In this document: positions 1 through 64,000 of the stretch, piece after piece
Position numbering within the stretch: the first letter of the stretch is position 1
Layout: each line of letters opens with the position of its first letter
From: Oscillospiraceae bacterium NTUH-002-81
GTDB lineage: Bacteria; Bacillota; Clostridia; Lachnospirales; Lachnospiraceae
Assembly: GCA_032620915.1 (NCBI GenBank)
Contig: CP136052.1
Location: 961,001-1,025,000, forward strand
Length of the DNA: 64,000 nt
Direction: 5' to 3'
Position numbers and translations under genes: made by a program
The notes under the pieces: generated by a model
What the model was told of the DNA's origin: nothing
What the model saw: the letters and a program-made list of their open reading frames with translations, nothing else
Databases searched by the model: none

Positions 1-1
1 A

Positions 2-157
2 GGCACCACCGTCATGCTGGTGGAGCAGAACGCCAACCAGGCACTGCGCATCGCAGACCGGGGCTATGTCATTGAGACAGGAGAAGTGGTGCTGGCCGAC
101 ACCGGAGAAAAACTGCTGGCCAATGCCCAGGTCAAGGAAGCCTATCTGGGAGGGTGA
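2..157 (+). CDS. livF: LivF-type branched-chain amino acid ABC transporter ATPase, C-terminal end (partial)
   Basis: The window opens inside this gene; only the last 51 codons are present. They contain the H-loop region (VMLVEQNANQAL) followed by the LivF-typical ending ADRGYVIETGEVV and AYLGG. The intact livF at 11570 has the same arrangement (LLVEQNAKMAL, ADRGYVLKNGEIV, AYLGEN), so this is a second Liv-type system whose other genes lie upstream of the window. The family is a cytoplasmic ATPase that powers import of branched-chain amino acids or related small molecules. The start is not visible. Confidence 0.85.
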   Translation, partial: GTTVMLVEQNANQALRIADRGYVIETGEVVLADTGEKLLANAQVKEAYLGG

Positions 158-171
158 TTGCGAGGCGCTCC

Positions 172-272
172 CTTTGTATCTTCGTGTTAAAAGATACAAG
201 TGAACAGTGGATAAAATACAAAAAGACGTCCGGTCTCTGTGGAAAACTCTCACAGATCGGACGTCTTTTTTT
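172..272. terminator. Bidirectional terminator between convergent operons
   Basis: A first hairpin at 172-200 (CTTTGTATCTT with AAGATACAAG) is followed by a strong terminator at 220-272: AAAGACGTCCG pairs with CGGACGTCTTT, with a T-run on the plus strand and an A-run before the stem. It can therefore end both the plus-strand livF and the minus-strand ATPase gene that stops at 347. Confidence 0.8.
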
Positions 273-346
273 ACGCTATCAATACTTCCTTATTATACTG
301 TTTCATTTACTGCTTCTGTACAAACCGTCTTTGGAAGCTTTTTCTT

Positions 347-1100
347 TTACAGCACCTTATTCAGGAACTCTTTCAGTCTCGGGTTTTTCGGGTTGCCGAA
401 GAATTCAGCCGGGGTTCCTTCTTCCTGGATCCTGCCGCCGTCGATGAAGATGACGCGGTCGGCCACCCTCTCTGGCAAAGCCCATCTCGTGGGTGACGAC
501 CACCATGGTCATGCCTTCCTCGGCCAGCTCCTTCATGACGTTCAGCACCTCGCCGACCATTTCCGGGTCCAGGGCGGAGGTGGGCTCATCGAAGAGCAGG
601 ATGTCGGGATCCATGGCCATGGCTCTGGCGATGGCTACCCGCTGGCGCTGTCCGCCGGACAGACGGACGGGATATTCCGGGGCCTTGTCTTTGAGGCCGA
701 CCCGGTCCAGCAGCGTCAGGGCCCGCTCCTCGGCCTGCTCCTTCGGCACCTTTTTCACATTGATGGGGGCCGCGGTGATATTGTTCATGACGGTCATGTT
801 GCTGAACAGGTTAAAGTTCTGAAACACCATACCGATCTTTTCTCGGATATGGTCGATGTTGGCCTTGCGGGAATTGATCTGCTCCCCCTCGAAGATGATC
901 TCTCCGGCGGTGGGTTCCTCCAGCCGGTTCAGACAGCGGATAAACGTACTTTTGCCGGAACCGGAAGGGCCGATGACAGCGACCACTTCACCTTTGTGGA
1001 TATCGATGTCAATGCCGTTTAATACTTCCAGATGGCCAAAATGTTTTTTCAGGCCCCGCACCTGGAGCAGGGCTTCTCCTGTCATCTTATCGTGTGACAC
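347..1100 (-). pseudogene. Polar amino acid ABC transporter ATP-binding protein, frameshifted near its C-terminus
   Basis: This is the ATPase of a glutamine/cystine/arginine-type importer. Walker A (GPSGSGKST), signature ([15 protein letters not shown]), Walker B ([14 protein letters not shown]) and H-loop (VVVTHEM) are all intact. After MGFARE the frame is broken by one extra C in the CCC run at 466-468. Removing one base restores a normal family ending ([14 protein letters not shown] onward) to the stop at 347-349, giving about 250 residues. As read, the frame instead ends at 405 with a nonsense tail. The GTG at 1100 sits about 10 nt after GGAGG and overlaps the permease stop; an ATG at 1085 is the alternative. 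The truncated product keeps every ATPase motif, so it may be partly functional, or the extra base may be a sequencing error. Confidence 0.85.
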
Positions 1101-1788
1101 TTGCGTTCATCCTCCTCTCTACATAGGAAACCAGCTTGGACAGCGGGTATACCATAATGAAATACAGGATCGCTGCGATGGCGTAAGGCTCCAGTGTCCG
1201 GTAGGAGATGGAGATGACGTCCTTGGCACAGAACATCAGCTCGCTGATGCCCACCAGGGAAACGATGGAGGTCTCCTTGATGATGGCGACGAACTCGTTC
1301 ATCAGCGCCGGAAGGATGTTGCGGAATGCCTGGGGCAGAACGACCATTTTCAGCGTCAGTGTCTGGCTCATGCCAAGACTTCTGGCTGCTTCGGCCTGGC
1401 CCTGATCCACGGCGTTAATACCGCTTCGCACGATCTCAGCCACGTAGGCGGAGCTGTTCAGGATGAGCACGAGCAGGCCCCAGAAAAAGCTGTTGAAATC
1501 TTTCATAAAGGGCACCTGGATCTTCCAGCCCAGGGCAGCCGCGCCAAAATAGATGATCATGACCTGCACCATCAGAGGCGTGGAACGGAAGATCTCAATA
1601 TAGGCGCTGACGATCCATTTGAGTGGTTTTATTTTAGACATCTTGCACAGTGCAAATAGTGTTCCGAAAACAGTCGCACAGCAAACAGTGATCAGTGACA
1701 GAATCAGCGCCATCTCGGCACCTTTCAGAAAGTGGCCGGAATATTTTTCAAAAATGGCAGCCATTCTGGAAAATGAGAATAAGTCCAT
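1087..1788 (-). CDS. Polar amino acid ABC transporter permease (HisM/GlnP type)
   Basis: Membrane permease of 233 residues. It has several hydrophobic segments, the N-terminal family pattern [19 protein letters not shown], an [10 protein letters not shown] stretch, and the EAA loop that contacts the ATPase ([31 protein letters not shown]). The ATG at 1788 is chosen because GAGGAGG lies 7 nt upstream; a longer open frame to 1866 has no ribosome site. Its stop overlaps the start of the ATPase gene, so the two are translationally coupled. It belongs to a binding protein, permease and ATPase operon on the minus strand. The substrate is probably an amino acid or an amino acid conjugate; the divergent Amadori genes at 3053 suggest fructosamines. 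Confidence 0.92.
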
Positions 1789-1917
1789 CTCATTGCCTCC
1801 TCTTTCAGTGTTGGGTTTCGTGTAAAAAATACGGGGTGCGGCAAATCCGCGACCCCGCATACGCATTGCATATCAAGTTTTGATCCGATGGATCAGTTCC
1901 GTTTGGAAAGTGGTTGT

Positions 1918-2829
1918 TTACTCTGCCTCGTCTGTCAGGGAAGACTGCAGCGCAACGGCCTCGTTGTACCAGTTATCAATGGTACCGTCATCCAGCCATT
2001 TCTGGATCAGGGTGTTCACATAGTCGGTCAGATCGGTGTTGCCAAGCATGGTTGCTGCGCAGTTTGCAGCCTCCTCACCCTCCAGCATCGGCACTTCGAA
2101 TGCAGTTGCCAGATCGGCATTCTGGGAAGCGTAAGCGGTTGCATTATCATAGTCCATGATGGCAATGTCAATGTTGCCGGCCTTCAGATCCATGATCACG
2201 TTGGGAATGGTTTCCATGTAACGGCCGGTGCAGTCCGGATAGTAATGCTCTGCAACGGTCTGCTGGTAGCTGCCCTTCTGGGCTCCCATGGTCACGCCGG
2301 CAACCATTGCACTTGCGTCCTTGAACTTGTCAGCATCCTCTGCGCGGACCAGGGACAACTGTCCGTGGGCCAGGTAAGACTCGGAGAAGGTGAATGCCTC
2401 TTTTCTATCAGGAGTGGGAGAAAGGGCTGCCAGTGCCATGTCATCCAGACCGGACTGTACGCTGGGCAGAACAGAATCAAAGGCCATATCGTCTATGACA
2501 CATTTAACACCCATTTCATCTGCGATGGCCTGCATCATGGAAGGCTCCAGACCTACGATGTTGCCTGCCTCATCCTTGAAGGCGTAAGGAGCGAAGGTTG
2601 CCTCGGTTGCGAAATGGATCTCGCCGCGCTTCTGGATCTCTGCGACGGAATGATACTCGATATCGGTAGGGCTGTAGGACTTGCTGTCGGAAGCCTCTGC
2701 GGAATCGCCGGTTTCCTCTGCTGCTGCATCGGTGGATGCATTGTTTGCAGATGTGTCTTCTTTGCTGCCGCAGGCAACACATCCGACTGCCAGTGCTGCG
2801 ATCAGCATAGCTGCTGCTAATTTTTTCAT
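1918..2829 (-). CDS. Amino acid ABC transporter substrate-binding lipoprotein
   Basis: First gene of the minus-strand importer operon, 303 residues. It begins with a lipoprotein signal (MKKLAAAML, Cys17 or Cys20 as the lipidated residue), then an acidic Ser/Thr-rich linker and a family 3 solute-binding domain (IHFATEATFAPYAF, GLEPSMMQAIADEMGVKC, DDMALAALSPTPDRKEAFTFS). These patterns are typical of polar amino acid binding proteins. It is anchored outside the membrane and delivers substrate to the permease at 1087. The 130-base gap to the permease gene is larger than elsewhere in the operon. The ATG at 2829 follows an AAAGAGG-type ribosome site. Confidence 0.92.
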   Translation of the reverse strand: MKKLAAAMLIAALAVGCVACGSKEDTSANNASTDAAAEETGDSAEASDSKSYSPTDIEYHSVAEIQKRGEIHFATEATFAPYAFKDEAGNIVGLEPSMMQAIADEMGVKCVIDDMAFDSVLPSVQSGLDDMALAALSPTPDRKEAFTFSESYLAHGQLSLVRAEDADKFKDASAMVAGVTMGAQKGSYQQTVAEHYYPDCTGRYMETIPNVIMDLKAGNIDIAIMDYDNATAYASQNADLATAFEVPMLEGEEAANCAATMLGNTDLTDYVNTLIQKWLDDGTIDNWYNEAVALQSSLTDEAE

Positions 2830-2864
2830 TAGAATATACCTCTTTCTTTTTTAAACTGTATCCT

Positions 2865-2893
2865 ATTTTATATAGGAAACCTGTAAAAGTCAA
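2865..2893 (-). promoter_or_regulatory. Sigma-A promoter of the minus-strand amino acid importer
   Basis: Read on the minus strand: TTGACT (2893-2888), a 17-nt spacer, then TAAAAT (2870-2865). It lies about 36 bases before the binding-protein start and back to back with the plus-strand promoter at 2943. Confidence 0.7.
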
Positions 2894-2942
2894 TAGTTCC
2901 TGACACGTTTTGAAAGAATTCGTAAAATTTTGGAAATATTTC

Positions 2943-2971
2943 TTGCCAGGCTCTGCCCGGAATGATACTAT
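2943..2971 (+). promoter_or_regulatory. Putative promoter of the frlB operon
   Basis: TTGCCA (2943-2948), 17-nt spacer, TACTAT (2966-2971). The match is moderate. It sits in the 223-base divergent intergenic region, so importer and enzyme operon could share a regulator bound between the two promoters. Confidence 0.45.
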
Positions 2972-3052
2972 CTTGGAGGAAAGCTGTATGTTCTGCAGCA
3001 AAAACATGATTACGGTAAAACATGAAAATGTATTTTCAGGAGGAAATAAACT

Positions 3053-4021
3053 ATGAACGCAAAAGAAGTCATCAGACAGGTAAAAGAACAGTGCGGCATC
3101 ATCCGTCAGGTATACTGGACGGCCTGCGGCGGCAGCCTGGTGGATCTGTACCCGGCACACTGCATGCTCATGGGAGAGAGCACCATCGTGGAGTCCGGTT
3201 TCTATACGGCCAGAGAGTTTCTGCTGGCAACCCCGAAGAAGCTGGGCAAGGAGAGCCTGGTCGTTGTATGCAGCCATTCCGGCGGCACCCCGGAGTCCTT
3301 ACATGCTGTAGAGCTGGCACTGGAAAAAGGAGCAGCGGTTGTCATGCTCACCAACCGTGCAGGCAGCCCGGCGGACAGTGACAAGTGGATCACCTGGGTA
3401 TACCCGTGGGCAGATGAGCTGGAGACGCTGAAGATCCCCAGCGGCATCACCCTGTCTCTGGCAGCAGAGGTGCTGGCCACTCAGGAGGAGTTTGCTTCCT
3501 ATGATGCACTCATGGACGGCCTGTCCAAAATGGACGGCATTGTGGCAAAGGCCAAGGAGAAAGTGAGAGCCGAGCTCTGCGACCGTTTCGCACAGCTTTG
3601 CAAGGATCACAATTTCCTTTATATTCTCGGCAGCGGCGCCACCTTTTCCCAGACATACGGGTTTGCCATCTGCAGCCTGATGGAGATGCAGTGGCAGAAC
3701 TGCGCCTACATCCACAGCGGCGAGTATTTCCACGGCCCCTTCGAGGTGACCGAGGACGGCGTGTTCTATTTCCTGCAGAAGGGCTCCGGTAAGTGCCGTC
3801 CCATGGATGAGCGGGCAGAAGATTTCCTGAAAACCCACACGGACACACTGATGGTGCTGGATGCGCTGGAATATGGCATGGATGCCATTGATCCGGCTGT
3901 CCGGGATTATCTGGATCCGGTGCTGTTCTATCCGATGAACTGCGAACTGCGCTCCGCCAGAGGCAAACTGTTCGATCACGATGTGGACTACCGCAGATAC
4001 ATGGGAAAGGTGGACTATTGA
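3053..4021 (+). CDS. frlB: SIS-domain sugar isomerase, FrlB-type fructosamine-6-phosphate deglycase
   Basis: 322 residues with two SIS domains. The first carries VVVCSHSGGTPESLHAVELA and VVMLTNRAGSPAD, the second carries ILGSGATFSQTYGFA and SGEYFHGPFEV. The SGE-x2-HGP-x-E motif and the ending DYRRYMGKVDY closely resemble E. coli FrlB, which splits fructoselysine 6-phosphate into glucose 6-phosphate and lysine. The FrlD-type kinases that follow immediately supply the phosphorylated substrate, which supports the deglycase call over a plain sugar-phosphate isomerase. AGGAGG lies 10 nt before the ATG. The exact amino acid partner (lysine, asparagine or other) cannot be told from sequence. The stop overlaps the next start by one base. 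Confidence 0.8.
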   Translation: MNAKEVIRQVKEQCGIIRQVYWTACGGSLVDLYPAHCMLMGESTIVESGFYTAREFLLATPKKLGKESLVVVCSHSGGTPESLHAVELALEKGAAVVMLTNRAGSPADSDKWITWVYPWADELETLKIPSGITLSLAAEVLATQEEFASYDALMDGLSKMDGIVAKAKEKVRAELCDRFAQLCKDHNFLYILGSGATFSQTYGFAICSLMEMQWQNCAYIHSGEYFHGPFEVTEDGVFYFLQKGSGKCRPMDERAEDFLKTHTDTLMVLDALEYGMDAIDPAVRDYLDPVLFYPMNCELRSARGKLFDHDVDYRRYMGKVDY

Positions 4022-4881
4022 TGGATTATCCGGTAAAAGTGCTGGGCTTCGGCGATAACGTGGTGGATCTCTATGACCACCTGCATCTCATGTATCCTGG
4101 CGGCAACGCGGTGAATTTCGCCGTATTTGCCAAGCGGCTGGGGGTGGAACGAAGTGCCTACATGGGCATCTTCGGCACCGACCGGGCGGCGGAACACGTC
4201 ATTTCCTCTCTGGAAAAAGAGCAGGTGGAGCTGGTGAAATGCCTGCAGATCCCCGGGGAAAACGGCTGGTCGAGAAATACGGTGGTGGACGGCGACCGGG
4301 TGTTCCTGGATTACAACAATGGCGGCATCCGGGGGGACGTGCGCTATCCTCTGGGCCGGTTTGAGTTGGCCTATGCGAAGCAGTTTGACCTGGTGCACAC
4401 CGGCATTTATTGCTTCACCGAGCGGGAGCTGCCCAAACTGCAGAAGGCGGGCGTGCCGGTGAGCTTTGATTTTTCCGATGAATACACGGAAGAGGATGTG
4501 AAAGAGATCGCGCCCTATGTGACCTACGCCTTTTTCTCCTGCGGGGAGGAGACACCTCAGGAAAAGGTATGGGAGCGGCTGCTGACGACAGCGGAGTTGG
4601 GGCCGAAGATCGTCTGCGCTTCCCGGGGCGCCAAGGGCTGCATTGCCTATGCGGGCGGAGAGTTTTTCGTGCAGCAGGCGGTGCCGGTGGAGCATATGGC
4701 AGACACCATGGGCGCCGGAGACGCGCTGCTGACGGCCTTCCTTGTGGGATACCTTTCCCGGAAAAAGAAGGGAATGGAAGAGCATGCGGCCGTGAAGGAC
4801 AGCCTGGCCGACGCGGCTCAGTTTGCATCACAGGTGTGCGGCATTGACGGCGCCTGGGGATATGGAGTGCATTATGAGTAA
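4021..4881 (+). CDS. frlD: PfkB-family kinase, FrlD-type fructosamine 6-kinase (paralogue 1)
   Basis: 286 residues, a cytoplasmic ribokinase-fold kinase. The N-terminus (GFGDNVVDLYDHLHLMYPGGNAVNFAVFA) aligns with the FrlD pattern [27 protein letters not shown]. The segment VSFDFSDE and the catalytic motif DTMGAGDALLTAFL also match FrlD, where Asp is the catalytic base. It would phosphorylate the sugar C6 of an imported Amadori product before FrlB cleavage. The ATG at 4021 is part of TGATG, so translation is coupled to frlB. The C-terminal tail (KKKGMEEHAAV onward) is longer than in E. coli FrlD. A second family member follows at once, which is unusual. Confidence 0.78.
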   Translation: MDYPVKVLGFGDNVVDLYDHLHLMYPGGNAVNFAVFAKRLGVERSAYMGIFGTDRAAEHVISSLEKEQVELVKCLQIPGENGWSRNTVVDGDRVFLDYNNGGIRGDVRYPLGRFELAYAKQFDLVHTGIYCFTERELPKLQKAGVPVSFDFSDEYTEEDVKEIAPYVTYAFFSCGEETPQEKVWERLLTTAELGPKIVCASRGAKGCIAYAGGEFFVQQAVPVEHMADTMGAGDALLTAFLVGYLSRKKKGMEEHAAVKDSLADAAQFASQVCGIDGAWGYGVHYE

Positions 4882-5683
4882 ACAAAAAAGAGTGGCGGCA
4901 GTGGGGTTTTGCTGCGCCGATGTATATGAGAATCTGAACGAGTGGTACCCCACCGGAAACGGCGTGGACTTCGGCGTGCATCTGGCCCGGGCCGGGGTGC
5001 CGGTGAGTGTGGTCAGCGTGGTGGGCAATGACGAGTACGGGGAGCAGATGAAGGCGGTGCTGGAAAAAGAGGGCATCGACATTTCCCATCTGCGCACCGA
5101 GGAGGGCCAGACGTGCCGCATGCGGATGGAGCTGAAAAACGGTACCGACCGGGTGCATCTGGAATCCATCGACGGCGTGATGGAGCACTATGCCATCACC
5201 AAAGAGGATTTTGCCTTTGTGGCAGAGCATGATCTGCTGCACACCGATCTGTTCGGGAATGTGCTGCAGTATCTGCCGGCCTGGAAGGAAGCCTGCGTGG
5301 AGATCCTCATGGATTTTTCCGTATTTACGCGGGATCCGCAGTATGAGTGTGAGAAGCTGTTTCCTTTTGTGGATTATGTATTTTTCTCGGCAGATGGGAT
5401 TCCCGGCAAGGAACTCACCGGCTGGATGAAGAAGATCCAGTCCTATGGGCCGAAGCTGGTGACCGCCACCATGGGGGAAGAGGGGAGCCTGTGCTATAAC
5501 GGCGAATTTTTCTACTCCTGCGGTATTGTACCGGTGAAAAATGTGGTCAACACGGTGGGCGCCGGGGACAGCTATATCGCGGGCTTTACGAAGGCCATGC
5601 TGGAAGGAAGGTCCATTCCGGAGTGTATGGAGGCGGGGGCAAAGCTTTCCGCAGATGTGATCGGCAGGTTCCGGCCGTATTAA
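4874..5683 (+). CDS. PfkB-family kinase, FrlD-type (paralogue 2)
   Basis: 269 residues. It contains the FrlD-like N-terminus (AVGFCCADVYENLNEWYPTGNGVDFGVHLARAG), VVGNDEYGEQMKAVLEKEGIDISHLRT, VEILMDFSV and the catalytic NTVGAGDSYIAGF. It overlaps the first kinase by 8 bases, with a start at 4874 embedded in the preceding coding end. A longer frame from 4823 lies wholly inside the upstream gene and is not used. The two kinases are clearly diverged, so they are more likely to have different substrates (glycated amino acids, or an FrlC-independent epimeric sugar) than to be a recent duplication. The function of paralogue 2 is inferred from family and context only. Confidence 0.75.
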   Translation: MSKQKRVAAVGFCCADVYENLNEWYPTGNGVDFGVHLARAGVPVSVVSVVGNDEYGEQMKAVLEKEGIDISHLRTEEGQTCRMRMELKNGTDRVHLESIDGVMEHYAITKEDFAFVAEHDLLHTDLFGNVLQYLPAWKEACVEILMDFSVFTRDPQYECEKLFPFVDYVFFSADGIPGKELTGWMKKIQSYGPKLVTATMGEEGSLCYNGEFFYSCGIVPVKNVVNTVGAGDSYIAGFTKAMLEGRSIPECMEAGAKLSADVIGRFRPY

Positions 5684-5725
5684 ACAGACAGGAACCGCCT
5701 GCATAGAAGAACAGGAGAGATGACA

Positions 5726-6577
5726 ATGGTAATTGATATGCATGTGCATCCGATTTTTTACAAATCGATCTGTGACAATAAAGAAGAACTGGAATTTCGC
5801 AAGGACACCTTCGGCGTCTGGAAGCAGGGCCCCATGGACTGGGATGAGGCATTTGCGGAGATGGATTTCGGCGGCATTGACAAAGAGGCGCTGCTGCCCA
5901 TGGATGTGACCACCACCGAGGGCGGGTGGATCGTGACCAATGAGCAGATCGCAGCTCTCAAGAGCAGGTATCCGGAGCGGCTCATCGGCTTTGCCAGTGT
6001 GGATCCCCACCGGAAGGATGCGGCGGATGTACTCATCCACGCTTTTGATGATCTGGGGCTGGAGGGACTGAAGCTTCATCCGTCCAAGCAGAAATTTTAC
6101 CCTGCGGATCCGTGTATGGAGCCCATTTATGAAATCTGTGAGAGCAGAAATAAGCCCATCATTTTCCATGCGGGCACATCCTGGGAGCCCAACACCCCTG
6201 CAGAATACGCCCATCCGCTGGCCTTTGAGAAGGTGTTCATCGCCCATCCGCATCTGCGGTGCTGCCTGGCCCATTTTGCCTGGCCCTGGGTGCGGGAGAT
6301 GGTCATGCTCATGATCAAGTATCCCAACGTATACACCGATACCTCCGTGCTGTACATGGATTCCCCGGAGGAGTCCATGAGCCGCCTGTTCACGGTGGAC
6401 ATGGGGCCCCACTGGTTTGAACGGGGCTTCCGGGAGCAGGTCATGTTTGCTTCCAACACCCCCAGATTCCGCGCTTTCAAGATCAAGCGGGCGCTGGATG
6501 CGGTGCCCATGAAGGACGCAGCCAGAGAAGCTTTATATGGAGGAAACGCACTTCGTTTCCTGAAAGGAGACAGGTAG
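5726..6577 (+). CDS. Amidohydrolase-family metal-dependent hydrolase
   Basis: 283 residues of the amidohydrolase 2 (ACMSD-like) TIM-barrel family. It shows the metal-binding HxH near the N-terminus (DMHVHP), KLHPSKQKF, IFHAGTSW, LAHFAWPW and TDTSVLY. The strand-8 position, where the family normally has a GSD-type Asp, reads FASNTPRF, with Asn instead of Asp; this could lower or change activity. The ATG at 5726 is preferred over 5720 because it sits 8 nt after AGGAG. It is the fourth gene of the frlB operon. Its role there is unknown; hydrolysis of an amide or lactone in the degradation route is a guess. Confidence 0.8.
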   Translation: MVIDMHVHPIFYKSICDNKEELEFRKDTFGVWKQGPMDWDEAFAEMDFGGIDKEALLPMDVTTTEGGWIVTNEQIAALKSRYPERLIGFASVDPHRKDAADVLIHAFDDLGLEGLKLHPSKQKFYPADPCMEPIYEICESRNKPIIFHAGTSWEPNTPAEYAHPLAFEKVFIAHPHLRCCLAHFAWPWVREMVMLMIKYPNVYTDTSVLYMDSPEESMSRLFTVDMGPHWFERGFREQVMFASNTPRFRAFKIKRALDAVPMKDAAREALYGGNALRFLKGDR

Positions 6578-6578
6578 G

Positions 6579-7010
6579 ATGGTCGTACTCAAGGAGCTTT
6601 ACCGCCTGAGCAAAAAGGCGGAGGAATATATCAACATCACGGAAGAGGTGCATCAGCTCATCCGGGAGAGCGGCGTGAAAAACGGCATCGCTGCGGTCAT
6701 CACCTCCCACACCACCACGGGCATCTTCGTCAATGAGGCGCTGCCCTGCGTGGAGTCCGACATCAGCGATATGCTGGAAAAATCTGCGCCCTTAAATGAA
6801 ACGTATGCCCATGCCCATTTCCTGCCGGATTACGGCGCCACCGGCAACAACTCTCAGGGCCATTTGAAGAGCCTGCTCACCGGCAATCACTGCGTCTTTC
6901 CGGTCATCGACGGGGAGATCGTCTGCGGCGGCGCTCAGGAAATCTATCTGGCGGAATTCGACGGCCCCCAGAGACGACGGGTATATGTAGAAGTGATGGG
7001 AGAAGCCTGA
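6579..7010 (+). CDS. YjbQ-family (UPF0047) protein
   Basis: 143 residues, the full length usual for this small beta-sandwich family. Conserved stretches are ITSHTTTGIFVNE, YGATGNNSQGHLKSLLTGN and PVIDGEIVCGGAQEIYLAEFDGP. E. coli YjbQ shows weak thiamine-phosphate synthase activity, but the native role is uncertain. The start lies one base after the stop of the amidohydrolase gene, so the pair is coupled. This is the last gene of the frlB operon. Confidence 0.85.
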   Translation: MVVLKELYRLSKKAEEYINITEEVHQLIRESGVKNGIAAVITSHTTTGIFVNEALPCVESDISDMLEKSAPLNETYAHAHFLPDYGATGNNSQGHLKSLLTGNHCVFPVIDGEIVCGGAQEIYLAEFDGPQRRRVYVEVMGEA

Positions 7011-7096
7011 TTGCAGATGCGGCAGAGGGATTGCCGATCAGGACTGCTTCGCGTCTGTCCGGCATGGAAAGATTTTCCATATAAGCAAAATCGGTA

Positions 7097-7125
7097 TTGA
7101 CAAAAGCAGGAAATCATGCTAATCT
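7097..7125 (+). promoter_or_regulatory. Consensus promoter driving a short transcript
   Basis: TTGACA (7097-7102), 17-nt spacer, TAATCT (7120-7125). Transcription would start near 7132 and run into the terminator at 7184-7222, giving a transcript of about 90 nt. Confidence 0.6.
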
Positions 7126-7183
7126 TATCACCGTATTAGAACTGAATCATTTTTATTCTGAAAAAGAAGCAGAGATTTCATAC

Positions 7184-7222
7184 AAAGGCGTATTGATCGG
7201 AAGGTCGGTACGTCTTTTTTTG
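7184..7222 (+). terminator. Intrinsic terminator
   Basis: A 14 to 15-bp stem with several G-U pairs, AAAGGCGTATTGATC against GGTCGGTACGTCTTT around a GGAA loop, followed by a T-run. It ends either the frlB operon or the short transcript from 7132. Confidence 0.75.
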
Positions 7223-7358
7223 TATATAATGAAAGGATATTTTCAACATGGGAAATGAGCGGAAAGCAGCTGCGAAGCAGCGAAACATGCGGCCGCACAG
7301 TTCTGCGGATGATCCGGCTGCACGGTAATTATTTTTTTGTTGAGAATGAATTCATTTC

Positions 7359-7387
7359 TTGTGAAAAGTCATGTTTTATGGTAATAT
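7359..7387 (+). promoter_or_regulatory. livK promoter
   Basis: TTGTGA (7359-7364), 17-nt spacer, TAATAT (7382-7387). This is the nearest good promoter to the livK start at 7494. Confidence 0.6.
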
Positions 7388-7493
7388 AATTACTTAAAAA
7401 GATTATTAAATTACTTACCTGTCATCGGGGAGCCGAAAGGGTGGGAAATTAATAATAGACTATCAATTTTATTCAGAGAAGAGGAGGCAAACT

Positions 7494-8708
7494 ATGAAGA
7501 AGAAAGTATTAAGTATTTTACTTTCCGCAGCCATGGTAGCAGCAATGGTATCCGGATGTGGATCCAAAGATGAGGGCAGCTCATCCGCAGACAGCGCAGA
7601 CAAGACAGAGGCATCATCTGACGATGCAGCAGCATCTGATGCAACGTATGAAGGAACAATCAAGATCGGTGTTGTAGGACCTTTCTCCGGATCTTCCGCA
7701 ATGGTTGGTGATACTGAGAAGAAGGGCGTTGAGCTTGCTGCAAAGCAGATCAACGAGAACGGCGGCATCAATGGCATGACCATCGAGCTGATCGAGGAAG
7801 ATGACCAGCAGGATCCCAAGACGGCAGTATCCGCCATCAACAAGCTGGTTTCCAGTGATGAGGTTGTTGCAGCAGTTGGTACCGTCAACAGCTCCTGTAC
7901 ACTGGCTATGATGGATGTGACAGAGAACAACGAGATCCCGCTTGTTACTCCGATTTCTTCCGGTGTTGCCATTACAGATCCGTCCAACAGCTACATTGTC
8001 CGTCTGCAGGCATCTGACAAGCTGCAGGCAAAGGCAATCACAGAGTATGCGATCAATGATCTTGGATATAAGAACATTGCCGTTATGTTCCAGAACGATG
8101 ACTTCGGCGCAGGCGGAAAAGATGTTGTAGTAGAGACACTGAAAGACGCAGGCATCGAGCCTCTGGCAGTAGAAGCTTTCGATTCCAGTGCAACCGATAT
8201 GTCCGCACAGCTTCTGAAGATCAAGGATCTCAATCCGGAAGCTATCATCATGTGGACCATGTACGGCTGCGGCGCAACCATCGCAAAACAGTGCGATCAG
8301 CTTGGTATCGACTGTGACCTGATGGGCGGCGGCGGACTGACCAACGCAAAGCTCTATGAGCTGGGCGGAGAATCCGCAGTTGGCATCCTGAACACCCAGA
8401 CCTTCTTCCCGGATAAGGAGAAAGCTTCTGAGACAGCAGGCGCATTCATTGATGCTTACGAGACAGAGTACGGCGAGACTCCGGACTCCAACGCAGCTAT
8501 GTCCTATGATGCAATGATGGTTCTGGCAGAGGGCCTGAAGGCAGCAACACCGGATATGAAGGCTGACGATATCATGGCTGGTATGAAGGCTGTCAAGGAT
8601 ATGCCTCTGGCAACCGGTACCATCACCATCGATGAGAACGGCGACGCAAACAGAGACATCCTGATCATCCGTCTCTGCGAGGGCGGCACCTACGAGTTAG
8701 TTAAGTAG
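7494..8708 (+). CDS. livK: LivK-type ABC transporter substrate-binding lipoprotein
   Basis: 404 residues. It has a lipoprotein signal with lipobox V-S-G-Cys22, an acidic Ser/Ala linker and a type I periplasmic binding fold of the LIV family. Visible landmarks are IKIGVVGPFSGSSAMVGDTEKKG, ELAAKQINENGGING, VAAVGTVNSSCTLAMMDVTEN and PLVTPISSGVAITD. It delivers substrate to LivHM. The family binds branched-chain amino acids, but also amides, urea and aromatic acids; the ureide-type enzymes downstream leave the substrate open. AGGAGG lies 8 nt before the ATG. An intercistronic hairpin at 8793-8835 separates it from livH, which usually gives more binding protein than permease. Confidence 0.93.
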   Translation: MKKKVLSILLSAAMVAAMVSGCGSKDEGSSSADSADKTEASSDDAAASDATYEGTIKIGVVGPFSGSSAMVGDTEKKGVELAAKQINENGGINGMTIELIEEDDQQDPKTAVSAINKLVSSDEVVAAVGTVNSSCTLAMMDVTENNEIPLVTPISSGVAITDPSNSYIVRLQASDKLQAKAITEYAINDLGYKNIAVMFQNDDFGAGGKDVVVETLKDAGIEPLAVEAFDSSATDMSAQLLKIKDLNPEAIIMWTMYGCGATIAKQCDQLGIDCDLMGGGGLTNAKLYELGGESAVGILNTQTFFPDKEKASETAGAFIDAYETEYGETPDSNAAMSYDAMMVLAEGLKAATPDMKADDIMAGMKAVKDMPLATGTITIDENGDANRDILIIRLCEGGTYELVK

Positions 8709-8792
8709 AGCGTTGAAAACGCGGTTTTGCGAATAAAGCGCTCCTGAACGGTGCGCAGAGTATGATACCATGCGCTGCAAAATAACTGGATC

Positions 8793-8835
8793 GGCAACAG
8801 CCTGTATGGACGATGGGAAATACAGGCTGTTTGCC
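8793..8835 (+). terminator. Intercistronic hairpin after livK
   Basis: A perfect 12-bp stem, AACAGCCTGTAT with ATACAGGCTGTT, extended by GGC/GCC. No long T-run follows, so it is more likely a processing or partial-termination hairpin than a full stop. Confidence 0.6.
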
Positions 8836-8937
8836 AGTCTGAAAGAATTTCTGAATAGAATTGATAAAATAGGATAAGTCAAGATGTGACATTTGGACAC
8901 TGGAACATATACGCTACGAAGAAGAAGGAGATGCAAT

Positions 8938-9813
8938 ATGCAGATTTTACAGCAGCTGATCCAGGGACTTTCTCTGGGAAGCATTTACGGATTGGTAGCA
9001 CTCGGGTATGTACTGATCTATCAGGCATGGGGAGTGCTGAACTTTGCACAGGGTGAGGTATGTGCCATCGGCGCGTTTTCCCTGCTTGTGCTTCATGTGG
9101 AACTGGGAATGCCCATTATTCTGGCCATGCCGCTGGCAATCGTTGTGAGTATGATCGTCGGCTACATTATCGAGTTTCTTTCCTTCCGTCCGCTGGAGAA
9201 TGCGAAGGATATGAGTAAGCTGATCGCCACCATCGGCGTCAGCATCTGTGTGAGAAACCTTTTGCGCGTCATCTTCGGCGCAGATGCATTTGCGTTTCCG
9301 TCTATTTTCGGTGACAAGCCGTTCCATGTGGGCGGCCTGATCCTTGTCCCGCAGAACTTATGGAATACGGTATTTGGTTTTGGTCTGGTGATCCTTCTGA
9401 ACCTGTTTTTAAAGAAGACGAGAGTCGGCAAGTCTATGAGAGCAACCGCGCAGGACAAAGAGGCTGCCCGTCTGATGGGCATTAACGTCAGGGCTTCCCT
9501 GACAGGTACCTTTGTTATCGCATCTGCCATCGGTGCGATTGCCGGTATGCTTCTGGCGCCGGTTTACCTGTTCAACGCCAGCATCGGTGCCACCATCGGA
9601 ACAAAGGGATATGCGGCAGCCGTTCTCGGCGGTCTGGATTTTGCCAGCGGTGCCATGGTGGGCGGCATCATCCTCGGTATTGCCGAGTGTCTGGCCGTTG
9701 CGTTTGGTTCCTCTGCTTATCAGTCGGCTATCGCGTATATCGTATTGTTCCTGGTGCTGATCCTGAAGCCGTCAGGTATCATGAGTAAGAAGAAAACAGT
9801 AGAGAAGGTGTAA
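8938..9813 (+). CDS. livH: Branched-chain amino acid-type ABC permease LivH
   Basis: 291 residues with about eight hydrophobic segments. Family marks include LIQGLSLGSIYGLVALGYVLIYQAWGVLNFAQGE near the N-terminus, FRPLENA, and the LivH EAA-type loop KSMRATAQDKEAARLMGINV. The ATG at 8938 is used because AAGGAG lies 8 nt upstream; the frame is open earlier without a ribosome site. It forms the inner-membrane channel with LivM, whose gene starts 2 bases after this stop. Confidence 0.94.
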   Translation: MQILQQLIQGLSLGSIYGLVALGYVLIYQAWGVLNFAQGEVCAIGAFSLLVLHVELGMPIILAMPLAIVVSMIVGYIIEFLSFRPLENAKDMSKLIATIGVSICVRNLLRVIFGADAFAFPSIFGDKPFHVGGLILVPQNLWNTVFGFGLVILLNLFLKKTRVGKSMRATAQDKEAARLMGINVRASLTGTFVIASAIGAIAGMLLAPVYLFNASIGATIGTKGYAAAVLGGLDFASGAMVGGIILGIAECLAVAFGSSAYQSAIAYIVLFLVLILKPSGIMSKKKTVEKV

Positions 9814-9815
9814 AA

Positions 9816-10802
9816 ATGACGTTTGGAAAAGTATATGAGAAAACAAGAATCTGGATCCTGCTTGTCATCGCCATCATCCTGCCGATGACCGGAATCAGCA
9901 ACTACTGGCTGCACGTACTGAATATCGGCGGCATTTTTGCCATCTGTACGCTGAGCCTGAACCTTCTGACCGGCTGTACCGGCCTGTTCTCCGTGGGCCA
10001 CATCGCCTTCTACGGCATCGGTGCCTACACGGCGGCTGTTCTGGCAACGAAGTTTGACATGCCCTTCCTCGTCTGTGTGCTGTGTGCCGGCCTGATGGCT
10101 ATGGTATGGGGCATCATCCTCGGTATGCCGGCCCTGCGTCTGAAGGGGCTGTATCTGGCAATCTCCACCCTGGCCTTCGGCGAGATCGCCTACCGTGTAT
10201 TCCTGAACTGGGAGGCTGTCACCAACGGCTCCCGCGGTATCTTAGGCATCAAAGCACCGATCCTGAACCTGGGATTTCTGGAGATCAACTTCAAGACTTA
10301 CAAAACCTATTATTATATCGTGCTGATCTTCCTTGTGCTGATGATCATCTTCACACGGAACATCATCCATTCCCGTACCGGCCGTGCCCTTCTCTCCATC
10401 CGTGAGAGCGAGATCGCCGCACAGGCACTGGGCGTGAACACCGTCCGTTACAAGATCATTGCATTTGCCACTTCCGCATTCTTTGCAGGCATTGCCGGAT
10501 CTCTGTACGCTTACGAGGTACACTTCATTTCTCCGGAGTCTTTCGTCAGTGCAGAGTCCACCTCCGTTCTGGCCATGATGGTCGTGGGCGGCATCGGCAG
10601 CATCGCCGGTTCCATTGCCGGTGCGTTCGTGCTGACCATGATCCCGGAGCTTTTACGTTCCGTGGGTGATATCCGACTGGTCCTGTACGGCGCAGCCATC
10701 GTAGCCATCATCATTTTTGCCCCCAAGGGACTGGGCGGTGCCATTGCGTGGCTGGACAACCTGCTGTGCGGCAAGCACAAGAAAAAGACGGAGGAGGAAT
10801 AA
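9816..10802 (+). CDS. livM: Branched-chain amino acid-type ABC permease LivM
   Basis: 328 residues and strongly hydrophobic. It contains LSLNLLTGCTGLFSVGHIAFYGIGAYTAA, which is characteristic of LivM, and the coupling loop GRALLSIRESEIAAQALGVNTVRYK. It pairs with LivH. The start at 9816 is 2 bases after the livH stop, and its C-terminal codons GAG-GAG-GAA double as the ribosome site of livG. Confidence 0.94.
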   Translation: MTFGKVYEKTRIWILLVIAIILPMTGISNYWLHVLNIGGIFAICTLSLNLLTGCTGLFSVGHIAFYGIGAYTAAVLATKFDMPFLVCVLCAGLMAMVWGIILGMPALRLKGLYLAISTLAFGEIAYRVFLNWEAVTNGSRGILGIKAPILNLGFLEINFKTYKTYYYIVLIFLVLMIIFTRNIIHSRTGRALLSIRESEIAAQALGVNTVRYKIIAFATSAFFAGIAGSLYAYEVHFISPESFVSAESTSVLAMMVVGGIGSIAGSIAGAFVLTMIPELLRSVGDIRLVLYGAAIVAIIIFAPKGLGGAIAWLDNLLCGKHKKKTEEE

Positions 10803-10804
10803 CC

Positions 10805-11569
10805 ATGGCATTACTGGAGACAAAAGATCTGGGCATTACCTTTGACGGTCTGGTGGCCTTAGAGGGCGTCAACTTTGCCGCAGAGGCAGGAAAAATCACA
10901 GCAGTCATCGGCCCCAACGGTGCCGGAAAGACGACCTTCTTCAACCTGATCGCCGGTTTCTACACACCGACTCAGGGATCGGTTGCTTTTGAGGGAAAAG
11001 AGATCACAAAGCTGAAAGCATTTCAGAGAGCGGAGGCGGGCATTGCCCGTACCTTCCAGAATATCAACCTGTTCAAGGATATGTCCGTCATGGATAACGC
11101 GCTGGTGGGCCTTCACTGCCGCAGCAAGAGCAACGTTCTTTCCTCCATGTTCCGCACACCGGGACAGAGAAAAGAGGAGAAGCAGCTGCGGGAAGAGGTT
11201 ATGAGCGAGCTGGAGTTCATGGGACTGGACAAATATGCGAATGAAAAAGCAGGCAGCCTGTCCTACGGCATGCAGAAGAATCTGGAGATCGCCCGGGCAC
11301 TGGCCTTACAGCCCAAGGTGCTGCTTCTGGATGAGCCCGCATCCGGCCTGAATACCCAGGATCTGGATGAGCTGTCCAAACGGATCCTGGCCATCCGTGA
11401 CCGGGGTATCACGGTAGTGCTCATTGAGCACAAGATGGACGTGGTCATGACCATTTCCGATCACATTGCGGTGCTGAACTTTGGTAAGAAGATCGCTGAC
11501 GGCACCCCGGAGGAGATCCGCAGCAATCCCGAGGTAATCGAGGCTTATCTCGGAAAGGAGGACGACTAA
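10805..11569 (+). CDS. livG: LivG-type ABC transporter ATPase
   Basis: 254 residues. Walker A GPNGAGKTT, Q-loop region ARTFQNINLFKDMSV, signature LSYGMQKNLEIARAL, Walker B VLLLDEPASGLN and H-loop LIEHKMDVV are all present. The long insert after the Q-loop (HCRSKSNVLSSMFRTPGQRK) is typical of LivG. The ATG at 10805 lies 2 bases after the livM stop with GAGGAGG just before it; a GTG at 10748 inside livM is rejected. Confidence 0.94.
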   Translation: MALLETKDLGITFDGLVALEGVNFAAEAGKITAVIGPNGAGKTTFFNLIAGFYTPTQGSVAFEGKEITKLKAFQRAEAGIARTFQNINLFKDMSVMDNALVGLHCRSKSNVLSSMFRTPGQRKEEKQLREEVMSELEFMGLDKYANEKAGSLSYGMQKNLEIARALALQPKVLLLDEPASGLNTQDLDELSKRILAIRDRGITVVLIEHKMDVVMTISDHIAVLNFGKKIADGTPEEIRSNPEVIEAYLGKEDD

Positions 11570-12304
11570 ATGCTGGAACTGAAAGATGTGCGTGTGGCCT
11601 ATGGCAATATCGAAGTGCTGCACAAGATCAATATTGAAGTCAAAGACGGCGAGATCGTGACGATCATCGGCGCCAACGGTGCCGGAAAGACCACGACCTT
11701 ACGCTCCACAGCCGGCCTTCTCCCGAAGAAAAAAGGCAGCAGCATCATTTTTGACGGCAAGGATATCACCAACATGGGCGCAGAGAAGATCGTGGCAGAG
11801 GGGATGGCCCTGTCCCCGGAGGGACGGCATATCTTCCCGGATCTGACTGTACAGGACAACCTGGAGATGGGTGCCTACTTAAGATACAAGGACAAAGAGG
11901 GCGTGGCCCGGGACTTAAAGAGCGTCTTTGACATGTTCCCCCGTCTGGAGGAAAGAAAGAAACAGCTGGGCAAGACACTGTCCGGCGGCGAGCAGCAGAT
12001 GCTGGCCATCGCCAGAGCACTCATGTCCAACCCGAAGATGCTTATGCTGGATGAGCCTTCCACCGGTCTTGCACCGCTGGTGGTAAAAGAGATCTTCCAC
12101 ATTGTCAAACGGCTGAACCAGGAGAAGGGTCTGACAGTTCTTCTGGTAGAGCAGAATGCGAAAATGGCACTGGGTGTGGCAGACCGCGGCTATGTGCTGA
12201 AAAACGGCGAGATCGTCATGAGCGACACAGGTGCAAACCTGCTGAATAACGATGCCATCCGCGCCGCCTATCTGGGCGAAAACGTATATAAAGAAAATAA
12301 ATAA
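11570..12304 (+). CDS. livF: LivF-type ABC transporter ATPase
   Basis: 244 residues. Walker A GANGAGKTT, signature LSGGEQQMLAIARAL, Walker B LMLDEPSTGLAP and H-loop LLVEQNAKMAL are intact. It starts directly after the livG stop, with GGAGG inside the livG end. With LivG it forms the ATPase heterodimer. It is paralogous to the partial LivF at the window start. Confidence 0.94.
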   Translation: MLELKDVRVAYGNIEVLHKINIEVKDGEIVTIIGANGAGKTTTLRSTAGLLPKKKGSSIIFDGKDITNMGAEKIVAEGMALSPEGRHIFPDLTVQDNLEMGAYLRYKDKEGVARDLKSVFDMFPRLEERKKQLGKTLSGGEQQMLAIARALMSNPKMLMLDEPSTGLAPLVVKEIFHIVKRLNQEKGLTVLLVEQNAKMALGVADRGYVLKNGEIVMSDTGANLLNNDAIRAAYLGENVYKENK

Positions 12305-12334
12305 GCGCGCCGGAAGAGGAGCGCCGAAAAACAT

Positions 12335-12388
12335 GCGCCAGTTTACGGAAGGGTTTCCGGAGACTGGCGTCCGTGTTTTTCTTTTTTT
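12335..12388 (+). terminator. Terminator between livF and the ureide enzymes
   Basis: A long stem, GCGCCAGT-TTACGGAA against TTCCGGAG-ACTGGCGT, with a GGGT loop and T-runs to 12388. The ribosome site of the next gene (AAAGGAGGAG) begins at once after it, and I saw no promoter in between. Downstream genes therefore probably depend on read-through, an attenuator-like layout. Confidence 0.75.
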
Positions 12389-12406
12389 AAAAAGGAGGAG
12401 CAAAAA

Positions 12407-13795
12407 ATGTTTGATCTGAGAATTGAGAACGGAACCGTGGTTACACCGGAAAAAAGTGAGCGCACGAATATTTATGTGCTGGACGGCAAGATCGCACAGC
12501 TGACGGATGAGGTGCTGGAGGCCAGGGAAGTCATCGATGCTTCCGGCAAGCTGATCTTCCCGGGCTTCATTGATCCTCATGTGCACTCCAGAGACGGTGG
12601 TGCTACCCACAAGGAGGACTTCTTCCATTCCACCAGAGCGGCAGCCCTGGGTGGCCTGACCAGCCTCATCGAGATGCCAAACGCTGTCCCGGCTGTGACA
12701 GACGCCGAGCGGTTCAAAGCGCAGAAGGCCAATCTGGAATCCAAGGCATACATCGACTTTGCCATGTGGGCACTCTGCCTGGGCCGCCTCAACAACGACG
12801 ATCTGCAGGAGCTGGACGAGCTGGGCGTGGCTGCTTACAAGTTTTTCTGGGGCTATGCCATCAACAAGTCCAACTACAATCTGGTATACAACTATGAGAA
12901 GGGCGATCCCAACGTTATCCCGCCGCTGGGTGACGGCGAGATCTACACCATTTTCGAGCATGTGGCCAAGACCGGCAAGCCGCTGGCCATCCACGCCGAG
13001 AATGCAGACGTGATCAGCGAGCTCACCAGCCGCCTGAAGGTGGAGGATTACGAGAACGAGTACGAGGCACTGCTGGCCTGCCGTCCGTCCGTATGTGAGG
13101 AAACGGTTGTTAAGACCGGCATTTCCTTTGCCAAAGCCACCGGCGCCCACCTGCACATCCTGCACATGAGTGCCAAGGAAAGCGTGGATCTGTTAAAAGA
13201 AGCCAAGGAACAGGGAATCAACGTCACAGGTGAGACCTGCCCTCATTATCTGAATCTGACCAACAAGGATTTCCTCCGGGTAGGAACAAAGATCAAAGGC
13301 TATCCGCCGGTGCGTTACCAGGCAGACCAGGATCGGCTGTGGGAAGGCGTGGAACAGGGGATCATTGATTCTATCGGTTCTGACCATGCGCCCCATACCG
13401 CAGAGGAAAAGACCGGCAGTCTGTTCAAGATCCCGTCCGGCATGTGCTGCATCCAGACCATCGTGCCGCTGATGATCAATGCGGTAAGCCAGGGAAAGAT
13501 CACTGCCAACCAGCTGGCAGCCGTACTTTCCGAGAATACCGCAAAGCTGTACGGCCTGTATCCGAGAAAGGGCTCTGTTCTCGTGGGCACCGACGCGGAC
13601 TTCACCATCGTGGACATGGATCTGGAGAAGACCATCCATATGGAAGATATGTACAGCATCAGCAAGGTAACCGCGTTTGACGGCTTCCAGGTAAAGGGCT
13701 TCCCGGTACAGACCATCGTCAGAGGCCGCACCGTCATGAAGGACGGCAAGCTGACCTGTGAGCAGGAGAGCAACGGCGAGTTTATCCCGGCATAA
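12407..13795 (+). CDS. Allantoinase/hydantoinase-type cyclic amidohydrolase
   Basis: 462 residues of the dihydroorotase-like amidohydrolase superfamily. Metal and catalytic marks in order: DPHVHSRD (HxH), GVAAYKFFWGY with the Lys that is usually carboxylated, LAIHAENAD, LHILHMS, GETCPHYL and SIGSDHAPH with the catalytic Asp. GETCPHYL plus the long GDGEIYTIFEHVAKTG helix fits allantoinases and hydantoinases rather than PyrC. The enzyme would open a cyclic ureide ring to an N-carbamoyl acid, the substrate class of the M20 enzyme at 15127. AAAGGAGGAG precedes the ATG. The exact ring (allantoin, hydantoin or dihydropyrimidine) is not decidable here. Confidence 0.82.
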   Translation: MFDLRIENGTVVTPEKSERTNIYVLDGKIAQLTDEVLEAREVIDASGKLIFPGFIDPHVHSRDGGATHKEDFFHSTRAAALGGLTSLIEMPNAVPAVTDAERFKAQKANLESKAYIDFAMWALCLGRLNNDDLQELDELGVAAYKFFWGYAINKSNYNLVYNYEKGDPNVIPPLGDGEIYTIFEHVAKTGKPLAIHAENADVISELTSRLKVEDYENEYEALLACRPSVCEETVVKTGISFAKATGAHLHILHMSAKESVDLLKEAKEQGINVTGETCPHYLNLTNKDFLRVGTKIKGYPPVRYQADQDRLWEGVEQGIIDSIGSDHAPHTAEEKTGSLFKIPSGMCCIQTIVPLMINAVSQGKITANQLAAVLSENTAKLYGLYPRKGSVLVGTDADFTIVDMDLEKTIHMEDMYSISKVTAFDGFQVKGFPVQTIVRGRTVMKDGKLTCEQESNGEFIPA

Positions 13796-13814
13796 GAAAA
13801 ACGGAGGAATCATC

Positions 13815-15107
13815 ATGAGTAAATCATCTTTTGTAGCGGCAGGAGATCTGTTTATCACAAGAAAGCTGCCGGAAAAAGGATACGAGGGCATGCAGGAGCT
13901 GGTGGATTTTGTGGAAAAGCAGGACATCCGGTTCGTGAATCTGGAAGTGACCGTCCATGACCGGGAGGGCTATCCCTTCGGCTTCTCCGGCGGCACCTGG
14001 GCCATGGCCCATCCGTCTCTGTTAAAAGACGTGAAAAAATACGGCTTTAACGTATATAACAGCGCCAACAACCATTCCATGGACTACAGCCATAACGGCC
14101 TGCTGGCGACGACAAAATATCTGAAACAGGAAGACATGAATTTCGCAGGCATCGGAGAAAACCTGTCGGATGCGTCCGCGCCGGTGTATGTGGAGGGAGA
14201 AAACATCCGTGCGGCGGTCATCGCAGCCACCTCTTCCTTCCATGAATCCTGGGCAGCGGGCAACCAGCGGTTGGACATGAAGGGCCGTCCCGGCGTGAAC
14301 CCCCTGCATTTTCAGAACAAGTTCCATGTGACACAGGAATATTACGATATGCTGCAGAAGTTGGCCGGAGAGATCGACATCAACGCCCAGCAGAACTTGG
14401 ATGTGAAGGAAGGCTTTGCCGTGGCACCCGAGGGCAGCTTCAAATTCGGCGGCCATGAATTTATCCCGGACAATGCCAACTTCAAGGAGACCGTTCCTTC
14501 CGCGGCAGATGTGCAGCGGATCACCGATTCCATCCGGGAGGCGAAAAAGCAGTCCGACTATGTGATGGTCAGCATCCACTCCCATGAGATGACCGGGGAG
14601 GACAAAGAGCGTCCGGCACAGTTTTTACAGACCTTCGCCAAGGCGTGCATCGATGCAGGCGCTTCCGTGGTGCTGGGCCACGGCCCGCATATTCTGCGGG
14701 GCATCGAGCTGTACAAGGGCGGCATCATTTTCTACAGCCTGGGCAACTTCCTGTTTGAAAATGACACCACCACTCATCAGCCTGCTGATTTTTACGAGAA
14801 ATACCACATGTCCAACACCAGCATGGTGGGCGAAGGCATGGATAACCGGAGCAAGAACGGCACCATCGGCCTGGGCGTGAACCCGGACGTATGGCGTTCT
14901 GTTATCGCTCAGTGGGATGTGGAGGGCGGACAGGCAACAGCGCTTCGTCTCTATCCGATCCATCTGGGCATGGAGCTGCCCAGATACCGGAGAGGCCTGC
15001 CGGCCTTTGCGGAGGATGATGCGCTGCTGGCTCATCTGGCAGAGCTGTCCGCGCCTTTTGGCACAAGAATTGACATCGTAGATCACGTGGGAATCGTGAG
15101 ACTGTAA
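13815..15107 (+). CDS. CapA-family (PGA_cap) metallophosphatase-like protein
   Basis: 430 residues. CapA-family landmarks in order are AAGDLFITR, VNLEVTVHDREG, VYNSANNHSMDYSHNGL, MVSIHSHEM, VVLGHGPHILRGIELYKGG and IIFYSLGNFLFEN. Asp, Asn and His residues in these motifs form the calcineurin-like metal centre of the family. There is no signal peptide or membrane segment, so it is likely cytoplasmic, unlike capsule-associated CapA. It lies between two ureide-hydrolysing enzymes with the ribosome site ACGGAGGA, which implies a catabolic role, possibly hydrolysis of an amide or phosphoester intermediate. That role is inference only. Confidence 0.82.
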   Translation: MSKSSFVAAGDLFITRKLPEKGYEGMQELVDFVEKQDIRFVNLEVTVHDREGYPFGFSGGTWAMAHPSLLKDVKKYGFNVYNSANNHSMDYSHNGLLATTKYLKQEDMNFAGIGENLSDASAPVYVEGENIRAAVIAATSSFHESWAAGNQRLDMKGRPGVNPLHFQNKFHVTQEYYDMLQKLAGEIDINAQQNLDVKEGFAVAPEGSFKFGGHEFIPDNANFKETVPSAADVQRITDSIREAKKQSDYVMVSIHSHEMTGEDKERPAQFLQTFAKACIDAGASVVLGHGPHILRGIELYKGGIIFYSLGNFLFENDTTTHQPADFYEKYHMSNTSMVGEGMDNRSKNGTIGLGVNPDVWRSVIAQWDVEGGQATALRLYPIHLGMELPRYRRGLPAFAEDDALLAHLAELSAPFGTRIDIVDHVGIVRL

Positions 15108-15126
15108 CGAAAAGGAGGACAAGGAT

Positions 15127-16350
15127 ATGCAGCATTCGATTGAAGATATCGAGTATGCCGAGTATCTGTTTGACCGTTTCTACGGGATCGGAAGCTCAGA
15201 CAACGGCGGCGTGACCCGTCTGGGCTATACCGAGGTAGAGGACGAGATGCACGACACCCTGCGGGCGCTGGGCGACGAGAAGGGCTACGGCAATTACGAG
15301 GACGAGGTGGGCAACACCTACCTGTACGATAAAGACTGTGACATGGATGACCCGTATTACCTCATCGGTTCCCATCTGGACTCCGTTATCGAGGGTGGCC
15401 GGTATGACGGCGTGGCCGGTGTTATCACAGGCCTGATGATCTTAAACTGGGCCAAACGGGATCACCTGGGACTGCCCATCCGGGTGGGCGCCATGCGCTG
15501 TGAGGAATCCAGCAACTTTGGCAGGAGCACCATCGGCAGCGGCCTGATCACAAAGGAAGTATACAAACACGACATCGGCGATGCGGTGAACAAGCGGGGG
15601 GAGACGCTGCGGGAGGTATTTGCCCGCAAGGGATACAATCTCCAGCCCCAGCGCATCCAAGGTATCAAGGAATACATCGAGCTCCATATCGAGCAGGGAA
15701 AGGTGCTGGAGGAGTACGGCGATAAGGTGGGCATTGTGCAGACCATCGCAGGCCCCCGCCGGTTCAACATCCACATTCACGGCAACGCGGAGCACTCCGG
15801 CGCAACACCCATGGGCATGCGTACCGATGCCCTCTGCGCGGCAGCGGAGATCATTCTGGAAATCGAGGAGATCGGAAAATCCGAGTCCATGTACCAGTCG
15901 GTAGCCACCGTGGGTGTCATCACCAACCATCCCAACGCCCTGAACGTCATCCCCGGCGAGGTGGAGTTGGGCGTGGACATGCGAGGCATCGACCCGGCCA
16001 GCCTGGATCGAATGGAAGCCCGGCTGAAAGCGGTGTGCAAGCGGGTGTGCGAGAAGCGGAAAATGAAATATTTCCGGGAAAAAACCTCCGACATTCCGCC
16101 CATCGGCATGTCTGTGGAACTGCAGCAGAAGCTGCTCCACGCGGCGAAAGAGCTGAAAATCCCTCACCGCTCCATGATCAGCGGTGCCGGACATGACGCC
16201 ATGTCCTTTGCCCATATCTGCGACACGGCCATGGTATTCATCCCCTGCGCCAAGGGCATCAGCCATAATAAGAAAGAGTTTACTACCATCGAGTCCATCT
16301 GTGACGGCGCTAAGGTGATTTATGAGTATCTGAAGGAGGAAGCACGATGA
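15127..16350 (+). CDS. M20-family N-carbamoyl-amino-acid hydrolase / allantoate amidohydrolase-type enzyme
   Basis: 407 residues. Zinc and catalytic marks: IGSHLDSVIEGGRYDGVAG (His and bridging Asp), MRCEESSNFGRSTIGS (Glu pair), HIEQGKVLE, the dimerisation-domain start GNAEHSGATPMGMRTDA and MISGAGHDAMSFA. This is the AmaB/HyuC/AllC group that removes a carbamoyl or ureido group. It would act on the ring-opened product of the 12407 enzyme. AAGGAGG precedes the ATG. Its last codons overlap the start of the next gene by 4 bases (ATGA). Confidence 0.88.
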   Translation: MQHSIEDIEYAEYLFDRFYGIGSSDNGGVTRLGYTEVEDEMHDTLRALGDEKGYGNYEDEVGNTYLYDKDCDMDDPYYLIGSHLDSVIEGGRYDGVAGVITGLMILNWAKRDHLGLPIRVGAMRCEESSNFGRSTIGSGLITKEVYKHDIGDAVNKRGETLREVFARKGYNLQPQRIQGIKEYIELHIEQGKVLEEYGDKVGIVQTIAGPRRFNIHIHGNAEHSGATPMGMRTDALCAAAEIILEIEEIGKSESMYQSVATVGVITNHPNALNVIPGEVELGVDMRGIDPASLDRMEARLKAVCKRVCEKRKMKYFREKTSDIPPIGMSVELQQKLLHAAKELKIPHRSMISGAGHDAMSFAHICDTAMVFIPCAKGISHNKKEFTTIESICDGAKVIYEYLKEEAR

Positions 16351-17628
16351 TCCTGATTAAAGACGGCCGGGTCGTTGACCCGAAAAGAGGCATTGACGAT
16401 GTGCTGGACCTTCTCATCGAGGACGGCAAGATCAAGAAGATCGGAAAATATCAGCGCTCCGACGATTACGAGCGGATCGTGGAGGCCAAGGGGGCTCATT
16501 GTGGCGCCGGGGCTCATCGATGTGCATGTGCACTTCCGGGATCCGGGATTTGAATACAAAGAGGATATTGTCAGCGGTTCCAGGGCTGCGGCCAGGGGCG
16601 GCTACACCACCGTCATCTGCATGGCCAACACCAAGCCGGTGGCAGACAATTCCGACACCATCCATTACATTCTGGAAAAAGCGGCAGGCTGTGACGTCAA
16701 CGTGCTGACCTGCGGTTCCATCACCAAGGGGTTAAAAGGCGAAGAGCTGGTCAATATGGAAGAGCTGAAAGCCTGCGGCGCGGTGGGCTTCACCGACGAC
16801 GGCATCCCGCTGATGGATGAGAAACTGACCAAGGCTGCTATGGAAGAGGCCAAGCGGCTGGACGTACCTCTGTCCTTCCATGAGGAAGACAAGGCCTTCA
16901 TCGAGACACCCGGTGTGAACCAGGGAAAAGTATCCGAAAAGCTGGGCCTGGGCGGCGCTCCGGCGCTGGCTGAGGACGTGCTGGTGGCCAGAGACTGTAT
17001 GCTGGCGCTGCACACCGGCGCCAAGGTCAACATCCAGCACATCAGCTCCGCCAACTCCGTGCAGCTGGTGCGGCTGGCAAAGGAGATGGGCGCCCACGTC
17101 ACCGCAGAGGTGACACCTCATCATTTCTCCTTAAACGAGGATGCGGTGCTGACGAAAGGCACCCTGGCGAAGATGAACCCGCCGCTTCGTACCCGGGCAG
17201 ACCGGTACGAGCTCATTGAGGGCATCAAGGACGGCACCATCGACATCATCGCCACCGACCATGCACCCCATAGCAAGGAAGAGAAAGAGCGTCCCTTCAC
17301 CGAGGCACCCAGCGGCATCATCGGCCTGGAGACAGCCCTGGGCCTTGGCATCACCAAGCTGGTGCGCAAAGGTCATGTCACCGTCATGCAGCTCATGGAG
17401 AAAATGAGCCTGAACCCGGCCAAACTCTACAACCTGAACAAGGGCTACATCGAGGAAGGCGCGGATGCCGATCTGGTCATCTTCAGCGAGGGCGAGCAGT
17501 GGACCGTGGACGAGCATTTCGCCTCCAAAGCCTGCAATTCTCCTTTTATCGGCGAGAAACTGTATGGCAAGGTAAAATACACCATCTGCCGCGGAAAGAT
17601 CGTGTATGAGGATGGAGAGGAAAAGTAA
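16347..17628 (+). pseudogene. pyrC: Class I dihydroorotase (PyrC-type), frameshifted near its N-terminus
   Basis: The gene starts at 16347 (MILIKDGRVVDPKRGID) and runs in frame to about residue 48. There the run of five G at 16490-16494 shifts the frame by +1; with four G the text reads VEAKGLIVAPGLIDVHVHFRD. The rest is complete in the other frame to 17628: DVHVHFRDPG, MANTKP, GFTDDG, EVTPHHF, MNPPLR, IATDHAPHS, APSGIIGLET and SPFIG. These are hallmarks of class I dihydroorotase, about 426 residues when repaired. The family makes dihydroorotate in pyrimidine synthesis, but the operon context allows a catabolic ureide role. The cause may be a true mutation, homopolymer sequencing error or slippage. 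Confidence 0.87.
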
Positions 17629-17640
17629 ACTATGTTACAA

Positions 17641-17683
17641 TAAAATCCGGGGACTGTGTAAATGGTTTCCGGATTTTATTTTT
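17641..17683 (+). terminator. Terminator of the ureide operon
   Basis: Perfect 10-bp stem, TAAAATCCGG (17641-17650) with CCGGATTTTA (17669-17678), followed by T residues. It starts 13 bases after the dihydroorotase stop. Confidence 0.85.
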
Positions 17684-17690
17684 AAACGAA

Positions 17691-17785
17691 AAACCTCCCA
17701 TGTATCATGAAAGGGTTCGCCAACCGTATCACAAAACAAAGGAGGTTGTCCAATAGACAATCATCGTGTATCATTTGTAGTGCAG
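17691..17785 (+). repeat. Structured two-copy element, copy A
   Basis: About 90 bases that recur at 32582-32665. Shared parts are an outer stem (AACCTCC with GGAGGTT), an internal hairpin GGTT-CGCC-AACC, the run CAACCGTATCA then AAACAAAGGA, and a 3' hairpin TTGTC/GACAA (17746-17760). In copy B the last hairpin is ATGTCC/GGACAT, so paired bases change together. I do not recognise the family. It lies between the ureide-operon terminator and the HAD gene. Confidence 0.6.
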
Positions 17786-17845
17786 AACTGCAAATAGAAA
17801 AGTTGATGATAGATTTTGATGATTAGTAATAATGGGGGATTGAAA

Positions 17846-18529
17846 ATGGGAAAATATACGAAATTATTGTGGGATGTGGATGAGACGCTGCTGGATTTCA
17901 CCGCAGCAGAAAACAACGGTGTGCAGGCGGTGCTCCGGGCCTACGGCGTGGAACCGGATGCGGAAAAGATCGCCTGCTACAGTCGGATCAACGACAGTTT
18001 GTGGAAAGCCTGCGAGCGGGGCGAGATCACCCGGGATCATATTCTGGAAAGCCGGTTCCCGCTGTTTTTCAAAGAACTGGGCGTGGAAGGGGACGGTCTG
18101 GCGGCAGAACGTCTGTACCGGAAGCAGCTGGACGAATCCGCCGTCCTCATCGACGGGGCGCTGGAAATACTGGAACGGTTGTCCGGCCACTATGAAATGT
18201 ACGTCATCACCAACGGCGTATCCAAGACCCAGTACAGCCGTCTGAAAAAATCCGGCATCGACCGGTATATGAAAGACATCTTTGTGTCCGAGGATGCAGG
18301 TGCTCAGAAGCCCCAGAATGCCTTCTTTGATTACTGCCTGGAGCGGATGGGGCATCCGGCGCTGGAACAACTGCTGGTCATCGGTGACTCCCTGACCTCC
18401 GATATCCAGGGTGGCATCAACGCCGGGATCGACACCTGCTGGTTCGACCGGAAAGGAACAGGGGATACCCAGGGACGGGAAGTGACGTATATCATTCGGG
18501 CGCTGAAAGAACTGGAGGAGATACTGTAA
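17846..18529 (+). CDS. HAD-family hydrolase, YjjG-type nucleotidase
   Basis: 227 residues. HAD motif I WDVDETLLDF with both aspartates, motif II VITNGVSKTQYSRL, motif III Lys in GAQKPQNAFFDYCL, and motif IV VIGDSLTSDIQGGINAG. The alpha-helical cap and the GVSKTQ pattern fit YjjG/YfnB phosphatases, which dephosphorylate pyrimidine nucleotides, including non-canonical ones. The ATG at 17846 has a weak G-rich site before it; an upstream ATG at 17816 is less likely. It appears monocistronic, between copy A of the repeat and the long terminator at 18528. Confidence 0.85.
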   Translation: MGKYTKLLWDVDETLLDFTAAENNGVQAVLRAYGVEPDAEKIACYSRINDSLWKACERGEITRDHILESRFPLFFKELGVEGDGLAAERLYRKQLDESAVLIDGALEILERLSGHYEMYVITNGVSKTQYSRLKKSGIDRYMKDIFVSEDAGAQKPQNAFFDYCLERMGHPALEQLLVIGDSLTSDIQGGINAGIDTCWFDRKGTGDTQGREVTYIIRALKELEEIL

Positions 18530-18694
18530 AAGCTCAGCCGCGCCCATTCGCAGAACCGCGCATATATTATGCGCTCTCCGCTGCTGCGAGCTCATTTCTG
18601 CTCATGCACGGGCGCTCCGTCCATGCACAGGCGTCGCAGAATTTATGTGCAAGCACAACATCTCCGCTCTTTTATACATGGCTGAGCTTTTTTT
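18528..18694 (+). ncRNA. Long branched terminator or structured RNA after the HAD gene
   Basis: A perfect 12-bp outer stem, AAAAGCTCAGCC (18528-18539) with GGCTGAGCTTTT (18680-18691), ends in a T-run. It closes about 140 nt that fold further: GCGCATA/TATGCGC around a TAT loop, CTGCGA/TCGCAG, and two TGCATG-like arms. It overlaps the HAD stop codon. It can work as a terminator, but the size and branching are far beyond a normal one. Confidence 0.55.
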
Positions 18695-18766
18695 GCAAAA
18701 AACTCTATGAAGTTTCTTTGATTTACGGTATAATAAGGGAAGATACTGGATCAGGGGGAACAGATA

Positions 18767-19207
18767 ATGGACAATACAGGTAAAAAAGCAAAGCAGTCAA
18801 CCATCGGCTACCGGGAAATGCTTCCCTGTGGCTGTTATCTTGCAATAGAGGGAAAGAACGCTTATGTGGCATATGATTTCCTGAGCGTTTATCACAAGCG
18901 GGAAATGGAGTACCGGGTGCCGTTGGACAAGATCCACAAGCATCTGGAATATCTGAAGGAGAATCTCAAGGTATACGAGGAGACGAAGGATCAGATCCCA
19001 AAGATCGTCATGAGTGCCACCGGTAAGGGCGGCATGCGGATCTGGTACAACAACGAGTATCCGGGCGTGTGTATCGAGGGAGATTATTTCGCCGTGGAGA
19101 CGTGGGAAGAGTATGAGGTATATGAGAAGAGCTTCCTGCGGGCAGAAGAGATCGCGAAGAAGTATCTGGCGAAACATGAGGGTGAGAAAGTTGACAGCCA
19201 GGAATAA
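18767..19207 (+). CDS. Hypothetical protein
   Basis: 146 residues, soluble, with mixed charge and no signal peptide or membrane segment. The middle (YLKENLKVYEETKDQIPKIVM) looks helical, and GGMRIWYNNEYPGVCIEGDYFAVETWEEYEVYEKSF is rich in aromatics. I do not recognise a family. A TATAAT at 18729-18734 lies upstream without a clear -35. Its final codons contain the consensus promoter of the next gene. The start at 18767 follows a GGGGGAAC-type ribosome site. Confidence 0.7.
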   Translation: MDNTGKKAKQSTIGYREMLPCGCYLAIEGKNAYVAYDFLSVYHKREMEYRVPLDKIHKHLEYLKENLKVYEETKDQIPKIVMSATGKGGMRIWYNNEYPGVCIEGDYFAVETWEEYEVYEKSFLRAEEIAKKYLAKHEGEKVDSQE

Positions 19208-19219
19208 AAATAGTATAAT
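19191..19219 (+). promoter_or_regulatory. Consensus promoter of the CdaR-type regulator gene
   Basis: TTGACA (19191-19196), 17-nt spacer, TATAAT (19214-19219), a full match to the sigma-A consensus. It overlaps the 3' end of the preceding gene and lies about 40 bases before the start at 19260. Confidence 0.85.
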
Positions 19220-19259
19220 TATATTTTCCTAATACAAGACCAAAGGGGAGGAATCGATA

Positions 19260-20084
19260 ATGAATAAGAACACAACAGATATTACATTATCTGCATATTT
19301 TAATGATATTGTCATCGGCTACTACGAGGATGAAGATCTGGTGAAGTCTTTCGGCAAGAAATTCGGTTTTGATGTAGATAAGGATACATTTATGGCGGTT
19401 TCTTTCCTTTATCCGTCAGACGCTTATGTGACAGGGGAGGACAAGGAGCTGCTGAAGCCTGCGGCAGAGGCGATGATCCATTTTTCCGAGATCAATAAGA
19501 AGATCGGCGGCAGCCAGGTGATGATGGCTGATATGGGCTTGGTTGTTATTCTGATGAGCCATTCCAAACGGGACATGAGATATATGCTGAAGGATCTGGA
19601 GGACGAAGCCCTTCGTCAGCTGGAGAAGCTGGATTCCGATATGCGCGTGCGCGTCGGCATCGGCACCATGGAGAGCGGTATCAAGGGCATCAAGCACACC
19701 TACAAGAACGCACTGGATGCAGTGGCAGCAGGTGAGATCTTCAAGCCTGACCGTGTGATCCTGGAGTACGTGGGCATGGAGATCTACAGTGCCATCAACC
19801 AGATGGTAGTCAGCTACGGCGACCGCCTGACCCGCACCGTGCTCAAACAGCTGGGCGAGACCGAGAAGCAGGTGCTTTCCAAGTACTACAAGTGCAAGGA
19901 GGACGTGGCACTGACCGCCAAGCAGCTTGACATGACCGAGGAGGAAGTGCAGGCGAGCCTCAATCAGGTAAAGATCAACACAGGACTGGATGTCAGCGAT
20001 AATGAGGATAATTTTAAGCTTCATTTCATTACTATCGCCAAGAAGGTCCTGGAGAACGACGAGAGAATCAAACGCAGCCGTTAG
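19260..20084 (+). CDS. CdaR/PucR-type transcriptional regulator with a GGDEF-like middle and C-terminal HTH
   Basis: 274 residues. The central part (MRVRVGIGTMESGIKGIKHTYKNALDAVAAGE) matches the degenerate GGDEF-like domain of CdaR regulators. The C-terminal part (LTAKQLDMTEEEVQASLNQVKINTGLDVSDNEDNFKLHF) is a PucR-type helix-turn-helix. The N-terminal sugar-diacid domain of CdaR is absent, so the ligand is unknown. GGGGAGG precedes the ATG, a consensus promoter lies directly upstream and a strong terminator follows, so the gene is monocistronic. Targets cannot be told; purine or sugar-acid genes nearby are possible. Confidence 0.72.
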   Translation: MNKNTTDITLSAYFNDIVIGYYEDEDLVKSFGKKFGFDVDKDTFMAVSFLYPSDAYVTGEDKELLKPAAEAMIHFSEINKKIGGSQVMMADMGLVVILMSHSKRDMRYMLKDLEDEALRQLEKLDSDMRVRVGIGTMESGIKGIKHTYKNALDAVAAGEIFKPDRVILEYVGMEIYSAINQMVVSYGDRLTRTVLKQLGETEKQVLSKYYKCKEDVALTAKQLDMTEEEVQASLNQVKINTGLDVSDNEDNFKLHFITIAKKVLENDERIKRSR

Positions 20085-20130
20085 TCCGATCGGGATACAG
20101 CCGCGCAGAGCATCAGAACGTGCTTATTCG

Positions 20131-20174
20131 CTCCGGATATCCGTTGTATAGTCGGGTATCCGGAGTTTTTTTTT
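20131..20174 (+). terminator. Terminator of the CdaR-type gene
   Basis: CTCCGGATA (20131-20139) pairs with TATCCGGAG (20157-20165), followed by nine T. Confidence 0.88.
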
Positions 20175-20496
20175 GCGCGAGCAACGAGCCAGATCCGTGC
20201 TTGCGCGAGATCTTGGCGTTGCTAAGCGCCAGTGGCGCTTGTTTATCAAAGACCAAAACGGAGTGTAGATGCCGCGATAACCATGAGAAACTCGCAAAGC
20301 ATGTTTCTTATGGTTCGTGTATGATGTATCGAAAGAAATTGGAGAGGTGTGACTGCGTGGATGTTAGAAATGGTTATTTCAGGATATAATGACTGGTGAA
20401 GATACCGGATGCAGGATATAGAAAACAGGGATTATGCGGTTTTACGGCCTGCATTATAGTGCAGCCTGTATTTGAAGCAAAGGGAAAAGAGAAGCT
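20175..20496 (+). other. Gene-free stretch with nested inverted repeats
   Basis: No convincing coding. A 9-base direct repeat TTGCGCGAG occurs at 20173-20181 and 20201-20209. GCAACG/CGTTGC pair over 20181-20222. AAGCGCC/GGCGCTT form a hairpin at 20224-20240. AACCATGAGAAAC pairs with GTTTCTTATGGTT (20279-20315) with one G-U. The rest, to the symporter start, shows nothing clear. It may be a structured RNA or a small palindromic element. Confidence 0.4.
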
Positions 20497-21900
20497 ATGT
20501 TGAATGCGATTTTATCAAAATTAAATGATGTTATGTACACGTATGTGCTGATTTTTCTGCTGGTGGGAACCGGATTATATTTCACCGTGCGGACAAAAGG
20601 CGCCCAGCTGCGGCTTTTCAAAGATGCGTGTAAGGTATTGTTTGAAAAGGAAAGCGGTGATGGCGAGAAGAAGGGTGTTTCTTCTTTTCAGGCGCTGATG
20701 ATCTCCACGGCATCCCGGGTGGGGACCGGAAACATTGCGGGCATTGCCACGGCCATTGCGGCAGGCGGCCCGGGCGCAGTGTTCTGGATGTGGCTCATGG
20801 CACTGGTGGGGGGCGCGTCCGCCTTTGTGGAGAGCACCCTGGCCCAGATCTACAAGGTAAAGGACGGCAGCGGGTACCGGGGCGGCCCGGCCTATTACAT
20901 GCAGATGGCGCTGAAAAAACGCTGGATGGGCGTGCTGTTTTCTGTTTTGATGATCATTTGCTTTGCCTATGGCTTCAACGGGCTGCAGTCCTATAACATG
21001 TCATCGGCGCTGGCCTACTATATCCCGGATTACAGCAAGACCATCTGCCCTATGCTGGTGGGGTTGGTGCTGGCAGCGGCTTCCGCCTGGGTGATCTTCG
21101 GTGGCGTGCACCGGATTGGATTTATTACTTCTGTCATTGTGCCGGTGATGGCCATTGGCTATCTGCTGCTGGGCGCGGTGACGATCCTTATGCATCTGCC
21201 CCAGATTCCGGGCATCCTTGCCATGATCGTCAGCCAGGCCTTCGATGCCCAGGCGATTTTCGGCGGCTTTGCGGGCAGCGCCGTGGTCATCGGCGTGAAG
21301 CGCGGCCTGTTTTCCAATGAGGCCGGTATGGGCAGTGCGCCCAACGCCTCCGCTGCGGCAGAGGTGTCCCATCCTGTGAAGCAGGGCATGGTGCAGGTGT
21401 TGTCCGTGTTCATTGACACCCTGCTCATCTGCTCCGCCACGGCCATGATGCTCATTACCTCCGGTGTGGAGGGCGTCAGCGGCGTGCTGGACGGCATTCC
21501 CTACGTGCAGGCGGCGGTGCAGGCCAATGTGGGCACCTGGGGCATTCACTTTATCACGATTTCTATTTTTGCCTTTGCCTTCAGCAGCCTCATCGGCAAT
21601 TACTATTACACGGAATCCAACCTGCTCTTTCTGAAAAACAACAAGGTGTTGCTCTTTGCGTTCCGCTGTACCTGCCTGCTGGCCATTTTTCTGGGCGCAC
21701 AGGCAGATTTTGAGGTGGTGTGGAACCTGGCAGATGTGACCATGGGCTTCATGGCCATCGTCAATATTGCTGCCATTCTCCTGCTGGGCAATGTGGCGAT
21801 TCATGCATTGCAGGATTATGAGAAACAGAAAAAGCAGGGAAAAGATCCTGTATTTCATGCAAAAGATATCGGTCTGGACGATACAGAAGAATGGAAGTAG
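20497..21900 (+). CDS. Sodium:alanine-type symporter (AGCS family)
   Basis: 467 residues and strongly hydrophobic, with about eleven membrane segments. AGCS marks: GTGLYFTVRTKGAQLRLF near the N-terminus, ISTASRVGTGNIAGIATAIAAGGPGAVFWMW, STLAQIYKVKDGSGYRGGPAYYMQ, KRGLFSNEAGMGSAPNASAAAEV and GNYYYTESNLLFL. Members import alanine, glycine or glutamine with sodium. It stands alone, with no partner gene in the same direction nearby, and a weak purine-rich ribosome site. The substrate is assigned by family only. Confidence 0.93.
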   Translation: MLNAILSKLNDVMYTYVLIFLLVGTGLYFTVRTKGAQLRLFKDACKVLFEKESGDGEKKGVSSFQALMISTASRVGTGNIAGIATAIAAGGPGAVFWMWLMALVGGASAFVESTLAQIYKVKDGSGYRGGPAYYMQMALKKRWMGVLFSVLMIICFAYGFNGLQSYNMSSALAYYIPDYSKTICPMLVGLVLAAASAWVIFGGVHRIGFITSVIVPVMAIGYLLLGAVTILMHLPQIPGILAMIVSQAFDAQAIFGGFAGSAVVIGVKRGLFSNEAGMGSAPNASAAAEVSHPVKQGMVQVLSVFIDTLLICSATAMMLITSGVEGVSGVLDGIPYVQAAVQANVGTWGIHFITISIFAFAFSSLIGNYYYTESNLLFLKNNKVLLFAFRCTCLLAIFLGAQADFEVVWNLADVTMGFMAIVNIAAILLLGNVAIHALQDYEKQKKQGKDPVFHAKDIGLDDTEEWK

Positions 21901-22050
21901 CAGAAGTAAAGAATCAGACCAATATTTATGTGTCAATGATGGATGGGCATGAATTGGCATGCAGAGTACGGGGAACCCGGAGAGAGGGACAGTGTGCATG
22001 CATATATGGAGTGTGTGGCCTGGTATATAAAAAGTAGGAGGCGTTATCAA

Positions 22051-23184
22051 ATGCGATATGTGAAAACCGACGATTACGACAGCTTTGTCTGTCTGGCGGG
22101 CGCCTGCCCGGACACCTGCTGTGCAGGCTGGGAGATCGTCATTGATGAGCATTCCCTAGAAGCCTATGGGCAGCGGTCCCAAAAAGGGGATGCTTTCGCA
22201 AAACGGCTGGCACGGTCTGTGGACTGGGAGGAAAGTGTTTTCCGACAGACGAACCGCCGCTGTGCCTTTCTGGAGGATAATGATCTGTGCGCACTTTACA
22301 CAGCCATGGGGCCGGAAGCCCTCTGTGATACGTGCAGAAACTATCCCCGGCACATGGAAGAATTCGAGGGACTGCGGGAATATTCCCTTTCCCTGTCCTG
22401 CCCGGAGGCGGCACGGATCATCCTCGCCGGCAAAAATCCCCAGTCCTTCCTGACGGAAGAGGACGATATTGAGGACGAGATTTTTGACGATATGGATCTA
22501 CTGCTCTTCTCTCAGTTGGAGGACGCTAGAGCGGCTATGTTCGAAATTTTGCAGGATCAGACACTGAAAATGCAAAATAAGAAGGATTTGATCGTACATA
22601 TGGCCGCGGACATCCAACGCCAGATAGACGAAAATGAATATTTTAAAATTGATGAAACAATACAAAACTATAAAAAGAAAGAAAATAGTTTCAAAATAGC
22701 AAAAACTACCAAGCAAGACAAAATGACGGAATTTATGCAGAAAAAGGAGGAACTGAAAGAGCTGAACCATTTGGAACGACTGCGCCCGGAGTGGCAGGAG
22801 CTGCTGGACGCGGCAGAAGAAATGCTCTTTGCATCAGGCTGGGAAGCCTATGATCGGGAGACAGAAGACTTTGAAACGGCTCTGGAAACGGCAGACTGGG
22901 AGCGGATGGAAGAACGGCTGGTGCTGTCTCTTCTATACACATACTTCTGCGGTGCAGTGTACGACGGCTTCATCTATGCCAAGGCGGCGCTGACGGTATT
23001 CTCTGCCAGGTGGATCCGGGAACTGGTGCGGGTGGTGTGGAAGCAGAACGGGGGAAGCATTTCAAGAGAAGATATCATTGGCATTACTTATCGGTACGCC
23101 CGGGAGATCGAGCACTCGGATGAGAACCTGGGGGAGCTCATGGAGTATCTGGATGGACGGGAACCTGATTCCTTGTGCGGATAG
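22051..23184 (+). CDS. fliB: FliB-family flagellin lysine-N-methylase-like protein
   Basis: 377 residues. The N-terminal cysteine clusters CLAGACPDTCCAGWEI and RRCAFLEDNDLCALYTAMGPEALCDTCRNYPR are the family signature and probably hold a metal or Fe-S cluster. SLSLSCPEAARIIL follows, then a Lys/Glu-rich middle (YKKKENSFKIAKTTKQDKM) that looks coiled coil. FliB methylates flagellin lysines in Salmonella, but no flagellar gene is in this window, so the target may be another surface protein. The ATG at 22051 is chosen because TAGGAGG lies just upstream; a frame open from 21943 lacks such a site. The coiled middle is more AT-rich than the rest. Confidence 0.8.
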   Translation: MRYVKTDDYDSFVCLAGACPDTCCAGWEIVIDEHSLEAYGQRSQKGDAFAKRLARSVDWEESVFRQTNRRCAFLEDNDLCALYTAMGPEALCDTCRNYPRHMEEFEGLREYSLSLSCPEAARIILAGKNPQSFLTEEDDIEDEIFDDMDLLLFSQLEDARAAMFEILQDQTLKMQNKKDLIVHMAADIQRQIDENEYFKIDETIQNYKKKENSFKIAKTTKQDKMTEFMQKKEELKELNHLERLRPEWQELLDAAEEMLFASGWEAYDRETEDFETALETADWERMEERLVLSLLYTYFCGAVYDGFIYAKAALTVFSARWIRELVRVVWKQNGGSISREDIIGITYRYAREIEHSDENLGELMEYLDGREPDSLCG

Positions 23185-23238
23185 GTGTTTCATGATATCA
23201 TAATACTATGTAAAGGAATGAAGGAAGGGGATGTCAGA

Positions 23239-23641
23239 ATGCCAGAAATAATCATACCAGTTGGGATTTCAAATTTTAAAGAAATTCGACAGAATGGGTA
23301 TTACTATGTCGATAAGACGGGATTGATTAAAACATTATTGAAAACAACAGGGGCAAAAGTTACGTTGATTACTCGCCCGCGTCGTTTTGGAAAAACGCTG
23401 GGTATGCGTATGCTGGCTGATTTTTTTGACATCCGGGAAGATAATAAAAAACTGTTTGATGGCCTGTAGGTTTCATCAGATATCATTCTTTGTGGAAAGT
23501 GGCAAAATCAATGGCCAACCGTATTTTTGACATTCAAAAATGTGGATGGCCTGGATTTTGAGAGTGCTTATGAGATGCTGACATGATGAAAATCTAACCT
23601 ATGACTATCTCTATTCGTCGGAAGAAAATCTATGGAGTATA
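23239..23641 (+). pseudogene. Decayed AAA-ATPase (DUF1703/PD-DExK-associated type)
   Basis: The start reads like the usual family N-terminus: IPVGISNFKEIRQNGYYYVDKTGLI, ITRPRRFGKTLGMRML (Walker A type), FFDIREDNKKLFDGL. A TAG at 23467-23469 interrupts it. The same frame continues with VSSDIILCGKWQNQWPTVFLTFKNV to a second stop at 23584-23586. A fragment from the C-terminal half (YDYLYSSEENLWSI, 23591-23641) then appears after a large internal deletion. These proteins are common, often multicopy and poorly understood in gut Clostridia and Bacteroidetes. This copy cannot make a working protein. Confidence 0.8.
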
Positions 23642-23772
23642 TCTCCTTTAGGTGGATTGGTTGATAGTTTCTCGATAACTCTATTTTACCGTAAACTTTG
23701 AGGAGATATTTTATTTTGACAACATAAAAATGCCGTATTTATGCGGCTTTAGACGTTTCGCAAACGTCTAAT

Positions 23773-23909
23773 AACATACTTGACCGTAAGGAGAAAACCA
23801 GAATTGTCTATCTAGACAGAATTATAAAGGACAGCCGATAGAAGATATCTTTTCCAGATATAGAGGCGATACCAATCAATTTACGGTAACCACTGTTCGA
23901 AAATTTTAA
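23773..23909 (+). pseudogene. Remnant of a UTRA-type GntR regulator gene
   Basis: Two fragments of the C-terminal UTRA domain survive. ILDRKEKTRIVYLDRIIK matches ILDLKEETRIQYLDRTIE of the intact GntR at 28521. After an internal deletion and frame change, SRYRGDTNQFTVTTVRK matches SRYRGDRNQFTVTTVRK exactly except one residue. The helix-turn-helix half is gone. A hairpin AGACGTTT/AAACGTCT (23751-23769) and then a terminator flank it. It is evidence of a third regulator copy that once stood beside importer 1. Confidence 0.82.
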
Positions 23910-23913
23910 AAAC

Positions 23914-23961
23914 AAAAAATGCGAAGAATCCTGAGAAAACCCGGGTTCTCCGCATTTTTTG
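23914..23961 (+). terminator. Terminator after the GntR remnant
   Basis: AAAAAATGCG (23914-23923) pairs with CGCATTTTTT (23951-23960), with a partly paired AGAATCC/GGGTTCT interior. It is the surviving terminator of the lost regulator gene. Confidence 0.75.
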
Positions 23962-24040
23962 TACATATTGTCCAGGGGGAAGAAAACAGAAAATATATTT
24001 CGAAGCAGGGATGAAACAAAAAAGGAGGATAAAAAATATT

Positions 24041-24124
24041 ATGGGAAAGAATAAAAATTTAAGAAAAATAATAAATAAAAACAGGCAAAATAAAGCTATA
24101 AGAAATTGGCAATATACACAATAA
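24041..24124 (+). CDS. Candidate 27-residue basic small ORF
   Basis: ATG at 24041 with an excellent ribosome site (AAAGGAGGAT, spacer about 11 nt) and a stop TAA at 24122-24124. The peptide is Lys/Arg/Asn-rich with a net charge near +8 and no hydrophobic segment (begins MGKNKNLRKII, ends NWQYTQ). The surrounding DNA is very AT-rich and decayed, so the ribosome site may be a leftover. No function is proposed. Confidence 0.3.
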   Translation: MGKNKNLRKIINKNRQNKAIRNWQYTQ

Positions 24125-24157
24125 AAAGAGAGTAAAAAAGATTAGATGTTGTGATAA

Positions 24158-24186
24158 TTGACAATTGATGGGGGACGTTATATGAT
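24158..24186 (+). promoter_or_regulatory. Promoter of sugar importer 1
   Basis: TTGACA (24158-24163), 17-nt spacer, TATGAT (24181-24186). TTGTGAT and ATCACAA flank it as a further inverted pair. Confidence 0.8.
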
Positions 24187-24209
24187 GATATCACAACATA
24201 ATGACGATG

Positions 24210-24233
24210 TCACAATATGACAGCATATTGTGA
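24210..24233 (+). promoter_or_regulatory. Perfect inverted repeat, likely operator of importer 1
   Basis: TCACAATATG (24210-24219) and CATATTGTGA (24224-24233) are perfect 10-base arms around ACAG. It lies just after the expected transcription start and before the ribosome site, a position where a bound repressor would block transcription. A related ATCACAACATAATG lies just upstream. Confidence 0.65.
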
Positions 24234-24256
24234 AAACAAGAAAGGGAGGTATCGTG

Positions 24257-25261
24257 ATGAAACTGAAGAAAATGTTGGGAATGATGCTTTGTGTGACAAT
24301 GGCGGCAGCTATGGCGGGTTGCGGATCCAAAGATACGGGTACCGATGCTGCAAAAGAAACCTCAGCTTCTGCAGAAGACGAAGAAAAAACGGCGGCTGCA
24401 GACGGGGAGACCTCTGGAAAGGTATACGGCGTGTCTGTAATGACACATAACAATTCCTTCTTTGTTGCGGAGATTGACGGTGTGAAGAGCGCAATCGGAC
24501 CGAATGATGAAGTGATGGCGCCGGATCCGGAGCTGGATATTCAGACCCAGATTGACCAGATTGGGGATATGATTGCAGCCAAGGTAGATGTGATCTTTGT
24601 GGATGCCATTGATTCAGATGGAATCAAGCCGGCACTGGTGGCAGCACAGGAGGCCGGCATCCCGGTGGTTGCTATTGATACGGAGGTAACAGACAGCGAT
24701 CTGGTAAAGAGTACCATTGTATCAGACAACACAGATGCAGGAAGAATTGCAGGAAAAGCGCTTTGCGAGGCAATGGGCGGAAGCGGAAAGGTTGCACTGA
24801 TTGACCACAATGAGGTTGCCTGCGTACGGGACCGTACAGATGGCTTTGAGGAAATTCTGAAAGATTATCCGGATATTGAAATCGTTTATCGTCAGTCTGC
24901 TCATGGAAGCGTAACGGAATCACAGGAGCATACAGAGACTGCTCTGCAGGGAGATCCGGATATTACAGGAATTTTCGCTATCAATGATCCGACGGCTGCA
25001 GGCTCCGTGGCTGCAATCAAGGGCGCAGGAAAACAGGGGATTTATGTGGTGTCTATTGATGGTTCGCAGGATGCGCTTGATATGATCAAAGCAGGAGATC
25101 TGCTGTGTACAGCAGCACAGTCTCCCCAGCAGATCGGTGCAACGGCAGTTGAAATTGCACAGAAAATTTTTGCGGGAGAAAGCTTTGATTCCCAGGTAAT
25201 CATTCCGATCACAGAGATTAATGCAGATAATGTTGCAGAATATGATGGAAAACAGTTTTAA
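24257..25261 (+). CDS. Sugar ABC transporter substrate-binding lipoprotein (importer 1)
   Basis: 334 residues of the periplasmic-binding-protein 4 (RbsB-like) family. It has a lipobox M-A-G-Cys22 and an acidic linker, then VYGVSVMTHNNSFFVAEIDGVKSA, QTQIDQIGDMIAAKVDVIFVDAID, AAQEAGIPVVAIDTEV, FAINDPTAAGSVAAIKGAG and VVSIDGSQDALDMIKAG. Ribose, galactose or polyol-type ligands are usual. AAGGGAGGT precedes the ATG at 24257; the frame is open from a GTG at 24230 that lies inside the palindrome. It is first in an operon with an ATPase and a permease and is followed by an intercistronic hairpin. Confidence 0.93.
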   Translation: MKLKKMLGMMLCVTMAAAMAGCGSKDTGTDAAKETSASAEDEEKTAAADGETSGKVYGVSVMTHNNSFFVAEIDGVKSAIGPNDEVMAPDPELDIQTQIDQIGDMIAAKVDVIFVDAIDSDGIKPALVAAQEAGIPVVAIDTEVTDSDLVKSTIVSDNTDAGRIAGKALCEAMGGSGKVALIDHNEVACVRDRTDGFEEILKDYPDIEIVYRQSAHGSVTESQEHTETALQGDPDITGIFAINDPTAAGSVAAIKGAGKQGIYVVSIDGSQDALDMIKAGDLLCTAAQSPQQIGATAVEIAQKIFAGESFDSQVIIPITEINADNVAEYDGKQF

Positions 25262-25277
25262 TATTTAAAACTGATGA

Positions 25278-25318
25278 AAAATCGGGCTCTCTTCGCAAGC
25301 TGGAGGGCCCGATTAGTT
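25278..25318 (+). terminator. Intercistronic hairpin after binding protein 1
   Basis: AATCGGGC (25280-25287) pairs with GCCCGATT (25307-25314), and inner CTC/GAG pairs also form. Only a short T-rich tail follows, so it is probably a partial terminator or RNA-stabilising hairpin. Confidence 0.6.
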
Positions 25319-25342
25319 TATCGGCAGGGAAGGAGAGTGTGT

Positions 25343-26842
25343 ATGGACGGGAATACGATACTGAAAATGGAAAATATCCATAAGGAATTTCCGGGAGTGG
25401 TTGCACTGGACAATATTAATTTTGACCTTAAGAAAGGAGAAATACATGCTCTGCTGGGGGAGAACGGCGCAGGGAAATCTACGCTGATAAAAATTCTCGG
25501 TGGAATTTATCAGCCGGATGGCGGTGATATTTATGTGGAAAATCAGAAAGTAAAGATAGAAGCCGTGCAGGATGCGAGAAAATTGGGAATCAGTGTGATT
25601 CATCAGGAATTATGTCTGGCAGAAAACATGACGGTTACAGAGAATATTTTCCTGGGGAGAATGGAGAAAAATTCCCTGGGTTTGGTCAGGGATAAATGTA
25701 TGAATGATAAAGCCAGAAATATCATGCAGACATTTGGCCTGGAAGATATAGAACCAACCATTAAGGTCGGAAAACTGACTACGGCGCAGCAGCAGATGGT
25801 GGAGATTGCAAAGGCGCTGTCGATGGAAGCGAAAATTATCGTTATGGATGAACCGACATCTTCTCTTTCGGAAAAGGAAGTTGAAAAGCTGTTTGACTTT
25901 ATCCATGTTTTAAAGGAAAAAGAAATTTCTATTATTTATATATCCCACAGGCTGGAAGAAATATATAAAATATGTGACGTAATCACGGTGATCCGGGATG
26001 GGAAATATATCGCAAGTATGCCGGTAAAGGGGACTTCGGAGGACACGCTGATGTCCTTGATGGTAGGAAGAGATCTGTCGGATGTTTATCCGGAGCGGTC
26101 CTGGAATCAGGGGAAAACGATATTTGCAGTGAAAAATTTATCGGGAAGCGGAAAAATAAAAAATGTTAATTTCGAACTACACGAAAAGGAAATTCTGGGT
26201 TTCTATGGGTTGGTGGGAAGCGGAAGAACAGAAGTGATGAGGATGCTTTTTGGTGTAGATCCCATAGAAACCGGGGAAATTTGCATGGACGGAAAAGTGC
26301 TGCAGATCCATTGCCCGGAGGATGCGATCAAAGCGGGAATTGCCTTGTCGCCTGAAAGCAGAAAGGATCAGGGCCTGGTTCTGATTCAGAATATAGACTA
26401 TAATGTGACAATTTCTATTATTAAGGAGCTGATCAGGGGCTTCCGTCTGGATAAGAAGAAAAATGATCAGATTGTAAGAGATTACTGTACAAGGCTGAGA
26501 GTAAAGACCCCTTCCTATGAGCAAAAGGTAAAAAATCTGTCCGGAGGAAATCAGCAGAAGGTGGTTCTTGCAAAATGGCTTGCAACAAAGCCTAAAGTGC
26601 TTATTTTGGATGAACCTACCAGAGGAATTGATGTGGGGGCAAAGCAGGAAATCTATCATCTGATAAAAGAATTGTCAGAGACAGGCATTGGTGTACTGTT
26701 TATTTCTTCTGAGCTTCCAGAGATTGTACAGCTGAGCCATCGAGTGGTGGTCATGCGGGAAGGGGAGCAGGTGGTAATTCTGGGAAAAGACCATATTGAC
26801 CAGGAAGAAATTATCAAATACGTTATGGGGGGAGCAAAATGA
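25343..26842 (+). CDS. RbsA-type sugar ABC transporter ATPase (importer 1)
   Basis: 499 residues with two fused ABC domains. Domain 1 has Walker A GENGAGKST, LTTAQQQMVEIAKAL and Walker B IIVMDEPTSSLS. Domain 2 has the usual degenerate Walker A (GLVGSGRTEVMRMLFG), LSGGNQQKVVLAKWL and an intact Walker B VLILDEPTRGIDVGAK. It energises import together with the permease at 26839. The ATG at 25343 follows GGAAGGAG by 8 nt; the frame is open from 25274 without support. The stop overlaps the permease start by 4 bases. Confidence 0.94.
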   Translation: MDGNTILKMENIHKEFPGVVALDNINFDLKKGEIHALLGENGAGKSTLIKILGGIYQPDGGDIYVENQKVKIEAVQDARKLGISVIHQELCLAENMTVTENIFLGRMEKNSLGLVRDKCMNDKARNIMQTFGLEDIEPTIKVGKLTTAQQQMVEIAKALSMEAKIIVMDEPTSSLSEKEVEKLFDFIHVLKEKEISIIYISHRLEEIYKICDVITVIRDGKYIASMPVKGTSEDTLMSLMVGRDLSDVYPERSWNQGKTIFAVKNLSGSGKIKNVNFELHEKEILGFYGLVGSGRTEVMRMLFGVDPIETGEICMDGKVLQIHCPEDAIKAGIALSPESRKDQGLVLIQNIDYNVTISIIKELIRGFRLDKKKNDQIVRDYCTRLRVKTPSYEQKVKNLSGGNQQKVVLAKWLATKPKVLILDEPTRGIDVGAKQEIYHLIKELSETGIGVLFISSELPEIVQLSHRVVVMREGEQVVILGKDHIDQEEIIKYVMGGAK

Positions 26843-27810
26843 CAGAAAAGAAAAATCGAAAAGACAGAGTATTGAGTAAAAACCCGATAATCCGGTATAT
26901 ACAGGAAAATTCAGGCATTTTAGGAGCTCTTTTGATTATGTGTATCGTTTTATGCATAACCGTTCCCTCTAAATTCATTTCATACAGCAATTTCATCACC
27001 ATTCTGAGAACGAACTCGACAACGGCAATTATGGCCTTTGGAATGACCTTTGTCATTATCACCGGTGGAATCGACCTGTCGGTGGGATCTGTGGTGGCAC
27101 TTTCCGGAACACTTTGTGCTGGACTGATAGAATCAGGCTGGCCGTATGTGCCGGCGGTGCTTGTGGGGCTGCTTGTCGGAACACTGATCGGTGTGGTAAA
27201 TGGAGGCGTGATCTCCAATACAAGCATTCCACCGTTTATCGTTACGATGGCCACGATGAATATTGCCAGAGGAGCAAGCTATATTTATTCCTCCGGAAAA
27301 CCGATCCGTACACCGGACAGCTTTGGCAATTTTGGAAATGGATATTTCCTGAAAATTCCAATCCCGGTATGGGTAATGATCGGATTGCTGATCATTACAG
27401 CGCTGATACTGTCCAAAAGTGTATTTGGACGGCATGTATATGCCATTGGTGGAAACAAAGAAGCGGCACAGTTTTCCGGAATTAATACCAAAAAGGTTAT
27501 ATTCCTGGTGTATGTGATGCTGGCGTTTCTGGCATCGGTTGCGGGAATTATTACGGCATCCCGTCTATACTCCGGTCAGCCGACAGTGGCAGACGGAATT
27601 GAGATGGATGTTATTGCAGCCTGCGTTTTGGGCGGAACGAGCATGACAGGCGGCGTTGGACGGATCGGCGGAACGATTATCGGTGCCATTGTCATCGGCG
27701 TTCTTTCCAATGGAATGAATCTGCTGAAAATCCCTTCCTTTTACCAGATGATTGTTATGGGCCTGGTTATTCTTGGAGCAGTGTATCTTGATGTCAGAAA
27801 GGAAAAGTAA
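26839..27810 (+). CDS. RbsC-type sugar ABC transporter permease (importer 1)
   Basis: 323 residues, hydrophobic with eight to ten membrane segments. Family marks: AFGMTFVIITGGIDLSVGSVVALSG, TLIGVVNGGVI, the coupling region FGRHVYAIGGNKEAAQFSGINTKKV, GIEMDVIAACVLGGTSMTGGVGRIGGTIIGA. A single permease serves this importer, in contrast to importer 2. It is followed after 2 bases by the isomerase gene. Confidence 0.94.
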   Translation: MTEKKNRKDRVLSKNPIIRYIQENSGILGALLIMCIVLCITVPSKFISYSNFITILRTNSTTAIMAFGMTFVIITGGIDLSVGSVVALSGTLCAGLIESGWPYVPAVLVGLLVGTLIGVVNGGVISNTSIPPFIVTMATMNIARGASYIYSSGKPIRTPDSFGNFGNGYFLKIPIPVWVMIGLLIITALILSKSVFGRHVYAIGGNKEAAQFSGINTKKVIFLVYVMLAFLASVAGIITASRLYSGQPTVADGIEMDVIAACVLGGTSMTGGVGRIGGTIIGAIVIGVLSNGMNLLKIPSFYQMIVMGLVILGAVYLDVRKEK

Positions 27811-27812
27811 GT

Positions 27813-28502
27813 ATGAAACGATCGGAAATTAACAGGGCAATCAAAGAAATGGAAGCTTTTATTGCAAAATCCGGGATGTATCTGCCGCCCTTTGCCGGAT
27901 TTTCTCCCGGGGACTGGAAAAACAGAGGGCATGAATGGGATGAGGTAAGAGACTGCAGGCTGGGCTGGGACATCACAGATTATGGAAAAGGTGAATTTGC
28001 ACATTTCGGATTTTCCTTATTTACGATAAGAAACGGATCCGTCGATATGCCGGAGAAATATCCGCTTGTGTATGCGGAAAAATTATTATATATAAAAGAA
28101 GAACAATATGCACCCAATCATTTCCACTGGGCGAAAACGGAAGATATCATCAACAGAGGCGGCGGAAATTTACTGATCAGGGTATACAACCGGCTGCCGG
28201 ATGAAGGGATAGACCGGGAGTCAGAGGTCATTGTACATACAGATGGGCTTATGCGTACTGTCCCGGCAGGAACAAAGATCCGGCTCACACCGGGGGAAAG
28301 CATTCATGTGTATCATGGAATGTATCATGATTTTCAGGTGGAAGAAGGAAGTGGTCCGGTTCTGATCGGGGAGGTCAGCCAGGTGAATGACGATGAGCAT
28401 GACAATTGCTTCTATCCACCGGTGGGCCGCTTTCCGACGATAGAAGAGGATGAAGCGCCTTATCGGCTGCTGTGCTTTGAATATCCGGAGGCGGGCAGAT
28501 AA
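27813..28502 (+). CDS. D-lyxose ketol-isomerase
   Basis: 229 residues, a cupin-fold metal isomerase of the D-lyxose isomerase family (EC 5.3.1.15). It interconverts D-lyxose and D-xylulose and often D-mannose and D-fructose. Metal ligands are visible as His103 and His105 (NHFHW), Glu110 (KTEDI), and a fourth His in the IHVYHGMYHDF segment. Other family marks are SGMYLPPFAGFSP and EVSQVNDDEHDNCFYPPVGRFPTIEEDE. It is co-transcribed with importer 1 and followed by the GntR gene, so importer 1 likely carries an aldose or ketose that this enzyme isomerises. Confidence 0.88.
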   Translation: MKRSEINRAIKEMEAFIAKSGMYLPPFAGFSPGDWKNRGHEWDEVRDCRLGWDITDYGKGEFAHFGFSLFTIRNGSVDMPEKYPLVYAEKLLYIKEEQYAPNHFHWAKTEDIINRGGGNLLIRVYNRLPDEGIDRESEVIVHTDGLMRTVPAGTKIRLTPGESIHVYHGMYHDFQVEEGSGPVLIGEVSQVNDDEHDNCFYPPVGRFPTIEEDEAPYRLLCFEYPEAGR

Positions 28503-28520
28503 AAGAGGCGGAGGGAGGCG

Positions 28521-29318
28521 ATGGAAGTGTTCAGAGAGGATGAATCAAAAACCTTGGATAAAAACATTCCTGTTCCTCTTTATTATCAATTGAAAGAATT
28601 GATATCGGATGCAATAAAGGAAAAGCAGTACAGACCCGGGGATGCAATTCCGACGGAAAAGGAGATCGGCCGCTATTATCAGCTGAGCAGAACGACGGTG
28701 AGACAGGCAATCGGAGAACTTGTACAGGAAGGCGTACTGTACCGGGTGAAGAGCAAAGGTACTTTTGTCGCAGAGCCCAAGATCCGGCAGGAATATATCC
28801 GAAAAATACAGAGCTTTAACGATGAAATGTTACAGAAAGGGATGATGCCGAGTACGGAAGTCCTGGCATTTGAAATTCTGAACGGCGAGGAGATTCCTCC
28901 TGAGGCGAAGGAAATTCTCTGCCTTGATAAGACGGATGCGGTCATATTTCTTCATCGGAAAAGAATGGCGGACGGTTATCCGATTGTACATTCCAAAACA
29001 TTTCTTCCGTATGCACAGTGTGAATGCCTGCGGGAATATGATTTGAGCAGGGAAGGGCTGTACCGTATACTTGACCTGAAGGAGGAAACGAGAATCCAGT
29101 ATCTTGACCGGACCATTGAAGCGGAGGAAGCGACATCGGAGGATGCGGTATTGCTGGACTTGGCGAGAAAAAAGCCAATTCAGCATATTCGCTCTGTCGG
29201 GTATAACTGCCGGGGAATTCCGGTGGAATATACCATATCCAGATACCGGGGAGACAGGAATCAGTTTACGGTAACTACTGTCCGCAAAAACGGTGAATAT
29301 ATCCGCAGAGAAAAATAA
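28521..29318 (+). CDS. GntR-family regulator with UTRA domain (HutC subfamily), copy 1
   Basis: 265 residues. The winged helix-turn-helix covers about residues 17-85 (PLYYQLKELISDAI, YRPGDAIPTEKEIGRYYQLSRTTVRQAIGELVQEGVLYRVKSKGTFV). The UTRA ligand domain fills the rest, with IFLHRKRMADGYPIVHSKTF and VEYTISRYRGDRNQFTV. Members are usually repressors released by a sugar phosphate or related ligand. It ends the importer 1 operon and is close to the GntR at 49593. Predicted targets are the AATGTA-N2-TACATT-like sites in this island. Confidence 0.92.
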   Translation: MEVFREDESKTLDKNIPVPLYYQLKELISDAIKEKQYRPGDAIPTEKEIGRYYQLSRTTVRQAIGELVQEGVLYRVKSKGTFVAEPKIRQEYIRKIQSFNDEMLQKGMMPSTEVLAFEILNGEEIPPEAKEILCLDKTDAVIFLHRKRMADGYPIVHSKTFLPYAQCECLREYDLSREGLYRILDLKEETRIQYLDRTIEAEEATSEDAVLLDLARKKPIQHIRSVGYNCRGIPVEYTISRYRGDRNQFTVTTVRKNGEYIRREK

Positions 29319-29326
29319 ATGTGCTG

Positions 29327-29354
29327 TTGACGAACCCTCTGAATATGTTATAAT
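29327..29354 (+). promoter_or_regulatory. Promoter upstream of the gatD operon
   Basis: TTGACG (29327-29332), 16-nt spacer, TATAAT (29349-29354). The stretch is nearly identical to the promoter at 32742, including TGAATATGTTATAAT, which indicates a duplicated control region. Confidence 0.75.
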
Positions 29355-29381
29355 CCCATCTTTGACAGTTGGAAAGATAAA

Positions 29382-29430
29382 AAATGGCTACAAACCCAGT
29401 AAACATGGGAGCTGTAGCCGTTTTTCTTTT
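29382..29430 (+). terminator. Terminator in the gatD leader
   Basis: GGCTACA (29386-29392) pairs with TGTAGCC (29413-29419), with inner CCCA/TGGG pairs and a T-run after it. It lies between the promoter at 29327 and gatD at 29591, so it is an attenuator candidate or it ends a transcript of about 70 nt. Confidence 0.7.
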
Positions 29431-29590
29431 CTAATAACCGATCGAGAAGTAAAATGATGCCGTAATCATTCTTCAGACAGGCGTACAGGCTGACGCAGTC
29501 GCTTTCCGGAAGGGTAAAATTCGGAAACATGTTTGCTTTGGAAAAATCCGAATCCGAATAATTTGTTCTTTCCTTTAAAATGTAGGAAGT

Positions 29591-30640
29591 ATGAAAGCTG
29601 GAGTTGTACACGCAAGAGAGGATATCCGGTATGAGGAGATTGAAAAACCCAAGGCAAAAGCAGGTCAGGTATTGATCAAGGTAAAGTATACGGGAATCTG
29701 TGGATCTGATATTCCGCGGGTGAACGGAAATGCCTGCCATTTCTTTCCGAATGTACTCGGACATGAATTTTCGGGAGTGGTAGAAGAAATTGGAGAAGGT
29801 GTAACAAGCCTCAAACCCGGCGACAGAGTAGCCGGTGTTCCGCTGGTGCCCTGTATGAAGTGCGAGGACTGCCAGAAGGGCAACTATTCTCTGTGCAAGC
29901 ATTATAGCTTTATCGGTTCCAGAGAGTTTGGCAGCTTTGCAGAATATGTGGCAGTGCCGGAAAAAAATGCTGTAAAATTTGATGATAGCGTTTCCTTTGA
30001 ACAGGGGGCATTTTTTGAACCTGCAACAGTAGCACTGCATGGGCTGTTGAGGGTGCCTTATGAAGGAGGAAAGACAGTAGCCATCCTTGGCGGCGGCACT
30101 ATTGGTATGTTCACGGCACAGTGGGCAAAGATTTTCGGGGCAAAAGAGGTTGTTATTTTTGATATTGCCAAGGAACGTTTGGACATGGGTATGCGCCTGG
30201 GAGCAACGGCAGGCATCAATACGAAGGATGCAGATTTCATGGAGCAGGCAATGGCACTGACCGGTGACAGTGGTTTTGATTATGTATATGAAACTGCAGG
30301 CAATACCATCACCATGAAAATGGCATTTGAGCTGGCTGCCAATAAAGCCAATGTATGTTTCATCGGCACCCCTGTGAAAGAGCTGACCTTTACCGTGACC
30401 GAGTGGGAGAATATTAATCGCAAGGAGTTCAATCTGACCGGTTCCTGGATGTCCTACAGCGCACCGTTCCCGGGAAAAGAGTGGGATCTGGCAGCGCATT
30501 ATTTCAAGACCGGAGAACTGAAGTTTGACGATTCCTTTGTTTTCAAAAAAATGCCGCTGAGCCAGATTGCGGATGCTTTTGAGATGTACAAGACCCCCGG
30601 TACTGTAAAAGGGAAAATCCTGATCGACAGCGAAAAGTAG
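29591..30640 (+). CDS. gatD: Zinc-dependent dehydrogenase, GatD-type (galactitol-1-phosphate 5-dehydrogenase)
   Basis: 349 residues of the medium-chain dehydrogenase family. Catalytic zinc residues occur in GICGSDIPRVNG and LGHEFSG. The structural zinc Cys quartet is CMKCEDCQKGNYSLC, and the nucleotide-binding glycines are in AILGGGTIGMF. The features GSREFGSFAEY, FFEPATVALHGL and LTGSWMSYSAPFPGKEWDLAA match E. coli GatD closely. GatD oxidises galactitol 1-phosphate to tagatose 6-phosphate. The following PfkB kinase and class II aldolase complete a tagatose 6-phosphate route. No PTS is present, so the true substrate may be another polyol or polyol phosphate. Confidence 0.82.
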   Translation: MKAGVVHAREDIRYEEIEKPKAKAGQVLIKVKYTGICGSDIPRVNGNACHFFPNVLGHEFSGVVEEIGEGVTSLKPGDRVAGVPLVPCMKCEDCQKGNYSLCKHYSFIGSREFGSFAEYVAVPEKNAVKFDDSVSFEQGAFFEPATVALHGLLRVPYEGGKTVAILGGGTIGMFTAQWAKIFGAKEVVIFDIAKERLDMGMRLGATAGINTKDADFMEQAMALTGDSGFDYVYETAGNTITMKMAFELAANKANVCFIGTPVKELTFTVTEWENINRKEFNLTGSWMSYSAPFPGKEWDLAAHYFKTGELKFDDSFVFKKMPLSQIADAFEMYKTPGTVKGKILIDSEK

Positions 30641-30649
30641 GAGAAATAT

Positions 30650-31582
30650 ATGATAACGACAGTTACAATGAATGCGGCGCTGGATAAGGCGTATTTTATG
30701 GCAGATAAGATTGTAAATGGCACAGTGATGCGGGTGTCCAGAAGTCGCACCACCGCAGGCGGTAAAGGACTGAATGTGGCCCGGATTGTTGCACTGTGCG
30801 GGGCAAAAGTACAGGCAACAGGTCTGGTGGGTGGTTACAATGGCCAGCAACTGGAATATCTGCTGGAGAAGGACGGTATTCCTCACAGATTTGGCTATGT
30901 GAACGGAGAGACCCGTTGCTGCATTAATATTCTGGATCCGGGATACGGTTCCACGGAATATCTGGAGCCGGGTTTCACTGTCAGCACGGAAGAAGAGAAG
31001 CAGTTTATGGATCGACTGCCACAGATCATACAGGACAGTGATGTAGTGACGATTTCCGGCAGTATCCCTCGTGGTATGAGTACGGATGTATATGGAAAAA
31101 TTATTTCTCTTGCGAAAAGCATGGGGAAGAAAGTTATTCTGGATTCCAGCGGAGATACGTTAAAATCCGGTCTTGCTGCATGCCCGGATATGGTGAAGCC
31201 GAACCGGGATGAGATGGAGCAGCTGTTTGGAGAGCAGCTGAAGGATATGGATGCGGTCATTGCCTGCGCGGAGAAGATTCGGGACATGGACGTTCCCTAT
31301 GTGGTTGTTTCTCTGGGCGGGGACGGGGCACTGCTTGTGTGCCGGGAAGGCTGTTTCCGTGCTGTGATCCCGAAAGTGGAAGTGGTGAACACGGTAGGCT
31401 GCGGAGATTCTATGGTAGGGGCCTTTGCGGTTGCACTTGAAAAGAATTATCCGCCGGAAAAAGCTCTGAAATATGCGGCATCTGTTGCTACTGCTAATGC
31501 ATTATCTCCGAATACCGGAGACTTTGAGCCGAAGATGGCAGGTGTTCTGATGGAACAGATCACTGTTGAGAAGCTGAAATAA
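30650..31582 (+). CDS. PfkB-type hexose-phosphate kinase (LacC/FruK, tagatose-6-phosphate kinase-like)
   Basis: 310 residues. The N-terminal TVTMNAALDKAYF and GGKGLNVARIVALCGAKVQATGLVGG, plus the catalytic NTVGCGDSMVGAFA, are typical of the LacC/FruK branch, which makes ketose 1,6-bisphosphates. Ala replaces Pro in the common TLNPALD opening. The ribosome site is AGGAG and the gap to gatD is 9 bases. Between GatD and the aldolase its logical job is tagatose 6-phosphate (or fructose phosphate) to the bisphosphate. Substrate is inferred. Confidence 0.85.
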   Translation: MITTVTMNAALDKAYFMADKIVNGTVMRVSRSRTTAGGKGLNVARIVALCGAKVQATGLVGGYNGQQLEYLLEKDGIPHRFGYVNGETRCCINILDPGYGSTEYLEPGFTVSTEEEKQFMDRLPQIIQDSDVVTISGSIPRGMSTDVYGKIISLAKSMGKKVILDSSGDTLKSGLAACPDMVKPNRDEMEQLFGEQLKDMDAVIACAEKIRDMDVPYVVVSLGGDGALLVCREGCFRAVIPKVEVVNTVGCGDSMVGAFAVALEKNYPPEKALKYAASVATANALSPNTGDFEPKMAGVLMEQITVEKLK

Positions 31583-31612
31583 AAAAGAATAACAGGAAAG
31601 AAGGAGATAATG

Positions 31613-32464
31613 ATGGCACTGGTTACGACAAGAGAACTTTTTGCAGACGCACAGAAAAACAGCTATGCGATTGGCGCATTTAATGTGGAAAATATGGAAA
31701 TGGTACAGGCTGTGGCGGCAGCGGCGGAGGAACTGAAAGCGCCTGTGATTATGCAGACGACCCCGTCTACGGTAAAATATGCAGATTTACGATATTTTTA
31801 TGCCAATGTAAAGGCGGCGGCGGAGATGGCATCGGTACCGATCGTCGTGCATTTGGATCATGGCAACAGTTTTGATTTGGCTATGCGTGCTCTTCGGGTG
31901 GGCTATACATCCATCATGATTGATGGCTCCCATGAGAGCTTTGCGGATAATGTCGCGGTCAGCAAGGCAGTGGCAGACGCGTGCCATCCATCCGGCGTGC
32001 CGGTAGAGGCTGAGCTGGGGAAAGTAGGAGGCAAAGAAGATGATCTGGAAGCAGGAGATGAAAATCCTTACACTGATCCGCAGCAGGCAAAGGAGTTTGT
32101 GGAGCGGACAGGTGTTGACTCTCTGGCAGTTGCCATCGGCACCGCCCACGGGGTATACAAGGGAATCCCGAAGGTGGATGTAGATCGCTTAAGCGCTATT
32201 CGGGAGGTAGTGTCCATTCCGCTCGTTCTGCATGGTACTTCCGGTGTGCCGGATGATATTGTAAGAGAGTGTGTTCGCCGCGGTATCTGTAAGGTTAACT
32301 ATGCAACAGACTTAAGAATCGCATTTTCCAGGGGTGTGAAAGCTTATATGCAGGAGGATCCTGATGTGTTTGATCCGAAAAAATACAATGCTAGGGGAAG
32401 AGAAGAAGTGAAGCAGTACGTTATGAGCAAGATCCTTGTGTGTGGCAGTGACGGACGGGGCTGA
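31613..32464 (+). CDS. Class II aldolase of the GatY/KbaY/FbaA family
   Basis: 283 residues. Zinc and catalytic marks: VVHLDHGNSFDLAMRAL (catalytic Asp and zinc His), VEAELGKVGGKEDD, AVAIGTAHGVYKG and LVLHGTSGVPDD, and the C-terminal KVNYATDLRIAF. The family splits tagatose or fructose 1,6-bisphosphate into glycerone phosphate and glyceraldehyde 3-phosphate. The second ATG (31613) is preferred over 31610 for its 6-nt distance to AAGGAG. It is the last gene of the gatD operon and is followed by a strong terminator. Confidence 0.9.
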   Translation: MALVTTRELFADAQKNSYAIGAFNVENMEMVQAVAAAAEELKAPVIMQTTPSTVKYADLRYFYANVKAAAEMASVPIVVHLDHGNSFDLAMRALRVGYTSIMIDGSHESFADNVAVSKAVADACHPSGVPVEAELGKVGGKEDDLEAGDENPYTDPQQAKEFVERTGVDSLAVAIGTAHGVYKGIPKVDVDRLSAIREVVSIPLVLHGTSGVPDDIVRECVRRGICKVNYATDLRIAFSRGVKAYMQEDPDVFDPKKYNARGREEVKQYVMSKILVCGSDGRG

Positions 32465-32503
32465 CCGGACAGAGATTTGGAGGTATTGGCATAAAACTTA
32501 TGA

Positions 32504-32539
32504 AGAGAGTGACTGGACGCGTTCTGGTCACTCTTTTTT
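32504..32539 (+). terminator. Terminator of the gatD operon
   Basis: AGAGTGAC (32506-32513) pairs with GTCACTCT (32527-32534), followed by a T-run to 32539. Confidence 0.85.
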
Positions 32540-32581
32540 GGCTAGTGCCAAAATGGCTTTAGCGTTGTTTTTGAGAATGAA

Positions 32582-32665
32582 AATCCTCCAATGTACCATG
32601 AGAATGGTTCGCCAACCGTATCATTAAACAAAGGAAGATGTCCGGTGGACATAATAGTTTATCAC
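32582..32665 (+). repeat. Structured two-copy element, copy B
   Basis: Counterpart of the element at 17691. It keeps GGTTCGCCAACCGTATCA and AAACAAAGGA. The outer stem is ATCCTCC/GGAAGAT with one mismatch, and the 3' hairpin is ATGTCC-GGT-GGACAT (32638-32652). As in copy A, it follows directly after an intrinsic terminator. Confidence 0.6.
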
Positions 32666-32741
32666 ATATAACGAAGTATCCGGATGTAGTGGAATGCGAT
32701 CTGAGATGAAAGAAAAATAAAAGAAAAACAGAGGCGTTTTA

Positions 32742-32780
32742 TTGACGAATGTCTTGAATATGTTATAATGTAGATATATA
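32742..32780 (+). promoter_or_regulatory. Promoter with overlapping GntR-like site
   Basis: TTGACG (32742-32747), 16-nt spacer, TATAAT (32764-32769). AATGTA-GA-TATATA (32767-32780) resembles the AATGTA-N2-TACATT motif, though its second half is imperfect. A further GTTAC lies at 32781-32785. Confidence 0.6.
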
Positions 32781-32859
32781 GTTACAATACGGATGTGAGA
32801 AGGCATGGGGGTATGTCTTCCACAAATATTTCTTTTAGGGGAAAGGAAGTAAAGACAGC

Positions 32860-33921
32860 ATGAAAGGTACAATGAAACAGCAGGTAATGATGAAACCGGC
32901 AACCAAGACAGAACCCGCGGAGATCGTATTTAACGATATTCCGATTCCGCAGATCAGCGGCGATCAGGTACTTGTGAAGATTAAGAGAATCGGTGTATGC
33001 GGTTCTGATATCCATGTATATTATGGAGAGCATTCCGGAACTGGTTACCCGGTAACTCAGGGACACGAGGTGTCCGGCCAGGTTGCAGAGATCGGCCCTG
33101 ATGTAAAGAATCTGAAAGTTGGTCAGAAGGTAACCATCGAACCGCAGGTGGTATGCGGCAAATGCTATCCCTGCCGCCATGGAAAATATAATCTCTGTGA
33201 GAAGCTGAAGGTAATGGGCTTCCAGACCACTGGTACAGCCAGCGAGTATTTTGCAGTGGAGGAATCCAAGGTTACTGCACTTCCGGATGAGATGGATTAC
33301 AACGATGGCGCAATGATCGAGCCTCTGGCTGTAACGGTACATGCTGCAAAACATTATGAGCATCTGGAAGGTGCCAATGTGGCAGTGCTGGGCTGCGGCC
33401 CCATCGGTATCCTGCTGGCACAGACGTGTAAGGCACTGGGGGCAGCAAAGGTGATGATCACAGACGTATCTGACTACCGTCTGGATCTGGCCAAGAAATG
33501 CGGCGTGGATTATGCTATCAATACCAAGAATGTGGACTTTGGCGATGCAATGGTAGAGCATTTCGGCCCGGACAAGGCAGATGTTATTTATGACTGCGCA
33601 GGCAACAACATTACCATCGGACAGGCCATCAAGTATGCAAGAAAGGGAAGCAAGCTGGTGCTGGTAGCAGTATTTGCGGGCATGGCTACGGTAGATCTGT
33701 TTACACTGAATGACCACGAGCTTGATCTTGACAGCACGATGATGTACCGCCACGAGGATTATGTGGATGCGATCCGTCTTGTCAACGAGGGCAAGATCCA
33801 GCTGAAACCTCTGCAGAGCAAACATTTTGCATTTGCTGATTATCTGGATGCTTACAAATATATCGAGGCAAATAAAGAGAAGACCATGAAGGTTCTCATT
33901 GATGTAGATCCGGAGGATTAA
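32860..33921 (+). CDS. Zinc-dependent polyol dehydrogenase (sorbitol/xylitol/L-iditol type)
   Basis: 353 residues. Catalytic zinc marks are GVCGSDIHVYYGEH and GHEVSGQ, the structural zinc quartet is CGKCYPCRHGKYNLC, MIEPLAVTVHA follows, and the NAD site is AVLGCGPIGILLA. The CGSDIH plus EPLAV combination is typical of sorbitol or xylitol dehydrogenases, which turn a polyol into a ketose using NAD. The close paralogue at 52782 shares the FAGMA segment and the ending pattern. It is transcribed from its own promoter and followed by a terminator. Substrate is not determinable. Confidence 0.87.
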   Translation: MKGTMKQQVMMKPATKTEPAEIVFNDIPIPQISGDQVLVKIKRIGVCGSDIHVYYGEHSGTGYPVTQGHEVSGQVAEIGPDVKNLKVGQKVTIEPQVVCGKCYPCRHGKYNLCEKLKVMGFQTTGTASEYFAVEESKVTALPDEMDYNDGAMIEPLAVTVHAAKHYEHLEGANVAVLGCGPIGILLAQTCKALGAAKVMITDVSDYRLDLAKKCGVDYAINTKNVDFGDAMVEHFGPDKADVIYDCAGNNITIGQAIKYARKGSKLVLVAVFAGMATVDLFTLNDHELDLDSTMMYRHEDYVDAIRLVNEGKIQLKPLQSKHFAFADYLDAYKYIEANKEKTMKVLIDVDPED

Positions 33922-33951
33922 TCGAATATCACGGAGCAGAAACATGTACAG

Positions 33952-33984
33952 AAGAGGCAGGAGACGGTTCCTGCCTCTTTTTTG
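33952..33984 (+). terminator. Terminator after the polyol dehydrogenase
   Basis: AAGAGGCAGGA (33952-33962) pairs with TCCTGCCTCTT, followed by a T-run. Confidence 0.88.
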
Positions 33985-34048
33985 ATAAAAATATAACAGA
34001 CTATTGTGCAAATATATGAAAAAATAAAGAATATCGCACGCCTTTCTG

Positions 34049-34080
34049 TTGACAATGAACATGCTTTGTTGTAACATTAC
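34049..34080 (+). promoter_or_regulatory. Promoter of the 34125-38264 operon
   Basis: TTGACA (34049-34054), 17-nt spacer, TAACAT (34072-34077). The inverted pair GTAA-CA-TTAC (34071-34080) overlaps the -10 element and may be an operator. Confidence 0.6.
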
Positions 34081-34124
34081 GATATAAGTATGTACATAAA
34101 ATGCAAGCGGAGGGAGACGAATAT

Positions 34125-35159
34125 ATGAAAACTGTACTTGTTGACAAAAATGGAACTGTATCTGTGGCGGAGATTCCGAAGCCGAAATACGGACCGAAGC
34201 AGGCACTGACGAAGACCATTGCCAATGGTATCTGCGGAACGGATGTACATCTGATGAAGAGAAAATTCAAAGGTGTGCCGGAAAGCGAGTATCCGATCAT
34301 GCTCGGACACGAGAATGTGGGCGAAGTGGTTGAAGTCGGCAGTGAGGTAAAAGGCCTGAAGGTAGGAGATAAGGTGCTTCTGCCGTTCCTGGATGCAGAC
34401 AGAGAGTATCTTGGCGATTATGGTTCTGCATGGGGTGCCTGCAGTGAATACTGTGTGGTGAATGACCCGCTGGCATTCCCGGAAGGAGAAGTTCCGGATC
34501 TGGCAAAGGCACAGTGCATCATCCCGGATGATATCGATCCTGTGGACGCCGTGATGCTGGTTACTTTTGGAGAAGTGCTGAGCAATGTACATTATTTTGG
34601 CATTGAGAAGGACAAACCGGTTGTGATTTTCGGCTGCGGCCCTGTGGGACTTACCTTCATCAAAATGTGTAAGCTGGTAGGTGCCAACCCGGTTATCGCA
34701 GTGGCAAGAAATCCTGAGAAGCAGAAGAATGCACTGGACGGCGGCGCAGACATTGCACTGAACAGCAGCGAAGTAGATGTTACCGCAGAAGTGCGGAAGC
34801 TTTTCCCTGGCGGCGTTCCGTATGTCATCGATGCGGTTGGATCTGAGCAGGTTGTCAATGATGCCATGGGGCTGATCTGCGACAGAGGTGAGATCTGCTG
34901 CTACGGCGTGCCGACACAGGAAGAAATGCATATTGATTTCTCCAAGGCAGATTATAACTGGGTACTGAATTTCCAGCAGATGCCGAGAAAGGACGAAGAG
35001 GCAGTTGCCCATGAAGAGGTGTTCCAGTGGATCCGTGAAGGCAAACTGGATATGAAAGAATTCATTTCTGATTACTTCACCTTTGACGAAGTGGTAGAGG
35101 CTTATCAGAAAGCATTCGACAAGAAGATCCAGAAAAAGGGAATCGTTGTATACAAATAA
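34125..35159 (+). CDS. Medium-chain alcohol dehydrogenase without the structural zinc quartet (glucose/aldose dehydrogenase-like)
   Basis: 344 residues. The catalytic part is present (NGICGTDVHLMKRK, LGHENVGEVVEVG), and the nucleotide site is VIFGCGPVGLTFIKM. Where other members carry four cysteines it reads LDADREYLGDYGSAWGACSEY, so structural zinc binding is lost. The closest patterns are glucose or threonine dehydrogenase-like MDR enzymes. GGAGGGAG precedes the ATG at 34125. It leads an operon with an SDR, an aldo/keto reductase, a VOC protein and a gluconolactonase, which suggests oxidation of a sugar to a lactone. Confidence 0.82.
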   Translation: MKTVLVDKNGTVSVAEIPKPKYGPKQALTKTIANGICGTDVHLMKRKFKGVPESEYPIMLGHENVGEVVEVGSEVKGLKVGDKVLLPFLDADREYLGDYGSAWGACSEYCVVNDPLAFPEGEVPDLAKAQCIIPDDIDPVDAVMLVTFGEVLSNVHYFGIEKDKPVVIFGCGPVGLTFIKMCKLVGANPVIAVARNPEKQKNALDGGADIALNSSEVDVTAEVRKLFPGGVPYVIDAVGSEQVVNDAMGLICDRGEICCYGVPTQEEMHIDFSKADYNWVLNFQQMPRKDEEAVAHEEVFQWIREGKLDMKEFISDYFTFDEVVEAYQKAFDKKIQKKGIVVYK

Positions 35160-35204
35160 AAAGACAAAAACAATAATGATATAAAATCAAAGGAGGCAGT
35201 TATC

Positions 35205-35981
35205 ATGACAGTTTTGGAACAGTTATTTTCCCTGGAGGGAAAGAACATCATCGTAACCGGAGGTGCACAGGGAATCGGTAAGATCGTGGCAACCCGTCTG
35301 GCAGAGATCGGTGCGAACCTTGCTCTGTTTGACATGCAGGAGGAGAAGGTGGCTGCGACCGCAAAAGAGATCGCTGAGGCTACTGGCAGAAAGGTATTCT
35401 CCTATGGCATGGATGTAACTGATCCGGCACAGGTAAAAGCAACCATCGAGAAAGCAGCAGCCGGTCTTGGCGGATTGGATCATCTGTTCAACAATGCAGG
35501 TATCGTTATCCACAAATCTGCTTACGACGTGACACCGGAAGAGTGGGCACATGTCATCAACGTGAACCTGAACGGAGAATATTACATGGCTTCTGAGTTT
35601 GCAAGATATCTGAAAGCAAACGGAAGAAAGGGCTCTATCGTCAATACCGCATCCATGTCCGGTCATATTGTAAACCAGCCGCAGAATCAGGCATCCTACA
35701 ACTCTTCCAAGGCAGCTGTGATCCAGATGACCAAGTCTCTGGCAGTGGAATATTGCCATGACAATATCCGTGTAAACTGCATCAGCCCCGGATACATGAA
35801 GACAGAGCTGTGCGTATTTGTGAACCAGGAGTGGCAGGATCGCTGGATGGATTTGACTCCTTACGGCAGATATGGCGTGCCGGAAGAACTGTGCGGTGCT
35901 GTTATCTACCTGATGAGTGATTCTGCTTCCTTCACTTCCGGATGCGATCTGGTCGTAGACGGATGCTTTACCTGCGTATAA
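35205..35981 (+). CDS. Short-chain dehydrogenase/reductase, polyol type (copy 1)
   Basis: 258 residues, a classical SDR. The cofactor motif is TGGAQGIG (18-25), followed by NNAGIV, the catalytic Ser in NTASMSGH and YNSSK with the catalytic Tyr and Lys, then SPGYMKTEL. The ending is VVDGCFTCV. It is nearly the same length and very similar throughout to the SDR at 51982, differing mainly by conservative changes, so the two are duplicates. Arabitol, mannitol or sorbose-type reduction is likely from the family. AAAGGAGG precedes the ATG. Confidence 0.9.
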   Translation: MTVLEQLFSLEGKNIIVTGGAQGIGKIVATRLAEIGANLALFDMQEEKVAATAKEIAEATGRKVFSYGMDVTDPAQVKATIEKAAAGLGGLDHLFNNAGIVIHKSAYDVTPEEWAHVINVNLNGEYYMASEFARYLKANGRKGSIVNTASMSGHIVNQPQNQASYNSSKAAVIQMTKSLAVEYCHDNIRVNCISPGYMKTELCVFVNQEWQDRWMDLTPYGRYGVPEELCGAVIYLMSDSASFTSGCDLVVDGCFTCV

Positions 35982-35999
35982 ATACAGGAAAGGAAAAGT

Positions 36000-36851
36000 A
36001 TGGATAAATTAACGGATTGTTATCGGCTTTCTAACGGCGTTGAGATTCCCTGTATCGGTTTCGGTACGTGGCAGACACCTGACGGGACAGTTGCGGAAGA
36101 GGCGGTAAAAGCAGCGATCGCAGCGGGATACCGTCATATTGATACGGCGGCTGTGTACGGAAATGAGGTTGGTGTCGGCCGGGGAATCAAGGCGTCCGGC
36201 ATTGATCGGAAAGATTTGTTTGTGACGAGTAAGGTCTGGTGTACGGAACGGGGATATGAGAAGACACTGGCTGCCTGTGAGAAGACCTTACAGGATCTGC
36301 AGCTGGATTATCTGGATCTTTATCTGATCCACTGGCCGGCAAGTTACAATCACTTTGACAATTGGGAAGAGATCAATGTGGACACGTGGAAAGCCATGAT
36401 GGAACTTTATCGGAACGGGAAAGTACGCGCGATCGGCATATCCAATTTTATGCCGCACCACATGGAAGCCCTGCTGGATGCGGAGGTGAAGCCGATGGTA
36501 AATCAGCTTCGGTACCATCCGGGCATGACTTTCTGGGATGAGACGATAGAATTGTGCAGAAAACACGATATTCTGATCGAAGCATACAGTCCGCTGGGAA
36601 CCGGCACACTGCTGGATGATCCGGTGATCGCAGAGATTGCGGGGCGATACGGGAAATCACCGGCGCAGCTTTGCATTCGCTGGTGCATGCAGAAGGGTAC
36701 ACTGCCGCTTCCGAAGTCTGTGACACCATCCAGAATTGCAGCTAATGCGGATGTGTTTGATTTTGAGATTTCCGATGTGGATATGCAGACGATGGATCAT
36801 ATCAAGAATATGAAGAAACCGTTTGATCATCCGGATGAGGTTCCTTTTTAG
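36000..36851 (+). CDS. Aldo/keto reductase
   Basis: 283 residues, the normal length. The catalytic tetrad is visible as Asp48 (HIDTAAVYGNE), Tyr53, Lys78 (VTSKVW) and His111 (YLIHWP). Family marks GFGTWQ, RAIGISNF and PLPKSV are present. It reduces an aldehyde or ketone with NADPH, or oxidises an aldose. It is third in the operon, 18 bases after the SDR. Confidence 0.93.
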   Translation: MDKLTDCYRLSNGVEIPCIGFGTWQTPDGTVAEEAVKAAIAAGYRHIDTAAVYGNEVGVGRGIKASGIDRKDLFVTSKVWCTERGYEKTLAACEKTLQDLQLDYLDLYLIHWPASYNHFDNWEEINVDTWKAMMELYRNGKVRAIGISNFMPHHMEALLDAEVKPMVNQLRYHPGMTFWDETIELCRKHDILIEAYSPLGTGTLLDDPVIAEIAGRYGKSPAQLCIRWCMQKGTLPLPKSVTPSRIAANADVFDFEISDVDMQTMDHIKNMKKPFDHPDEVPF

Positions 36852-36862
36852 AGGGGGAAAAT

Positions 36863-37246
36863 ATGAGCGAAATCACAATTACCGGTCTGCAGCATATCGG
36901 TCTGCCGACCAATGATATGAAGGCAACAGTTGCGTTTTACGAAAAACTGGGATTTACGGTTGCGTACCGTACCATGAATAACGGAGAAGAGGTTGTTTTC
37001 CTGAAACATGGCAGCCTTTGTATCGAGAGTTATGAGAATGGCCAGGCAAAGAAGATTAACGGCGCCATTGATCATATCGCCATGGATGTGGAAGATGTGG
37101 AAAAGGCCTGGGAAGAAGTAAAAGCACTGGGTATCACACCGATTGAGACAGAGATCCAGGAACTGCCTTTCTGGGAAAACGGTGTCCGTTATTTCAACAT
37201 ATACGGCCCGAACCGGGAAAAAATTGAATTCAGCCAGATGTTATAA
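36863..37246 (+). CDS. VOC-family (glyoxalase/dioxygenase-like) protein
   Basis: 127 residues. Two paired VOC modules start at GLQHIGLPTNDMKATVAFYEKLGF and AIDHIAMDVEDVEKAWEEVKALG, ending with the metal-side Glu in NREKIEFSQ. His and Glu residues typical of metal binding are kept. Such small proteins isomerise, epimerise or cleave metabolites; no specific reaction can be assigned. GAGGGGG precedes the ATG, and the gap to the reductase gene is 11 bases. Confidence 0.85.
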   Translation: MSEITITGLQHIGLPTNDMKATVAFYEKLGFTVAYRTMNNGEEVVFLKHGSLCIESYENGQAKKINGAIDHIAMDVEDVEKAWEEVKALGITPIETEIQELPFWENGVRYFNIYGPNREKIEFSQML

Positions 37247-37271
37247 GTGTTTTGGAAAATGGGGGGATCAA

Positions 37272-38264
37272 ATGCAGACATCAAAACTGTTTACACTGTT
37301 ACCCGAAGAATGTTGCTGTACACCGGACGGAATGGCGATTGACCGGGAAGGCAATCTGATTCTGTCCTGTCCAAATTTTGCGGACATGTCGATGCCAAGC
37401 TGTGTGCTGAAGATTGATAAGGACAAAAATATCCGTAAGTGGTTTGATGTACCGCTGAATCCACATACAAAAAATGCGCGGAGCATGGGCATTGAATTCG
37501 GACCGGACGGAGACCTGTACATGGTGGATAACCCGGGATGGACGGAAGATCCCGGCCTGGTATTTACCGGGAGAATTTTAAGACTGCGCCTGAATGACGA
37601 AGGCGTGGTGAAGTGTACCGTTGTTGCAGACAACATGGAGCATCCAAACGGCATCCGTATATGGGGAGATTATATGTATGTGACCCAGAGTTATCTGCGC
37701 AGGGAGAAGACGGAATCAGGAAATCTGATGAGCTGTGTATACCGCTTTCCGCTGGATGCGGAGAATATCCACTGCACGAACACGCTGGATGACAAGGAAA
37801 TCTTCCTGACATTTATCACGGAGAATCCCAAATGTCAGTATGGGGTGGACGGCATCATATTCGACCATGAGGGCAATCTTTACGTGGGTAATTTCGGAGA
37901 TGGCGCTGTACACAAGATCACGTTCAATGAAGATGGTTCCGTGAAAGAAAATAAGATCTGGGCGAAGGATCCGGAGAATCTGAAAAGCACGGATGGTATG
38001 ACCATTGACCAATATGGCAATATTTATGTGGCGGATTTTTCTGCCAACGCCATTGCCCGGATCACACCGGACGGAACAGTGAAACGGATGGCGGTGAGCC
38101 CGGACTGCGATGGATTCAACGGAGAACTGGATGAACCGGGAGAACCCATCGTATACGGCGATAAGATCATCGTATCCTGCTTCGATCTTGTGACGGATGA
38201 AGAGAAAGTAAATACAGCCCATGAGATGCCCGCGACCATGGCAATGCTGGATGTGGAACCGTAA
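37272..38264 (+). CDS. SMP-30/gluconolactonase-family lactonase
   Basis: 330 residues of six-bladed propeller type. Repeats visible are PDGMAIDREGNLILSC, GPDGDLYMVDNPG, HPNGIRIWGDYMYVTQ, VDGIIFDHEGNLYVGNFGDG and TDGMTIDQYGNIYVADFSANAI. The family uses a metal to open sugar lactones, which fits the upstream oxidoreductases. The ATG at 37272 follows a GGGGGG ribosome site; the open frame from 37143 lies inside the VOC gene. A terminator follows. Confidence 0.87.
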   Translation: MQTSKLFTLLPEECCCTPDGMAIDREGNLILSCPNFADMSMPSCVLKIDKDKNIRKWFDVPLNPHTKNARSMGIEFGPDGDLYMVDNPGWTEDPGLVFTGRILRLRLNDEGVVKCTVVADNMEHPNGIRIWGDYMYVTQSYLRREKTESGNLMSCVYRFPLDAENIHCTNTLDDKEIFLTFITENPKCQYGVDGIIFDHEGNLYVGNFGDGAVHKITFNEDGSVKENKIWAKDPENLKSTDGMTIDQYGNIYVADFSANAIARITPDGTVKRMAVSPDCDGFNGELDEPGEPIVYGDKIIVSCFDLVTDEEKVNTAHEMPATMAMLDVEP

Positions 38265-38284
38265 CGAACGAAATTAATTACATG

Positions 38285-38326
38285 AAAGGCCTGCGTTGTG
38301 CAAAAAGTACAGTACAGGCCTTTTAT
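38285..38326 (+). terminator. Terminator of the 34125 operon
   Basis: AAAGGCCTG (38285-38293) pairs with CAGGCCTTT (38315-38323), then a short T/A tail. Confidence 0.8.
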
Positions 38327-38381
38327 ATACACTTTGAATAGCAATAATTACAATATATGTCAAGAAATGTTAAGAGAGCTG

Positions 38382-38420
38382 TTGACAAAATGTATAAATT
38401 TGTTATAATGTAACTACAAA
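38382..38420 (+). promoter_or_regulatory. Promoter of importer 2 with GntR-like site
   Basis: TTGACA (38382-38387), 16-nt spacer, TATAAT (38404-38409). AATGTA-AC-TACAAA (38407-38420) overlaps the -10 and the start region and matches the AATGTA-N2-TACATT motif in 10 of 12 arm positions. Confidence 0.75.
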
Positions 38421-38454
38421 GCTTTTACAAAGTGAATAAAAAGGGGGACGTTTT

Positions 38455-39639
38455 ATGAAAATGAAAAAGCTGTTGTCGCTGCTGACGGTGTCAGCACTGG
38501 TCGTTGGACTGATGGGATGTGCAAGTTCCGATACGAGCACAAGCTCTGAACCGGCGGACACCAAGGAGGAGGCCGCAGAGTCCACAGATGACACGGAAGA
38601 GGCAAAGGATACTGCAGGTGCAGTAGATTACAAGAACTTTACCATCGACCCGTCTCAGATTCCGCAGGAGAAGCTGGATACCACGGTTTATCTTGCAGTA
38701 TCCGTACGTGGACTGGAGAATCCTTACATCGCTACCATCAACGAAGGTATGAAGATGTTTGCAGCATATCTGGATTCCATCGGACAGAAGTACGAGACCC
38801 AGGTTCTGGATTCTCAGGGTGATTCCGTTGTCGAGGTTGACAACATGCGTCAGTTTGCTGCAAAGGCAAACGGTAATGCCATCGCATACGCTGATCCGAA
38901 TGAGGACTCTATCGCATACTCTCTGGCAGAGGCAATGGCAGAGTCCGGCGGATATCTGGGAACTGCATGGAACAAGCCGGCAGATGTAAGTCCGGAAGAT
39001 CTTACCCCGAACTGGGTAATCCATACCGCTCCGGATAACGTAAACAATGGTTATCAGATTGCCAAGGCTCTGTTCGAACAGATGGGCGGCTCCGGCAAGA
39101 TCTTTGCGATCCAGGGACTGCTCGGAAATACTTCCAACACAGACCGTTATGCAGGACTGCAGAAGGCTCTGGAAGAGTATCCGGACATCGAAGTTGTTTA
39201 TGATGACACTGCAAACTGGAACACCGACGAAGCTCTGGCTCTTGTTGAGACATGGCTGACCACCTGCCCGGATGTTGCAGGTATCTGGTGTGCAAATGAC
39301 AGCATGGGAACCGGTGCTCTGCAGGCTCTTGATGCAGCAGGCCTCAAGGGCAAGGTTGGTGTTGTAGGCGTTGACGCAAACACAGACTTCGTTCAGGCAG
39401 TTGCTGACGGATATGCAACCGCTACCGTTTCTTCCAATGGATATTTACAGGGCGGTTATACACTCGCTATCTGCTATGCGGCATGGGCTGGTCTCATTGA
39501 CGTAGCAGAACTTCCGGCAGAGTATCGTGAATTCGCTACTCCGGTACAGATCATCGATAGCGCAGATGCTGCAAAAGAATATCTGTCCTCCACACCGGAA
39601 TTTGATTTCAGCAAAATCTTTGATTGCAAAGCTGATTAA
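38455..39639 (+). CDS. Sugar ABC transporter substrate-binding lipoprotein (importer 2)
   Basis: 394 residues. The lipobox is L-M-G-Cys22, followed by an unusually long acidic Ser/Thr/Glu linker to about residue 65. The binding domain is of the sugar-binding 4 type: TVYLAVSVRGLENPYIATINEGMKMFAAYL, VVEVDNMRQFAAKANGNAI, NVNNGYQIAKALFEQMGGSGKIFAI, GIWCANDSMGTGALQALDAAG and VVGVDANTDFVQAVADG. The position where most members have a PxIxID strand reads GYLGTAWNKP. It is first gene of importer 2 and is followed by a perfect hairpin. Confidence 0.92.
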   Translation: MKMKKLLSLLTVSALVVGLMGCASSDTSTSSEPADTKEEAAESTDDTEEAKDTAGAVDYKNFTIDPSQIPQEKLDTTVYLAVSVRGLENPYIATINEGMKMFAAYLDSIGQKYETQVLDSQGDSVVEVDNMRQFAAKANGNAIAYADPNEDSIAYSLAEAMAESGGYLGTAWNKPADVSPEDLTPNWVIHTAPDNVNNGYQIAKALFEQMGGSGKIFAIQGLLGNTSNTDRYAGLQKALEEYPDIEVVYDDTANWNTDEALALVETWLTTCPDVAGIWCANDSMGTGALQALDAAGLKGKVGVVGVDANTDFVQAVADGYATATVSSNGYLQGGYTLAICYAAWAGLIDVAELPAEYREFATPVQIIDSADAAKEYLSSTPEFDFSKIFDCKAD

Positions 39640-39658
39640 ATAAGTAACCAATTCATGC

Positions 39659-39694
39659 AGGGGACGGATCAGTGATCCGTCCCCTCTATTTCTT
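39659..39694 (+). terminator. Intercistronic terminator-like hairpin after binding protein 2
   Basis: Perfect 12-bp stem AGGGGACGGATC (39659-39670) with GATCCGTCCCCT (39674-39685), a 3-nt loop and a T-rich tail. Together with the hairpins after the other binding-protein genes it points to reduced expression of downstream genes. Confidence 0.75.
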
Positions 39695-39713
39695 AAAATT
39701 CGGGGTGATGCTC

Positions 39714-40730
39714 ATGAAAACTCATAATTCTTCGATTACGATACAGGAAGAATTTGTACAGAAAATTCAGGACGACAACCGTAAGGAAAAGCTGATGCAG
39801 CTGGCACCGCTCCTGGTGTTGGTCGGATTGATCGTTGTGTTTACCTGCATCTGCGGAACCGCATTTGTCAGCCCTGGCAACTTTATCAATCTGATGAACC
39901 AGCTGGCACTGCCTTTGGTGGTCGCTCTGGGCCTGACCTTTGTTATTATGCTTGGAAGCATTGACCTGTCTATTGATGGAACCGTAGGTATGGCAGGATC
40001 TGTTTTTGCCTGCCTGGTCATGAATACACAGAATGATAATGATTTTGGATTTGCCGGAGTGATCCTTGCGATCCTTCTGAGCACGTTATGCGGTATGCTC
40101 ATTGGCCTGTGCCATGTATATCTGAGAATTCCGTCCTTTATGGCTTCCTTTGCTTTTATGTATATCTGCAGAGGTATCGGAATGATTTCTTACCAGGGCC
40201 ATCCGCCGACAATTACGGATGAGTTTTTTGCAGGTCTGTCGAAAGTGAAGACCTTTGGCATCCCGGCGGTGACATGGGTTGCGCTGGTGATGTTTGTGAT
40301 TTGTTATGTGATTCAGGAATATACTCCTTTTGGACGCCACATTTATGCGGTCGGAACCAATGAAGCGATACCGAAGGCAGTTGGCGTCAGCGTACAGAAG
40401 GTTAAAATTAAAGTCTTTACCCTTGCAGGTTTTCTGTTTGGCGTGGCAGGCGTTCTCGGTGCCATCCGTATGGGACAGGGACAGGTTGCCATTGGCGCAG
40501 GAAAGATGTTCCCGGCACAGGCGGCCGTTGTTGTGGGTGGCACGGCACTGAGCGGCGGTAAAGGCGGTGTCAGAAATACCTTTGTCGGTGTTTTGATCAT
40601 GACTGTTCTGGAAAATGGTCTGACAATGGTTGGTGTGAATCCAAATATCCGGACCGGTATTCAGGGTGTGATTATTCTGATTTCAGTTATCCTTACGGCG
40701 GCTCGCGGCGCCAAGGTTATCAGCAAGTAA
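39714..40730 (+). CDS. Sugar ABC transporter permease A (importer 2)
   Basis: 338 residues of RbsC type. Membrane segments start near residue 30. Marks are LALPLVVALGLTFVIMLGSIDLSIDGTVGMAG, LIGLCHVYLRIPSFMASFAFMYICRGIGM, FGRHIYAVGTNEAIPKAVGVSVQKVKIKVF and VVVGGTALSGGKGGVRNTFVG. It differs clearly from permease B at 42287, so the importer likely has a heterodimeric channel rather than the usual homodimer. The ATG at 39714 follows GGGGTG by 6 nt. Confidence 0.9.
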   Translation: MKTHNSSITIQEEFVQKIQDDNRKEKLMQLAPLLVLVGLIVVFTCICGTAFVSPGNFINLMNQLALPLVVALGLTFVIMLGSIDLSIDGTVGMAGSVFACLVMNTQNDNDFGFAGVILAILLSTLCGMLIGLCHVYLRIPSFMASFAFMYICRGIGMISYQGHPPTITDEFFAGLSKVKTFGIPAVTWVALVMFVICYVIQEYTPFGRHIYAVGTNEAIPKAVGVSVQKVKIKVFTLAGFLFGVAGVLGAIRMGQGQVAIGAGKMFPAQAAVVVGGTALSGGKGGVRNTFVGVLIMTVLENGLTMVGVNPNIRTGIQGVIILISVILTAARGAKVISK

Positions 40731-40745
40731 AGGGGGCGTCTGGGA

Positions 40746-41564
40746 ATGGAAGAAAAAGATTATCTGTTTTACGCGAAAGATATTACCAAGTCCTTTGCCG
40801 GAACAAAAGCGCTCAAAGGTGTTGACCTTGCGGTAAAGCCGGGCGAGATCGTCGGACTGGTAGGTGAGAACGGCGCGGGAAAATCGACCCTGCTGAAGAT
40901 CATCATCGGTGCACAGCCGCAGACATCCGGCACGATGACACTGGGCGGCAGCAATTATGAGCCGAAGAATCCCATGGATGCCAATAAAGCCGGGATCGGC
41001 ATGGTATTCCAGGAGCAGTCTCTGATCGTGAATCTGAATGTGTCTCAGAATATTTTCTTCGGACATGAACATGAATTCAGAACCGGTGGATTTGTCAACT
41101 GGAAGAAAATGAATGCAGCGGCATCGGAAGTGCTGGCGGCCGTGGATATCACAGATATCAATCCGGCCAAGAAAGTCAGTGAACTGAATTTTGCGACCCG
41201 CCAGATGGTAGAGATCGCCAAGGTTATGAACGTAACCAAGCAGTCCGGTGCAGAACACTGCCTGATCTTGCTGGATGAGCCTACCTCTGTGTTGAACCAG
41301 AGTGAGGTTGAGAATCTGTTTGTGCAGATGAGAAAGATCACGGCACAGGGGCATTCCATTATTTTTGTATCTCATCATCTGGATGAGATCCTGGAGATCA
41401 CAGACAGAATCTATGTTTATAAAGACGGAACGAGTGTGGGAAGCCTGGATACGAAGGATGCAACAGAGGATATCCTGTATGAAATGATGGTAGGAAAAGA
41501 GACTTCTTCCGAGTACTATCACAGAGACCGGATGACGAGGCCTTCGGATGAAGTACTCCCTTGA
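40746..41564 (+). CDS. Sugar ABC transporter ATPase, N-terminal half as a separate protein (importer 2)
   Basis: 272 residues, equal to the first ABC domain of RbsA. Walker A is GENGAGKST, Q-loop MVFQEQSLIVNLNV, signature region LNFATRQMVEIAKVM (degenerate, as in RbsA domain 1), Walker B LILLDEPTSVLN and H-loop IFVSHHLDE. It stops at TGA 41562-41564 exactly at the inter-domain linker, while the second ABC domain begins at 41548 in the +1 frame. The stop context is CTC-CCT-TGA. Natural split with translational coupling, +1 frameshifting or a mutation are all possible. Confidence 0.88.
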   Translation: MEEKDYLFYAKDITKSFAGTKALKGVDLAVKPGEIVGLVGENGAGKSTLLKIIIGAQPQTSGTMTLGGSNYEPKNPMDANKAGIGMVFQEQSLIVNLNVSQNIFFGHEHEFRTGGFVNWKKMNAAASEVLAAVDITDINPAKKVSELNFATRQMVEIAKVMNVTKQSGAEHCLILLDEPTSVLNQSEVENLFVQMRKITAQGHSIIFVSHHLDEILEITDRIYVYKDGTSVGSLDTKDATEDILYEMMVGKETSSEYYHRDRMTRPSDEVLP

Positions 41565-42273
41565 AGTGAAAAATCTGGGTTCTTATGGCGTATTTAAAAA
41601 TGTCAGCTTCCAGCTCCATGCGGGGGAAGTACTGGGTCTGGCCGGCGTTGTCGGTTCCGGCGTGGAAGAGATCTGCGAGGTGATCTGCGGAGATGAGAAA
41701 CCGACTTCCGGCGAGATGTATGTGCGCGGACAGAAGGTAAACTTCAGTTGTCCGAGCAAAGCCATGAAGAAGGGGATTCTGATGATCCCGAAAGAAAGAC
41801 TGTATGAAGGAATCGTCGGTATCATGTCTATTGAAGATAACATTGCACTGTCCAACGGCGACAAGATCGCCAATGGTCTGTACATTTCTGCAAAAAAAGT
41901 AGAAGAACAGGCAACGAACTGGATCGAAAAGCTGCGGATCAAGGCCAATGGGCCCAAGGAATCTCTGATGCAGCTGTCCGGCGGAAACCAGCAGAAGGTC
42001 GTATTTGCCAGAGCACTGGCCAGTGAATGCGACATCCTGATCCTGAATCATCCGACCCGTGGCGTGGATGTGGGCGCGAAAGCGGAGATTTATGCGCTGA
42101 TCCGTGATATCACAGAACAGGGGAAAGCAGTCATTCTCCTGGGAGATACGACGGATGAATACCTGGGTCTTTCTTCCAGACTGATTGTCATGAAAGATGG
42201 TATTGTGACTGGTGAATTTGACGCGATTGATGAAATGCCGTCTCAGGTTGAAGTTGTCAGCTACATGATGTAA
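41548..42273 (+). CDS. Sugar ABC transporter ATPase, C-terminal half as a separate protein (importer 2)
   Basis: 241 residues, equal to the second ABC domain of RbsA. It has the usual degenerate Walker A (LAGVVGSGVEEICEVICG) and a good signature (LSGGNQQKVVFARAL). The Walker B end reads ILILNHPTRGVDVGAK: the Asp-Glu pair of DEPTRG is replaced by Asn-His. Both other RbsA proteins in this window keep DEPTRG. This would remove the metal-linked Asp and the catalytic Glu of this site. GAGG lies 7 nt before the ATG within the end of the first half, which supports a real re-start. Confidence 0.87.
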   Translation: MKYSLEVKNLGSYGVFKNVSFQLHAGEVLGLAGVVGSGVEEICEVICGDEKPTSGEMYVRGQKVNFSCPSKAMKKGILMIPKERLYEGIVGIMSIEDNIALSNGDKIANGLYISAKKVEEQATNWIEKLRIKANGPKESLMQLSGGNQQKVVFARALASECDILILNHPTRGVDVGAKAEIYALIRDITEQGKAVILLGDTTDEYLGLSSRLIVMKDGIVTGEFDAIDEMPSQVEVVSYMM

Positions 42274-42286
42274 GGAGGGGTGATTC

Positions 42287-43288
42287 ATGAGTGAAGAAAA
42301 GAAGAAAAAACCGTTAAAAGAACGGATTGGAGAAAATATCGTACAGTTCTTCAGCTTTTCCGCGATCATTGTGCTGGTTGTTTTCCTGTCCATATCTCAG
42401 AAGACATTTTTAAGCCCGATGAACCTGAGCAATCTGTTTCGTGATACTTCGACACTGATTGTTCTGGCATCCGGAATGTTTATGGTACTGCTGTTTGGCT
42501 CCATTGATCTGTCCATGGGAGCTGCGTGCTCGGTGTCTAACGTTCTGTATGTAAAGTTCCTTCTTACCTATGGACCGAAATTTATTCCGGCTGCAGCGGG
42601 GGTTATCGGATTGCTTATCTCCCTGATGTTTGGCGTGGTCGCAGGCGGACTGCTCGGATTTATCCATGTAAAATTAAAAGTGCCGTCCTTTATCGCATCC
42701 CTGGGATTCATGTCTGTATGGCAGTCAACGGCGCTGCTCATTACAGAGAATCCGGAATCCATTCCGAAAGCCATGTGGGGAGCGGTGAACTGGTATAAGA
42801 TTTCCTTTGGTGTATTTGGACTGCCAATTATTCTTGCACTGCTGATTGTTGCGGTGATCTTCTTCTTTACCAATTATACAACGGTAGGAAGAGCGATCTT
42901 TGCCATCGGCGGCAATGAGCGGACGGCCAGGGTGGCAGGTCTGCACGTGGACAAGATCAAAATCATTGTATTTATCATCAACGGTATGCTGGCAGCACTG
43001 GCAGGCGTGTTCCTGGCAGGCAGCGTGCGGTCCAGTTCTCCGACCATAGGCGATGCATATACGCTGAAGATTGTTGCATCCTGCGCCTTGGGCGGTGTTT
43101 CCCTGGCAGGTGGTAAAGGAAGTGTTCTTGGCGCATTGCTCGGTGTGTTTACCATTACACTGATTCAGAATGGTATGACTTTCCTTGGCGTAGATGCTTA
43201 TTCCCAGAACATTGTTCTCGGCGTGTTTGTGCTGGCAGCCATCGCCATGACGGCTGACCGGAGAAGAAAAGATCTGATCATCAAATAA
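42287..43288 (+). CDS. Sugar ABC transporter permease B (importer 2)
   Basis: 333 residues of RbsC type. It has a charged N-terminus (SEEKKKKPLKERIGENI), then membrane segments including LASGMFMVLLFGSIDLSMGAACSVSNVLYV, LLGFIHVKLKVPSFIASLGFMSVWQ, GRAIFAIGGNERTARVAGLHVDKIKIIVF and VASCALGGVSLAGGKGSVLGALLG. AGGAGG precedes the ATG, 13 bases after the second ATPase half. The order binding protein, permease, half ATPase, half ATPase, permease is unusual for this family. Confidence 0.92.
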   Translation: MSEEKKKKPLKERIGENIVQFFSFSAIIVLVVFLSISQKTFLSPMNLSNLFRDTSTLIVLASGMFMVLLFGSIDLSMGAACSVSNVLYVKFLLTYGPKFIPAAAGVIGLLISLMFGVVAGGLLGFIHVKLKVPSFIASLGFMSVWQSTALLITENPESIPKAMWGAVNWYKISFGVFGLPIILALLIVAVIFFFTNYTTVGRAIFAIGGNERTARVAGLHVDKIKIIVFIINGMLAALAGVFLAGSVRSSSPTIGDAYTLKIVASCALGGVSLAGGKGSVLGALLGVFTITLIQNGMTFLGVDAYSQNIVLGVFVLAAIAMTADRRRKDLIIK

Positions 43289-43313
43289 CATATAACGGAT
43301 AAAACATAGGAAG

Positions 43314-43354
43314 AAGATACCGCAGGGGGATAAAGCTCTCTGCGGTATCTTTTT
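43314..43354 (+). terminator. Terminator of importer 2
   Basis: AGATACCGCAG (43315-43325) pairs perfectly with CTGCGGTATCT (43340-43350), followed by T residues. Confidence 0.9.
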
Positions 43355-43561
43355 AACAATCTTTTTCTGCTTAACACCTGAAATATCTTGCCTGTATATG
43401 TAAAATGCCTGCTTTTGACGGAAAACAACAAAAATACCATGTTTAAAACTTAACAATATTATATTTTATTATATTTTTAGATGGGAAATAAAAAGATGAT
43501 CAAGGACTGTTGTTATTGTGCACAATAAAGTTGTGAAAAAAAATAACTTTTAAATAAAAAG

Positions 43562-43607
43562 TTGACAAAATGACAAAGATATACTAATATCATAATGTAA
43601 CTACATT
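43562..43607 (+). promoter_or_regulatory. Promoter of importer 3 with GntR-like palindrome
   Basis: TTGACA (43562-43567), 17-nt spacer, TAATAT (43585-43590). AATGTA-AC-TACATT (43594-43607) is a perfect 6+2+6 inverted repeat over the expected start point, and is the best copy of the motif shared with 38407, 32767 and 51932. Confidence 0.78.
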
Positions 43608-43652
43608 ACGAACAATGGTGTGTAGCATCCATTGAAAAAAAGGAGGATAACT

Positions 43653-44810
43653 ATGAAAAGAAAAGTAATTGGGGTAGTTCTCAGCGTAGCTATGGTAGCT
43701 TCCATGCTGGCTGGATGCGGAAGCAGTGATTCTTCTTCCACCACATCGACAGATGCGGCTACAGAAGAGAAGACAGACGACACAGCAGATGCGGCTGCAG
43801 AGGAGAGCGGAGACAAGAAGTTCAAGATCGGTGTTGCAATGAAAACACAGGACGGACCGTACTTCGTAGCTCTGGCAAACGGACTGGTTGAGCAGTGCGT
43901 AGAGCAGGGGCTGGTTGACAAGGCTGAGGACGTGGTTGTTCTGAATGCGAACATGGATGTAACAAAGCAGACAGAGAACTTTGAGACATTCGTTACACAG
44001 GATTACGACATGATCTTCTGTGACTGTATCGATCCGGATAACGTAATCGCAGATGAGAAGAACGCAATGGATGCCGGCATTCCGGTTATCAACGTTGACT
44101 CCGGCGTAAACGAGAGCCACTGTGTAACAACCGTTTATTCCGATAACAAACAGAATGGACGTGCATGCGGATTATCCTACGCTGAGTTCATGGGTGACAA
44201 AGAGATCTACAGCATCATGCTTTCCGGTGAGAAGGGCAATGTTGCTGGTAATGAGAGAAGACAGGGCCTGATCTGTGGTATCCTTGAGAAGAGACTTGGT
44301 ATCTCAGAGGAAGAGGCTTGGAAGATGACTGAAGAGGCTGACGCTACTCTGCTGAGCACAGGTTCTTATACAAACGAAGATGCAAAGTTCACCATCGCCG
44401 GACAGGGCTGGGGCAACTGGACTGTCAACGATATCCTGAACGATGCAAACGACCTGGTTGTCAAGACAAAAGACAAGCTGAACACCATGTTCGGTGAGAA
44501 CGACCAGATGCTGTTCGGCGGCATGCAGGCAGCAAGCGATGCAGGCCTGACCGGTATCTACTATGTAGCAGCAGCTGACGGCGCAAAAGAAGCTTACGAT
44601 TACATCAAGGGCGACAAGACAACTGAGTCCGGCGAGTACTACTGCACAGGTGAGAACTCTCCTGTACAGGTTGCAATCAAGGCAGTTGGTATTGCAAAAG
44701 AGATTCTCGTAGATGGCAAAGATATGAACAGCTATGATGAGGTAACTCTGACAGATGCAGTTTGCGTTACAAAGGACAACGTAGACGAGCGTTACGAGTA
44801 CGGTTTCTAA
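43653..44810 (+). CDS. Sugar ABC transporter substrate-binding lipoprotein (importer 3)
   Basis: 385 residues. The lipobox is L-A-G-Cys22 with an acidic Ser/Thr/Ala linker. The binding fold has KFKIGVAMKTQDGPYFVALANGLVEQC, VVVLNANMDVTKQTENFETFVTQDYDMIF, NAMDAGIPVINVDSG and VTTVYSDNKQNGRACGLSYAEFMG, and a later FGGMQAASDAGLTGIYYVAAADGAKEAYDYI. AAAGGAGGA precedes the ATG at 43653. It is followed by a hairpin, then ATPase and permease genes. Confidence 0.93.
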   Translation: MKRKVIGVVLSVAMVASMLAGCGSSDSSSTTSTDAATEEKTDDTADAAAEESGDKKFKIGVAMKTQDGPYFVALANGLVEQCVEQGLVDKAEDVVVLNANMDVTKQTENFETFVTQDYDMIFCDCIDPDNVIADEKNAMDAGIPVINVDSGVNESHCVTTVYSDNKQNGRACGLSYAEFMGDKEIYSIMLSGEKGNVAGNERRQGLICGILEKRLGISEEEAWKMTEEADATLLSTGSYTNEDAKFTIAGQGWGNWTVNDILNDANDLVVKTKDKLNTMFGENDQMLFGGMQAASDAGLTGIYYVAAADGAKEAYDYIKGDKTTESGEYYCTGENSPVQVAIKAVGIAKEILVDGKDMNSYDEVTLTDAVCVTKDNVDERYEYGF

Positions 44811-44825
44811 ATCCCGGGCGGATTA

Positions 44826-44867
44826 AAAAAGGCAATCCTCCTCAATTAAGAGGGGGATTGCTCTTTA
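44826..44867 (+). terminator. Intercistronic terminator-like hairpin after binding protein 3
   Basis: GCAATCC-CCTC pairs with GAGG-GGATTGC around an AATTAA loop, followed by CTCTTT. Confidence 0.72.
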
Positions 44868-44907
44868 TAAGAAGGAATTACAGACAGATGGGAAGGATGG
44901 TGAGCAC

Positions 44908-46401
44908 ATGGCTCAGCAATACAGGCTGGAAATGAAAGGTATCACAAAGCATTTCGGCGGTGTTAAGGCGCTGACAGATGTTTCTCTCAGTGTTGAACCG
45001 GGAGAAATCCATGCGCTGATAGGAGAGAATGGTGCCGGTAAATCTACATTGATGAAAATCTTATCCGGAGCATATCAGAGAGATAAGGGACAGATCTTCA
45101 TCGATGGACAGGAAGTGAAAATCACAAATCCAAAAGAGTCCAAAGATTTGGGAATCGCAATTATTTATCAGGAGTTTATGCTCGCACCGGATCTTACGGT
45201 GGCAGAGAATATCTATATTGACAAGCTGAGCGGCGGCAAAGGCCTGATCGACTGGAAGAAGCTTCGGGAAGATGCAAAAGCACAGCTGGAGAAACTGGGA
45301 TTCGGGGACATTGACCCGAGAGCAAAATGTGGTTCTTTGAGTGTGGCATATCAGCAGGTGGTAGAGATCTGCAAATGTCTGACACGAAATGCAAAGGTTC
45401 TTGTATTCGATGAACCTACCGCAGTGCTGACTTTCTCCGAAATTCAGAAGTTATTTGAAGTAATCAAAAAACTCAGAGATGAAGGCGTAAGTATTATTTA
45501 TATCTCACATCGACTGGAGGAGATCTTTGAGTTAAGCAAACATATTACAATATTAAAAGATGGAACGTATGTGGATACGGTAGATACAGCATCCTTTGAC
45601 AAACAACGTCTTGTCAACCTGATGGTAGGCCGTGAGATGACAGAGATGTATCCGCCGCGCAATGCGAAGATCGGCGATGTTGTATTAAAGGTAGAGGATT
45701 TACACGCAGGGAAACTGGTAGACGGTGTCAGCTTTGATGTGAAAGCCGGAGAGGTTCTTGGCTTTAACGGACTGGTCGGTGCCGGACGTACAGAAACCAT
45801 GCGGGCGATTTTCGGAGCAGATAAGAAAGAATCCGGAAAAGTATATTATTTTGGAAAAGAAGTTAATTGGAAGACACCGGGCCAGGCGATCAAAGAAGGA
45901 TTTGGCCTGCTTCCTGAAGATAGAAAGAAACAGGGATTACTGCTGAATCAGAGTATCCGGGTAAATACCACACTTGCGTGTCTGAAAAAGGTGACCAACC
46001 ATGGCGTCATCCAGCATGCGAAGGAAAAAGAGTACGTCAAAGAACTGCTGAAGAGTATTCAGACAAAATACGGAAGTACAGAAGACGATGCAAGCAGCCT
46101 TTCCGGTGGTAACCAGCAGAAGATCGCGCTGGCAAAATGGATCGCAGCTGACTGCAAATGCGTTGTCTTTGACGAACCGACCCGAGGCGTAGATGTCGGT
46201 GCGAAGACAGAGATTTATAAGATCATCAATAATCTGGCAGAAAACGGCGTTGCAGTTATCATGATTTCCTCTGAGATGCCGGAGATCATCGGCATGTGTG
46301 ACCGGGTAGTTATCATGAGAAATGGTAAGGTGACCGGTGAACTGCAGAAAGAGGAACTCACGGAGAATATGATGATTAAATATGCGATGGGGGTACAGTG
46401 A
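44908..46401 (+). CDS. RbsA-type sugar ABC transporter ATPase (importer 3)
   Basis: 497 residues with two fused ABC domains. Domain 1 has GENGAGKST, LSVAYQQVVEICKCL and VLVFDEPTAVLT. Domain 2 has GLVGAGRTETMRAIFG, LSGGNQQKIALAKWI and a canonical CVVFDEPTRGVDVGAK. This normal fused form is the internal contrast to importer 2. GGAAGGATGG lies upstream of the ATG. The stop and the permease start share bases (TGATG). Confidence 0.94.
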   Translation: MAQQYRLEMKGITKHFGGVKALTDVSLSVEPGEIHALIGENGAGKSTLMKILSGAYQRDKGQIFIDGQEVKITNPKESKDLGIAIIYQEFMLAPDLTVAENIYIDKLSGGKGLIDWKKLREDAKAQLEKLGFGDIDPRAKCGSLSVAYQQVVEICKCLTRNAKVLVFDEPTAVLTFSEIQKLFEVIKKLRDEGVSIIYISHRLEEIFELSKHITILKDGTYVDTVDTASFDKQRLVNLMVGREMTEMYPPRNAKIGDVVLKVEDLHAGKLVDGVSFDVKAGEVLGFNGLVGAGRTETMRAIFGADKKESGKVYYFGKEVNWKTPGQAIKEGFGLLPEDRKKQGLLLNQSIRVNTTLACLKKVTNHGVIQHAKEKEYVKELLKSIQTKYGSTEDDASSLSGGNQQKIALAKWIAADCKCVVFDEPTRGVDVGAKTEIYKIINNLAENGVAVIMISSEMPEIIGMCDRVVIMRNGKVTGELQKEELTENMMIKYAMGVQ

Positions 46402-47357
46402 TGAATACGAAAAAATTCGATTTGAAAAAATTTCTTTTGAACAATAATACATATGTGATCTTTCTTGTATTGTTTATTATCTGTGCAGTGCTTTCCAGCA
46501 CATTCCTGGATATTGCCAACCTGACCAATATCCTGCTGCAGCAGTCCGGCCCGATTCTGGTGGCACTTGGTATGCTGTTTGTAGTCCTGACCGGCGGTAT
46601 TGACCTGTCTGTCGGTGCGGTAACCGCCCTTTCTTCCTGTGTGGCTTACGTGCTCATGAGAGACTATCAGGTAAACTTCGTTCTTGCATTCCTTGCAGCA
46701 CTTGTGATGGGACTGCTCATCGGTCTGCTGAACGGCCTGCTCGTTGCCTATGGCGGCATGCAGGGATTCGTTACCACACTGGCAACACTTTCCATCGGTA
46801 ACGGTTTTGCCCTGATCGTATCCAACGGTGCTCCTGTCAGATGTTCTGATGTGGCAGCAGTATCCGCAATGGCCAGCAAGAAATATGGCTACCCGATCAT
46901 CATCGGATGCGCCATCATCATCGTGATCATGGCATTCATCCAGAACTACACTTCCTACGGAAGAATCGTCATTGCCTGCGGTTCCAACAAGACAGCCGTT
47001 CAGCTGGCAGGTATTGATGTAAAGAAATATGTATGCTCCTGTTATCTGGTATCCGGTTTCCTTTCTGCTGTCGCAGGAATGTTCATGGCATCTAGAACCC
47101 AGACGGCAGCGTCCACACTGGGAAGCGGCGGTGAGCTGAATGCGATTGCTGCCTGCGTTATCGGCGGTGCCAGCCTGGCAGGTGGTAAAGGTAACGTGAT
47201 TAAAGCGGTGATTGGTGCTTTTACAATTGCACTGATCAACAATATCATGAACCTGAAGGGGGTACCGGCATACCCGCAGGAGATCGTAAAAGGTCTGATC
47301 ATCATTGCAGCAGTATTACTGCAGATTAATACAAATAAAGCTGAGGCAACTGTTTAA
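46401..47357 (+). CDS. RbsC-type sugar ABC transporter permease (importer 3)
   Basis: 318 residues, multi-spanning. Marks are LVALGMLFVVLTGGIDLSVGAVTALSSCVAY, GLLIGLLNGLLVAYGGMQGFVTTLATL, YGRIVIACGSNKTAVQLAGIDVKKYVCSCY and AIAACVIGGASLAGGKGNVIKAVIGA. It is coupled to the ATPase gene. Two metabolic genes follow closely (GldA-type dehydrogenase, psicose epimerase), so importer 3 probably carries their substrate. Confidence 0.94.
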   Translation: MNTKKFDLKKFLLNNNTYVIFLVLFIICAVLSSTFLDIANLTNILLQQSGPILVALGMLFVVLTGGIDLSVGAVTALSSCVAYVLMRDYQVNFVLAFLAALVMGLLIGLLNGLLVAYGGMQGFVTTLATLSIGNGFALIVSNGAPVRCSDVAAVSAMASKKYGYPIIIGCAIIIVIMAFIQNYTSYGRIVIACGSNKTAVQLAGIDVKKYVCSCYLVSGFLSAVAGMFMASRTQTAASTLGSGGELNAIAACVIGGASLAGGKGNVIKAVIGAFTIALINNIMNLKGVPAYPQEIVKGLIIIAAVLLQINTNKAEATV

Positions 47358-47395
47358 TTGTATCATGAATTGTAACAAGGGGAGGTTTACAAATT

Positions 47396-48514
47396 ATGGG
47401 TGCATCAAGAACAATGTCTTTCGGGGCTCCTGGACGCTATATCCAGGGGCCCGGGGAGATTAACCGGGTTTCTGTTCATACAAAAAAATACGGAAGCAGC
47501 GTGTTTGCTGTGATCGATCCGTATTTCTTTGCTTCTATGAATGATCTTCTGAAAACGCAGTACGAGGCTGACGGACAGTTGTTCCAGGCTGCACAGTTCG
47601 AAAATGAGGTGACAGTGGAACGGATCCATGCACATGCGGAGGCAGCGAAAGCGTGCGGCGCCAATGTGATCATGGGAATTGGCGGCGGCAAATCCATTGA
47701 TACGGCCAAAGGCGTAGCGAATGAGTTACAGCTGCCGGTTGTGATCATTCCAACCAGTGCTTCTACCGATGCGCCGACCAGCGCACTGTCTGTTATCTAC
47801 AAAGAAAATCACGAACATTCTCATGCAATCAATTATATCAAGAGTCCGGATATGGTGCTGATCGACAGCACGATCATTGCCAATGCACCGGTACGGTTCC
47901 TTGTGTCCGGTATGGGAGATGCCATGGCAACATGGTTTGAAGCGCAGGCGAATGCGGCTTCCAACAGCGGCAATTATATCTGTCAGGAAGCAGGCTGTTT
48001 CCGGAGAACGAGAACGGCTATGAAGATTGCCCAGTTCTGCTATGAGACGATCCTTGATTTTGGCGAGGCTGCCAAGATCGCCAATGAGAACCATGTGGTG
48101 ACGGACGCTCTGGAGGCTGTTATTGAGGCCAATACGCTGATGAGCGGACTGGGCTTTGAGAATACGGCCTGCGCCTGCGCACATGCGGTGGGGGACGGCA
48201 TCACGGCAACACCCAACGGCGCTGCAACACTCCATGGTGAAAAGGTGGCTTTCGGTACGCTGTGCCAGCTGGTGGCAGAGAATGCATCGTGGGAGACCAT
48301 CAAAGAATATGTGGAATTCTGTAAGAAGGTGGGGCTGCCGACAACACTGGCGGATCTGCAGGTGGAGCTGACAGAAGAAAACCTGCAGTTGATCGCGGAT
48401 AACGTATCGCAGCCGGAACTGGTGAGAGAACCGTTTGAGATTTCCTCTGACATGCTCAAAGAGATCGTGAAGGCGGCCGATGCCATCGGACATCATATCA
48501 CAGACGGTATGTGA
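47396..48514 (+). CDS. gldA: Iron/zinc-containing dehydrogenase, GldA (glycerol dehydrogenase) type
   Basis: 372 residues. The NAD-binding GIGGGKSIDTAKGVA, PTSASTDAPTSALSV, and the metal ligands Asp in SGMGDAMATWFEA, His in CACAHAVGDGI and His in ATLHGEKVAFG are all present. GldA-type enzymes oxidise glycerol or other vicinal diols and polyols at C2. In this operon the likely substrate is a polyol imported by the adjacent system and oxidised to a ketose. GGGGAGG precedes the ATG. Confidence 0.88.
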   Translation: MGASRTMSFGAPGRYIQGPGEINRVSVHTKKYGSSVFAVIDPYFFASMNDLLKTQYEADGQLFQAAQFENEVTVERIHAHAEAAKACGANVIMGIGGGKSIDTAKGVANELQLPVVIIPTSASTDAPTSALSVIYKENHEHSHAINYIKSPDMVLIDSTIIANAPVRFLVSGMGDAMATWFEAQANAASNSGNYICQEAGCFRRTRTAMKIAQFCYETILDFGEAAKIANENHVVTDALEAVIEANTLMSGLGFENTACACAHAVGDGITATPNGAATLHGEKVAFGTLCQLVAENASWETIKEYVEFCKKVGLPTTLADLQVELTEENLQLIADNVSQPELVREPFEISSDMLKEIVKAADAIGHHITDGM

Positions 48515-48550
48515 GACAAAAACTGGATGTAAAACAGAAGGGGGCAGGAA

Positions 48551-49435
48551 ATGAAATACGGAATTTACTTTGCATACTGGGAGAAAACCTGGGGATGTGA
48601 TCAGAAAAAATATATTGAGAAAGTCCGTGATCTGGGCTTTGATATTCTGGAGATATCCTGTGCGGCACTGAAAAATATGTCCAGAGAAGAGATGCAGGCA
48701 TTTCGCGATGAAGCAAAAGCACAGGGCGTGATGCTGACCGCAGGATATGGGCCTGCAGCGGAGGAGAATCTGGCGTCTGCAGATCCGAAGGTATCAGAGC
48801 ATGCGGTTGCTTTTTATACAGACCTTCTGAAAAAACTGGAATTTATGGATATTCATACCATTGGCGGTGGCATCTATTCCTACTGGCCAGTGGATTATTC
48901 CAAACCTATCGACAAAGAAGGCGACTGGGCAAGAAGTGTGGCCAACGTAAAGAAGGTCGGAAAAATTGCCGGAGAGTGCGGCGTGGATTATTGTCTGGAA
49001 GTGCTGAACCGGTTTGAGGGATATATCCTGAATACTTCTGAGGAAGCGGTTCGCTTTGTAAAAGAGGTGGACGTGCCTGCGGTAAAGGTCATGCTGGATA
49101 CCTTCCATATGAATATCGAGGAAGACAGTATGATCGATGCCATCCTGACTGCCGGTGATCTTCTGGGACACTTCCATGTGGGCGAGAATAACCGCAGAGT
49201 GCCGGGAAAGGGCAATTTCCCCTGGCCGGAGATCGGCAAGGCACTGCACCGGATCGGCTATGATAAGAATGTTGTCATGGAGCCTTTTGTCATCGGCGGC
49301 GGAGAAGTAGGAAGTGATATCAAGATCTGGCGGGATCTGAGCCATGGTGCTTCACAGGAACGGCTGGATGAAGATGCAAGGAATTCTGTGGCTTATCTTC
49401 GGAATGTTTTTGCAGGGCCGAACAACGAGTGGTAA
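48551..49435 (+). CDS. D-psicose (D-allulose) 3-epimerase
   Basis: 294 residues of the D-tagatose 3-epimerase family. It matches the Clostridium D-psicose 3-epimerases along its length: MKYGIYFAYWEKTWG, LTAGYGPA, HTIGGGIYSYWPVDYSKP, EVLNRFEGYILNTSEE, MLDTFHMNIEE and DIKIWRDLSHGASQERLDEDAR. The four metal and catalytic residues fall at the known positions Glu150, Asp183, His209 and Glu244. It interconverts D-psicose and D-fructose (or related C3 epimers). It closes the importer 3 operon with the GldA-type gene, which suggests import of a polyol or rare ketose such as allitol or allulose. Confidence 0.9.
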   Translation: MKYGIYFAYWEKTWGCDQKKYIEKVRDLGFDILEISCAALKNMSREEMQAFRDEAKAQGVMLTAGYGPAAEENLASADPKVSEHAVAFYTDLLKKLEFMDIHTIGGGIYSYWPVDYSKPIDKEGDWARSVANVKKVGKIAGECGVDYCLEVLNRFEGYILNTSEEAVRFVKEVDVPAVKVMLDTFHMNIEEDSMIDAILTAGDLLGHFHVGENNRRVPGKGNFPWPEIGKALHRIGYDKNVVMEPFVIGGGEVGSDIKIWRDLSHGASQERLDEDARNSVAYLRNVFAGPNNEW

Positions 49436-49485
49436 TACTTACCCTACAGTGGAGAAAATTTTTCAATCTGCGTGAATGTCATGAC

Positions 49486-49565
49486 ATTACCAAAAGAGGT
49501 AATTGACAGCCATTTATACAAAGCATACACTGAATAGCGTCAGAGCACCATCAGTGTATGCTTTG
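49486..49565 (+). promoter_or_regulatory. GntR gene promoter with two inverted repeats
   Basis: ATTACC (49486-49491) and GGTAAT (49498-49503) form an inverted pair ending at the -35. TTGACA (49503-49508), 17-nt spacer and TACACT (49526-49531) form a promoter. A perfect 15-base inverted repeat, CAAAGCATACACTGA (49519-49533) with TCAGTGTATGCTTTG (49551-49565), covers the -10 and the leader. It could be an autoregulatory operator or an RNA hairpin. Confidence 0.6.
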
Positions 49566-49592
49566 CAGATTGTAAAAAATAAGGAGAAGACT

Positions 49593-50357
49593 ATGCTTAA
49601 CGAGACAAAAACCATTGATAAAAACACTCCTGTTCCGCTTTATTACCAGTTAAAAGAGCTGATCCTGGAAGCGATCAATGAAAATAAATATACCGCCGGT
49701 GATGTGATCCCGACAGAAAAAGAGATCAGCAGTTACTATCAGATCAGCAGAACGACGGTCCGGCAGGCCATTGGCGAGCTGGTGCAGGAAGGAATTCTTT
49801 ATCGGGTAAAGAGTAAGGGAACCTTCGTTGCCAAACCGAAAATTAAGCAGGAATATATCAGCAAGATCCAGAGCTTTAACGATGAGATCCTGCATCGGGG
49901 CATGACACCCAGTACAGAGGTATTGCAGTTTCGGGTACTGGAAGGAGAGGAGATCCCGGCGGAAGTGATAGAGGCATTTCAGCTGTCTGCGGAGGAAAAG
50001 GTAATCTTTCTGCACAGAAAGAGAATGGCAGACGGCAGGCCGATCGTACATTCCAAGACCTTTCTTCCGTATGCGCTGTGCAGTAAAGTATTTCAGTATG
50101 ATCTGAATAAAGAACGGCTGTACAGTATCCTGGATATGAGTGACGAGACACGAATTCACCATCTGGATCGTACCATTGAAGCGGTAGAGGCGGGAACGGA
50201 GGATGCCAAGCTGCTGGAAATGGAGAAGAAAAAGCCGATCCAGTATATCCGTTCTGTGGGATATAATTCGTTTGGAAAAGTAATTGAGTATACCATGTCC
50301 CGTTATCGCGGGGACAGAAACCAGTTTACAGTAACAGTATTTCATGAGGTGAATTAA
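49593..50357 (+). CDS. GntR-family regulator with UTRA domain (HutC subfamily), copy 2
   Basis: 254 residues. Winged helix: PLYYQLKELILEAINENKYTAGDVIPTEKEISSYYQISRTTVRQAIGELVQEG. UTRA domain: KIQSFNDEILHRGMTPSTEV, IFLHRKRMADGRPIVHSKTFLPYA and SRYRGDRNQFTV. The recognition helix (ISRTTVRQAIGELVQEG) is almost the same as in copy 1 (LSRTTVRQAIGELVQEG), so both may read the same operator. AAGGAG precedes the ATG at 49593. The FGGY kinase gene starts 3 bases after the stop. Confidence 0.92.
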   Translation: MLNETKTIDKNTPVPLYYQLKELILEAINENKYTAGDVIPTEKEISSYYQISRTTVRQAIGELVQEGILYRVKSKGTFVAKPKIKQEYISKIQSFNDEILHRGMTPSTEVLQFRVLEGEEIPAEVIEAFQLSAEEKVIFLHRKRMADGRPIVHSKTFLPYALCSKVFQYDLNKERLYSILDMSDETRIHHLDRTIEAVEAGTEDAKLLEMEKKKPIQYIRSVGYNSFGKVIEYTMSRYRGDRNQFTVTVFHEVN

Positions 50358-50360
50358 GAG

Positions 50361-51887
50361 ATGACAAGATATATTTTAGCACATGATTTGGGAACATCAG
50401 GAAATAAGGCGACCCTTTTTTCGGAAAACGGAGAGTTGATCAAAAGTGTAACGGTATCTTATCCGGCACATTATTTTAATGACACATGGGTGGAGCAGGA
50501 TGCAGATGACTGGTGGAATGCGGTATGCCAGTCCAGCAAACAGCTGATCGCAGAGGCAGGCATCGCGCCGGAAGCCATTGGTGCCATCAGCTTCAGTGGC
50601 CAGATGATGGGCTGCCTGTGCGTGGATAAGAACGGCAAGCCTTTGCGTCCGTCGATCATCTGGGCAGATCAGCGTGCGCAGAAACAGGTGGCACAGATTG
50701 AGGAACATATTGATCAGCAGAGCTTTTATCACATTGTAGGACATAGAAATACAGCTTCCTATGGGGTGCAGAAGCTCATGTGGATCCGTGACAATGAACC
50801 GGAAATCTATGAACAGACGTATAAAGCACTCAATGCAAAGGATTATATCACCTTCAAACTGACAGGAAAATTCTATACGGAATATTCTGATGCCAACTCT
50901 TTTGCATGCTTTGACATCAACAAACTGAAATGGTCAGAGGAACTGATCGAATATACCGGTATCGATCCGGATAAACTGCCGGAAGTAAAGGAATCCACCT
51001 TTGTGGCAGGCGGTGTGACCAAAGAAGCAGCAGAACTGACCGGACTGGCAGAGGGAACGCCGGTAGTGCTTGGTGCCGGAGACGGCGTGGCTGCAAACGT
51101 AGGATGCGGCTCCATCACACCCGGTAAGACATACTGCTGTATGGGAACGTCCGCATGGATCACGACGACCGCAGAGGTGCCGATCTTCGATGAGCAGATG
51201 AGAACGGTAACCTGGGCGCATGCGGTTCCGGGGCTGTATGCACCGAACGGAACGATGCAGTATGCCGGCGGAAGCTATAACTGGCTGAAGAATACCATCT
51301 GTCATGCAGAGAGTGCGATGGCAAAAGAAAAAGGCGGTTCTCCTTACGATTACATCAACAAAGAAGTGGAAGGTTCTCCCATGGGCGCCAACGGCGTGAT
51401 CTTCCTTCCCTATCTGCTCGGTGAGCGTGCGCCCAGATGGAATGCACAGGCAAAGGGAACATGGCTGGGCATCAAGCCGGAGACGACCCGCGGCGACATC
51501 CTGCGAAGTGTACTGGAAGGCGTGACCATGAACCTGGATATCTGCCTGAACATCCTGCGGACGAAGATGGATATTTCTGAGATCATCTGCGTGGGCGGCG
51601 GTGCCAAAGGTGAGGTATGGCGTCAGATCATGGCGGATATTTATCAGGCAAAGATCCTGGTGCCGACCACATTGGAAGAGGGAAGCTCCATGGGTGCAGC
51701 TGTCATCGGCGGCGTAGGAAGCGGTATCTTCAAAGATTTCTCCGCAGTTGACCGTTTCCTGAAGATCGATTCCGTACAGGAACCCAATCCGGCAGCAGTG
51801 GAAGCCTATGTACCGGTGAAGAAAGCCTTTGACCTGTATTATAATGCATTGGCAGATGCGTATAAAATGACTGCCAGTGAGAAATAG
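50361..51887 (+). CDS. xylB: FGGY-family carbohydrate kinase, xylulokinase-like
   Basis: 508 residues with both FGGY domains. Phosphate-loop opening ILAHDLGTSGNKATLFSENG, SFSGQMMGCLCVDKNGKPLRPSIIWADQRA, KDYITFKLTGKFYTEYSDANSF with the catalytic Asp region, GAGDGVAANVGCGSITPGKTYCCMGTSAWI, PYLLGERAPRWNAQAKG and CVGGGAKGEVWRQIMADIY. It phosphorylates a ketose such as xylulose. The SDR and dehydrogenase genes that follow would supply that ketose from a pentitol or hexitol. It is translationally close to GntR copy 2. Confidence 0.88.
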   Translation: MTRYILAHDLGTSGNKATLFSENGELIKSVTVSYPAHYFNDTWVEQDADDWWNAVCQSSKQLIAEAGIAPEAIGAISFSGQMMGCLCVDKNGKPLRPSIIWADQRAQKQVAQIEEHIDQQSFYHIVGHRNTASYGVQKLMWIRDNEPEIYEQTYKALNAKDYITFKLTGKFYTEYSDANSFACFDINKLKWSEELIEYTGIDPDKLPEVKESTFVAGGVTKEAAELTGLAEGTPVVLGAGDGVAANVGCGSITPGKTYCCMGTSAWITTTAEVPIFDEQMRTVTWAHAVPGLYAPNGTMQYAGGSYNWLKNTICHAESAMAKEKGGSPYDYINKEVEGSPMGANGVIFLPYLLGERAPRWNAQAKGTWLGIKPETTRGDILRSVLEGVTMNLDICLNILRTKMDISEIICVGGGAKGEVWRQIMADIYQAKILVPTTLEEGSSMGAAVIGGVGSGIFKDFSAVDRFLKIDSVQEPNPAAVEAYVPVKKAFDLYYNALADAYKMTASEK

Positions 51888-51931
51888 GTTTTGTTAATAT
51901 TTTATGGATTAATGCTTGATTTTAAAGTCCG

Positions 51932-51945
51932 AATGTAGTAACATA
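51932..51945 (+). promoter_or_regulatory. GntR-like site upstream of the second SDR
   Basis: AATGTA-GT-AACATA resembles AATGTA-N2-TACATT in 10 of 12 arm positions. A weak TTGATT (51916-51921) lies upstream as a possible -35, and a second AACATAAT follows. Confidence 0.45.
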
Positions 51946-51981
51946 ATAACATAATGAGATACCGAGAAAGGAGTCTTACAA

Positions 51982-52758
51982 ATGACAGTATTGGAAAAGC
52001 TGTTTTCTCTGGAAGGCAAGACGATTGTTGTTACAGGGGGAGCACAGGGGATTGGTAAAGTAGTAGCCACAAGAATGGCTGAGGTTGGCGCTGACATCGT
52101 GATTTTTGATGTGCAGAAAGAGAAGGCGCAGGCAGTTGCAGATGAGATCGCTGCATCTACCGGACGCAGAACCGCAGTTTACGAGGTGGATGTTACAGAC
52201 CCGGCACAGGTAAAAGCCGGCATCGATGCAGCAGCAGAGAAGATGGGCGGCCTGGATGGTCTGTTTAATAACGCGGGAATTGTTATCCATAAGTCCGCAT
52301 ATGATGTGAAGCCGGAAGAGTGGGCACATGTCATCAATGTGAACCTGAACGGAGAATATTATATGGCATCTGAGTTTGCAAGATACCTGAAAGCAAATAA
52401 TAAGAAGGGTTCCATTGTTAATACGGCATCCATGTCCGGACATATTGTAAACTGGCCGCAGGAGCAGGCTTCCTACAATGCATCCAAAGCAGCAGTTATG
52501 CAGATGACCAAGTCTCTGGCAGTAGAGTATTGTCATGACGACATCCGTGTGAACAGCATCAGCCCCGGATACATGCGCACAGAGCTTTGTGTATTTGTTG
52601 ATCAGGACTGGCAGAAGAGATGGATGGATCTGACCCCTTACGGAAGATATGGCGAGCCGTCTGAGCTTTGCGGCGCAGTGATCTATCTGCTTTCCGAGTC
52701 CGCATCCTTCACTTCCGGTGCGGATATCGTTATTGATGGTTGCTACACTTGCGTTTAG
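51982..52758 (+). CDS. Short-chain dehydrogenase/reductase, polyol type (copy 2)
   Basis: 258 residues, the duplicate of the SDR at 35205. TGGAQGIG (18-25), NNAGIVIHKSAYDV, NTASMSGHIVN, YNASK catalytic pair and SPGYMRTELCVFV are shared, as is the ending VIDGCYTCV. Most differences lie in the segment around residues 35-75 that contributes to cofactor choice and helix packing. It precedes a zinc polyol dehydrogenase, so the pair may handle two oxidation steps of one polyol or two polyols. AAAGGAG precedes the ATG. Confidence 0.9.
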   Translation: MTVLEKLFSLEGKTIVVTGGAQGIGKVVATRMAEVGADIVIFDVQKEKAQAVADEIAASTGRRTAVYEVDVTDPAQVKAGIDAAAEKMGGLDGLFNNAGIVIHKSAYDVKPEEWAHVINVNLNGEYYMASEFARYLKANNKKGSIVNTASMSGHIVNWPQEQASYNASKAAVMQMTKSLAVEYCHDDIRVNSISPGYMRTELCVFVDQDWQKRWMDLTPYGRYGEPSELCGAVIYLLSESASFTSGADIVIDGCYTCV

Positions 52759-52781
52759 TCTGAGAAAAAGGAGATAAATAT

Positions 52782-53801
52782 ATGCGTCAGTTTGAATTGG
52801 TTGCACCAAAAACATTTGAAAAACATGAAGTGCCGATTCCGGAGCCGGGCCCGGGCGAAGTGCGTATCGCGGTCAAGTCCGTCGGAATCTGCGGATCAGA
52901 TATCCACGCATATTACGGAAAACATCCGTTTATGAGTTTTCCCATCGTTCTGGGACATGAGTGCGCAGGCGTTGTGGAAAAGCTGGGAGAAGGCGTGACA
53001 AAGGTTGCTCTGGGTGACAGAGTGGTGCTTCGGCCGCAGCAGGTATGCGGAAAATGCCGTCCCTGCCGGGAAGGCAGATACAATATCTGTGAATCTCTGA
53101 AAGTGCTGGGATGCCAGTGCACCGGCGGAAGTTCTGATTTCTATGTGGCAAAGGAAGAACTGTTTTACAAGATTCCGGATCAGATCGGCTTCGGCGAGGG
53201 AACCATGATCGAGCCGTTGTCTGTAGGCGTACATGCCGTGAAGAGAATCGGTGATGTGAAGGGAAAGAAGGTGCTGGTATTAGGTGCCGGTACCATCGGT
53301 AACCTGGTGGCACAGAGTGCCAAGGGACTGGGTGCTTCCGCTGTTATGATCACTGATGTTTCCCGGGAAAAGCTGGATATGGCAGCAGAGTGCGGCATCG
53401 ATTATACCGTAGATGTATCCAAAGAAGATCTGGAGGCTGTCATCAAGGAGAAATTTGGCCCGGATGGCATGGATGCGGTATATGAGTGCTCCGCAAGTCC
53501 GGCAGCACTGAATCAGGTGCTTGACATTGCAGGAAAGGGAATCCCGATCGTGATCGTTGGCGTATTTGCCGGTATGGCCAATACGAATATGGCCAATGTA
53601 CAGGACAGAGAATATGAGCTGATCGGTACCCTGATGTACATAGAAGAGGATTATTTTGAAGCAATCCGTCTGGTGGACGAGGGCAAGATCAATCTGAAAC
53701 GGTTGATTTCCAAAGAATACTCCATCGAAGATGTGAGCAGCGCATACCAGTATATCGAAGACAATCGAGCTACTGCTCAGAAATTGATTCTCAATATTTA
53801 A
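52782..53801 (+). CDS. Zinc-dependent polyol dehydrogenase (sorbitol dehydrogenase type), second copy
   Basis: 339 residues. Catalytic zinc: GICGSDIHAYYGKHPFMSFP and LGHECAG. Structural zinc: CGKCRPCREGRYNIC. Then TMIEPLSVGVHAV and the cofactor site VLGAGTIGNLVAQ. It is paralogous to the enzyme at 32860 (shared CGSDIH, IEPL, GVFAGMA and RLVDEGKI/RLVNEGKI). It probably oxidises a polyol to a ketose for the FGGY kinase. AAGGAG precedes the ATG. Confidence 0.88.
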   Translation: MRQFELVAPKTFEKHEVPIPEPGPGEVRIAVKSVGICGSDIHAYYGKHPFMSFPIVLGHECAGVVEKLGEGVTKVALGDRVVLRPQQVCGKCRPCREGRYNICESLKVLGCQCTGGSSDFYVAKEELFYKIPDQIGFGEGTMIEPLSVGVHAVKRIGDVKGKKVLVLGAGTIGNLVAQSAKGLGASAVMITDVSREKLDMAAECGIDYTVDVSKEDLEAVIKEKFGPDGMDAVYECSASPAALNQVLDIAGKGIPIVIVGVFAGMANTNMANVQDREYELIGTLMYIEEDYFEAIRLVDEGKINLKRLISKEYSIEDVSSAYQYIEDNRATAQKLILNI

Positions 53802-53804
53802 AAG

Positions 53805-53850
53805 GGAAGGCTGCCGGATATACAACAGAGTTCGGCAGCCGTTTCTTTCA
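53805..53850 (+). terminator. Terminator after the second polyol dehydrogenase
   Basis: GGCTGCCG (53809-53816) pairs with CGGCAGCC (53833-53840), with a GTTTCTTT tail. The next ribosome site starts about 15 bases later, so some read-through is likely. Confidence 0.72.
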
Positions 53851-53873
53851 AAACAGGAGGAACGAACAGCGTT

Positions 53874-54806
53874 ATGATTCGTACAGTATGCAGAATGTTG
53901 ACCCCGCAGGAGCTGGGGCATTGTCAGTGCCATGAACATATCTGGCTCCGCAAAGGCGCTTCCTTTCAGAGCAATGAAGCGCTGTGCATGGATGATGAGT
54001 ATCGATCCCTGGCAGAGCTGAAAGAGTATGCGGCGGCAGGTGGAAGCCTGATCGTGGATGCCCAGCCCACAGGCTGCGGCAGAGATGGGCGGATGCTGGC
54101 GCAGTTGTCGGAGAAAAGCGGCGTGGATATCGTGGCTTCTGCAGGATTTCACAAGAAGATGTTCTTTGATCAGACAGAGCTGCTTTCCTGGGACAGCAAA
54201 AAGCTGGCCGATCTGTATGTCAGTGAGATCGAGAAAGGCATGACGGATACGGACGGAACGGTTTTGCCGTATCGGGCAGGCATCCTGAAGGTGGCCATGG
54301 AGAACAACTGGAACACGGATCCTGTGTATATCCGGCTGTTTGAAGCTGTGGCAGAGGCGGCGGACAGAACCGGTGCGCCGGTGATGGTACATACGGAGAA
54401 GGGGAATGACATTGCAGGGCTGATCTGCTGGTTTGAGCAGCGAAAGATCGCGCCTTCCCGGCTGCTGATCTGTCATCTGGACCGCACCCATTATGATGCT
54501 GCATATCATAAGGAAATTCTGGCATCGGGCTGCATGTTCTGTTATGACAGCGTGCACCGGCTGAAATATGTATCGGAACAGGAGGAACTGGAACTGCTGG
54601 CGGAAATGCGGGAGGCAGGACTTCTTGGCCAGATTGTGATCAGCCTGGATACGACGAATCAGCGGCTGCGGGCTTACCATGCAGCAGATATGGGTCTGGA
54701 TTATATTTTGAAGGATTATATTCCCAAAATGAAGGCAATCGGGTTTACAGATGGGGATATCCACCGGATGTGTGTGGAAAACCCCGGCAAAATATTAGAC
54801 TTTTGA
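53874..54806 (+). CDS. Phosphotriesterase-family lactonase/hydrolase
   Basis: 310 residues, TIM-barrel amidohydrolase of the PTE family. HEH metal motif in CQCHEHIW, the Lys that bridges both metals in YRAGILKVAMEN, His in PVMVHTEKGN and LLICHLDRTHYD, and the catalytic Asp in ISLDTTN. Related PTE-like proteins in sugar operons are sugar-phosphate or sugar-acid lactonases. Its place between polyol dehydrogenases and a cupin isomerase fits a lactonase. AGGAGG precedes the ATG at some distance. Confidence 0.85.
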   Translation: MIRTVCRMLTPQELGHCQCHEHIWLRKGASFQSNEALCMDDEYRSLAELKEYAAAGGSLIVDAQPTGCGRDGRMLAQLSEKSGVDIVASAGFHKKMFFDQTELLSWDSKKLADLYVSEIEKGMTDTDGTVLPYRAGILKVAMENNWNTDPVYIRLFEAVAEAADRTGAPVMVHTEKGNDIAGLICWFEQRKIAPSRLLICHLDRTHYDAAYHKEILASGCMFCYDSVHRLKYVSEQEELELLAEMREAGLLGQIVISLDTTNQRLRAYHAADMGLDYILKDYIPKMKAIGFTDGDIHRMCVENPGKILDF

Positions 54807-54827
54807 GGAAAGAGAAGGGATATTACG

Positions 54828-55781
54828 ATGAAATTAGAAGCAGCAACAAGACCTACCATGTACTTTATTGGCGTTACCACAGGATCTTCTTCTATCATGA
54901 AGGTGTTCCCGGAGTGGGTAAAATATCTTGGCATTGATGCCCAGATCAAGGGCATTGACATTGCCATCCACGAGAAACCGGAAGTGTACCGCGAGGTAGT
55001 AGACTTTATCAAAAAGGATCCGTTATCTCTGGGTGCCCTTGTTACCACCCACAAGATCGACATTTATGCGGCTGCTCATGACATGTTTGACGTGATCGGG
55101 CCTTACGCAAAACAGTTTGGCGAGATTTCTTCCATTTACAAAGATGGGGACAAATATTGCTGCGAGGCAAAGGATCCCATCACCTGCGGCATGGCAATGG
55201 AGGAGTTTGTTCCTGCAAATTACTGGAAAGAGCATCCGGAAGCAGGCGTGATGATCATGGGCGCAGGTGGAAGCTGTATTTCCATGTGTTCTTATTACAT
55301 GAGAAATTCCGGCAAGGGCAATGATCCGAAGAACATCGTTGTGGCAAACCGTTCCACACCGAGACTGGATGAGTGCAAAAAGATCAACGAAGAGTTTTAT
55401 CCGAACACCATCCCGGCAGAGTATTTCCTGACACCTGATCCGGGCCAGAACGATGACGTCATGGCAAAAGAGATGGGAGAGGGCTCTCTGATCATCAATG
55501 CCACCGGCCTTGGAAAAGACCGTCCGGGTTCTCCGCTGACAGATGCGGCACAGTTCCCGAAGAAAGCCATCGTGTGGGAGATCAACTATAGAGGCGAGCT
55601 GACCTTCATGCATCAGGCAGAGGCACAGGAGAAAGAAAAAGAACTGGATATCCAGGATGGCTGGATGTATTTTGTATATGGCTGGACACAGGTAATGGCT
55701 GATGTGTTCCACTGTGAGCTGCTTGGCGAGAAACTGAAAAAACTCAGCGAGATTGCACGTGAGGTACAGAGCAGAAAGTAG
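54828..55781 (+). CDS. AroE-like (shikimate dehydrogenase family) oxidoreductase
   Basis: 317 residues, longer than AroE of about 270. The substrate domain carries GALVTTHKIDIYAAAHD, equivalent to the VTIPHK motif with the catalytic Lys. The nucleotide domain shows MIMGAGGSCISMC, VVANRSTPRLDEC and LIINATGLGKDRPGSPLTDAA. Usual AroE details such as the SxS shikimate clamp at the N-terminus are not clear (VTTGSSSIM may correspond). In a sugar island it may act on a cyclic polyol or lactone-related keto acid instead of shikimate. Function is unproven. Confidence 0.75.
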   Translation: MKLEAATRPTMYFIGVTTGSSSIMKVFPEWVKYLGIDAQIKGIDIAIHEKPEVYREVVDFIKKDPLSLGALVTTHKIDIYAAAHDMFDVIGPYAKQFGEISSIYKDGDKYCCEAKDPITCGMAMEEFVPANYWKEHPEAGVMIMGAGGSCISMCSYYMRNSGKGNDPKNIVVANRSTPRLDECKKINEEFYPNTIPAEYFLTPDPGQNDDVMAKEMGEGSLIINATGLGKDRPGSPLTDAAQFPKKAIVWEINYRGELTFMHQAEAQEKEKELDIQDGWMYFVYGWTQVMADVFHCELLGEKLKKLSEIAREVQSRK

Positions 55782-55795
55782 AAAGGAGATAGCAT

Positions 55796-56398
55796 ATGGC
55801 ACATTTTAATGGCGGCGATAAACCGTTTGATTTTGAAAGAGGATTTGTCATTGATTTTGATCCCCAGACAGGTCTTTCCAAGACCCTGGATACGGGAAAA
55901 AGATATTTAAGCCAGATGAAAGGTATGTTTGCCGACGAGAAGGCCTATGAAGAGGCACTTGCAAAGGAAGACTCTGTTGTTTATGAGTTCCATTCCATGC
56001 CGGCACCGGAGACACCGGGCGATTTTGCTTTTGGCTGTTCTATTCTGAATCCTGGGAAAGTGGGAGATGAGTATTATTTCACGAAAGGCCATTTCCACAC
56101 CATTCTCGACACCGGTGAAGTGTACTACTGCCTGAAGGGCCATGGCTATATGCTCATGGAGAACCCGGAGGGAGACTGGCTGGCACTGGAGATGAAGGCG
56201 GGAGAGACACTGTACGTGCCGAAACGCTATGCACACCGCAGTATCAACGTAAGCCCGGACGAGCAGCTCATCACTTTCTTTGTGTTCCGCGCAGATGCAG
56301 GTCATGACTACGGTACCATTGAGACCAAGGGTTATCGCAAGCTTATGGTGGAGCGTGACGGAAAACCGGCCATCATTGATAATCCGAACTGGAAGTAA
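55796..56398 (+). CDS. Cupin-type phosphoglucose isomerase
   Basis: 200 residues. Cupin metal ligands His99 and His101 (TKGHFHT), Glu108 (TGEVYYCLKGHGYML) and His147 (RYAHRSINV) are in the expected order. The full pattern is that of archaeal-type cPGI, which interconverts glucose 6-phosphate and fructose 6-phosphate, and of related isomerases. Only a minority of bacteria have it. AAAGGAG lies 9 nt before the ATG. It would feed sugar phosphates from this operon into glycolysis or act on an analogous rare sugar phosphate. Confidence 0.85.
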   Translation: MAHFNGGDKPFDFERGFVIDFDPQTGLSKTLDTGKRYLSQMKGMFADEKAYEEALAKEDSVVYEFHSMPAPETPGDFAFGCSILNPGKVGDEYYFTKGHFHTILDTGEVYYCLKGHGYMLMENPEGDWLALEMKAGETLYVPKRYAHRSINVSPDEQLITFFVFRADAGHDYGTIETKGYRKLMVERDGKPAIIDNPNWK

Positions 56399-56407
56399 GG
56401 ATCGGAT

Positions 56408-57058
56408 ATGGAACAAAACGCAGATTCTGTTCTGTTTGATCTGGATGGGACGCTGTGGGATGCGGTACCGGTGATTTTTCGGGTGATTCAGGATCTTTTC
56501 CGGGATTATCCGTCTGTTCCGGCGGCGGACACAACGCTGGATGACATCTATCACTATATGGGGCTGCAGACCTGGGATATCCTGAAGCTTTGTTTTCCCG
56601 GCGCAGAGGACGAGACGGTGCAGAAGATCATGGATGATTACTGTTCCAGACTGCATCCTTATCTGAAACAGGGCGGGGCCGTGCTGTATGACGGTGTGGA
56701 GGAGACCCTTCACACATTGTCAGAGCGGTATCAGCTGTTTCTGGTGAGCAACTGCGATGCAGAATATCTGGAGGGCTTCTGGGATCTGTTCAACCTGAAA
56801 CCCTATTTCACCGGCTGGATCTGTGCCGGAGGAACCGGGCGGCCCAAGGATGAAAATATCCGTATCGTGCAGAAACAGTATGGTTTGCAGCATCCGGTGT
56901 ATGTCGGTGATACGAACAAAGACCGGGAGGCGGCAGAGAAAACGAATGTGCCGTTTATCCATGCGGCTTACGGATTTGGAAAAGATGTACCGGCGGTGCA
57001 CAGGATCAGTAAAATTACAGAATTGCCAGATTATTTACAAACTTCTTCTATATTTTAA
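56408..57058 (+). CDS. HAD-family phosphatase (phosphoglycolate phosphatase/sugar-phosphatase-like)
   Basis: 216 residues. Motif I FDLDGTLWD with both aspartates, motif II LFLVSNCD, motif III Lys in TGRPKDENIRIVQ and motif IV VGDTNKDREAAEKTNVPFI. The helical cap lies between about residues 18 and 85. It may dephosphorylate a dead-end sugar phosphate made in this operon. The gene follows the isomerase by 9 bases and ends at a terminator. Confidence 0.88.
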   Translation: MEQNADSVLFDLDGTLWDAVPVIFRVIQDLFRDYPSVPAADTTLDDIYHYMGLQTWDILKLCFPGAEDETVQKIMDDYCSRLHPYLKQGGAVLYDGVEETLHTLSERYQLFLVSNCDAEYLEGFWDLFNLKPYFTGWICAGGTGRPKDENIRIVQKQYGLQHPVYVGDTNKDREAAEKTNVPFIHAAYGFGKDVPAVHRISKITELPDYLQTSSIF

Positions 57059-57097
57059 AACAGGCCTCGGAGCGTAAAGCTTCGGGGTCTTGTTTTA
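57057..57097 (+). terminator. Terminator at the end of the rare-sugar island
   Basis: AAAACA-CTCGGAGC pairs with GCTTCGGGG-TGTTTT around a GTAAA loop; the 3' arm ends in T residues. The following 190 bases up to the S8 gene are AT-rich with nothing recognisable. Confidence 0.78.
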
Positions 57098-57289
57098 TGC
57101 AAAATCAAATGAGGTGTGATACTTAGATGTGTGAACAAAGTTGTCATGTGTTGTATATGCTAAAAAAGGTACTCATATAAGTAGTTCGAAATACATATTT
57201 CCTGCATATGTTGGAAGCAAGAGGTGTGTTTGAATCTATGGAAATGTGTACAAACAAGGTATATGTGTCAAGTAGTGGAGGGTGAGTAG

Positions 57290-59068
57290 TTGCAGGATCA
57301 GAAACTGGAAAACCTGCTGAATCTGGCATTGGATGCAGCACCGGCAGAGCGGGAAAAATCCCTGAACCTGAATGTGGGATTTGACGAGGAGACGGACACC
57401 TGGGATGTGATCGTGAAATATTCCGGGGAGCTGACACCGGTGGAGGCGGAGACGGTGCAGGTGGTTCGGCTGCTGAATGAATATGCCATCATTACGCTGA
57501 CGGAGCAGCAGCTGGAGCGGCTGGCGCAGTTCCCGCAGATCGAGTTCGTGGAAAAACCAAAACGGCTTTTCTTTGCGCTGAACAGAGGACGGGCTGCTTC
57601 CTGTGTGGATCAGGTGCGCAACCTGGGGCTGAACCTGACGGGCCGGGGCGTGCTGGTGGCGGTGGTGGACTCCGGCGTGGATTACACGCACCCGGATTTT
57701 CGAAACGAGGATGGCACCACAAGAATAGTTTCCATCTGGGATCAGACGATCCCGGCTGATGGGATGCTGGTGGAAGCAGATGGAATGGTTTTTCGCAATC
57801 TGCCGCCCAATGGCTACAGAGTGGGAACCGAATACTCCCGGGAACGGATCAATGCGGCGCTGGCAGCGGACAGTCTGGAAGAACAACAGCGTTTCGTCCC
57901 CAGCCGGGATCTGAGCGGACATGGCACAGGCGTGCTGGGCATTGCAGCGGGAAATGGGCGGGCATCTGCCGGGCGATATCGGGGCGTAGCATCGGACAGC
58001 GATATTCTGGTGGTGCGGCTGGGGACACCCAGGCAGGGAGCGGCGGGGTTTCCCAGAACCACGGAACTCATGCAGGGCATCGACTATGCGGTGCGTCGGG
58101 CGCTGGAATTGCGGCTGCCGCTGGCGCTGAATCTGAGCTTTGGCAATACCTACGGTGCCCATGATGGCTCTACTCTGCTGGCAAGGTATCTGGACGACGT
58201 GTCCAATCTGTGGAAAAGCGTCATCAGCGTGGGAACCGGGAACGAAGCGGACAAGGCAGGCCATACGGCGGGAGATGTGCGGGAGGGAGAAGTGACGGAA
58301 ATCCCGTTCACCATTGGCGCCTATGAGCCTGCCTTAAACATGCAGCTCTGGAAAAACTATGCAGATGTGTATGACGTTGCCATCATCCATCCCTCCGGCC
58401 AGTCCACCGGGGAACTGCGCCGGGGGCTGGGAACACAGCGGTTTCGGCTGGGCCAGACCGAGTTGCTCATCTATTACGGGGAGCCTAGTCCGTCCAGCAA
58501 AGCCCAGGAAATTTATATAGACTTTTTACCCGTCGCGGATTACCTGGATGCGGGCATCTGGCGGATTCAGCTCCTGCCGAAGCGGATCGTCCAGGGCAAT
58601 TATGACCTGTGGATGCCGTCTGCCGCTGCTCTGGGGGCGGACACGGGCTTTCTCTTTCCGATGCCGGAGACCACGCTTACCATTCCTTCCACTGCGGAAC
58701 GCGTCATCTCTGTCAGCGCCTACAACGCTGCTACAGACGCCTATGCGGAATTCTCCGGCCGCGGTTACACCCGGGAATTACAGGGCATCAAGCCGGATCT
58801 TGCTGCTCCCGGTGTAGATGCCACCACCACAGCCGTTGGCGGCGGTTATCGCAGCGTCACCGGCACTTCCTTTGCGTCACCTTTTGTGGCCGGGGCGGCA
58901 GCCCTTCTCATGCAGTGGGGCATCGTGGACGGCAATGATCCTTATATGTACGGGGAAAAAGTCAAGGCACAGCTCATCTTCGGTGCCAGGAAGCTGCGAG
59001 GGGAAGCGGAGTATCCCAATTCCCGGGTAGGGTGGGGCGCACTGTGCGTGGAAAATAGCATCCCCTGA
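57290..59068 (+). CDS. S8-family subtilisin-like peptidase (Csp-like)
   Basis: 592 residues. The catalytic triad is intact: Asp127 (VAVVDSGVDYTHP), His211 (LSGHGTGVLGIAAG) and Ser527 (GTSFASPFVAGAAALL), with oxyanion Asn in SVGTGNEADKAGH. A prodomain-like N-terminus (VIVKYSGEL, ITLTEQQLERLAQFPQIEFVEKPKRLFF) precedes it, and a beta-rich insert of about 140 residues lies between His and Ser. This layout is that of the clostridial Csp-type subtilases that process germination enzymes, though many Lachnospiraceae carry several of unknown role. No signal peptide is seen. The TTG start follows GGAGG by 8 nt. Confidence 0.9.
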   Translation: MQDQKLENLLNLALDAAPAEREKSLNLNVGFDEETDTWDVIVKYSGELTPVEAETVQVVRLLNEYAIITLTEQQLERLAQFPQIEFVEKPKRLFFALNRGRAASCVDQVRNLGLNLTGRGVLVAVVDSGVDYTHPDFRNEDGTTRIVSIWDQTIPADGMLVEADGMVFRNLPPNGYRVGTEYSRERINAALAADSLEEQQRFVPSRDLSGHGTGVLGIAAGNGRASAGRYRGVASDSDILVVRLGTPRQGAAGFPRTTELMQGIDYAVRRALELRLPLALNLSFGNTYGAHDGSTLLARYLDDVSNLWKSVISVGTGNEADKAGHTAGDVREGEVTEIPFTIGAYEPALNMQLWKNYADVYDVAIIHPSGQSTGELRRGLGTQRFRLGQTELLIYYGEPSPSSKAQEIYIDFLPVADYLDAGIWRIQLLPKRIVQGNYDLWMPSAAALGADTGFLFPMPETTLTIPSTAERVISVSAYNAATDAYAEFSGRGYTRELQGIKPDLAAPGVDATTTAVGGGYRSVTGTSFASPFVAGAAALLMQWGIVDGNDPYMYGEKVKAQLIFGARKLRGEAEYPNSRVGWGALCVENSIP

Positions 59069-59115
59069 TTTTGCGTCATTTTTATTGCAAAAAAGTCGCA
59101 TATTTTTTTGCTTTT

Positions 59116-59124
59116 TGGTATACT
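59116..59124 (+). promoter_or_regulatory. Extended -10 promoter for the MoxR gene
   Basis: TGG-TATACT (59116-59124) is an extended -10 element without a good -35. It lies 27 bases before the TTG start. Confidence 0.4.
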
Positions 59125-59150
59125 GGACAGGAGAAAGGAAGCGGCGAGCA

Positions 59151-60068
59151 TTGTTGGAACAATTACGGGAACTGGGGATCCGGGAGGATCTGATTGAGGA
59201 GATAAAGGCTTTCCGGGAGGCGTATCCGGTGGCGAAGGATGACTGGACGAGGATTCCTGAGCCGGAGCAGTTTTATTACGGAAAGGATGTGTGGGAGCAG
59301 GCGATCACGGCACTTCTGTGCGGGGAGAATCTGCTGCTGGTGGGACACAAGGCGACGGGCAAGAACCTGTTTGCGGAGAATCTGGCAGGGGTTTTTGGAA
59401 GGCCGCGCTGGGATGTGTCTTTTCATGTGAATATGGATGCGGCGTCGCTGATCGGCATGGATACGTTCCGGGGCGGCGAGGTGACGTTTCGGCCGGGGCC
59501 GGTGTATGCGGCGGCGAAGTCCGGGGGATTTACGGTGCTGGATGAGGTCAACATGGCGAAGAGCGAGGCGGTGGCGGTGCTACACGCGACGCTGGATTTC
59601 CGGCGGGTGATCGACGTGCCGGGCTATGAGCGGATCGAGCTGCATCCGGCGACCCGGTTTATCGCCACGATGAATTACGGATATTCCGGGACGAAGGAGC
59701 TGAATGAGGCGCTGGTATCGCGGTTTGCGGTGATCCAGATGCCGATGATCTCTCAGGAGAGCCTGATCCGGCTGATCCGCAAACATGCGCCGAAGATCCG
59801 GGAGGAGGCAGCCGGGGAGCTGGCGGCGGTGTTCTTGGATCTGCAGAAGAAATGCGAACATGCGGAGATTTCTTCGAAGGCGCTGGATCTGCGGGGGCTT
59901 CTGGGATCGGTGGGCCTGATGGAGAAGGGACTGGATGTCCACACGGCGCTGGATATGGGCATTACGAATAAGTCGTTTGATCCCTATGAGCAGACGCTGA
60001 TCCGGGATACGATCCGGGCGAGGATCCCGCGGAAAACACAGAGGCAGGATTTTTTCGAAAAAGAATAA
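59151..60068 (+). CDS. MoxR-type AAA+ ATPase
   Basis: 305 residues. Walker A reads GHKATGKN, with Asn where Ser or Thr is usual (59340 region). Walker B is FTVLDEVNMA, sensor 1 IATMNYGYSGTKELNEALVSRF includes the arginine-finger region, and LDLRGLLGSVGLMEKG follows. The start is a TTG at 59151, 9 nt after AAAGGAAG; the frame is open from 59085 but without a ribosome site. MoxR ATPases act as chaperones with VWA proteins to insert metals or assemble complexes, and the VWA gene at 60194 is the obvious partner. DNA here is more GC-rich than in the sugar island. Confidence 0.85.
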   Translation: MLEQLRELGIREDLIEEIKAFREAYPVAKDDWTRIPEPEQFYYGKDVWEQAITALLCGENLLLVGHKATGKNLFAENLAGVFGRPRWDVSFHVNMDAASLIGMDTFRGGEVTFRPGPVYAAAKSGGFTVLDEVNMAKSEAVAVLHATLDFRRVIDVPGYERIELHPATRFIATMNYGYSGTKELNEALVSRFAVIQMPMISQESLIRLIRKHAPKIREEAAGELAAVFLDLQKKCEHAEISSKALDLRGLLGSVGLMEKGLDVHTALDMGITNKSFDPYEQTLIRDTIRARIPRKTQRQDFFEKE

Positions 60069-60193
60069 AGTCAGATACAGGAAATGCAATGAAAAAATAG
60101 CAGAGTAAGCGGTAGTTGCATGACACCCGGAAAAGCGACCTGCAGAGTGCAGGGATCGTAATTTTCAGGGCGTTGGGGAGAAAGATTTACAGA

Positions 60194-62152
60194 ATGGAAG
60201 AGCAGGCGTTAAGGGAAGCGAAACGTGCACACAATTTCATATGGGCAGCAGCGGAGGATTATGGATTTGAACCGCTTTTTCTTGCATTTTCGCCGGACGG
60301 AATGGCGGATCTGTATCTGAATCTGATCATCGGGCTGGCGCACAAATGGTGCGAGCAGGAGAAGCTGGATGCGTTTTTTGAACAGCTAGGCGGAAAAGAC
60401 GAGGAGCTGTATGAGGGACTGCTCTGGATCGGCCTGGAAAATGCATTGTATGAAAAGGAGCAGAAGGTGCGCCCGGCGCTGACGGCGCTCCGGCAGGAGT
60501 ATGCCCGGGAGAGCCTGCAGCGATACCAGCGTTACAGGGAGTATGCCAGGATCGAGCAGCTGCGAAACGGGCACTGCCGGGAGATCCTGGGGGAGCCCTC
60601 GGGCCTGCCGGAGGAGGAAGAGCGGATTTTACACGCATTTTCCTATACGGGGGACATGACGACGGAACAGCTTCTGGAGCGCACCCGTGACAATCTGTGG
60701 CAATATTTTTCCTATCGGCCGACAGCGGGCAAAACGCAGGACGGCATTTATTTTCTGCAAAAGGTGGCAGGCGCTTTTCATTCGGTGGGCAAGGTGAGCA
60801 ACACCTATGTCCGGGCGAAGCAGTATGAAGATGAGAATGCATCTACAGACGGAAAAGCGGGGACGATGGAACAGGCCAGACACTATCTGCTGCAGTTTTC
60901 TGTGCACCGGGATCCGGAGGAGACAAAGCGGTATGTGGAAGCCTGTTTTGGAAAGAGCATGTACACGGAACAGCAGCAGGAGGAAGTGGAGCGCCAGCTG
61001 TGCACGGGCAATCATAAGAACAGTCATCTATTGTTTACGCGGGGACGTACCATCATACCAAAACACACGACATCCGTGCAAAATACAATTACACCGGTAT
61101 CATCAAGAACAGCAGCGGCTATGGGGGCAGAACATCCATCAGCAATGCGAAATGAGGGCCTCGAGGATGAATCGGCACACACACCGATGCCTTGGAACAT
61201 GTCTAAGGCAAGTATAACGGAAGATATACAGGAATCACAGGGCGCAAAGCCCGAAACAATGCCCGAGCAGGAGTCCACCATTGCTGCGCACGGCTTTCAT
61301 GAAAAAAGGGAAGCCCGCGAGATCCGGGAATTTCAGACGGAATGCGCCGAACAGTACCGGAAAAATAAAGCGCATTTCGAGCAGAACCGCGCCATTTACC
61401 AGAACAGCATCCGCAAGCTGACGGAGAGCCTGAAAGTCTGCCTGGAGACGCAGGACGAGACATTTCCGACCATGGCCACGCACGGGAGAATCCACGCCCC
61501 CAGCGTCTGGAAGGCGGTGTATCTGGACAATCCCCGGGTATTTGCACACAGGGAAGAGGTGGAGATCCCGGGATTTTCGGTGGATATTCTCATGGATGCT
61601 TCCTCCTCGCGGAAACAGATGCAGGAGCAGATCGCAGCCCAGGCGTATGTCCTGGCGGAGAGCCTGGGACAGTGCGGGATCCCGGTCCAGATTTATTCCT
61701 ACTGCAGCATCCGCGGCTTCACCGTGATGCGGCTGTTCCAGAGTTACGACGAGACGGTCAGGAGCGATGCGCTGTTTCACTATGTGGCGGCCGGAAACAA
61801 CCGGGACGGGCTGGCGCTGCGGGCGGCAGGCCATCTGATGGAGACGGGAAGCAAAGCCAGGAAAATCCTGCTGGTGCTGACGGATGCCAGCCCTCAGGAT
61901 GACCAGGATGCCGGGGAGGGTGCTTTCTATAAAAATAAAGAATACACGGATCTGCTGGCGGTGCAGGACACGGCAAGGGAAGTGCGGGCGCTGAAGCAGA
62001 AAGGCATCCAGGTGATCGGTATTTTCATGGGAAGTCCCCGGGGCGGCCAGGTGGCCGGTGAGATTTTCGGACGGGAGCTGGTGAAGATCCGGAACATCGG
62101 TGAATTTTCCGGCGCGGTGGGAAGAATTTTGCGGGAAGTAATTCTTTCCTGA
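60194..62152 (+). CDS. VWA-domain protein, MoxR partner (NorD/CobT-like)
   Basis: 652 residues. The N-terminal 280 residues are helical and acidic. A low-complexity linker follows at about residues 285-390. The VWA domain occupies the last 230 residues, with a full MIDAS: DILMDASSSRKQMQ (DxSxS), the Thr/Asn region AAGNNRDGLALR, and LVLTDASPQDD. It ends with VIGIFMGSPRGGQVAGEIFGRE. With the MoxR ATPase 125 bases upstream it forms the usual MoxR/VWA chaperone pair. The client is unknown; no metal-enzyme gene is next to it. The ATG at 60194 has only a distant GGGGAG, so the start is uncertain. Confidence 0.83.
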   Translation: MEEQALREAKRAHNFIWAAAEDYGFEPLFLAFSPDGMADLYLNLIIGLAHKWCEQEKLDAFFEQLGGKDEELYEGLLWIGLENALYEKEQKVRPALTALRQEYARESLQRYQRYREYARIEQLRNGHCREILGEPSGLPEEEERILHAFSYTGDMTTEQLLERTRDNLWQYFSYRPTAGKTQDGIYFLQKVAGAFHSVGKVSNTYVRAKQYEDENASTDGKAGTMEQARHYLLQFSVHRDPEETKRYVEACFGKSMYTEQQQEEVERQLCTGNHKNSHLLFTRGRTIIPKHTTSVQNTITPVSSRTAAAMGAEHPSAMRNEGLEDESAHTPMPWNMSKASITEDIQESQGAKPETMPEQESTIAAHGFHEKREAREIREFQTECAEQYRKNKAHFEQNRAIYQNSIRKLTESLKVCLETQDETFPTMATHGRIHAPSVWKAVYLDNPRVFAHREEVEIPGFSVDILMDASSSRKQMQEQIAAQAYVLAESLGQCGIPVQIYSYCSIRGFTVMRLFQSYDETVRSDALFHYVAAGNNRDGLALRAAGHLMETGSKARKILLVLTDASPQDDQDAGEGAFYKNKEYTDLLAVQDTAREVRALKQKGIQVIGIFMGSPRGGQVAGEIFGRELVKIRNIGEFSGAVGRILREVILS

Positions 62153-62154
62153 GC

Positions 62155-62183
62155 TTGCGCAGCGGGAGAAAACTGGTTACAAT
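62155..62183 (+). promoter_or_regulatory. Promoter of the GGDEF gene
   Basis: TTGCGC (62155-62160), 17-nt spacer, TACAAT (62178-62183), directly after the VWA gene stop. Confidence 0.55.
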
Positions 62184-62213
62184 AGGGCTAAAGGAAATTT
62201 GGTCGAAAAGGCG

Positions 62214-64000
62214 ATGAGACTGGTGAAAAATACGAAGAAAACAGACAAGAGAATGGCATATATCATGCGTGGCAGCATGTCCGTGCTGACGGCGGTACTC
62301 ATTGTTTTATTTTTTGGCATTATGTCCATGGTGAGCAGCATTCAGGGTACTGCCCGGGTAGTAAACTACGCCGGTCTGGTGCGGGGCTGCACCCAGCGGA
62401 TCATCAAGCTGGAGGATGCCGGACAGCCTCAGGACGGCCTGATCGAAAGTGTCACTTCTTATATTCAGGGACTGCGCTATGGCAGCGAAGATCTGAATCT
62501 GGTGCGGCTGGATGATCGCGCTTTTCAGGAAAAAATGGAGGAGCTGGATGCCTATTTCCAGGAGCTGAAGGCGGAGATCCTGCTGGTGCGGGAAAAGGGC
62601 TACGAGAGCACGCAGATCATTGAGAAAAGTGAGCATTTCTTCGGCGTCTGCGATGAGGCCACAGGCCTTGCGGAGGCGTACTCTCAGCGAAAAGCGTCTG
62701 CCCTGAGCACGCTGGAGAAAATCGTGGTGGCGGATATCATCGGCCTGGTGCTTCTGCTGGCTTTTGAGCTAGTGAAGGCGCTGCGGTATGCGGCCCAGAA
62801 CCGGATTTTGCAGAGCAAGGTTTATCTGGACGAAGCCACCGGACTGCCGAATAAAAATAAATGTGAAGAAGTTCTGGAGCAGCCGGTGCCCGGCACGGAC
62901 GGACCGGGTCTGGCGGTGTGCTCTTTTGACCTGAACAATCTGCGGACGATCAACAACAACTGCGGCCATGAAAAGGGAGACGAGTACATCCGTGCCTTTG
63001 CGCAGCTGCTGCGAAAAGTGGTGCCGGAGTCCTGCTTTGTGGGCCGCAATGGCGGCGATGAGTTTCTGGCGGTGCTGCGGGGCATGAACCATGTGGGCGT
63101 GCGGGAATGCCTGCGGGAGCTGCGGCATCAGGCGGATCTGTATTCCGCGGAGCACCCGGATCTGCCCATCAGCTATGCCAGCGGGTATGCCCTGTCCGGC
63201 GACCATGAGGGCAGCGATATGCGGGAGCTGTTCCGGTTTGCCGACAAAAATATGTACGTGGACAAGAACCGGGCGAAGATGGAGGAGGCTGCCAGACAGC
63301 AGCATTTTGATTCCCGTCTGCTGGAAGAGCTGCGCAGGCAGAGCTTTCATTTTTCGGACTGTATTTACTGCGACGCCCTGCTGGATCAGTACCGGGTACT
63401 GCGGGCAAGCTCGGATTTCTTTCTGGCGGAGGACGGCAGCTATTCCGGCGCGGTGGAGCAGATCGCCCAGGAGCTTGCCACCATGGACAACTGGCAGAGC
63501 CTGTGGAAAAAGCTGCAGCTGTCTTTTCTGAAGGAACATCTGTGGAAAGATGCGCGCAGGCTGGACATTCCGTTTGTGTATGAGGATGGGGCGTGCACCC
63601 ATCAGGGGCGGCTGACGGTGCTGTTCCACGATGCCACTGCAGACGGGCGGCTTCATCATTTTGTCCTCGGCATGGAAGAGTATCACGAAAACGCAGGCGG
63701 CCGCGTGGATGAAAAACAGCAGCTGATCCGCTATTATGACCAGCTGAAGCAGTCGGTGCTGGAAAACAGCAACTACGTAGATGCGCTGATGGATTCGGCG
63801 GAGGCGGTGTATTCGGTGGATCTGACCAATGACCGTCTGGAAAATGTATTTTATCATGTGGCGGTCAGGTCTTTTGATCTGCAGGTGGCGACGCCCTGTT
63901 CCTATGATGCCTATTGCCGGGAGCGCAGCGCGTTTGTGACGGAGGAGACGCTGGAAAATTACCGGATCACGGATTCGGCTTACAAGCTGCTGGAACGGTT
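62214..64000 (+). CDS. Membrane-bound GGDEF-domain protein (diguanylate cyclase-like), partial
   Basis: 595 codons are visible and the frame is still open at the window end. A first membrane segment (VLTAVLIVLFFGIMSMV, about residues 24-40) is followed by an external helical sensor of about 120 residues and a second segment (VADIIGLVLLLAFELV). A GGDEF domain follows: DEATGLPNKNKCEEVL, SFDLNNLRTINNNCGHEKGDEYI, GRNGGDEFLAVLRG, FADKNMYVDKNRAK. The GGDEF signature is intact, so c-di-GMP synthesis is plausible. The stretch after it (VLENSNYVDALMDSAEAVYSVDLTNDRLENVFYH) looks PAS-like. The ATG at 62214 is preceded by AAAAGG only. Confidence 0.88.
   Translation, partial: MRLVKNTKKTDKRMAYIMRGSMSVLTAVLIVLFFGIMSMVSSIQGTARVVNYAGLVRGCTQRIIKLEDAGQPQDGLIESVTSYIQGLRYGSEDLNLVRLDDRAFQEKMEELDAYFQELKAEILLVREKGYESTQIIEKSEHFFGVCDEATGLAEAYSQRKASALSTLEKIVVADIIGLVLLLAFELVKALRYAAQNRILQSKVYLDEATGLPNKNKCEEVLEQPVPGTDGPGLAVCSFDLNNLRTINNNCGHEKGDEYIRAFAQLLRKVVPESCFVGRNGGDEFLAVLRGMNHVGVRECLRELRHQADLYSAEHPDLPISYASGYALSGDHEGSDMRELFRFADKNMYVDKNRAKMEEAARQQHFDSRLLEELRRQSFHFSDCIYCDALLDQYRVLRASSDFFLAEDGSYSGAVEQIAQELATMDNWQSLWKKLQLSFLKEHLWKDARRLDIPFVYEDGACTHQGRLTVLFHDATADGRLHHFVLGMEEYHENAGGRVDEKQQLIRYYDQLKQSVLENSNYVDALMDSAEAVYSVDLTNDRLENVFYHVAVRSFDLQVATPCSYDAYCRERSAFVTEETLENYRITDSAYKLLER

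Follow-up and report, generated by a model that had tools for sequence, protein, structure and literature searches.

A locus in Oscillospiraceae bacterium NTUH-002-81, within the 64,000-nucleotide stretch of contig CP136052.1 analysed here (the window), appears to encode a sugar importer whose ATPase lies in two open reading frames, the second with an altered Walker B motif, flanked by two different permease genes. It raises the question of which of these features belong to the transporter and which to the assembly. Our overall reading, in which we place considerable confidence, is that the locus is a CUT2 operon, that its ATPase gene is interrupted by a frame break (an indel being the likeliest cause and a private mutation the other), and that the encoded protein belongs to a clade in which the NBD2 site is dead.

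Layout of the importer locus

Five open reading frames, all on the forward strand, were confirmed in the order given by the preliminary description, from 38455 to 43288. The first (38455..39639) encodes a sugar-binding lipoprotein-type substrate-binding protein that matches Peripla_BP_4 (Pfam PF13407, E 2.2e-40); phmmer placed a homologue ahead of permease A in 13 fetched relatives, and the annotation of L079 shows one there too. Permease A follows (39672..40730; BPD_transp_2, PF02653, E 3.2e-37), with an open reading frame that starts at GTG and a real start that is probably one of the ATG codons shortly downstream. The NBD1 half of the ATPase (40746..41564) matches PF00005 and the NBD2 half (41548..42273) matches the Pfam ABC ATPase domain. 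Their best NCBIfam matches were, respectively, to the N-terminal and C-terminal halves of fused sugar ATPases, and the fused ATPases aligned to the two halves include RbsA, AraG and XylG. Permease B (42287..43288; BPD_transp_2, PF02653, E 6.6e-34) was placed by tree analysis as a paralogue of permease A.

A Peripla_BP_4-type binding protein, a BPD_transp_2 permease and an ABC ATPase in one operon, all identified by Pfam, mark the CUT2 type. Judged by these domain matches, the locus is a CUT2-type (RbsABC-like) ABC importer operon composed of binding protein, permease A, fused two-NBD ATPase and permease B. In all listed matches, the binding protein and permeases fell below the equivalog cut-offs of the named NCBIfam importers (ribose, arabinose, xylose, allose, galactofuranose and AI-2), as did the ATPase halves, which is expected of halves. 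The two fused ATPase paralogues in the window (25274-26842 and 44908-46401) both read DEPTRG, as had been described, and each of their importers (L017 and L018) has a single permease after the ATPase and none ahead of it within the flanks seen.

The surroundings of the locus are partly shared with its relatives L034-L036, with not every gene present in every locus. A gene of SMP-30/gluconolactonase type (37269-38261) lies beside the importer, and further common neighbours are dehydrogenases of the short-chain and zinc types, a member of the phosphotriesterase family, an FGGY kinase and a gene (54828-55781) that resembles shikimate dehydrogenase by eye and has no Pfam match. Relative L035 also holds close relatives of the DEPTRG importer of the window and of the zinc dehydrogenase. 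To judge by these gene families, the neighbours suggest that a sugar or polyol is used oxidatively.

The interruption between the ATPase halves

For searches and trees we used a read-through protein, made by our own joining of the two halves. Its best database match was P0121, a fused ATPase of 508 aa from the same species, with 506 of 508 residues identical and two differences, R265K and N285D. P0121 represents 64 member sequences from 11 contigs, and the free half 2 is clustered separately, with 8 members from 1 contig. When the window was compared with P0121 and seven fused relatives, the reading frame was found to depart by a single base from that of the intact fused gene, at a run of C at 41558..41560 (forward strand).

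The same junction was followed through related genomes. A survey of the family (E 1e-68, 7 candidates scored per genome) gave a match in 6 of 397 genomes, our own included; the other genomes contributed six loci, in 5 of 396 genomes, whose open frames are 515 to 632 residues long. When these six loci and L001 were aligned with the window, all seven read NHPTRG and crossed the junction without a change of frame, so that no second split member was seen among the seven fetched NHPTRG relatives. No further NHPTRG relative was identified in the genus survey (4 genomes, E 1e-50), and in the class survey (E 1e-135, 3 candidates scored per genome) only our own genome matched, 1 of 391. The CUT2 arrangement of two NBDs in one polypeptide is therefore present in P0121 and the relatives, while the window as assembled has two frames. 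Two separate ATPase genes had been proposed, and this does not hold: the boundary between them is a one-base frame break. It had been anticipated that close relatives with a fused DEPTRG ATPase would overturn the proposal; the relatives are indeed fused, and their motif is NHPTRG rather than DEPTRG.

These data indicate that the split is an interruption at the inter-domain linker that is specific to this assembly and most likely arose as an indel during sequencing or assembly. Frame breaks of a similar kind affect two further conserved genes of the window. In the ATPase of a GlnQ-like amino-acid importer (405-1100, reverse strand), the NCBIfam match stops at profile position 201 of 240, and a peptide in the next frame matches profile positions 200-239, the last ~40 residues. 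In a dihydroorotase-like gene (about 16330-17628; open reading frame 16375-17628), the match begins at profile position 47, and another frame upstream resembles the missing start by eye. Both of these frame breaks adjoin runs of G, which makes an assembly indel the likeliest cause of the break in the importer ATPase. Elsewhere in the same genome, at G000:C1:2214475-2215951 (L019), a paralogue of the fused ATPases lies in two frames of 444 and 130 residues, with LNEPTRG as its NBD2 Walker B. Of 68 matches to a fused paralogue of the window in 14 other genomes, 2 were short, and one of these begins only 20 bases into its contig, at base 21.

The break could instead be a private loss-of-function mutation in the strain, leaving a recent pseudogene, with half 2 perhaps translated from a chance GAGG and ATG. 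The closed, single-contig state of the genome and the eight member sequences in the cluster of free halves would fit such a mutation. The breaks in other conserved window genes, dihydroorotase included, point to the assembly instead, and the remainder of the operon appears intact. We regard a private mutation as unlikely, though it is the strongest of the alternatives.

A functional split, in which the halves are the two subunits of a heterodimer and one of its sites is dead, was the arrangement originally suggested. In its favour, the break is located in the linker, coding signal persists on either side of it, and half 2 is preceded by a ribosome-site sequence, GAGG (41537-41540), with a spacing of seven bases to the ATG at 41548. 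This sequence does exist, as had been noted; it sits, however, within the linker codons of NBD1, one of which is changed in P0121 (R265K). With the same-species protein fused and none of the seven fetched NHPTRG relatives split, a heteromeric ATPase is very improbable, and we rejected it on the evidence of P0121. Programmed +1 frameshifting, which would join the halves during translation across a 17-base overlap of the frames with no stop between to block the shift, is less probable still: the fused frame of P0121 and the relatives requires none, and since the relatives are simply in frame, a conserved slippery element is not expected.

The split ATPase is thus very probably an artefact, and its removal eliminates a false lead. 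Since conserved genes in this assembly carry frame breaks, other genes in it that appear split or truncated should be treated with caution.

Conservation of the altered Walker B motif and permease pair

In the window, the NBD1 motifs are intact at Walker A, Walker B (LDEPTS) and the switch His, with a degenerate signature (NFATRQM). NBD2 has an intact signature (LSGGNQQK), together with LILNHPTRG at Walker B, Val in place of the Walker A Lys, and Asp at the switch-His position (LLGDTTDE). The reported loss of both the Walker B Asp and the catalytic Glu from NBD2 is real, and it is conserved: NHPTRG was found in 119 of the 120 full-length relatives among the matches listed, a frequency far above chance. 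A private origin of the motif was rejected on this count. In the same 120 relatives, NBD1 Walker A was intact in every protein and the NBD2 signature LSGGNQQK in 119. The single full-length relative among these 120 with DEPTRG, P0202, matches P0002 as far as the NBD2 signature and then continues with classic DE-type sequence. By this pattern it is a probable metagenomic assembly chimera, and it was kept in the counts.

A wider set of 240 proteins was used to relate Walker B to the switch position. After exclusion of three without a readable Walker B motif (P0049, P0053 and P0065), the NBD2 Walker B pair was NH in 178, DH in 16, DE in 41, DD in 1 and AQ in 1. Wherever His occupied Walker B (NH and DH), Asp-Thr (xDT) was present at the switch-His position (194 of 194), and wherever DE or DD occurred, Ser was present there (SSE or SSD, 42 of 42). 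P0071, the only AQ protein in the set, combined AQPTRG with SAD; it is among the rows that we take to be NupO-like, a label of our own. The NBD2 Walker A motif was located in 165 NH proteins, and 118 of these retained its Lys.

An ATPase tree of 60 rows was built with the Walker B and switch columns removed. It was a quick tree with SH-aLRT as its only support; L018 (a duplicate of L046) and L019 (a broken gene) were omitted by choice, L060 and L068 are absent as the Walker A pattern missed both, and three of the rows kept duplicate the sequence of another row. The 21 NH rows formed one branch (SH-aLRT 100), as did the six DH rows (98), and NH and DH together formed one branch (95). On this tree, the His-type ATPases are one clade of a single origin, with NHPTRG and DHPTRG proteins as sister groups. 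DEPTRG, the usual CUT2 motif at NBD2 Walker B, is found neither in this ATPase nor in 119 of the 120 full-length relatives among the matches listed; since the clade and the DE-type ATPases are neighbours in the tree, its absence is read as a subfamily difference. An ATPase from the same family, L059, is fused, reads LDCPTRG with SEE at the NBD2 switch position, and forms a long branch next to the His-type clade.

Gene order was also constant. Binding protein, permease A, ATPase and permease B occurred in this order in all 15 His-type loci examined, namely the window, L034-L039, L001, L040-L045 and L079, the last assigned from annotation and motif. His-type loci occur in Bacillota and on Pseudomonadota plasmids, and Treponema is also among the source names of relatives, by name only. 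Among 30 loci fetched with a DEPTRG paralogue, none had a permease immediately ahead of the ATPase in the flanks seen, and three (L060, L069 and L074) had two permease open reading frames downstream; 27 of the 30 were DE-type and three were not (L059, L070 and L071), and some flanks end at contig ends. In a permease tree of 56 rows, L079 being absent and the tree again a quick one supported by SH-aLRT only, the A subunits of 14 loci formed one branch (98) and the A and B subunits together another (93). The B subunits alone did not form one branch (2 changes). Since the A subunits form one branch and A and B group together, the pair of permeases is old. The claim of two different permeases was thus upheld, and it holds in all 15 loci. 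Taken at the level of sequence, the His-type clade is an old family of bacterial sugar importers with two different membrane subunits.

Relation to known importers and a possible mechanism

E. coli RbsABC resembles the importer studied here in its fused two-NBD ATPase, with NBD1 motifs intact and NBD1 signature degenerate, an NBD2 signature of LSGGNQQK, and loss of the NBD2 Walker A Lys and switch His. It differs in that RbsA keeps DEPTRG and SSE and works with a single permease, RbsC. E. coli YtfQRT-YjfF and LsrACDB share a CUT2-type fused ATPase and two different permease genes, but have DEPTRG with SSE or SSD, and their permease genes both come after that of the ATPase instead of lying on either side of it. 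Two permeases alone therefore do not bring the Walker B change, since YtfR and LsrA keep DEPTRG alongside two permeases. The DHPTRG importers, the sister group of the NHPTRG clade, share the gene order and the His/Asp change. They are carried on plasmids of Rhizobium, Sinorhizobium, Mesorhizobium, Phyllobacterium, Paraburkholderia and Janthinobacterium. They differ in keeping the Walker B Asp, and their ATPases are 43-47% identical to P0121 in 6 records and 38.7% in L079.

A nucleoside importer of NupNOPQ/BmpA type does not fit the locus: its ATPase falls outside the NupO-like branch, and its binding protein matches Peripla_BP_4. The NupO-like ATPases of our own and related genomes form a separate nucleoside branch with SH-aLRT 100. 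The guanosine importer NupNOPQ of B. subtilis resembles the importer studied here in its fused ATPase NupO, two permeases and second-site losses, as given in the available part of a published survey (PMC11466899). In that part of the survey, B. subtilis RbsA and NupO have one degenerate site each, and the second site of NupO is without the Walker A Lys and without the Asp and Glu of Walker B (PMC11466899).

The motif table shows how far a degenerate second site is shared. The E. coli ATPases RbsA, YtfR and LsrA have GxGRTE at NBD2 Walker A, without Lys, Ser in place of the NBD2 switch His, and a degenerate NBD1 signature, with NBD2 Walker B remaining DEPTRG. The ATPase studied here has the same CUT2 feature at NBD2 Walker A, the switch His and the NBD1 signature; elsewhere in its clade many members have the Walker A Lys. 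As the second site is already degenerate in the three E. coli proteins, one dead site is normal in the family. The novelty of the dead site claimed for this locus is weakened by E. coli RbsA, YtfR and LsrA and, in the part of the survey available, by B. subtilis RbsA and NupO (PMC11466899). By its motifs and gene order, the His-type clade shows the most advanced decay of the second site, together with a constant pairing of two dissimilar permeases.

No specific name for the His-type subfamily was found in the NCBIfam matches or the literature searched, and the strings NHPTRG and DHPTRG were absent from that literature, literal strings being a weak test. A PDB search with a fused paralogue (E 1e-40) gave no match; one with P0121 (E 1e-12) gave 246 sequences, with no CUT2 ATPase in the best 60 of the 246.

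The motifs suggest how such a transporter might work. The second site is stripped of essentially all catalytic residues, with the catalytic Glu replaced by His, the switch His by Asp, and the facing NBD1 signature degenerate; the Walker B Asp appears as Asn in the Bacillota group and is retained in the other. The first site, where the Walker A, Walker B and switch His motifs of NBD1 face the canonical NBD2 signature, is intact. One ATP would then be hydrolysed per cycle, at the first site, and NBD2 may serve as a structural, signature-donating partner and docking platform. Each NBD may dock its own permease, which would fit an obligate pair of unlike permeases.

It is possible, though we would not call it probable, that the HPTRG clade is a distinct subfamily in which NBD2 is purpose-built as a non-hydrolysing domain, the His and Asp might pair across the dead site, and the asymmetry is coupled to a division of labour between the permeases. 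If so, one side of the transporter would be powered and the other passive or regulatory. The His-type clade offers a test case for why ABC transporters keep one ATP site dead, and for a possible link between such a site and dissimilar membrane halves.
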